In this document: positions 1 through 32,505 of the stretch, piece by piece | Layout: each line of letters starts with the position of its first letter | How positions within the stretch are numbered: position 1 is the first letter of the stretch | DNA from: Rhodoferax sp. | GTDB taxonomy: Bacteria > Pseudomonadota > Gammaproteobacteria > Burkholderiales > Burkholderiaceae_C | Length of the DNA stretch: 32,505 nt | NCBI GenBank assembly: GCA_025358555.1 | Contig: JANYJD010000306.1 | Coordinates: 1-32,505 of the forward strand | Reading direction: 5' to 3' | Notes under the pieces: model-generated | The model's input: only the letters and a program-made list of their open reading frames with translations | Databases searched by the model: none | Told to the model about the DNA's origin: nothing | Program-made: the position numbers and the translations under genes

Positions 1-75
1 CTGTCGGTCGGCATTGAAGATGCGGACGACTTGATTGCGGACCTGGAGCAGGCGTTGCAGTTGGCGCGCCGGTAA
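1..75 (+). CDS. C-terminal fragment of a probable Cys/Met-metabolism PLP-dependent enzyme (cystathionine beta-lyase / gamma-synthase type)
   Basis: Frame 1 reads LSVGIEDADDLIADLEQALQLARR then TAA at 73-75; 'LSVGIED.DDLI.DLEQAL' is the typical C-terminus of this family. 5' part lies outside the window. Confidence 0.7.
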   Translation: MSVGIEDADDLIADLEQALQLARR

Positions 76-116
76 TCCGGTCACCACAAGTGCAGTATTG
101 AGAGATACATCGGATT

Positions 117-172
117 ACTCTATTTTTAATAGCATGTTATCCATGTTTCATTGGGATCTTAGGCCCTATTTA
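117..172 (+). repeat. Degenerate candidate copy of the GCTA/TAGC dispersed repeat
   Basis: ctctatttttaatagcatgttatccatgtttcattgggatcttaggccctatttat resembles the clearer copies but lacks GGGCTACAG. Confidence 0.35.
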
Positions 173-187
173 TCCGCTCGTAACACG

Positions 188-700
188 TCAAAAAGCACCC
201 AGCTCCCGCAAGTATGGCGCCGTCAGCACCGGCGAAATCGCCTGCATGAACTGCACATCGCTTTCGGTGTAGTGGCCCGCCACGTCCAGCGCGTTGAGCG
301 TGCCCAACACGCGGCCCATGGCCACGATGGGGATGTTGATGGCGCTGGCCAGGCCCAGGCTGGCGATCAGTGCATGGTCGGGGAAAGCCCAGCGGATGTC
401 ATCGGCGTTGCAGCCCAGAAAGGTCTGGCGGCGCGTGAGCACCAAGTCGCCCCAGGGCGTGGGCCCCATCCGCTTCTGGCCCGCCAGCGGATAGGCCTGC
501 TCGTTACTGGAATACACGCGCTGCACGGCCTGCCCATTCTGGGTCAACACCAGCAGCGTAAACAGCTTGGCACCTGGGCCACGCGTCACCAGTTGCTCCA
601 CGGCGCGGTATACGTCGGCAGGCTCTTTGGCTTGCGCCATCGCGGTGGCAAGCGCCAGTGAATCGGCCATATTCAAAGTGTGCTTCAAGCGGTATGTCAT
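188..700 (-). CDS. GAF domain-containing protein
   Basis: 170 aa ORF with GAF-like pattern (INIPIVAMGRVLGTLNALDVAGHYTESDVQFMQAISPVL); start overlaps the stop of the upstream Liv remnant (ATGA, 697-700). Confidence 0.7.
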   Translation of the reverse strand: MTYRLKHTLNMADSLALATAMAQAKEPADVYRAVEQLVTRGPGAKLFTLLVLTQNGQAVQRVYSSNEQAYPLAGQKRMGPTPWGDLVLTRRQTFLGCNADDIRWAFPDHALIASLGLASAINIPIVAMGRVLGTLNALDVAGHYTESDVQFMQAISPVLTAPYLRELGAF

Positions 701-1404
701 GGTTTGGCTTTCTGGTTAAGTTCAGGCAGCAGGCCCGCAGGGCGCAGCCGCATCAGGATGAGCAAGGCCACGGCCACGGTGATCTCGCGGGCGGCAGCGC
801 CTTGCACGGGCGTGATGCCGCCCAGTTGCTCGGCACCAAAACGCGTCAGCTCCAAAAAAGCCACCAGCACATAGGCACCCAGCACCGCGCCGGCCGGGCG
901 GCCGTTGCCACCCAGGGTCACGGCCAGAAAGATGTAAATGGTGATCAGCGGCTGAAACATGTCGGGTGCCACATACGAGCCAAAGTGCCCAAACAGCGCA
1001 CCCGCCAGGCCCAGGTTCACGATGCCGCCCATGCCCCAGCTTAAGCTCAGGCTTTGCGCCAGGAAACTGCCAATGATCAGGTTTTCTTCGACCGACAGCT
1101 TGCCGAAGATGTTGCGCTCCTGCGGCACAAAAACCATGCCGGAGCTCACCAGATCACGGGGCGACAGCCCGGTCACGTCCTGCCCGTTCCGCAGCACTTG
1201 GCCGCCAGAGGGCTTGAGCAAACCAGCCAGCAGCTTGAGCGCGGTGGACTTGCCCGCGCCATTCGGGCCGACGATAGGCGCAATGCATCCACCCCATCGA
1301 CCATACGCGCAATCGACGTGTCGTCGCTGATCGCGCAGTCCGACTACATTGGCGTGCTGCCGACGACCCTCATCGACCGATGCCTCGAGCGCAGCAAGCT
1401 GCAC
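697..1404 (-). pseudogene. Chimeric remnant: LivF-like ATPase N-terminus joined in frame to LivM-like permease segments; first ~40 codons antisense to a LysR fragment
   Basis: IVGPNGAGKSTALKLLAGLLKPSGGQV...GMVFVPQERNIFGKLSVEENLIIGSF (Walker A, Q-loop; no ABC signature or Walker B), then ...NLGLAGALFGHFGSYVAPDMFQPLITIYIFLAVTLGGNGRPAGAVLGAYVLVAFLELTRF...LRPAGLLPEL (LivM C-terminus). Confidence 0.75.
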
Positions 1405-1560
1405 CGGCGTGAGCCTCCGGTTCGCATGCCGGTACGCTCACTGGTCATGACCTGGCACCAACGTCACGACAGCCGACCTGCACATGTATGGCTGCGCAAG
1501 ACCATTGGGGGATTGTTTACCACGACCTCCATGGCCAAAGAGGCACGGTCTTCTGATTAG
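1283..1560 (+). pseudogene. C-terminal fragment of a LysR-type transcriptional regulator
   Basis: In the 1054..1560 frame: TIRAIDVSSLIAQSDYIGVLPTTLIDRCLERSKLHRREPPVRMPVRSLVMTWHQRHDSRPAHVWLRKTI, typical of a LysR effector-domain end; no HTH or N-terminal half present. Confidence 0.6.
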
Positions 1561-1613
1561 CCACGCTCTGGCAACCCGATTTGCAATATCCAGGATACGC
1601 CAGTGCTAAACTT

Positions 1614-1638
1614 TCGCTATTCTAAAATGTAATAGCGA
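1614..1638. promoter_or_regulatory. Candidate ModE-type operator upstream of modA
   Basis: Perfect 7-bp inverted repeat TCGCTAT-N11-ATAGCGA, 13 bp before the modA ATG; resembles the known ModE box (CGCTATATA...TATATAGCG). Confidence 0.6.
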
Positions 1639-1651
1639 TATTTTCCTCACT

Positions 1652-2458
1652 ATGAGTTTGACGCTCCCTGCCGCCGCCTTTCGCCTCAACACGCTGCATG
1701 CCCAGGCACTGGCGGGCGCCCTGCTCGTCCTGGCGCAGTCTGCCATGCCAGGCTGGGCGCAGGCCGAACAGGTGAACATCGCGGTTGCCGCCAACTTCAG
1801 CGCGCCCATGAAAGCCATCGTGGCGCAGTTTGAAAAAGACACCAACCACAAAGCGACGGTCACCACGGGCGCCACCGGCAAGTTTTATGCGCAGATCAAG
1901 AGCGGTGCACCTTTTGATGTCTTCCTGTCAGCAGATGATGAAACCCCTGCGCGGCTTGAAAAAGAAGGCAATGCGGTGGCGGGGTCGCGCTTTACTTACG
2001 CCATCGGCCGTCTGGTGCTGTGGTCTGCCACGCCCGGTTTCGTTGATGCCCAGGGCCAGGTGCTTAAGCTCGGCAATTTCACCAACATTGCCTTGGCCGC
2101 GCCGAAGGTGGCCCCTTACGGACAAGCTGCGGTTGAAACCATGACCCGGCTTGGACTGTTGGCTGCTTTGCGACCCAAATTTGTGCAGGGCGAAAGCATC
2201 GGCCAAACCTACAGCTTTGTCGCTACCGGCAATGCGGCGCTGGGGTTTGTAGCGCTGTCACAGGTGTTTGAAGACAGCAGGATCAAGCGCGGATCGGGTT
2301 GGATCGTGCCAAGCAACCTGCACAGCCCGCTGCGCCAGGACGCCGTGGTTCTGGCGCGGGGAAAGGACAACCAGGGTGCGGCAGACTTCATGCGCTTACT
2401 AAAAACGGACAAGGCGCAAAGTGTGGCGCGCAGCTTTGGCTATGAAATTGCGCACTGA
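1652..2458 (+). CDS. modA: Molybdate ABC transporter substrate-binding protein
   Basis: QVNIAVAANFSAPMKAIVAQFEKDTNHKATVTTGATGKFYAQIKSGAPFDVFLSADDETPARLEKEG; signal peptide; followed by modB and modC. Confidence 0.95.
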   Translation: MSLTLPAAAFRLNTLHAQALAGALLVLAQSAMPGWAQAEQVNIAVAANFSAPMKAIVAQFEKDTNHKATVTTGATGKFYAQIKSGAPFDVFLSADDETPARLEKEGNAVAGSRFTYAIGRLVLWSATPGFVDAQGQVLKLGNFTNIALAAPKVAPYGQAAVETMTRLGLLAALRPKFVQGESIGQTYSFVATGNAALGFVALSQVFEDSRIKRGSGWIVPSNLHSPLRQDAVVLARGKDNQGAADFMRLLKTDKAQSVARSFGYEIAH

Positions 2459-2530
2459 CGGCCCGCCACCCAGGCGTACGACAGCAGTCTGCCGGACCGC
2501 TTGGCACGGAGCACCTCACCATGGCCCGCC

Positions 2531-3214
2531 ATGAGCACTGACGCTGCACTGGCCGCAGTCGCCCTCACACTGAAACTTGCCGGGCTGACCACGCTGATCC
2601 TGCTGCTGCTGGGCACGCCACTCGCATGGTGGCTGGCGCGCACACGGTCGCTGTTAAAACCTGCTGTGAGTGCACTGGTGGCGCTGCCGATTGTGTTGCC
2701 GCCCACCGTGATTGGTTTCTATCTGCTGGTGGCGATGGGGCCGAACGGGCCGCTGGGGCAGCTCACGCAATGGATCGGCCTGGGCACCCTGCCCTTCACC
2801 TTTGCCGGGCTGGTGGTGGGCTCGGTTTTCTACTCGCTGCCGTTTGTCGTGCAGCCGATCCAGAACGCGTTTGAAGCGATTGGCGAGCGCCCGCTGCAAG
2901 TGGCTGCCACGCTGCGCGCCTCGCCGCTGGACACGTTTTTCAGCGTCGTGCTGCCCCTGGCCCGCCCCGGCTACCTGACGGCCACTGTGATGGGGTTTGC
3001 CCACACCGTGGGCGAGTTTGGCGTGGTGCTGATGATTGGCGGCAACATTCCCAACCGGACCCGCGTGGTGTCGGTACAGATTTATGACCACGTGGAAGCG
3101 CTGGAGTACGCGCAGGCGCATTGGCTGGCTGGCGGCATGCTGGTGTTTTCGTTTTTGGTGTTGCTGGCGCTGTATGCCTTTAATGCGAAAAGCCGCAGTC
3201 AGGGTGCCCAATGA
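2531..3214 (+). CDS. modB: Molybdate ABC transporter permease
   Basis: [22 protein letters not shown]...[35 protein letters not shown] at 2531 is in frame in the ORF that the track starts at TTG 2501. Confidence 0.93.
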
Positions 3215-4407
3215 CGGCGGACATCTTGGCAGAACCCACGCTGGCTCCCCTCACCCTAGCCCTCTGCCCCAAGGGGAGGGAAAAAGATCCGCAAGCTGGC
3301 CCGCCGGGCATCACCGTGCGCCTCAAAATCAACTTCCCCGCCTTCGCGCTGGATGTAGATCTGACCCTGCCCGGCACGGGGGTCACTGCGCTGTTTGGCC
3401 CGTCCGGCTCGGGCAAGACCACCTGCCTGCGCGCCATTGCCGGGCTGGAGCACGCCGTCGCACTGCGCAGCGCCGCGCAGCGCAACGTCGTGACCATCAA
3501 CGGCGAAACCTGGCAGGACGACGCACAGGGCGTCTTCGTTCCAACCCATTTGCGCGCACTGGGTTATGTTTTTCAGGAGGCGTCGCTGTTCGCGCACTTG
3601 AGCGTCGCGCAGAACCTCACCTATGGCCAGAAACGGGTCGCACGGATTGCAGGCGCACAGCAGAAAGTGTCGCTGGATGCCGCCGTCGAGCTGCTCGGCA
3701 TTGGCCATTTGCTGGCGCGCCAGCCACACACCCTGTCTGGCGGCGAGCGCCAGCGCGTGGCCATTGCCCGCGCGCTGGCCACCAGCCCGCGCCTGCTGTT
3801 GATGGACGAGCCGCTGGCCGCGCTGGATGCGAAACGCAAGGCCGAGGTGCTGCCCTACCTGGAAATACTCCACCGCAAGTTGAACATCCCCATCCTCTAC
3901 GTCAGCCACGCGATGGACGAAGTAGCGCGGCTGGCCGACCACCTGGTGCTGCTGGAAGACGGCCAGGCCATTGCCAGCGGCCCTGCCGCCGAAGTTATGA
4001 CGCGCCTGGACTTGCCCCTGGCGCATGGCGATGCTGCAGGCGCAGTCATCAGCGCGACGGTAGCCAGCCACGATCCCGGCTACCACCTCACGCTGGTGCG
4101 ATTTGCGGGCGGTGAATTCTCTCTGCCGCAGCAAGCCCTCGACGTTGGCCACACGTTACGTGTCCGCGTGCAGGCGCGCGATGTGAGTTTGACTTTGCAG
4201 CGGCAGACAGGCACCAGCATCCAGAACATCCTGCCCGTCACCGTCACCGCCCTGTCGCCAGATGCCCCCGGCCAGGTGATGGTGCAACTTGACGCGGGTG
4301 GCAGCGTTTTGCTGGCACGGGTCACCGCCCGCTCGGTAGAGGCCTTGGCACTGGAGGTGGGCAAGCCGGTGTTTGCGCAGGTCAAGGGCGTGGCGATTCT
4401 GGGGTAG
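3211..4407 (+). CDS. modC: Molybdate ABC transporter ATP-binding protein
   Basis: [48 protein letters not shown]-like C-terminus; ATGA overlap with modB. Alternative GTG start at 3316. Confidence 0.93.
3246..3282. repeat. Dispersed palindromic repeat of the 'CCCTCACCC..AGCCCTCTCCC..GGGGAGAGGG' type
   Basis: cccctcaccctagccctctgccccaaggggaggga inside the 5' end of modC; another frame gives the familiar '[12 protein letters not shown]' peptide of such repeats. Confidence 0.65.
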
Positions 4408-4449
4408 CTGGCAGTGCAGCGGCTTTGGGGGGGGATCATCAAGCAGCCG

Positions 4450-5289
4450 TCACCGCCCCGCATTGGGGAAAAACAATTGTTCACCTTCAATTTTGTAGCT
4501 GGCAATCACTGCCTGGCCGGGGTTTGAAGTCACCCAGTCGACAAATTTTTGCGCCTCGGCGGCTTTGACGTGCTGGTGTTTGGCCGGGTTAACAACCATC
4601 ACGCCGTATTGGTTGAACAGCCGCGTGTCGCCTTGTACCAGCACCGCCAAATTGCCCCGGTTTTTGAAACTGAGCCAGGTGCCACGGTCTGCCAGCACGT
4701 AGGCGCCGCTGCTGGACGCGATGTTGAGCGCCGGGCCCATGCCGCAACCGCATTCTTTGTAGCCTGTGCCTTTGCTGGCCGGCAGCCCCGCCAGCGCCCA
4801 GTAGCGCAACTCCGCTGCATGCGTGCCGCTTTTGTCGCCGCGCGAGATGACGCTGGCGTTGCTGGCCGACAATTTTTGAAGCGCCTCAACGATGTCTTTG
4901 CCTTTTGTTTTGGCGGGGTCGGCCGCCGGGCCAATCAGCACGAAGTCGTTGTACATCACGGGGAATCGTTTGACGGCCACGCCATCGGCCACAATCTTTT
5001 CCTCGGCTGCGGGGTCATGCACAAACAGCACGTCGGCATCGCCGCGCCGCGCCATGTCCAGTGCCTGGCCCGTGCCCAGGGCGACCACTTTCACATCGAT
5101 GCCGCTGGCCTTTTTGAATTCGGGCAGCAAGTGGCCAAACAGGCCCGACTGTTCCGTGGAGGTGGTGGATGCCATCAGGATCGTCTGAGCATGGGACAGT
5201 GCGGGAAAACTGCAAAACGCTACTATATTAATAGCTGTCCATGCACTGTGGACGAGGGCTACAGGCCTAAATGACGGGTAATTTCTCAC
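4450..5289 (-). CDS. tupA: Tungstate-type ABC transporter substrate-binding protein
   Basis: ILMASTTSTEQSGLFGHLLPEFKKASGIDVKVVALGTGQALDMARRGDADVLFVHDPAAEEKIV; GTG start at 5289 overlaps the tupC TGA stop. Confidence 0.88.
   Translation of the reverse strand: MRNYPSFRPVALVHSAWTAINIVAFCSFPALSHAQTILMASTTSTEQSGLFGHLLPEFKKASGIDVKVVALGTGQALDMARRGDADVLFVHDPAAEEKIVADGVAVKRFPVMYNDFVLIGPAADPAKTKGKDIVEALQKLSASNASVISRGDKSGTHAAELRYWALAGLPASKGTGYKECGCGMGPALNIASSSGAYVLADRGTWLSFKNRGNLAVLVQGDTRLFNQYGVMVVNPAKHQHVKAAEAQKFVDWVTSNPGQAVIASYKIEGEQLFFPNAGR
5211..5270 (+). repeat. GCTA/TAGC dispersed repeat, copy 1 (in the tupA signal-peptide region)
   Basis: cgctactatattaatagctgtccatgcactgtggacgagggctacaggcc. Confidence 0.75.
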
Positions 5290-5978
5290 GAAATCTCCTG
5301 TTTGACGAAAAAATGGGCTGCAGGGTACTGCGTTTGCAGCAATGGCCCTTCAAAAAAATTGACCGTGGGCAAATCCGCCAGCACGCGGCCCTGCTCCAGA
5401 TAGATCACGCGGGTCGCCAGGCGCTTGACCTGGCCCAGGTTGTGGCTGGCAAACACCAGCGTCATGCCGGCCGCCAGCTCGGCCAGCAACGCCTCCACCT
5501 CGCGTTTGGCATGCGGGTCCAGGTTGGCGGTGGGCTCATCCAGCAGCAGCACGTCAGGCTTGAGCACCCAGGCGCGCGCCAGCGCCAGGCGCTGCTGTTG
5601 CCCACCAGACAGCGTCCTGGCGCTGCGGCCTGCCACGCCCGCCAGCCCCACGCGCCGCAGCGCTGTGAGGGCCTGCGCCTGCGCATCGCGCCACCTCTTG
5701 CCGCGCAGCCACAGCCCCAGCGCCACGTTGTTGACGGCGGATGTGCGCAGCATGTAAGGGCGCTGAAACAGCATGGCTTGCGCTTGCGCCCCATCGTGGT
5801 GGACCTGCCCGCTTGAGGGCAGCACCAGCCCGTGCAGCAGGCGCAACAACGTGCTCTTGCCGCTGCCATTGCTGCCCACCAGGGCTACGCGCTCGCCGTG
5901 TTGAATCGCCAGGTTGATGCCAGTCAGCGCGGCCACGCGGCCGAAGCGCACATCGGCTGCCTCAACCCGGTACAACAT
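5286..5978 (-). CDS. tupC: Tungstate-type ABC transporter ATP-binding protein
   Basis: [46 protein letters not shown]; between tupB and tupA. Confidence 0.85.
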
Positions 5979-6693
5979 CGCTCACACCCGCGCCATCCTG
6001 CCGCTCACGCCAGCGTTTGAGCCCGCCCACCAGCGCGTTGAGCAGCAGCACCACACCCAGCAAAATCAGCCCCAGCGCCAACGCCAGCGGCAAGTCGCCC
6101 TTGCTGGTTTCCAGTGCGATAGCCGTGGTCATGACGCGGGTGAAGCCGTCGATGTTGCCGCCCACAATCATCACCGCGCCCACTTCGGATATCGCCCGGC
6201 CAAACGAGGCGATCAGCACGGTGAGCAGGGCATAGCGCTCGTCCCAGGCCAAAATCAAGCTGCGCAGCAATGGCCCGGCACCAAGCGAGGTGATCTGCTC
6301 GCCATGCCGGTTCTGCGCGTCTTCCACGCACTGACGTGTGAGGGCTGTGACCACCGGCAGCACCAGCAGCGCCTGCGCAATCACCATCGCCTTGAAGCTG
6401 AACAGCCAGCCCAAAAATCCCAAGGGCCCGGAGCGCGACAGCAGCAGATACACCACCAGCCCCACCACAACGGAAGGCACGGCCAGAAAGGTATTGAGCA
6501 GCGCCAGCAATGCGTCCCTGCCCGCAAACCGCACAGCGCCCAGCCAGGCACCTGCCACCAGACCAAACGCGCAGGCAAGCAGGCAGGCCGTGGCGCTGAC
6601 TGCAAGCGAGCGGCTCACGATGGCCAGCAAACCGGCGTCTGCCGAGGCGATGAGTTGAAGCGCGGTCGTGGCACTGTCAGTGAACGTGGTCAT
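5962..6693 (-). CDS. tupB: Tungstate-type ABC transporter permease
   Basis: Multi-TM protein with ...RAISEVGAVMIVGGNIDGFTRVMTTAIALETSKGDLPLALALG; ATG at 6693 (MTTFTDSATT) preferred over the longer ORF start. Confidence 0.87.
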   Translation of the reverse strand: MTTFTDSATTALQLIASADAGLLAIVSRSLAVSATACLLACAFGLVAGAWLGAVRFAGRDALLALLNTFLAVPSVVVGLVVYLLLSRSGPLGFLGWLFSFKAMVIAQALLVLPVVTALTRQCVEDAQNRHGEQITSLGAGPLLRSLILAWDERYALLTVLIASFGRAISEVGAVMIVGGNIDGFTRVMTTAIALETSKGDLPLALALGLILLGVVLLLNALVGGLKRWRERQDGAGVSDVVPG

Positions 6694-6743
6694 GGGGTGC
6701 GGTATGGTAGGGGACCCATGAATATCCTGCGATAGGCAACGCC

Positions 6744-7868
6744 GTGCATAGGCTCCAGTTCCACTACACCCTGTCAAACGACAGCGGCCCGGCGCAGGTG
6801 CGCAACCCGATGATTGACCTGCTGCAGGCCGTCTCGCAGGCTGGCTCCATATCAGCCGCAGCCCGCGCCATGAAACTGTCTTACCGCCATGTCTGGGGTG
6901 AGCTCAAGCGCTGGGAAACTGTGCTGGGCCACGAGCTCATCGTCTGGGAAAAAGGCCAAAGCGCCCGCTTGTCTGAATTTGCCAACAAGCTGATGTGGGC
7001 CGAGGCGCAGGCCCAAGCCCGCCTGGCGCCGCAGATTGAAGCTTTGCGCAGCGAGCTGGAGCGCACTTTCGCCGTGGCATTTGACGACAGCGCGCACGTG
7101 GTCACCCTGTATGCCAGCCACGACAATGCGCTGGGCCGCTTGCGGGAACACGCCCTGCACCACGGCAGTCAAGGCAAGGCGGGCCACAGAGGGCCGCTGC
7201 ACCTGGACATCCGCTTCACCGGCAGCGTGGACGCCATCCGCGCACTGAATGAAGGGCGCTGCGTGCTGGCGGGTTTTCACACGCAGCAGCACCCTGCTGT
7301 GGGCTCACTGGCCGAACGCACCTACAAGCCGCTGTTGCAGCCCGGCCTGCACAAGATCATTGGCTTTGCAGAGCGCACCCAAGGCCTGATGGTGGCGCCG
7401 GGCAATCCGCTGGCGCTGATGAATTTACAAGATGTGGCCCGCAGCGCTGCCCGCTTTGTCAACCGCGCCCTGGGCACCGGCACCCGTGTGCTGCTGGACG
7501 AGCTGCTGGCAGAGGCCGGGCTGCCAGCGGACAGCTTGAAAGGCTACGCACATACCGAGCCATCCCACACCGCAGTTGCCCAAGCCATCGCCAGCGGCGC
7601 GGCAGATGTGGGCCTGGGCATTGAGCAGGCGGCGCGATCCAAGGGCCTGGATTTTGTTGCGCTGCTGCAGGAAAACTACCACCTGGTGTGCCTCAAATCC
7701 GCGCTGGAGCAACCCGCCATTGCGGCCTTGCGCCTAGTGCTGCAAGGGCCAGCGTGGCAGCAGACGCTGGCCAACATGGCGGGCTATGCGCCGTCAGACA
7801 GCGGCCAGGTGCTGGCGCTGAGCCAGGTGCTGCCGTGGTGGGATTTTAAGAGGAAAAAGAGGCTGTAG
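6744..7868 (+). CDS. ModE-N-terminal-type HTH regulator with C-terminal periplasmic-binding-protein-like domain
   Basis: MIDLLQAVSQAGSISAAARAMKLSYRHVWGELKRWETVLGHELIVWEKG (ModE-like wHTH), then a PBP-like domain (FTGSVDAIRALNEGRCVLAGFHTQQ...GLMVAPGNPLAL...RFVNRALGTGTRVLLDELL). GTG start; divergent from tupB. Confidence 0.85.
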   Translation: MHRLQFHYTLSNDSGPAQVRNPMIDLLQAVSQAGSISAAARAMKLSYRHVWGELKRWETVLGHELIVWEKGQSARLSEFANKLMWAEAQAQARLAPQIEALRSELERTFAVAFDDSAHVVTLYASHDNALGRLREHALHHGSQGKAGHRGPLHLDIRFTGSVDAIRALNEGRCVLAGFHTQQHPAVGSLAERTYKPLLQPGLHKIIGFAERTQGLMVAPGNPLALMNLQDVARSAARFVNRALGTGTRVLLDELLAEAGLPADSLKGYAHTEPSHTAVAQAIASGAADVGLGIEQAARSKGLDFVALLQENYHLVCLKSALEQPAIAALRLVLQGPAWQQTLANMAGYAPSDSGQVLALSQVLPWWDFKRKKRL

Positions 7869-7911
7869 ACCTCATTCCACTTGCACAAGCAGCTATTAAT
7901 TTTATTGCATT
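7860..7911 (-). repeat. GCTA/TAGC dispersed repeat, copy 2
   Basis: ggctgtagacctcattccacttgcacaagcagctattaattttattgcat; overlaps the regulator stop codon. Confidence 0.65.
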
Positions 7912-7948
7912 GGGGGGGGGAGAAGAAGCTCTGGGGAGAATAAGCCCG

Positions 7949-8245
7949 TCAGACTTTTCGCCAATAGTTCGGTTGGCGTCGATGGTGGGTCACAGCCAAA
8001 ATCCTCACTGTGCTGCCGTCTATATCGTAGACAACCGAGTATGGGAACCTGTGGAGAACCCGCCGCCGGTCACCCATATCGTCAGCGGCCTTGCCTAAAG
8101 GAGACTTACCGACTCGCTCAATGGCGTCGAAGGCTTCCGCGCGAAAGGCGTCGGCCATGAGCGCGCTTCGTTCGCCGCACCAAAGCACCGCGTCCTGGAT
8201 ATCGCTTTCGGCAACTGCCGCTACTTCTACACTGTAGCCTCTCAA
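7949..8245 (-). CDS. RelE/ParE-family toxin
   Basis: VEVAAVAESDIQDAVLWCGERSALMADAFRAEAFDAIERVGKSPLGKA...RRVLHRFPYSVVYDIDGSTVRILAVTHHRRQPNYW is a classic ParE pattern. Confidence 0.9.
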   Translation of the reverse strand: MRGYSVEVAAVAESDIQDAVLWCGERSALMADAFRAEAFDAIERVGKSPLGKAADDMGDRRRVLHRFPYSVVYDIDGSTVRILAVTHHRRQPNYWRKV

Positions 8246-8466
8246 AGCGCAGCCAAACGAGCACGCGCTTCAGCCCAAGGCACCATCTTAATGGCTCCTG
8301 TGCGAATCCCCTCTTTGCGGCGCTGGATCTCCTCTTGCCAAGCTCTTGCGACCAGGGATTCGTCCTCCCCGTCCAGGCTGTCAAGTAGAGCGAGCACAAC
8401 TGCATAACGCTCTTGGGGGACAAGAGCAAGCGCTGCATCGATGACATGATCTACGCGAGCATTCAT
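8242..8466 (-). CDS. Addiction module component family antitoxin
   Basis: From ATG 8466: MNARVDHVIDAALALVPQERYAVVLALLDSLDGEDESLVARAWQEEIQRRKEGIRTGAIKMVPWAEARARLAAL; ATGA overlap with toxin. The track ORF start at 8616 runs through a repeat and is probably too long. Confidence 0.85.
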   Translation of the reverse strand: MNARVDHVIDAALALVPQERYAVVLALLDSLDGEDESLVARAWQEEIQRRKEGIRTGAIKMVPWAEARARLAAL

Positions 8467-8537
8467 AACAGGTGAGTTTATCAGTGTCTGCACAATATGC
8501 GAAATCACCTGCGGCGCTTTTAACTGTAGAATAAACT

Positions 8538-8591
8538 GGGCTGTAGCCCTTTTCCCGATTGCATCGTACGCTATCAATAATATATCAACTA
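8538..8591 (-). repeat. GCTA/TAGC dispersed repeat, copy 3
   Basis: gggctgtagcccttttcccgattgcatcgtacgctatcaataatatatcaacta; abuts the stop codon of the EgtB-like gene. Confidence 0.65.
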
Positions 8592-9908
8592 CAACGCACA
8601 AGAACGAAACCCACAAAACAAATTATCCCGCTGTGGCAGGCAGAAATTGCGGAATTTTGGATGCTTCATGCGCGCCCGCGTGGCAAATGAGGCACCGCGC
8701 AGCACTTTGTGGGAACCAAAAAAAGGCTGCGAATAATCCTGCCACGGGCCTGCGTCAAAACCAGGGTAGCCCCGGAACGTGGTGCCGGTCCATTCCCACA
8801 CATCGCCCCAGCGCCAGCCCCGGCGCAGCGCCGTGTGCGCCGCCACTTCCCATTCCACCTCGGCGGGCAAACGGCGCCCGGCCCAGCGCGCCCAAGCGTC
8901 CGCCTCCCACCAGGTGACGTGCGTGGCGGGCTGGCCGCCCAGCATGCGCATCGGTTTGCCAAAGCGGGTTTGCATCACCGCGCCGCTGGCCACGCCAATC
9001 TGGTCTACATAGCGGGGGCCGCGCCGGCCACCGTCCTGGCTGGCATCGGCGGCCTTGTCCTGCAACCATTGCCAGCCCAAGGGGTGCCACAGCTCGGAGC
9101 GATCGTAGCCGCCGTCGTCGACAAACTCGACAAACTGCGACCACGTCACCGGCTGCGCGTCGATCTCAAACTCGGGCACGGACACCTCATGCATCGGCTG
9201 CTCGTTGTCAAAGGCAAAGCCTTGGTCTGGCTCCAAGCTCCCGATGCCCATACGCCAGCGCACCGCCGGCACCAGCATCGGATCGCGCGGAGCCTGCGAC
9301 TGCGGCATCACCAGTTGCAGTGGCAAACCCAGCGTCTGCGCCAGCACAATCAGCTCTTCGCCGCGCATGTCTTCATGGCACAGCGCCAGACGGTAAAAAT
9401 ACAGCGCGTCATCTTCATCAGGCGTTTTCTCCAGCAAATCCAGCGTGGCTTCCAGCGTTGCCAGTAAATACCCGCGCGTGCTCGCCAGGTCCGGCAAATC
9501 CAGCGTCCAGCGGCTGTCGTGCGGGGCCGCAGCCGGGTTCCACCAGTGATCGGCGCGTGGCTCAATCGATGCCAGCCGCGTGGCCGCAGGGTCGGCGTCG
9601 GCGCCCCGGTGGCACTGCAGGTTGCGAGCAATCCACCATTCCTGAAACCAGCCGATGTGGCCGAGAGTCCACAGCGGCGGGTTGAGTTCGGGCTTTATGG
9701 GCACCACCACACCACCCGTACCGGCACGGCCCACGGCGCTCTCCAGTTGGCCCAACAAATGCAGCGTGTGGTTACGCGCGTCCATCAGCGCCAGCGACAG
9801 CACGTCCCGTCCGCCATGGCGCATGGTGGGCGAGTCAATGGAGGCGAACGGCGCGGGTTTGGGACCTGGCAACGGCGCCGGTTTGGAGGGAAGCGAAGCA
9901 TTGGACAT
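8589..9908 (-). CDS. EgtB/SenA-like DinB_2 + FGE-sulfatase (SUMF1) domain enzyme
   Basis: N-terminal DinB-like region (NPPLWTLGHIGWFQEWWIARNL) and FGE-sulfatase core (QPVTWSQFVEFVDDGGY...PATHVTWWEADAWARWAGRRLPAEVEWEVAA...GDVWEWTGTTF...KVLRGASFATR...FRNF). Confidence 0.85.
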   Translation of the reverse strand: MSNASLPSKPAPLPGPKPAPFASIDSPTMRHGGRDVLSLALMDARNHTLHLLGQLESAVGRAGTGGVVVPIKPELNPPLWTLGHIGWFQEWWIARNLQCHRGADADPAATRLASIEPRADHWWNPAAAPHDSRWTLDLPDLASTRGYLLATLEATLDLLEKTPDEDDALYFYRLALCHEDMRGEELIVLAQTLGLPLQLVMPQSQAPRDPMLVPAVRWRMGIGSLEPDQGFAFDNEQPMHEVSVPEFEIDAQPVTWSQFVEFVDDGGYDRSELWHPLGWQWLQDKAADASQDGGRRGPRYVDQIGVASGAVMQTRFGKPMRMLGGQPATHVTWWEADAWARWAGRRLPAEVEWEVAAHTALRRGWRWGDVWEWTGTTFRGYPGFDAGPWQDYSQPFFGSHKVLRGASFATRARMKHPKFRNFCLPQRDNLFCGFRSCAL

Positions 9909-10118
9909 GCCCCATTATTCACCCAGACCGTTCGCGCTACGGGATAACACGGTGGGGCGAACAAGTAGCGGGAGGTATAGTCACGCCAGCTCGGTGTATG
10001 CGCCTCCGGCGCATTCTGTCCTTGGCAAAGATTTCATGATCTCAACCTCAAACCCCGGTGACCGGGATTGTCATTTTCTGCGGGCACGCCTCTGCACCCG
10101 CTATCGGAGTACTTCACC

Positions 10119-10658
10119 GTGAAGCCACTTTTGACGCTTTCCCGTGCCATCGACTGGCTCACCGACATGTTTGGCGGCTTTGCAAAATGGGCGGTCATTT
10201 TGTCCTGCTTTATCAGCGCCCTCAACGCCGTGATCCGCTACTCCTTCGATTACAGCTCCAACGGCTGGCTTGAAATCCAGTGGTACCTGTTTGCCGCCTG
10301 CGTGATGCTGGGCGCCTCGCAAGTGCTGCGCGTCAACGAGCATGTCCGGGTCGACGTGCTGTACGGCATGTGGTCCGCGCGCGCCAAGGTGTGGATCGAC
10401 CTGTTCGGGCTGGTTTTTTTCTTGATGCCGGTGATGACATTGATGCTGTATTACGCGTTTCCGCTGTTCGTGCGCATGTACGAGACCCATGAAATGTCCA
10501 ACAATGCAGGCGGCCTGATCCGCTGGCCGGCCATGCTGATGCTGCCCTTGGGATTTGCGCTGATGCTATTGCAAGGCCTGTCCGAAATCATCAAGCGCGT
10601 GGGCTGGCTGACCCACACCTACGAGATGGATCTGCACTACGAAAGGCCACTGCAATGA
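10119..10658 (+). CDS. TRAP transporter small permease subunit (DctQ family)
   Basis: Four hydrophobic segments; NAVIRYSF...SNGWLEIQWYLFAACVMLGASQVLRVNEHVRVDVLYGMWS; GTG start with upstream CGGAG; ATGA overlap with next gene. Confidence 0.88.
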   Translation: MKPLLTLSRAIDWLTDMFGGFAKWAVILSCFISALNAVIRYSFDYSSNGWLEIQWYLFAACVMLGASQVLRVNEHVRVDVLYGMWSARAKVWIDLFGLVFFLMPVMTLMLYYAFPLFVRMYETHEMSNNAGGLIRWPAMLMLPLGFALMLLQGLSEIIKRVGWLTHTYEMDLHYERPLQ

Positions 10659-12211
10659 CGATGGAAAGCTTTGCCCCCATGATGTTTGGGGGGTTGATCC
10701 TGATCATGCTGATCGGTTTTCCAGTGGCGTTTTCGCTGTCTGCGCTGGGCTTGTTCTGCGGTTTTTTTGCCATCCACATGGGCTGGTTTCCCGCCAGCTT
10801 CATGGCCAACCTGCCACTGAACGTCTTCGGCATTCTCTCCAATGACCTTTTGCTGGCCATCCCGTTTTTCACCCTGATGGGCTCGATTCTGGAGAAGTGC
10901 GGCCTGGCCGAGGACATGCTGGACTCCATGGGGCAGCTGTTTGGCCCGATCAAGGGCGGCCTGGGTTACTCGGTCATCATCGTGGGTTTTATCCTGGGTG
11001 CCATCACCGGCACCGTGGCCGGGCAAGTGATTGCCATGGCAATGATCTCGCTGCCCGTCATGATGCGCTACGGCTACAACATGCGATACGCCACCGGCGT
11101 GCTGGCCGCGTCTGGCACCATCACCCAGCTGGTGCCGCCATCGCTGGTGCTGGTAGTGCTGGCAGACCAGCTGGGCCGCTCGGTCGGCGACATGTACAAG
11201 GGTGCGTGGGGACCGTCGATTTTGCAGGTTTTGATTTTTGCGCTCTACACCTTTTTCCTGAGCCGTTTCAGGCCCGAATATGTTCCAGGCGTTCCAGCGC
11301 AAGCGCGTACGCTGGAGGGCTGGCTTCTGTGGAAAAAGTGCCTGCGCGGCATCATCCCCTCGGCCATCCTGATCTTCGCCGTGCTGGGCAGCATGGGCGG
11401 CCTGCCGGGCATTGACACAGCCGTTGCAACGCCCACGGAAGCCGGTGCGATGGGCGCAGTGGGCGCCTTCATCCTGGCCGCGATTCACGGACGTCTGAAC
11501 TGGGCGCTCATCAAGGATGGCATGACCGGCACCATGCGCATCACCGCCATGGTGGTGTTCATCCTGATTGGGTCACGCGTGTTTTCGCTGGTGTTCCAGG
11601 GCGTGGACGGCGGCAAATGGATCGAGCACATGCTGACCAACCTGCCGGGTGGGCAGACCGGGTTTTTGATCGTCGTCAACATTTTCATTTTCTTCCTCGC
11701 GTTCTTCCTGGACTTTTTTGAGATTGCCTTCATCATCTTGCCCATGCTGGGGCCGGTTGCAGACAAGATGGGCATCAACATGATCTGGTTCGGCGTGCTG
11801 CTGTGCGTCAACATGCAGACCAGCTTCATGCATCCGCCGTTCGGGTTTGCGCTGTTCTACCTGCGGGGCATTGCAGACACGCTGTTCAAGAACGGGGCCA
11901 TTCCAGAAAAGGTGCAATCGCGTGACATCTATCTGGGGGCCATCCCGTGGGTGCTGTTGCAGCTGGTGCTGGTCGTGATCGTGATTTTCTTCCCGCAAAC
12001 CGTCACCGTGTTCCTGGACAAGGAAGTCAAAATTGACATTAACAAGGTGCAGATCGAGGCACCCATCAACACCGAAGAAAGCGCTACCCCCGCTACGGCG
12101 GCTGACGACGAAAAGAAAACCGAAGACATGTTCAAGGATGCTGCCAAGAGCGACGCCGCCAAGGCGCAGGCAGGCAAAGCCGCCCCGGCAGCAGGTGAAA
12201 CGGCCAAGTAA
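10655..12211 (+). CDS. TRAP transporter large permease subunit (DctM family)
   Basis: MFGGLILIMLIGFPVAFSLSALGLFCGF...GAITGTVAGQVIAMAMISLPVMMRYGYN...VPPSLVLVVLADQLGRSVGDMYKGA; charged Ala-rich C-terminal tail. Confidence 0.92.
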   Translation: MTMESFAPMMFGGLILIMLIGFPVAFSLSALGLFCGFFAIHMGWFPASFMANLPLNVFGILSNDLLLAIPFFTLMGSILEKCGLAEDMLDSMGQLFGPIKGGLGYSVIIVGFILGAITGTVAGQVIAMAMISLPVMMRYGYNMRYATGVLAASGTITQLVPPSLVLVVLADQLGRSVGDMYKGAWGPSILQVLIFALYTFFLSRFRPEYVPGVPAQARTLEGWLLWKKCLRGIIPSAILIFAVLGSMGGLPGIDTAVATPTEAGAMGAVGAFILAAIHGRLNWALIKDGMTGTMRITAMVVFILIGSRVFSLVFQGVDGGKWIEHMLTNLPGGQTGFLIVVNIFIFFLAFFLDFFEIAFIILPMLGPVADKMGINMIWFGVLLCVNMQTSFMHPPFGFALFYLRGIADTLFKNGAIPEKVQSRDIYLGAIPWVLLQLVLVVIVIFFPQTVTVFLDKEVKIDINKVQIEAPINTEESATPATAADDEKKTEDMFKDAAKSDAAKAQAGKAAPAAGETAK

Positions 12212-12212
12212 C

Positions 12213-12746
12213 ATGGCGTTGCAATCTCCGCCCGGCGTACTGCCGAGTCCAGTGCCCAGCGCATTGCCCAGTCCACCGCAAGACCACTGGCCGATCAGCG
12301 GCTCGGCCGAGGGGGCCGCCTTTCCCGTCATGGTCAAGGCGCTGGCAACACTGCTGATGGCCGCGTTGACAATCTGGGGCGTGCGGGTGGCAGGCCAGGT
12401 GATGGCCACCGCATGGTCGCCCGCTGCAGCGGCCTTCCTGGTCACGACCCTGGTCGTGATCGTGGCCTGCTACTACTGGATTCTTTGCAGCCGCACCACC
12501 ATCACCGCTACCCACATCGAGCAGACCTGGCTGTGGCCAAAAAGAGCGGCTCTGGCCGACATCACCCAAGCGAAATTCATCTACCTGCCCTACCTGGCAT
12601 GGCTGATTGCCCCCAGGCTGGTAGTGCGCGTGCAGGGGCGCGGCATGTTTGTATTTCACGCGGCAGATCAACGGGTGCTGCAGGCGTTTGCCCGGCTTAG
12701 CCTGGGTCCGGTCATCGCAACGCTGATGCAGCCCGCAACGCCATGA
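12213..12746 (+). CDS. Hypothetical small membrane protein with a possible PH-like C-terminal part
   Basis: From ATG 12213: two TM segments, then SRTTITATHIEQTWLWPKRAALADITQAKFIYLPYLAWLIAPRLVVRVQGRGMFVFHAADQRVLQAF; starts immediately after the dctM stop. Confidence 0.6.
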   Translation: MALQSPPGVLPSPVPSALPSPPQDHWPISGSAEGAAFPVMVKALATLLMAALTIWGVRVAGQVMATAWSPAAAAFLVTTLVVIVACYYWILCSRTTITATHIEQTWLWPKRAALADITQAKFIYLPYLAWLIAPRLVVRVQGRGMFVFHAADQRVLQAFARLSLGPVIATLMQPATP

Positions 12747-12776
12747 AAAAGGCCCTGTAAAACAGGGCCTTTTTTT
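12746..12776. terminator. Bidirectional intrinsic terminator
   Basis: AAAAAGGCCCTG-TAAAA-CAGGGCCTTTTTT: perfect stem with flanking A and T tracts between convergent genes. Confidence 0.93.
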
Positions 12777-12786
12777 ATGGGACAGG

Positions 12787-13872
12787 TCAGAGTTCCTTCA
12801 GCTTCGACTGCATGAAGCTGTCAAACTTCATCTCGGTGAACTGGAACCACAGGTTCTGGTCTTTGCGAAAAGAAGAGTAATCTTCGTAGACTTTTTTCCA
12901 GTTAGGGTTCTTGGCGCTGAGTTCTGAGTACAGGCTCATGGCTTCCTTGAACGCCAGTTCCAGCACGTCTTTGCCGAACGGCAGCACCTTGGTCTTGTTG
13001 CCCACCAGCTGCTTCAGCGCAGTGGGGTTTTTGGCGTCGTACTTGGCCTGCATTTCAACGTGGGCAAAGGATGCTGCGCACTCAATGATGGCTTTGTTGT
13101 CGGCGGACAGGGCCTCATAGGCCTTGGCGTTGACAAACAGATCCAGCTCCGGGCCACCCTCCCACCAGCCGGGGTAGTAGTAGAACGGCGCGACCTTGTT
13201 GAAGCCCAGCTTCTGGTCATCGTACGGCCCCACCCATTCGGCGGCGTCAATCGTGCCTTTTTCCAGCGCCTGGTATATCTCGCCGCCGGGAATGTTTTGC
13301 GGCACGCCGCCCATTCGCTCCAGCACCTTGCCGGCAAAGCCGCCAATACGCATCTTCAGGCCCTTGATGTCGTTGGCCGATTTGATTTCCTTGCGGTACC
13401 AGCCGCCCATCTGGCAGCCCGTGTTGCCCGCAGGGAAGTTGACAATGTTGTAGCCCTTGTAGAACTCGCGCATCAGCTTGAGGCCATTGCCCTCGTACAT
13501 CCAGGCGGTCATCTGGCGGCTGTTCAGGCCAAACGGAATGGCGCAGCCCAGCGCAAAGGTCTCGTCCTTGCCAAAGAAATAATAGGGTGCGGTGTGGGCC
13601 GCTTCAACCGTGCCGTTCTGAACGCCGTCCACCACGCCAAAGGCGGGCATCAGCTCGCCCGCTGCGTGGGTGGAAATGGTGAATTTGCCACCCGACATCT
13701 CGCTGACTCTCTTGGCGAAGGTATCGGCAGCGCCAAAAATGGTGTCCAGCGACTTCGGAAAGCTGGAAGCAAGGCGCCAGCGAATGGCAGCCTGGGCATG
13801 CACAGCAGGCGCTGCGCCTGCGGCCAGCACGCCGGCAATGCCTGCGTGCCTGATGATGGAACGACGATCCAT
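12787..13872 (-). CDS. TRAP transporter substrate-binding protein (DctP family, TakP/2-oxoacid-binding-like)
   Basis: MDRRSIIRHAGIAGVLAAGAAPAVHA signal, RWRLASSFPKSLDTIFGAADTFAKRV...GGEIYQALEKGTIDAAEWVGPYDDQKLGF.KVAPFYYYPGWWEGG. Confidence 0.9.
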   Translation of the reverse strand: MDRRSIIRHAGIAGVLAAGAAPAVHAQAAIRWRLASSFPKSLDTIFGAADTFAKRVSEMSGGKFTISTHAAGELMPAFGVVDGVQNGTVEAAHTAPYYFFGKDETFALGCAIPFGLNSRQMTAWMYEGNGLKLMREFYKGYNIVNFPAGNTGCQMGGWYRKEIKSANDIKGLKMRIGGFAGKVLERMGGVPQNIPGGEIYQALEKGTIDAAEWVGPYDDQKLGFNKVAPFYYYPGWWEGGPELDLFVNAKAYEALSADNKAIIECAASFAHVEMQAKYDAKNPTALKQLVGNKTKVLPFGKDVLELAFKEAMSLYSELSAKNPNWKKVYEDYSSFRKDQNLWFQFTEMKFDSFMQSKLKEL

Positions 13873-14212
13873 GGGGTTAACTCCGAAGATTTTTGATTGA
13901 AGATCTTGCCGCGCGGATTTGCGCTGCAAGCACAGGTAAAAGCCAAGGTTGATTGTAGAAAGCTGGGCTTATCACAAACGTGGGGGTAAACCCTGTCGGG
14001 AATGACCATGGCCCTGGCTGGCAACGTGACTATGACCCAACCACCTTGAGGGCCGGGCGCGGCAGATACGGGCCGATCTGAGAAGTCGACATTTTTGATC
14101 TTCCATGACCTCACGCCTGGATTTTTTTCTGACAGCCTCATCAGGCTTCAACGCGCTACGCCGTCAGTTGCATGTGCCTGCAAGTCACGCGCAAACAAAA
14201 ACGCGGTGGCGG

Positions 14213-14253
14213 CTGGTGAAGACCAGCCACCGCTTCAGCGGTTTAGCCCAGCG
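14213..14253. repeat. Accessory-patch repeat, copy A
   Basis: tggtgaagaccagccaccgcttcagcggtttagcccagcg; near-match to copy B at 15412; hairpin GGCTGGT-GAAG-ACCAGCC. Confidence 0.55.
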
Positions 14254-14389
14254 TTTCCCTGATGGGCGCTCAAGATGTCTAAAGCGATGCATCCATAGAT
14301 GCAAAACGTCGTTGCCAATCACAATCCACCTCGGCGATTCTCGGCATCAAATACGTTGAGTTGCAAAAGTAGTCGCTTGGTGTCAATCG

Positions 14390-14599
14390 CTATCCTGCCA
14401 CCTGCACTTTGTGAGTGGACGCATGTGTGATCGTGGCGAACGCTTGCTCAGCTAATTCCTGTTTGCTGCGAATCAGCAATTCGATTTCAGATGATGTCAG
14501 CCGTCTCAGTTCTGGCGAGGTACCTAGCCTCTGATTCAGTAAGCGCGTCGAAGGGGTGAGCGAATCTTTCGATCCACCAACTTTCAAGGTCTGTTCCAT
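14390..14599 (-). CDS. Small hypothetical protein overlapping the phosphoribosyltransferase 3' end
   Basis: 69 aa: MEQTLKVGGSKDSLTPSTRLLNQRLGTSPELRRLTSSEIELLIRSKQELAEQAFATITHASTHKVQVAG; plausible composition, 113 nt out-of-phase overlap with the upstream gene. Confidence 0.5.
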   Translation of the reverse strand: MEQTLKVGGSKDSLTPSTRLLNQRLGTSPELRRLTSSEIELLIRSKQELAEQAFATITHASTHKVQVAG

Positions 14600-15179
14600 G
14601 TTTGAGCCTCAGTTCAGATAAGCGTTCGAGGGACAGGGTGAGTTTTGCGGAGTGGGGTTTGCCTGTCAAGGATACCGCAGCAAGTACTTTTCCACCGCTC
14701 GACTCGATGTAGCCTTTCAAATTAGCTAACGTGCCACCCATGCCCACAAAGTCGTCAACCAGCACGTATTCACAACCCGGCTGAATCACACCCGTAAATT
14801 CAGCCTGCCGAGCCAAGCGAGAGAATCCATCTGCGCCCGTATGAGCGACTACGTTGACTTGCGCTACGACGATATCGTGCGGCCAGCCTGTGGCTTTGCT
14901 GATCTCTACTGCAAGGGCCTCTGGAATGGCATTGATGCCTTCGCGCTCGTAGGCATGGGCGCTCACCAGCGTAGGACGATGCCCACGGAGTAAATCAGCT
15001 AAGCGCTGATTTTGCTCCCCACTCATCGTGTCGTTGACCAAGATGGTTGCTGAAAAGCCATTGCCCGCCTTTGCAGCTTGATAGGCAGGGTGCTGCTTCA
15101 CAGCCGATTCGTTGGCATGAATGAGCACCTGAGGGAAACTGTTCCACGCTGTGCGAGGGGGTTGGGGAATCGCGCTCAT
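14487..15179 (-). CDS. Phosphoribosyltransferase family protein
   Basis: PRPP-binding-loop-like EYVLVDDFVGMGGTLANLKGYIESSGGKVLAAVSLTG; ATG at 15179 (MSAIPQPPRTAWNSFPQ). Confidence 0.8.
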   Translation of the reverse strand: MSAIPQPPRTAWNSFPQVLIHANESAVKQHPAYQAAKAGNGFSATILVNDTMSGEQNQRLADLLRGHRPTLVSAHAYEREGINAIPEALAVEISKATGWPHDIVVAQVNVVAHTGADGFSRLARQAEFTGVIQPGCEYVLVDDFVGMGGTLANLKGYIESSGGKVLAAVSLTGKPHSAKLTLSLERLSELRLKHGTDLESWWIERFAHPFDALTESEARYLARTETADII

Positions 15180-15411
15180 TGTTCTCATTTTCACACGCAA
15201 ATATTCCAGACACATTGCAGCATCCGGCGCAAACCATTGGGCGGTTGAACTGAAAGGTTTTGGGTTTTACACCGCTGGTATACCCTGCATGATCGAATAC
15301 CAACGGTGCGTCATGAGGCGAAAGCCCCAAAAATTTTCAGGGCGACTGCACCACGGGCAATCTCCTCACGGGCCTTCAGCTCCGGCTGTTTGGCAGGCAC
15401 CTTGACCGTCA

Positions 15412-15453
15412 TGGTGAAGACCAGCCACCACGTCCGCGGTTTACTGCAACGCA
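15412..15453. repeat. Accessory-patch repeat, copy B
   Basis: tggtgaagaccagccaccacgtccgcggtttactgcaacg; near-match to copy A. Confidence 0.55.
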
Positions 15454-15487
15454 AGGGTCGATGCCAGAAGCGCGGCTAAAACAACAG

Positions 15488-17422
15488 TCAAGCCACAGAC
15501 TTCAGCACCGGCCGCGCAGTCTCCGCGGGCACCGGGAAGCGCTTTTCGATGGAGGCTTGAACGCCCGCCGCGTCCAGCCCCTGCATGGCCATCAGCTTGG
15601 CGGGGTCGCCGTGTTCGATGAAGGTATCGGGCAAGCCCAGTTGCAGGAGGGGCCGAAGCACGCCAGCAGCCGCCAGCGCCTCTGCAACTGCACTGCCCGC
15701 GCCGCCCATGATGCAGGCATCTTCCACAGTGACGAGGGATTCATGCTCTGCCGCCACTTGCAGCAGCAGCGCAATATCCAGCGGTTTGGCCCAGCGCATG
15801 TTGACCACGGTGGCGTTGAGTATTTCTGCCGCTTGCAGCGCCGGGTAAAGCAGCGTGCCAAACGCAAAAATGGCAATGCGCGGACTGTGCGCGGGCACGT
15901 GTGCAATGGCCTGGCGGCGAATCTCGCCCTTGCCATAAGGCAGCGCCTCCAGCCCCGCCGACATGGCGGTGCCGACGCCTGCGCCGCGCGGGTAGCGCAC
16001 GGCCACCGGGTGATTTTGTGCAAACGCGCTGGACAGCAGCCCACGGCATTCGGATTCGTCCGCCGGGCAGGCAATGCCCATATTGGGGATGCATCGCAGG
16101 TAGGCAATGTCATAGGCGCCAGCGTGGGTGGCCCCATCGGCCCCGACCAGACCCGCACGGTCCAGCGCAAACACTACAGGCAGGTTTTGAATCGCCACGT
16201 CGTGGATCAACTGGTCATAGGCGCGCTGCAAAAAGGTGGAGTAAATCGCCACCACAGGCTTCAAACCCTCACAAGCCAGGCCTGCCGCAAACGTGACCGC
16301 GTGCTGCTCGGCAATGCCCACGTCAAAGTAGCGCTTGGGGAAGCGCTGCTCAAACTCGACCATGCCCGAGCCTTCGCGCATGGCGGGAGTGATGCCGACC
16401 ATGCGCGCATCGGCAGCGGCCATGTCGCACAGCCACTGGCCAAACACCTGGGTGAACGTGGCCTTGGGTGGCACCACGGGCTTGAGCAGCCCCACGGCCA
16501 GGTCAAACTTGCCGGGGCCGTGGTAGGTGACCGGGTCTGCCTCAGCGCGCTTGTAGCCCTGCCCTTTTTTGGTGACAACGTGCAGGAACTGCCGGCCCTG
16601 CAGGTGCTTGATATTCTCCAGCGTGGGGATGAGGGAATCCAGGTCGTGGCCGTCAATCGGGCCAATGTAGTTGAAGCCGAATTTCTCGAACAGCGTGGCA
16701 GGCACGACCATGCCCTTGGCGTGTTCTTCAAAGCGCTTTGCCAGTTCAAACAGCGGCGGCGCGCCTTTGAGCACGGTCTTGCCGACGTTTTTGGCGGCGG
16801 CGTAAAAATGCCCGCTCATGAGCTGCGCCAGGTAGCGGTTGAGCGCACCCACGGGCGGGCTGATGCTCATGTCGTTGTCGTTCAGGATGACCAGCAGGTT
16901 GCAGTCGGCCACGCCGCCGTTGTTGAGCGCCTCAATCGCCATGCCGGCCGTCATCGCGCCATCGCCAATGATGGCCACCGCACGCCTGTCTTCGCCCTTG
17001 ATTTTGGACGCCATCGCCATGCCCAAAGCGGCCGAGATGGAGGTGCTGGAATGCGCCGTGCCAAAGGCGTCAAACTCGCTCTCGCCGCGCTGGGGAAAGC
17101 CGCTCAAACCGCCCAGCTGACGCAGCGAGCCCATGCGGTCGCGCCGTCCGGTCAAAATCTTGTGCGGATAGGTTTGATGGCCCACATCCCAGACCAGCCG
17201 GTCATGCGGTGTGTTGAAAACGTAGTGCAGCGCGACTGTCAGCTCCACCGTGCCGAGGTTGGAGCTTAAGTGCCCGCCGGTTTTTGACACGGTGTCCAGC
17301 AAATAGGCCCGCAACTCGGCGCTGAGCTGGCCGAGCTGGGCGCGGGGCAGATGCCGCAAATCTGCCGGATCGTTGATGGTTTGCAGCAGCGGGTACGGCG
17401 TGGCTGAGAGGGTATTTGGCAT
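15488..17422 (-). CDS. dxs: 1-deoxy-D-xylulose-5-phosphate synthase
   Basis: [48 protein letters not shown]...[18 protein letters not shown]...[17 protein letters not shown]. Confidence 0.97.
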
Positions 17423-17480
17423 TTACTATATATTTTGTAGCTAACTATGCACGTTGGACAAGGGCTACAGGCTATTTTTA
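17421..17480 (+). repeat. GCTA/TAGC dispersed repeat, copy 4
   Basis: atttactatatattttgtagctaactatgcacgttggacaagggctacaggctattttta between ispA and dxs. Confidence 0.75.
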
Positions 17481-17546
17481 CAGCTAATTATCAGTGCGGG
17501 CGGCGTTTTATGCCTGAATTCACCCTGATTTGACCTCAAATTCGCT

Positions 17547-18485
17547 TTAAGCGTGGCGATCCACCACCATGTGGGCCAGCGCGCGCAATGCCGCAGTGCG
17601 CGCCAGGCCGCTGGCATCCAGCGCGGCCAATGCCTCCAGCAGCAGCTCCTGGGCATGCGCGCGGGAGCGTTCCAGCCCAAGCAACGACACGTATGTGGGC
17701 TTGTCGCCAACCGCGTCCTTGCCCGCCGTTTTGCCCAGCGTGGCAGAGTCAGCCGTGACATCCAGAATATCGTCCACCACCTGAAACGCCAGGCCTATGG
17801 CCGCGCCGTAATTTGCAAGCGCAGCGTGTGCTGCAACCGCTTGCTCACGGCACGCCGCAACCTCGGCGCAGGCGGCTCCCATAAGCACACTGCCCTGCAA
17901 CAGCGCCCCGGTTTTGAGGCGGTGCATTTCGCGCAACTGGCGCTCGGTCAAGGTGTGGCCGACGCTGGCCAGGTCAATCGCCTGGCCGCCCGCCATGCCC
18001 GCGCTGCCCGCCGCCTGGGCCAGCAGGCGGCACAACCGGGCCTGCAGCACGGCTGGAATGCCCGCCTCATCGGGGGTGAGAATTTCAAACGCCAGCGCCT
18101 GCAGGGCATCACCCGCCAGCAGCGCCTGCGCCTCGCCAAATTTGACGTGTACCGTGGGTTTGCCCCGGCGCAGCACGTCGTTGTCCATGCACGGCAAATC
18201 ATCGTGCACCAGCGAATAAGCGTGGATGAGTTCGGTGGCGCAGGCGGCGCGCAAGGCAGCCTGCGGGTTGCCGCCCACCGCCTCGCAACTAGCCAGCACC
18301 AACAAGGGCCGCAGCCGCTTGCCGCCGTCCAGCACGGCGTAGCGCATGGCGTCCACCAGGGCGGCAGGGGCGCCGTGGTCCAGGCCGTGCGGCGCGTCTG
18401 CGGTGACCCAAACGTCCAGAGCCTGCTCCACGCGGGCCAGTTGGTCCTGGCTCCAGCCGGCGAAGTCAAAGCCAGTGACTGACAT
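17547..18485 (-). CDS. ispA: Polyprenyl diphosphate synthase (farnesyl/geranyl type)
   Basis: LDGGKRLRPLLVLAS, LIHAYSLVHDDLPCMDND (first Asp-rich motif), GLAFQVVDDILDVTAD (second); upstream of dxs. Confidence 0.94.
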   Translation of the reverse strand: MSVTGFDFAGWSQDQLARVEQALDVWVTADAPHGLDHGAPAALVDAMRYAVLDGGKRLRPLLVLASCEAVGGNPQAALRAACATELIHAYSLVHDDLPCMDNDVLRRGKPTVHVKFGEAQALLAGDALQALAFEILTPDEAGIPAVLQARLCRLLAQAAGSAGMAGGQAIDLASVGHTLTERQLREMHRLKTGALLQGSVLMGAACAEVAACREQAVAAHAALANYGAAIGLAFQVVDDILDVTADSATLGKTAGKDAVGDKPTYVSLLGLERSRAHAQELLLEALAALDASGLARTAALRALAHMVVDRHA

Positions 18486-18496
18486 CGACGCGGGTC

Positions 18497-18778
18497 TCAC
18501 CCGGGGGTCCATGTTTTCATCACACCGTCATCCAGCACCTTGATCTGATTTTCAACCGTTTGCAACTGGTCACGGCAAAACGCCAGCAGCTCGGCACCGC
18601 GCTGGTAGCCGGTCAGCAGTTGCGCAAGCGGCATGTCGCCCGATTCAAGCTTGCCCACCAGAGCCTCAAGTTCGGCAAGCGCTGCCTCGTAATTGGCGGG
18701 TGGCGGGGAAGCTGCCGGGGCGGGAGCAGAAGCGGAAGCAGAACCAGCGGAAGCAGTAGAGGCAATTGCCTTGGCCAT
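18497..18778 (-). CDS. xseB: Exodeoxyribonuclease VII small subunit
   Basis: [55 protein letters not shown]; upstream of ispA. ATG at 18778. Confidence 0.9.
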
Positions 18779-18896
18779 AAAACGTACGGTTGTGTGCAAT
18801 CCTTGATTTTAGGCGGTAGATTGTGCGGGCGACGACCCGGTGCGCACGGTTGCATGCCAGACGCAAACCCAACCAAGTCAAAATAGGAAAATACCA

Positions 18897-18955
18897 AAAA
18901 GCTATGTTTTAAATAGCTAACTATGCAATATTTACTAGGGCTACAGTGCGTTTTA
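18897..18955 (+). repeat. GCTA/TAGC dispersed repeat, copy 5
   Basis: aaaagctatgttttaaatagctaactatgcaatatttactagggctacagtgcgttttat upstream of xseB. Confidence 0.75.
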
Positions 18956-19107
18956 TCGAATTTCTGGCAAAGTGCGCTGCCACCATGCCCAGTTGCACCA
19001 AAAGACCCGCAGTTACAATGAAATTTACAATGCCAGCGCTTGAAACCAAGCCTGGCCGCGCCCCATTTGCCACGTCAACCTGCCAGTCACCTGAAGTCAG
19101 CTAATCT

Positions 19108-20286
19108 ATGTCTGATTTAAGTTCCCAGCTCCAACAAGCCTCCAGCCAGCTTTCCGTATCAAGCTACTTTGATGAAGCGCTTTTCAAGCGCGAGTCAGGC
19201 AGCATTTTCACGCGCGGCCCGCGCTATGTGGGCCACCAGCTCAGTGTGCCCCATCTGGGCGATTACGCCGCCCTCCCGCAGGAATCGGGCGGGCGCGCAC
19301 TCGTGCATACGCAGGCGGGCGTGGAGCTGATCTCCAACGTCTGCCGCCACCGGCAGTCGCTGCTTCTGAAGGGCCGGGGCTCGCTCAACGCTGCTGGCAA
19401 TGGACAACCCAGTGGCAATGGCAATATCGTATGCCCGCTGCACCACTGGACCTACAGCGCCAACAGCCCCACGGAAGGCCCCGGCAGCCTGAAAACCGGC
19501 ACCCTGGTCGGCGCGCCGCATTTTGCGCAAGACCCCTGCCTGAGCCTGAACAACTACCCGCTGCAAGCCTGGAACGGCCTGCTGTTCGAGAAAAACGCCG
19601 CCAGCCGCGATGTGGCGTTTGATCTGGCCCACATGGGCCCGCTGGCCGACCTTGATTTCTCAGGCCACGTGCTGGACCGCGTGGAGATGCACGAGTGCAA
19701 CTACAACTGGAAGACCTTTATCGAGGTCTACCTTGAGGACTACCACGTCGGCCCCTTCCACCCCGGCCTGGGCAGCATGGTGAGCTGTGAAGACCTGCGC
19801 TGGGAGTTCAAGGAACACTACTCGGTGCAAACCGTGGGCGTGGCCAACCGCCTGGGCCGGGCCGATGCCACGGGCGGCTCGCCGGTGTACGAGCGCTGGC
19901 AAAACGCGCTCTTGAAATACCGCAACGGTGTGCCGCCAAAGTACGGCGCCATCTGGCTCACCTGCTACCCCGGCGTGATGGTCGAGTGGTACCCGCATGT
20001 GCTCACGGTCTCAACCCTGCACCCCATGGGGCCGCAGAAAACCATGAACATGGTGGAGTTTTATTACCCCGAAGAGATTGCCGCCTTTGAGCGCGAGTTT
20101 GTCGAAGCACAGCAGGCCGCCTACATGGAAACCTGCGTGGAAGACGACGAGATCGCCCTGCGCATGGACGCCGGCCGCAAGGCGCTCATGCAGCGCGGGG
20201 ACAACGAGTTTGGCCCCTACCAGAGCCCCATGGAAGATGGCATGCAGCATTTTCATGAGTGGTACCGGCGGCAGATGAAATCTTAA
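19108..20286 (+). CDS. Rieske [2Fe-2S] aromatic ring-hydroxylating oxygenase, alpha-subunit type
   Basis: Rieske ligands in CRHRQSLLLKG...IVCPLHHWTY; mononuclear-iron region NYNWKTFIEVYLEDYHVGPFHPG. Confidence 0.88.
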   Translation: MSDLSSQLQQASSQLSVSSYFDEALFKRESGSIFTRGPRYVGHQLSVPHLGDYAALPQESGGRALVHTQAGVELISNVCRHRQSLLLKGRGSLNAAGNGQPSGNGNIVCPLHHWTYSANSPTEGPGSLKTGTLVGAPHFAQDPCLSLNNYPLQAWNGLLFEKNAASRDVAFDLAHMGPLADLDFSGHVLDRVEMHECNYNWKTFIEVYLEDYHVGPFHPGLGSMVSCEDLRWEFKEHYSVQTVGVANRLGRADATGGSPVYERWQNALLKYRNGVPPKYGAIWLTCYPGVMVEWYPHVLTVSTLHPMGPQKTMNMVEFYYPEEIAAFEREFVEAQQAAYMETCVEDDEIALRMDAGRKALMQRGDNEFGPYQSPMEDGMQHFHEWYRRQMKS

Positions 20287-20340
20287 ATGCTATATTTATA
20301 ATATCATTTCAAGCACTATTAGCGGGGGCTACATCTCAAT
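20285..20340 (+). repeat. GCTA/TAGC dispersed repeat, copy 6
   Basis: aaatgctatatttataatatcatttcaagcactattagcgggggctacatctcaat between two convergent stop codons. Confidence 0.65.
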
Positions 20341-21919
20341 CAGTATGTGTTGACTGACTTGCCTCAAGCGTTAAATTGATGACCGCAACCGGCTGGTTTG
20401 CATAGGCTTGGGCCACGTCGCTCTTGAGCTTGGCCAGGGCCGCTGCAGAAAAATACTTGCCTTTCAGAAACATCCCCGAGATTTTGGACAGGTTCGCCGC
20501 GCTGTCCACAGGATTGGCGTCCAGCAGCACCAGGTCGGCATTCTTGTTTTCATCAACTGTGCCCATGGTGGCTTCCCGGTTTAAAAATTGCGCGCCGTTC
20601 AAGGTGGTCATTTGCAAAATATCAAGCGGCGTAAGCCCGGCCGCTGCAAGCAGGGCAAACTCCTGATGCAGCGCAAAGCCCGGGATCACCCACGTGGCAC
20701 TTAGCAGGTTGCTGATGCTGGTGTCAGAGCCAGTCAGCATCTTCACACCGTTTTGCTTCATCAATTTGGTTATGCCAACCTCCAGGCCGTGGTACTGCTG
20801 GAAGGTGGCCCGAACCGGTGCTGGAAAGGCGGCCAAACGCTGCACCGCTGCGGCTTCCCACGTCGCCCGGCTGACCTTGCTGACGTAGATCAGGTTGGGG
20901 TCGGTGCGGTAGACCGAATCTTCGAGGAAACGCCCGGTGCGCACGCGGATAAGCGTGGGGACGTGCCAGGTCTCATTTTTTGCGAATGTCTGCGCCAGAG
21001 CCTGGCATTTGCTGGCGTCATAGGTGTTGAATACGCGCTGAAAAAGAGGTGCGTTCAGCACATTGGTTGCAAAGCTGGGCGGGTTGGGCGCCGGGGTCAC
21101 GCCGTTGCCGCTGAGCAGCGTGGCGCGAATGCTGTCCTCGTCGGCCGAACAGTCAAGCAGCGCGCCCATGCTGGACCCCAGATGCTCGACCGCCCTCCAG
21201 CCCGCGTTGGATGACTCTTTTGCGCTGAGCGAAGGGTTGAGGTGACCGGCCACACCCAGTCCCTGTGTTTTGGCTTCAGCAAGCATGGCCAGGCTGGCGT
21301 CGCGGGAGGCACCAATCGTTTTGATGAAACCCACCCCATAGGCTTTTTGCGCCTGCACTTCCAGCGTTGCAGCCGCAGCCGATACAGCTGCCGCTGGTGG
21401 CGCGCCGCCGTCAAACCCGGGGATCGGCGGAAAGCCGATGATGCGCCCCGGAATCTGCAAAATCTCGGGCGCATCGAACTTGCCGGCCGCCACATCTGCG
21501 TTGTGTTGCCTGGCACGCGCCACAAAATCGGGCGAGCCCCCCATTTCACGGATACCGGTAATGCCATTGGCGATGAACAATTTTTGAAGCAGCGGCAGCT
21601 CTGGATCAGCCGGGGCAACATTGAACAGATGGGTGTGCATGTCCAGATAGCCCGGCACAACGAACTTGCCCGTGGCGTCAATCGCCTGCGCAGTCCCCGT
21701 GGCCCGAATGGAGGAACGGGTGATCTTCAGGATTTTTGTTCCGTCAATCACGACATTCATACCTGTCAGCAAAGTGCCATCACGCGTATTGACGACATTG
21801 ACGTTCTGGATGACGCTGCCACTCGCAATGTCAATCGGGTCGCTGCCGCCGCAGGCAACGATGATGAGGCCGAGTACCGCTGTTGAGGTGCCAGCGAGTG
21901 CAAATTTTTTGAGTTTCAT
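20336..21919 (-). CDS. Amidohydrolase-family lipoprotein
   Basis: From ATG 21919: MKLKKFALAGTSTAVLGLIIVACGGSDP (lipobox), IDATGKFVVPGYLDMHTHLFN metal motif, TGSDTSISNL near the C-terminus. Confidence 0.85.
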   Translation of the reverse strand: MKLKKFALAGTSTAVLGLIIVACGGSDPIDIASGSVIQNVNVVNTRDGTLLTGMNVVIDGTKILKITRSSIRATGTAQAIDATGKFVVPGYLDMHTHLFNVAPADPELPLLQKLFIANGITGIREMGGSPDFVARARQHNADVAAGKFDAPEILQIPGRIIGFPPIPGFDGGAPPAAAVSAAAATLEVQAQKAYGVGFIKTIGASRDASLAMLAEAKTQGLGVAGHLNPSLSAKESSNAGWRAVEHLGSSMGALLDCSADEDSIRATLLSGNGVTPAPNPPSFATNVLNAPLFQRVFNTYDASKCQALAQTFAKNETWHVPTLIRVRTGRFLEDSVYRTDPNLIYVSKVSRATWEAAAVQRLAAFPAPVRATFQQYHGLEVGITKLMKQNGVKMLTGSDTSISNLLSATWVIPGFALHQEFALLAAAGLTPLDILQMTTLNGAQFLNREATMGTVDENKNADLVLLDANPVDSAANLSKISGMFLKGKYFSAAALAKLKSDVAQAYANQPVAVINLTLEASQSTHTD

Positions 21920-22038
21920 GGTGTGTCTCCGTTTAATGAGGGTGTTGTTGAGTGAGGGGCTGCGGGACGGGTAGCGACGAGGGAACGAAAAAAAAGGTGA
22001 GCGAACAAGGCGCTTGAATCTTTGCGCCAGTCTTTGCG

Positions 22039-22926
22039 TCAAGCCGCAAATGGCAATTCGTCGGGCTCAGGAATCACGGTGTTCTGGATGTAGCCAATGC
22101 CATCAATCTCGACCCGCATTACGTCACCCACTTTCAGCCATGAAGGCGGGGTCATGGCCACACCGACGCCTGAAGGCGTGCCGGTGGCCAGCAGGTCGCC
22201 TGGCTCCAGCGTCATCACGGTCGAGAGGTAGGCAATCTGGTGGTAAATGTTGTAGACCATCTCGCTGGTGTTCACCGCCTGACGCACCTGCCCGTTGACC
22301 AGCATGCGCAGGTTGAGGTTGTGCGGATCGGCAACCTCATCGTCCGTCACGATCCATGGGCCAGTTGGGCCGGTGGTGTTGAACGATTTGCCCAAGGTCA
22401 TGGTGGCAGAGCGCTTTTGCCAGTCGCGTACCGACACGTCGTTGCAGACCATGTAGCCGGCAATCACCGAGCGCGCCTCGGCCACCGGCACATGACGGCA
22501 GCGCTTGCCGATTACCACGCAAAGTTCTGCCTCGTAATCCAGGTTGTCGGACACCCGGGGCATATGCACGGCGTCGAACGGGCCGTTGACACAGGACACC
22601 TGTTTGTTGAACCAGACCTGGCTGTCGGGAACCTGCACGCCGAGCTGGCGCGCCTCTGCGGCGTGCTTGGCGTAGTTCATGCCAATGGCCAGGAACTTGC
22701 TGGGGTTGGGCACAGGTGCCTCCAGCCGCACGTCGGCCAGTGGATAAACCACGCCAACATCCGCGCTGACATCGCGGGCCCGGCGCATCATGGCCGCGCC
22801 GCCAGACAGAAGTTCTCGCATGGTGCGGGGCAGGCTGTCGTCAGATGCTGGAAGATCCACAACCTGGTTGCCGACCACTTTGCCGATGGAGCGGTGCTCG
22901 CGGCACGAAAAAGTGATGAGTTTCAT
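22039..22926 (-). CDS. Fumarylacetoacetate hydrolase (FAH) family protein
   Basis: KFLAIGMNYAKHAAEA...VWFNKQVSCVNGPFDAVHMPRVSDNLDYEAELCVVIGK...AGYMVCNDVSVRDWQ...GDLLATGTPSGVG. Confidence 0.92.
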   Translation of the reverse strand: MKLITFSCREHRSIGKVVGNQVVDLPASDDSLPRTMRELLSGGAAMMRRARDVSADVGVVYPLADVRLEAPVPNPSKFLAIGMNYAKHAAEARQLGVQVPDSQVWFNKQVSCVNGPFDAVHMPRVSDNLDYEAELCVVIGKRCRHVPVAEARSVIAGYMVCNDVSVRDWQKRSATMTLGKSFNTTGPTGPWIVTDDEVADPHNLNLRMLVNGQVRQAVNTSEMVYNIYHQIAYLSTVMTLEPGDLLATGTPSGVGVAMTPPSWLKVGDVMRVEIDGIGYIQNTVIPEPDELPFAA

Positions 22927-22953
22927 GATGATTTGACGTGTAGCGTGTTGGGT

Positions 22954-23907
22954 TCAAACGGTTTCTGGGGCCGGTGCTGGCGCCGCCACCGTGAGGCCCT
23001 GCATTTGGGCAAAAACTGCCGGCGGCTGGTGGCCCCAGATGCTGATGCGGTTGTACTCGCGTACATCGTTCCAGTTATCCGTAATCTGCCGACCGGTAGC
23101 ACCCACCTCGACCTGCCAGCCATCCGGCCCGATGCTGTAAAAACTCACCATGCCGTCGTTCTCATGCTGGCCCAGCATGTTGGCAAGCGGCGTACCCGCA
23201 GCCAGCGCGCGCTCAAAGGCCGCGCCCACTTCTGCGACCCGCTTGACTTCAAAGTTGATGTGGTGCAGTTTTTGCGGAACTTCGGGCGCCGGTATCTGGG
23301 CGATGGCAAGTGAATGGTGTCTGGCGTTGCAGTGAAAGAAGGACACTTTCAACTCGACCGGCCCCATCGGCATGCGCAGGGTGTCAGACAGCTTCAAGCC
23401 CAGGCCTTCCAGCGCAAACTTGCGTGAGGCTTCGTACGCGTCAGCCCCGGCAACGCCAAAAACGAAATGGCCAAAGCCCTGGTTGCCCGTCACAAAGCCA
23501 TTGGGGTACATCGCGCTCTTGAAAGGCGTGGCGGCGTTCTCAAGCCCCAGCACCACTTCAACCTCCACCCCCCAGGGCGCGGGCACACGGACCATCTCGG
23601 CCACGCGGCGTTCCTTGTTCTGGGCAGCGGTTCCCGGCACCGGATCTAGATCCAGCTTTCGCAGGCGCGTCACAACGCCGTCGAAGGCCGTGCGGCTGCT
23701 GACTTCAAAGCCGATGCAAGTGGCGTCGTTGGCCGACCCCTGGGCCAGCACCACACGCTGGGCCTTGCCGTCGGCCCGCCAGGTGACGGCGCCGCCCGGC
23801 GTGGGCGCGCCGGGCATCAGGCCAATGACCTCGCCCAAGTAGGTATTGACGGCAGCCGGGTTGCGGCTTTCCAGCACGATGTAGGCAGATTCAATCTCGG
23901 TGTTCAT
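22954..23907 (-). CDS. Type I extradiol ring-cleavage dioxygenase-like VOC protein
   Basis: Two-module VOC layout with metal-ligand candidates GFGHFVFGV, LHHINFEV and WQVEVG; between Rieske oxygenase and FAH genes. Confidence 0.82.
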   Translation of the reverse strand: MNTEIESAYIVLESRNPAAVNTYLGEVIGLMPGAPTPGGAVTWRADGKAQRVVLAQGSANDATCIGFEVSSRTAFDGVVTRLRKLDLDPVPGTAAQNKERRVAEMVRVPAPWGVEVEVVLGLENAATPFKSAMYPNGFVTGNQGFGHFVFGVAGADAYEASRKFALEGLGLKLSDTLRMPMGPVELKVSFFHCNARHHSLAIAQIPAPEVPQKLHHINFEVKRVAEVGAAFERALAAGTPLANMLGQHENDGMVSFYSIGPDGWQVEVGATGRQITDNWNDVREYNRISIWGHQPPAVFAQMQGLTVAAPAPAPETV

Positions 23908-25061
23908 GATGTTTGCTCGTGTAGTTGTCGCTGTGTTTCGGGTTGTGCATCGGGTTGTGCATCGGGGGGCGCATTGGGGGGCGCATTGGGGGGCGCATTG
24001 GGTATGGGCGCCTCCCTGTTGGCAGACTCCTTGGCTGTGGCTTCTTTCTCAATCATTGCGGCCACCAGTTTGCGCGCATGCACCAGGCCCGCGTCAGAGG
24101 CAATCATCACCAGGGGCACTCCGCCCTGCCTGTCCAGCGACGCCTGCTGCGCCTCTACCACCACCTTGTCTTCTGCAAATGTGGGTGGCAGGCTGGTCAG
24201 CAGCTTGTTGCGGCCCTCGGGCTCGTCTGGTGAATAGGTACGCGCACCCGACCAGAAATAGTGGGTGCTCTTTTCGGTCTCTGGTGTCTGCAGGTTCAAG
24301 CCCCTGAAGGCCAGGCCGCCTTCGCGGTTGCCCTCGCGCGCGCCGGTGCCCACGTCTTTGGCGCCGGTGTGAATGCGCACCACGGCGGGCGGGAAGAAGT
24401 CAATCTCCATCCAGCGGTCAACCGTTGGCGTGTTGAACTTGTGCCCGGCCGTGTAGGCAGGCGGCGGCACAGAGTTCATCATCCAGCGCGTCACGTTGAC
24501 GCTGGCGTCAGAGCGCGTGGTTTGGGTTTCTGCTTCTGAGTGCGCCTGCGGTGTGCCGCCTATGGTGCGCTGGTGCACATAGCCCACATGCGTGAGGTCC
24601 ATCAGGTTGTCGGTGATCAACTGGTAGTTGGCGTTGATGGAATACCTGTCCTTGATCCAGGCCCAGCCGGGGTCGTTGTGCCAGGGGTGGCGAATGATCA
24701 GCGCCGGGTCGGCCAGCGCGGGCTCGCCCATCCAGATCCAGAGCATTTCATCCTGCTCGACAACCGGGTAGCTCCTGACCTTGGCCTTAAGCGGCACACG
24801 CTCCTGCCCCGGCACCTTGACGCAAACGCCCTGGCGGTCATAGACCAGCCCGTGGTAGCCGCACTGAAGCTGGTCGCCAATCACGCAACCGTGCGACAGC
24901 GGCAAGGCGCGGTGGCAGCAGCGGTCTTCCAGCGCGAGCGCGGTGCCGTCTTCGGTGCGGTAAAACACCACCGGCTGGTTCAGCAACACCCGGCCCAGGA
25001 GACCTTGCGGTTTGATTTCATCGGCCCAGGCACCCAGGTACCAAGCGTTGTAGGCGAACAT
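23904..25061 (-). CDS. Rieske oxygenase of the vanillate demethylase/phthalate oxygenase type
   Basis: MFAYNAWYLGAWADEI...LEDRCCHRALPLSHGCVIGDQLQCGYHGLVYD (Rieske), NYQLITDNLMDLTHVGYVHQRTIG (mononuclear iron); ATGA overlap with the dioxygenase gene. Confidence 0.92.
   Translation of the reverse strand: MFAYNAWYLGAWADEIKPQGLLGRVLLNQPVVFYRTEDGTALALEDRCCHRALPLSHGCVIGDQLQCGYHGLVYDRQGVCVKVPGQERVPLKAKVRSYPVVEQDEMLWIWMGEPALADPALIIRHPWHNDPGWAWIKDRYSINANYQLITDNLMDLTHVGYVHQRTIGGTPQAHSEAETQTTRSDASVNVTRWMMNSVPPPAYTAGHKFNTPTVDRWMEIDFFPPAVVRIHTGAKDVGTGAREGNREGGLAFRGLNLQTPETEKSTHYFWSGARTYSPDEPEGRNKLLTSLPPTFAEDKVVVEAQQASLDRQGGVPLVMIASDAGLVHARKLVAAMIEKEATAKESANREAPIPNAPPNAPPNAPPDAQPDAQPETQRQLHEQTS
23943..24008. 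repeat. 12-nt tandem repeats encoding NAPP/DAQP C-terminal tail
   Basis: gcatcgggttgt x2 then gcattggggggc-type units x3; protein tail NAPPNAPPNAPPDAQPDAQPETQ. Confidence 0.85.
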
Positions 25062-25108
25062 GTCATGTCTCCAGTCAGTGACGGGTGGGCGAGCTGCTTG
25101 CGCTGTGC

Positions 25109-26098
25109 TTATTGCGGCTTCGCGCCAACATCCTGCAGCACTTTTTCCCAACGCAGGCGATCGTCCGTCCAGTACTTGCCAAATTGGGCCGGTGTCATGC
25201 TTTTTGCATACACACCAAAGCTGTCAAAACGCTCGGTCAACTCGGGTTCACGCACCACTTTTGCCACATCCAGATTGATTCGCTCAATCGCTTTGTCGCT
25301 CGTGCCTTTGGGCGCTACGATGCCGAACCAGCCGTTCACCACCATGCCGGGGTAGGTTTCGCTCACTGCCGCCGTCTGCGGCCGGTTGGCCATGCGGCCG
25401 TCGGAAAACAGGGCAATTGCCTTGAGCTTGCCGCCCTTAACCATGGGCTCAATGGGTGGAATCCCGTCAATGATCAGTTGGGCGTCGTTGTTCATGACAG
25501 CGGCGATGGCGGCACCGCTATTGGTATAGGGCACAGACCGCAGGGGCACACCCGCTGCTTTCGCCAACACCTCGACCGTCAGGTGCGGCACAGAATAGAT
25601 GAACGGCGAAGTGACGACAAACGTGTCAGGACTTTTGCGGGCCTGAGCAATCACGTCGGCTACCGTGTTCATGGCAGACGTTGCGTTCACCGCCATCATC
25701 ATCGGGCCTTCGGCCACCAGGGCGACCGGCACAAAATCACGCACCACATCAACCTGGGTGCTTTTGAACATGTAGGGCGTCAGCGTCAGCACCGAGGCCG
25801 GTACAAACGCGAAAGTGTGGTCATCCTGCGTACCGCTCTTGATGGCTCCAAGTCCGATGTTGCCACCCGCGCCGGGGCGGTTCTCGACGATCACAGGCTG
25901 TCCCCACAGTTTTGACAGCTTGTCGCCCATCACCCGGGCCACGATGTCGGGCGCGGTACCGGCAGGCGACGGCACCCACAGGCGAACCGGTTTGGTGGGC
26001 CAGCCAGCGGGCGCTGCCGTCTGGGCCTGTGCTACGCCATTGGCCAGCAGGGCTGCGGCACAAACAGCAAGGGCGGTACGACGTTTGAGTGAGGTCAT
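25109..26098 (-). CDS. Tripartite tricarboxylate transporter-type substrate-binding protein (Bug/TctC family)
   Basis: WPTKPVRLWVPSPAGTAPDIVARVMGDKLSKLWGQPVIVENRPGAGGNIG... is a strong Bug-family signature. Confidence 0.95.
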   Translation of the reverse strand: MTSLKRRTALAVCAAALLANGVAQAQTAAPAGWPTKPVRLWVPSPAGTAPDIVARVMGDKLSKLWGQPVIVENRPGAGGNIGLGAIKSGTQDDHTFAFVPASVLTLTPYMFKSTQVDVVRDFVPVALVAEGPMMMAVNATSAMNTVADVIAQARKSPDTFVVTSPFIYSVPHLTVEVLAKAAGVPLRSVPYTNSGAAIAAVMNNDAQLIIDGIPPIEPMVKGGKLKAIALFSDGRMANRPQTAAVSETYPGMVVNGWFGIVAPKGTSDKAIERINLDVAKVVREPELTERFDSFGVYAKSMTPAQFGKYWTDDRLRWEKVLQDVGAKPQ

Positions 26099-26132
26099 GG
26101 GTTTTTCCTTTGAGGTTTAACGAAAACTGAAT

Positions 26133-27797
26133 TCAGGTCACAGGTTCAAGTACTTTGCCGGTGGCGCGCGCCAGCATGTCCAAAGCGCCATCGACGCTGT
26201 TGCCACACCAGGCGATGAAGTGGTCGGGGCGGATCAGCGCGTAATCGCAGCCATACAGCGCATTGAGTTTCTTCAGAGGCTGGACAAGCAGCGTGAGCGG
26301 CATACCCAACCCGGCGGCTGCCTGCACCAGCGGATCCGCCGCTTCAGCCGCGCTTTGCGTGGTCACCAGCAAGGTAAAACCGCCGCTCGAGAATTGGTCG
26401 TACAGCGACGCGCCGTTGGCGCTGCCCGCATCAAGCCACATGTGCGGTGCCAGGCAACCCGGCCTGGCCAGCGGGGTGTAGTCGATAGAGTCGGCCATGT
26501 CGCCCGCAAGGTTCGCGGGGCTTGCCAGCACCGGCGATTGCCGATACCGGCTGCCCAGCACCACGCCCAGCGAATAAAACTCGCGGCGCTTGGTCGCGGC
26601 TATTGTGGCCCCAACGCCAGCCCTGATGGCGTCGGCCGCATCGCCCGCGTCCTCTATGCCTGCAACCACCAGCTTTGCGGTGCTCACAGCGTGGTTGGCC
26701 ACCGACTCTTCAATCACGCGCTGATGCACCTGACGCCGTTCAATCTCGTAACTCGGCAGCAGGGCGTCCCCTGCCCAGCCGGACAGCACGGCGGACAACT
26801 TCCAGCCCAGGTCCAGCGCGTCGCCGATGCCCATGTTCATGCCGTAGCCGCCAAAGGGTGGATGCAGGTGGCAAGCATCGCCGATCAGGAAGGCGCGGCC
26901 GCTGCCATAGCGCTCGGCGATGAGTTGGTGTGCGGTCCACTCATCGCGGGTCAAGATCTCGATGTCCATGTCAAAACCCAGCGCCTTGCGAATCAGCAAA
27001 GCCGGGTCTTGGGAGGTGTCGTCCAGGATGGGGCAGGCAAAAGTCCAGAGATCGCCCTTGTCCAGCGGAGCGACGACGGACGGCACTTCTTCATTGACCA
27101 GCCAATACATGATCGCTCGGCCCAGCCCATGTTGCGCGGCCAGCCCCGGCGCGCGGAAGATGATGTTGTGGTTATGCGAGAGTGGCGAGGTGCCATTCAT
27201 CTTGATGCCGAGCTTTTCCCGCACCGTGCTGCGCGCGCCATCTGCGCCAACGATGTAGGCCGCTTTAACGCTTGTCTGCTTGCCGGTCTTGACGTCACGC
27301 AGCACCGCCATGACGTGATCGCCGCGGTCGGTGAACTCTTCCAGTTCAACCTCGAAACGAATCTCCACGCCCGGCAACTCGCTGGCCCGCGTTTTGAGCA
27401 CGGCTTCCACCTTGTACTGCGGAATCCACTGTGCATGCTCCGAATAGCGCTCGTCCCTGGTCGGGCTGCCGTTGAACGCGTTGGGGAAACGGTGCAGCTC
27501 GTACCCGTTCATGCGCGTGGCAAACACCACGTCGGGAGGGTAGTCCACACCAAACGGCGATTCTGCCGCCAGGCGGTCGGCAATGCCCCAGCGGCGAAAC
27601 AGCTCACGGGTGCGCACGTTGCTGGTTTTGGCGCGGGGGGCGAAGCCCACATGCTCGTGCCGCTCGACCACGATGCAGCGCTGGCCCTGTGTGCCAAGCT
27701 CTACAGCCAAGGACAGACCGGCGGGCCCTGCACCGATGATGAGCACGTCAGTGTTTTGACCTGTGACGCTGTCTTGCAGATTGTGCGATTTGTTCAT
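26133..27797 (-). CDS. FAD-dependent aromatic monooxygenase (MhpA/PheA-like flavoprotein hydroxylase)
   Basis: DVLIIGAGPAGLSLAVELGTQGQRCIVVERH (FAD-binding), VGADGARSTVREKLGI, AFLIGDACHLHPPFGGYGMNMGIGDALDLGWKL. Confidence 0.93.
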   Translation of the reverse strand: MNKSHNLQDSVTGQNTDVLIIGAGPAGLSLAVELGTQGQRCIVVERHEHVGFAPRAKTSNVRTRELFRRWGIADRLAAESPFGVDYPPDVVFATRMNGYELHRFPNAFNGSPTRDERYSEHAQWIPQYKVEAVLKTRASELPGVEIRFEVELEEFTDRGDHVMAVLRDVKTGKQTSVKAAYIVGADGARSTVREKLGIKMNGTSPLSHNHNIIFRAPGLAAQHGLGRAIMYWLVNEEVPSVVAPLDKGDLWTFACPILDDTSQDPALLIRKALGFDMDIEILTRDEWTAHQLIAERYGSGRAFLIGDACHLHPPFGGYGMNMGIGDALDLGWKLSAVLSGWAGDALLPSYEIERRQVHQRVIEESVANHAVSTAKLVVAGIEDAGDAADAIRAGVGATIAATKRREFYSLGVVLGSRYRQSPVLASPANLAGDMADSIDYTPLARPGCLAPHMWLDAGSANGASLYDQFSSGGFTLLVTTQSAAEAADPLVQAAAGLGMPLTLLVQPLKKLNALYGCDYALIRPDHFIAWCGNSVDGALDMLARATGKVLEPVT

Positions 27798-27905
27798 TGT
27801 CTCCAAGCTGGCGGGAGCTGCCCAGCCCTTGCTGTTGTACGGCGGGGTGTGGTGACTTTAAGCACATGCGGGATAATTAGATAGATCATTCGTTGAATAC
27901 AGGTC

Positions 27906-28838
27906 ATGAGAAAATTTGATAACCCTCAACCCGAGCTTGCCGACCTCAAGGCCGTCATGGCGTTGATGGAGCACGGCACCGTGACACGCGCCGCGCAGAC
28001 GCTGGGCACCAGCCAGTCGGCACTGAGTTACCAGCTTGACCGCATGCGCAAACGCTTTGGCGACGCGCTGTTTGTGCGCATCGGCAATCGCATGGCCGCA
28101 ACGCCTTTCACCCAGCGCCTGGCAGAGCCCGCCGCGCGCGTGCTGCGCATCATGGAGACCGAAATCGGCGGCTTGCAGAGTTTTGATGCTGCCACCACCA
28201 CACGGGAATTCCGCGTCGGCATGAACGAGCTGGGTGCCATCACGCTGGTGCCCAGGCTGGTCAAGCGCCTGGCAGCGCTGGCGCCCCATGCACTGCTGTC
28301 GCCAGTGCAATTGGGCTCCGAGGACCTTAGCGCCGGGCTGGAATCGGGGCAACTGGACATGGCGGTGGGTTTTTTTGCGACATCCGACCCGGGGCTGTTC
28401 CAGCAGCGGCTTTACCAGCGCGACTATGTGTGCATTGCGCGCAGGGACCATCCGCAGGTGGGTGCAACGCTGTCATGGCAGGCCTTTAGCCTGGCCCGCA
28501 AGGTGCATACCGGGGCCATCCCCGTGACCACGGCCTGGTTGGAAACGCAGTTGCGCAAAGCCAGCTTCGCCCCCAGCGTCACCATGAGCATCCAGCACAT
28601 CGCGGCGATTCCCTTTATTGTTGCCGCCAGCGACATGGTGGCTGTGGTGCCGCGCGAGTTGTACGAGCTGCTCTCACCCATCGTCGCGCTGAAGACCGTG
28701 CGCCTGCCCAAGGCCATTCCGGCCATCACAATCCGCCAATACTGGCACCCCAGAATTGCCAGCGACCCGTCGGTGAAATTCCTGCGGGAACTGGTGTACG
28801 ACGTTGCGCGCGAACCGCAGGCCAAATTTGACAAATAA
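27906..28838 (+). CDS. LysR-family transcriptional regulator
   Basis: LADLKAVMALMEHGTVTRAAQTLGTSQSALSYQLDRMRKRFGDALFVRIGNRMAATPFTQRL HTH; divergent from the flavin monooxygenase gene. Confidence 0.94.
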   Translation: MRKFDNPQPELADLKAVMALMEHGTVTRAAQTLGTSQSALSYQLDRMRKRFGDALFVRIGNRMAATPFTQRLAEPAARVLRIMETEIGGLQSFDAATTTREFRVGMNELGAITLVPRLVKRLAALAPHALLSPVQLGSEDLSAGLESGQLDMAVGFFATSDPGLFQQRLYQRDYVCIARRDHPQVGATLSWQAFSLARKVHTGAIPVTTAWLETQLRKASFAPSVTMSIQHIAAIPFIVAASDMVAVVPRELYELLSPIVALKTVRLPKAIPAITIRQYWHPRIASDPSVKFLRELVYDVAREPQAKFDK

Positions 28839-28845
28839 AACCGTG

Positions 28846-29733
28846 ATGCAGGCAGTGTGGATGGTGTTGGCCTCGCTGCTGTTTGCCACCATGGGCGTCG
28901 GCGTCAAGATCGCTGCTGGCGCGTTCAACATCACCGAACTGGTGTTCTACCGCGGGCTGGTCAGCGTGGTCTTCACCGCATTGCTGCTGCGCGCGCAGGG
29001 CACGCCGCTTCGCACGCCCGTGCCCATGATGCACGCCTGGCGCACGCTGGTGGGCACACTGTCGCTGGGGGCGTGGTTCTACGCCATTGCCTACCTGCCG
29101 CTGGCCACCGCCATGACCTTGAATTACATGAGCAGCGTGTGGATTGCGGCCTTCATCGTGGGCGGTGGCCTGCTGTATGGCAACCTGCCGCGCCAGGGGC
29201 CACTGCTGGCCACAGTGCTGGCCGGGTTCGCAGGCGTGGTGCTGACGCTGCGCCCCACGCTGGACCAGAACCAGCTTTTTGCGGGCGTGATTGGCCTGCT
29301 CTCCGGCATTGGCGCGGCGCTGGCTTACATGCAAGTTACTGCACTTGGCCGACTGGGCGAGCCCGCCGGGCGCACTGTATTTTATTTTGCCCTGGGTGCG
29401 TTAGTGGCGGGAGCGGTGGGCATGGCCTTTACGGGCTTTACGCCGTGGCATCGGGTGACTTGGCAAGCGGCCGCCTGGCTGGTGCCGATAGGCATGCTGG
29501 CCTCATTGGGCCAGTGGTGCATGAACAAGGCCTACAGCGGCGGCTCCACGCTGGTGGCTGCCAATTTGCAGTACTCTGGCATTGTGTTTGCGTCGGTTTA
29601 CAGTGTGCTGCTGTTTGGCGACAAAATACCCTTCATCGGCTGGCTGGGCATTGCCGTGATAGTGGCCAGCGGCATTGCGGCTACCGTGCTGCGGTCACGC
29701 TCGCTGCCCAATACGCCAGCGGAAGACCACTGA
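28846..29733 (+). CDS. DMT superfamily (EamA) transporter
   Basis: Multi-TM; MVLASLLFATMGVGVKIAAGAFNITELVFYRGLVSVVFTALLLRAQG...TLVGTLSLGAWFYAIAYLPLATAMTLNYMSSVW; ATG at 28846 avoids overlap with the LysR gene. Confidence 0.9.
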   Translation: MQAVWMVLASLLFATMGVGVKIAAGAFNITELVFYRGLVSVVFTALLLRAQGTPLRTPVPMMHAWRTLVGTLSLGAWFYAIAYLPLATAMTLNYMSSVWIAAFIVGGGLLYGNLPRQGPLLATVLAGFAGVVLTLRPTLDQNQLFAGVIGLLSGIGAALAYMQVTALGRLGEPAGRTVFYFALGALVAGAVGMAFTGFTPWHRVTWQAAAWLVPIGMLASLGQWCMNKAYSGGSTLVAANLQYSGIVFASVYSVLLFGDKIPFIGWLGIAVIVASGIAATVLRSRSLPNTPAEDH

Positions 29734-29755
29734 CAAGGACCCACAGGACTGACCC

Positions 29756-30709
29756 ATGACCCAACATCCGACATACACCACCCTGATTTCCGCAGACCAG
29801 TTAAAGCTGCTCACCGCCAGCGACCAACCCCTCATGGTGTTTGATTGCAGCTTTGACCTGATGAACCCGCAAGCCGGTGAAGCGATGTACCGGGAGGCCC
29901 ACATTGCCGGCGCGGTGTATGCGCATCTGGACACGGCCCTTAGTGATAAGTTGAGTGACAAGTTGAGTGACAAATCCAGGCCACCAACAGACGAAGCCCA
30001 GCTGCCTGACAACGAACGCCCCGCCAGCGGTGGCCGCCACCCGCTGCCCGCGCGCGAAAAGTTTGCCGCCTGGCTGGGCAGTGTCGGGTTTGCCAATCGA
30101 ATGCAAGCGGTTGTCTACGACCGCCAGGGTGCCAACTACTGTGGCCGCCTGTGGTGGATGCTGAAGTGGGCGGGCCATGACAACGTGGCCGTGCTGGACG
30201 GTGGGCTGCAGGCCTGGCAGGCGGCTTCTGGCAATGTTTCTGGCACGGTCTCAGGCGGATTGTCCAGCGCTGCAGAACCTGCAAGATCACCCTCAAAATT
30301 CGCTCTAGCCCCCGTTGTTGCTACATTATTAACTACAAAACAAATAGCAGACAACCTGGGTCGTCCCATCCAGACCGTGCTGGACGCACGCGCCGCACCG
30401 CGCTTTCGCGGCGAGGTGGAGCCGCTGGACCCGGTGGCCGGCCACATCCCCGGCGCGCTGAACCGGCCGTTCACCCAGAACATCGGCGCAGATGGCAAAT
30501 TCAAACCCGCATCAGTTTTAAAAACCGAGTTTGAAGCCCTGCTGGCCGGGCGCGACCCCGCCACCGTGGTGCACCACTGCGGCAGCGGTGTGAGCGCCGT
30601 GCCCAACATCCTCGCCATGGAAATCGCCGGGCTGGGCCGCACAGCGCTGTACGCGGGCAGCTGGAGCGAATGGTGCAGCGACCCTTCGCGGCCCGTTGCG
30701 CGGGGGTAG
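29756..30709 (+). CDS. sseA: Two-domain (rhodanese) sulfurtransferase, 3-mercaptopyruvate sulfurtransferase type
   Basis: LMVFDCSFDLMNP...HIAGAVYAHLD...VVYDRQGANYCGRLWWMLKWAGHDNVAVLDGGLQAW...VLDARAAPRFRGEVEPLDPVAGHIPGALN...VVHHCGSGVSA. Confidence 0.92.
   Translation: MTQHPTYTTLISADQLKLLTASDQPLMVFDCSFDLMNPQAGEAMYREAHIAGAVYAHLDTALSDKLSDKLSDKSRPPTDEAQLPDNERPASGGRHPLPAREKFAAWLGSVGFANRMQAVVYDRQGANYCGRLWWMLKWAGHDNVAVLDGGLQAWQAASGNVSGTVSGGLSSAAEPARSPSKFALAPVVATLLTTKQIADNLGRPIQTVLDARAAPRFRGEVEPLDPVAGHIPGALNRPFTQNIGADGKFKPASVLKTEFEALLAGRDPATVVHHCGSGVSAVPNILAMEIAGLGRTALYAGSWSEWCSDPSRPVARG
29939..29974 (+). repeat. 12-nt tandem repeat encoding (LSDK)x3 in the sulfurtransferase
   Basis: cttagtgataag ttgagtgacaag ttgagtgacaaa = LSDK LSDK LSDK. 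Confidence 0.85.
30290..30352 (-). repeat. GCTA/TAGC dispersed repeat, copy 7 (inside the sulfurtransferase CDS)
   Basis: ccctcaaaattcgctctagcccccgttgttgctacattattaactacaaaacaaatagcag, reverse orientation, in the inter-domain linker. Confidence 0.65.
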
Positions 30710-30832
30710 CACCGAATGTCGCCTGGCGTTTTAGCAGTTTTTCAAGGGTAGTTACCAAGGCTGATCCAGGCCGATCTGCGGAAAATCAAAACCAGCCGCA
30801 AAAGCAACCCCACCACCCCAAGGAACAAGTCC

Positions 30833-32505
<1,673 letters not shown>

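Follow-up and report, generated by a model that had tools for sequence, protein, structure and literature searches.

A dispersed repeat encodes the hydrophobic core of the predicted TupA signal peptide and matches the local repeat variant in Comamonadaceae genomes

The window analyzed here is a stretch of 32,505 nucleotides of a Rhodoferax sp. genome (contig JANYJD010000306.1, assembly GCA_025358555.1), which we refer to as the host. It carries tupA, encoding the substrate-binding protein of a tungstate-type ABC transporter, alongside tupB and tupC and next to a divergently transcribed regulator (Table 1). TupA contains a periplasmic binding protein domain of the TupA type (Pfam PBP_like_2, PF12849), and its mature part aligns with solved TupA-like structures from residue 34-35 onward (3lr1, E=2.4e-65; 5my5). 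The NCBIfam TupA model matches with E=7.7e-68 and 228.7 bits, which is below its curated equivalog cut-off of 400, so that tungstate is no more than the likely ligand. TupB scores above the cut-off of NF038017 and matches the TupB model with E=8.6e-52. As a first, sequence-only reading of this DNA had stated, the GTG start of tupA (5289-5287) overlaps the TGA of tupC in a GTGA; the sequence AGGAG lies at 5299-5295, and the translation is as that reading gave it.

Table 1. Coordinates of the tup locus, of the element copies in the window and of the exported SIMPL/DUF541 proteins with an element-encoded leader.
Feature	Position	Strand	Remarks
tupA, tungstate ABC transporter substrate-binding protein, 279 aa	4450..5289	minus	GTG start
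tupC, ABC transporter ATPase	5286..5978	minus	stop overlaps tupA start by 4 nt
tupB, tungstate-type ABC permease	5962..6777	minus	ORF taken from first possible start
Divergent ModE-like HTH + PBP_like regulator	6744..7868	plus	
Shine-Dalgarno AGGAG	5295..5299	minus	5 nt before tupA GTG; read from sequence
Predicted signal peptide of TupA, residues 1-34	5188..5289	minus	translation; mature homologs begin at 34-35; predicted cleavage after SHA and before Q
In-frame element copy in tupA, encodes residues ~6-24 (or 7-25)	5217..5275	minus	profile match 5220-5269; extent from consensus
Element copy at 3' end of ModE-like gene	7855..7905	plus	E=1.3e-9
Element copy	8533..8584	plus	E=4.9e-10
Element copy	17426..17478	minus	E=3.4e-15
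Element copy	18902..18953	minus	E=1e-10
Weak element copy	20290..20333	minus	E=3.5e-4
SIMPL/DUF541 exported protein	host L197:9461-10186		leader 'LKISRLSVDIKIIAACALLTGATGTFSQ'
SIMPL/DUF541 exported protein	G012 L174:8766-9479		leader 'MQRTIKTIAACALMAGAVAAYAQ'

The TupA leader has the features of a Sec signal peptide, with a charged n-region (MRNYPSFR), a hydrophobic core beginning VALVHSAWTAINIVAF (best 12-residue hydropathy 1.9) and an AxA-type site in which SHA precedes Q. The element-encoded leader is a predicted export signal and presumably works as one. The sequence-only reading had proposed that the hydrophobic core of this signal is encoded by a dispersed repeat, and the proposal is borne out at the level of DNA by two approaches. 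A profile was trained on 80 copies of the genome after masking the one in tupA. Run on the window, it recovered the tupA copy with 50.9 bits (E=3.6e-15), the second best of five strong matches; the element spans approximately 5217-5275, slightly more than the repeat copy first recognized there. A direct-repeat search of the window returned copies at 5220, 17426 and 18902. Furthermore, leaders were scored with ungapped 34-nt matrices built separately for each genome and compared with 3,000 synonymous recodings per leader, drawn with the codon usage of each genome. The host leader reaches 47.2 bits against the repeat matrix of its own genome, compared with 5.9 +/- 7.0 for its recodings (maximum 30.2). 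The real leader DNA beats every recoding in 10 of 11 genomes (P=1/3001, the floor of the test), with P=0.002 in the remaining one. Because leader DNA outscores its synonymous recodings, the match to the repeat is not an amino-acid coincidence, and the hydrophobic core of the TupA signal peptide is repeat-derived.

A repeat at the 5' end of a gene may also be extragenic, with translation beginning downstream and the apparent leader left untranslated. Repetitive extragenic palindromes (REPs) at N-termini are often misannotations (PMC3733652), and the coding-potential gene caller set the tupA start at 5175, downstream of the repeat. However, the GTG is preceded by a strong Shine-Dalgarno sequence and is homologous to the conserved start of the orthologs. 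No in-frame start follows the repeat ahead of the mature domain, and the next ATG, at 5175, lies within the mature protein, so that its use would deprive the periplasmic binding protein of its leader. A downstream start was the objection that the sequence-only reading had raised against itself. With one frame kept, moreover, in 49 of the 50 repeat-like ortholog leaders described below, we find an untranslated leader hardly credible.

Beyond tupA, the element is present throughout the sampled host DNA. BLAST of the tupA repeat locus against the host genome gave at least 40 scored matches, the best 40 of 263 candidates, and the density in the sampled contigs is ~190 copies/Mb; across 11 genomes it ranges over 70-375 copies/Mb of sampled DNA. 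Most host copies (51/81) are intergenic, although called genes make up 84% of the DNA, with position classes taken from the same simple coding-potential caller that set the tupA start downstream. Since this caller misplaced the tupA start, N-terminal cases were searched for apart from its classes. Aligned copies from several genomes describe an element of ~57 bp that reads approximately AAAT-GGCC-NTAGC-N21-AGCTAT-N8-ATAGC in the tupA orientation. The boxes TAGC, AGCTAT and ATAGC are near-constant, and the spacer is uniform inside a genome and different between genera. Of the reading frames that are often open, among six in all, the two most hydrophobic are that of tupA and one on the opposite strand. 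The tupA frame is open in 25 of 71 host copies, and the host consensus has TAG in this frame where the tupA copy has TGG. The window also holds a separate direct repeat pair, 91% identical, at 14214-14245 and 15412-15443 (TGGTGAAGACCAGCCACC...).

Universal boxes (TAGC-N21-AGCTAT-N8-ATAGC) around a lineage-specific spacer would also suit a site that acts as DNA or RNA, either by binding a lineage-specific factor or by controlling translation, with the tupA copy co-evolving with the other copies as the factor changes. The tupA copy does lie just behind the start codon, where mRNA structure could act. Yet most copies occupy unrelated intergenic places, and the Rfam scan of the window found no family at the gathering threshold. 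A search for a conserved hairpin or covariation in the stem of leaders and copies found pairing at the level expected from column composition, and a perfect inner palindrome is confined to the Acidovorax-type variant. As a whole, we regard such a site as an improbable account of the tupA copy.

To place the host leader among its relatives, TupA orthologs were collected from the whole genomes of 30 relatives and from 80 genome contigs, and 105 distinct leaders were scored. Scored as DNA, 50 of these are repeat-like and 55 are not. Leaders that read as the element translation, 'FxxFRPxALVxxALxAIxxVASxxAxAQ', are numerous in Acidovorax, Simplicispira, Paracidovorax, Rhodoferax and Polaromonas, and many TupA leaders of Curvibacter, Ottowia, Variovorax and other Comamonadaceae are likewise translations of the element; genomes without the element have ordinary TupA leaders. 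Within the repeat leaders, the anchor follows the GCT codon of the element at a distance of exactly 15 codons in 38 of 50, with the distance varying in the other 12. Among the 42 leaders with an assignable start, 21 have this GCT codon exactly 54 nt from it, and lineages differ in the sequence of the element spacer. The idea of a host-specific event that replaced an ancestral leader runs against the presence of the element at the same tupA codon position across many Comamonadaceae genera. Orthologs with the same leader and no repeat, named beforehand as the observation that would count against a repeat origin, amount to three (L065, L071 and L091). Here the amino-acid pattern is kept, but the DNA pattern itself is not: synonymous recodings resemble the repeat at least as closely as the actual DNA does, and the genomes lack the element. 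We read these three as probable relics of a later domestication and not as a contradiction of the repeat origin.

To compare leaders with the repeats of their own genomes, we used tupA-free regions from 11 genomes, ten of them chosen regardless of the repeat and the host represented by contigs with BLAST matches. The element core is GTAGCCCTTGTCCAAAGTGCATAGTTAGCTAT in the host and GTAGCCGGCGTATTTATTGCCTAAGTAGCTAT in G033, and the corresponding tupA leaders read GTAGCCCTCGTCCACAGTGCATGGACAGCTAT and CTAGCCGGCGTATTTATTACCTTAATAGCTAT. Over all 11 genomes, leaders fit their own genome better than in permuted pairings (p=5e-5), with the copy sets of G014 and G016 being small and containing weak matches. 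After the 13 BLAST-preselected host copies were dropped, the value was p=2e-5, and the host leader still scored best under its own model (42.0 vs at most 30.6); the seven genomes with distinct variants alone gave p=2.4e-4. Leaders score within the range of the copies of their own genome, and none of the 11 stands out at the low end. More specifically, a comparison over ten genomes places all of the 24 best matches of the Variovorax PCZ-1 leader, itself excluded, within its own genome, the Rhodoferax UBA5149 leader matches the variant common to its nearest relatives, and in L069, L121 and L134 copies beside tupA also carry the spacer of the leader. In Acidovorax-type genomes, the own model is sometimes not the best for the leader, as expected if those genomes share a variant. 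A recent local replacement of the leader in the host, as first supposed, is not borne out, as the leader of each genus resembles the variant of its own genome.

These comparisons also bear on a single old insertion that was domesticated long ago and passed on vertically, with no later exchange with the repeats. The fixed position and frame would agree with such a history, as would the three relics, similar in amino acids only, and for L065, L071 and L091 the reading holds. In element-rich genomes, however, leaders match their own variant in DNA, synonymous positions included, where drift would be expected instead. Purely vertical inheritance is contradicted there and is very improbable as a general account.

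The type of leader also follows the abundance of the element. Genomes with repeat leaders have 14-149 profile matches and those with ordinary leaders 0-5, with the exception of G001, which has 17 at the looser threshold. These counts are rough, with a threshold of E <= 10 in one count and E <= 1 in the others, and the profile, built from leaders and read through stops, favours known variants. Abundance (at least 14 matches) agrees with a repeat leader in 48 of 49 genomes, and supported phylogenetically independent contrasts agree in four of four, which is too few for significance (p=0.125). A generic motif count in non-repeat loci, made on a small sample, found no unrecognised variants.

When repeat and non-repeat leaders are mapped onto a tree built from mature TupA, 17 changes are required, of which at least six fall on well-supported branches; element loss, repeated gain and gene transfer can each contribute to this pattern. 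Such changes would be expected if insertion had recurred independently, a fresh resident copy entering the 5' end of tupA in each lineage and displacing the prior leader; a local match would follow directly, leaders do fit the local variant, and the high copy number and mainly intergenic placement of the element resemble those of a mobile repeat. Nevertheless, one frame in 49 of 50 leaders and mostly equal codon distances across lineages that differ in variant are more regular than recurrent insertion would predict, since more scatter is expected even under selection for a signal peptide. We therefore consider recurrent insertion unlikely, though it is the most serious of the alternatives.

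Our preferred explanation, which we consider rather probable, is that the element inserted in frame long ago and has since been rewritten at its site by gene conversion with resident copies, under selection for an open hydrophobic frame. The element, ~57 bp long, would have inserted just 3' of the tupA start codon early in the Comamonadaceae. The strand encoding 'FRPxALVxxAxxAIxxVA' would provide the Sec signal peptide with its hydrophobic core, and flanking sequence would contribute the start, the Shine-Dalgarno sequence, the AxA cleavage site and most of the n-region. In element-rich genomes, the tupA copy would then behave like any other copy of the repeat, with recombination rewriting it toward the local variant and selection holding the leader frame open and hydrophobic. 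Once the element is gone from a genome, the leader would decay until it is an ordinary signal peptide; in three cases, this decay would pass through an amino-acid relic with altered codons. Conversion is favoured over repeated insertion because the position is fixed across lineages with different spacers. The element in the leader, its position and frame, its match to the local variant and its link with abundance are observed, and from them we infer the conversion process and the single old insertion. An imperfect homology of ~57 bp is short for ordinary recombination, and in the sampled genomes neither a mobiliser nor a conversion event or tract was seen.

A signal peptide derived from a repeat has a precedent. 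In Yersinia YPO1552 it comes from RU-2, a 168-bp MITE-like repeat (Delihas 2007, PMC2759123; PMC2229807), and relatives in other genera have unrelated signal peptides (PMC2759123, PMC2229807). YPO1552 is, however, one putative protein conserved within Y. pestis/pseudotuberculosis, whereas tupA encodes a recognised transporter component in many genera with a leader that matches the local repeat variant. As for a likeness to MITEs, the ends of our element are weakly defined in the aligned consensus. Rickettsia palindromic elements, as cited in PMC3733652 and PMC2229807, are likewise short repeats that form in-frame parts of conserved, functional genes; they add peptide stretches to proteins, whereas the tupA element encodes most of a targeting signal predicted to be cleaved. 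REPs and REPINs are short, high-copy and mostly intergenic, occasionally in ORFs and at N-termini (PMC3733652, PMC3116915), and most N-terminal cases were judged probably extragenic by the authors of PMC3733652. Gene conversion of REPs was proposed by Higgins et al. 1988, as cited in PMC3116915. Our element is similarly high-copy and mainly intergenic. The REP-type GTAG (or CGTC) head is not conserved in it, with GTAG or CTAG occurring within one genome and CTAG/CAG types elsewhere, and the imperfect palindrome kept by pairing that marks REPs is absent, as pairing is no higher than column composition predicts.

In the host, element copies lie on either side of a Y1_Tnp transposase gene (L141:1447-2157). 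This gene is enclosed by its own GGGGTCAGATT-type terminal repeats (also given as GGGGTCAGATTCCAATTA-type), and we do not claim that it mobilises the element as a RAYT. The beta-proteobacterial BRE is ~90 bp long, has ~69% GC in Bordetella and occurs in 1-29 copies per genome (PMC3110155). Like BRE, the present element is a dispersed repeat of Comamonadaceae that is sometimes inside genes, but at ~57 bp, AT-richer and with the copy densities given above it is not the same repeat. Our literature search found no description of this element in open-licence papers.

The element also occurs in other proteins, as seen in a limited sample of genomes. In two genera of the sampled DNA, it forms, on the opposite strand, the putative signal peptide of a SIMPL/DUF541 protein (PF04402), whose leader frame is the second hydrophobic frame of the element. 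With a hydrophobic frame on each strand, used by TupA and by the SIMPL protein, the element may be a ready-made source of export signals. A DUF1800 protein of the host (L197:6574-8172) has a leader, MINIKKVALYSLLTWASALYAAP, that overlaps an element copy. In two genera, an N-terminal extension of the Era GTPase is encoded by the element just after the start codon (G012 L168:12007-13020; G004 L259:18458-19444). Besides tupA, one Acidovorax delafieldii genome contains another strong match to the full-length leader (G063:C2:517302-517391, 47.7 bits), which lies in a 356-aa open frame.

The in-frame recruitment of small bacterial repeats has so far been a matter of isolated cases, often dismissed as misannotation. 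For a repeat-derived signal peptide, we found no description of family-wide persistence and co-evolution in open-licence papers. Here, a repeat copy is present in a recognised gene of many genera, and each genome offers hundreds of further copies for direct comparison with the leader. The homogenisation of dispersed bacterial repeats by gene conversion, and the freedom to rewrite a functioning signal peptide, thereby become testable. The parallel change of leader and local repeat between genera points to an ongoing rewriting of a functional protein segment by non-coding repeats. On balance, we think it probable that in Comamonadaceae the signal peptides of conserved exported proteins, namely TupA and one or more SIMPL/DUF541 proteins, still belong to a repeat population within the genome. 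Their coding sequence would be continually overwritten by non-coding copies, and they would evolve with the repeats of the genome rather than with their own gene.
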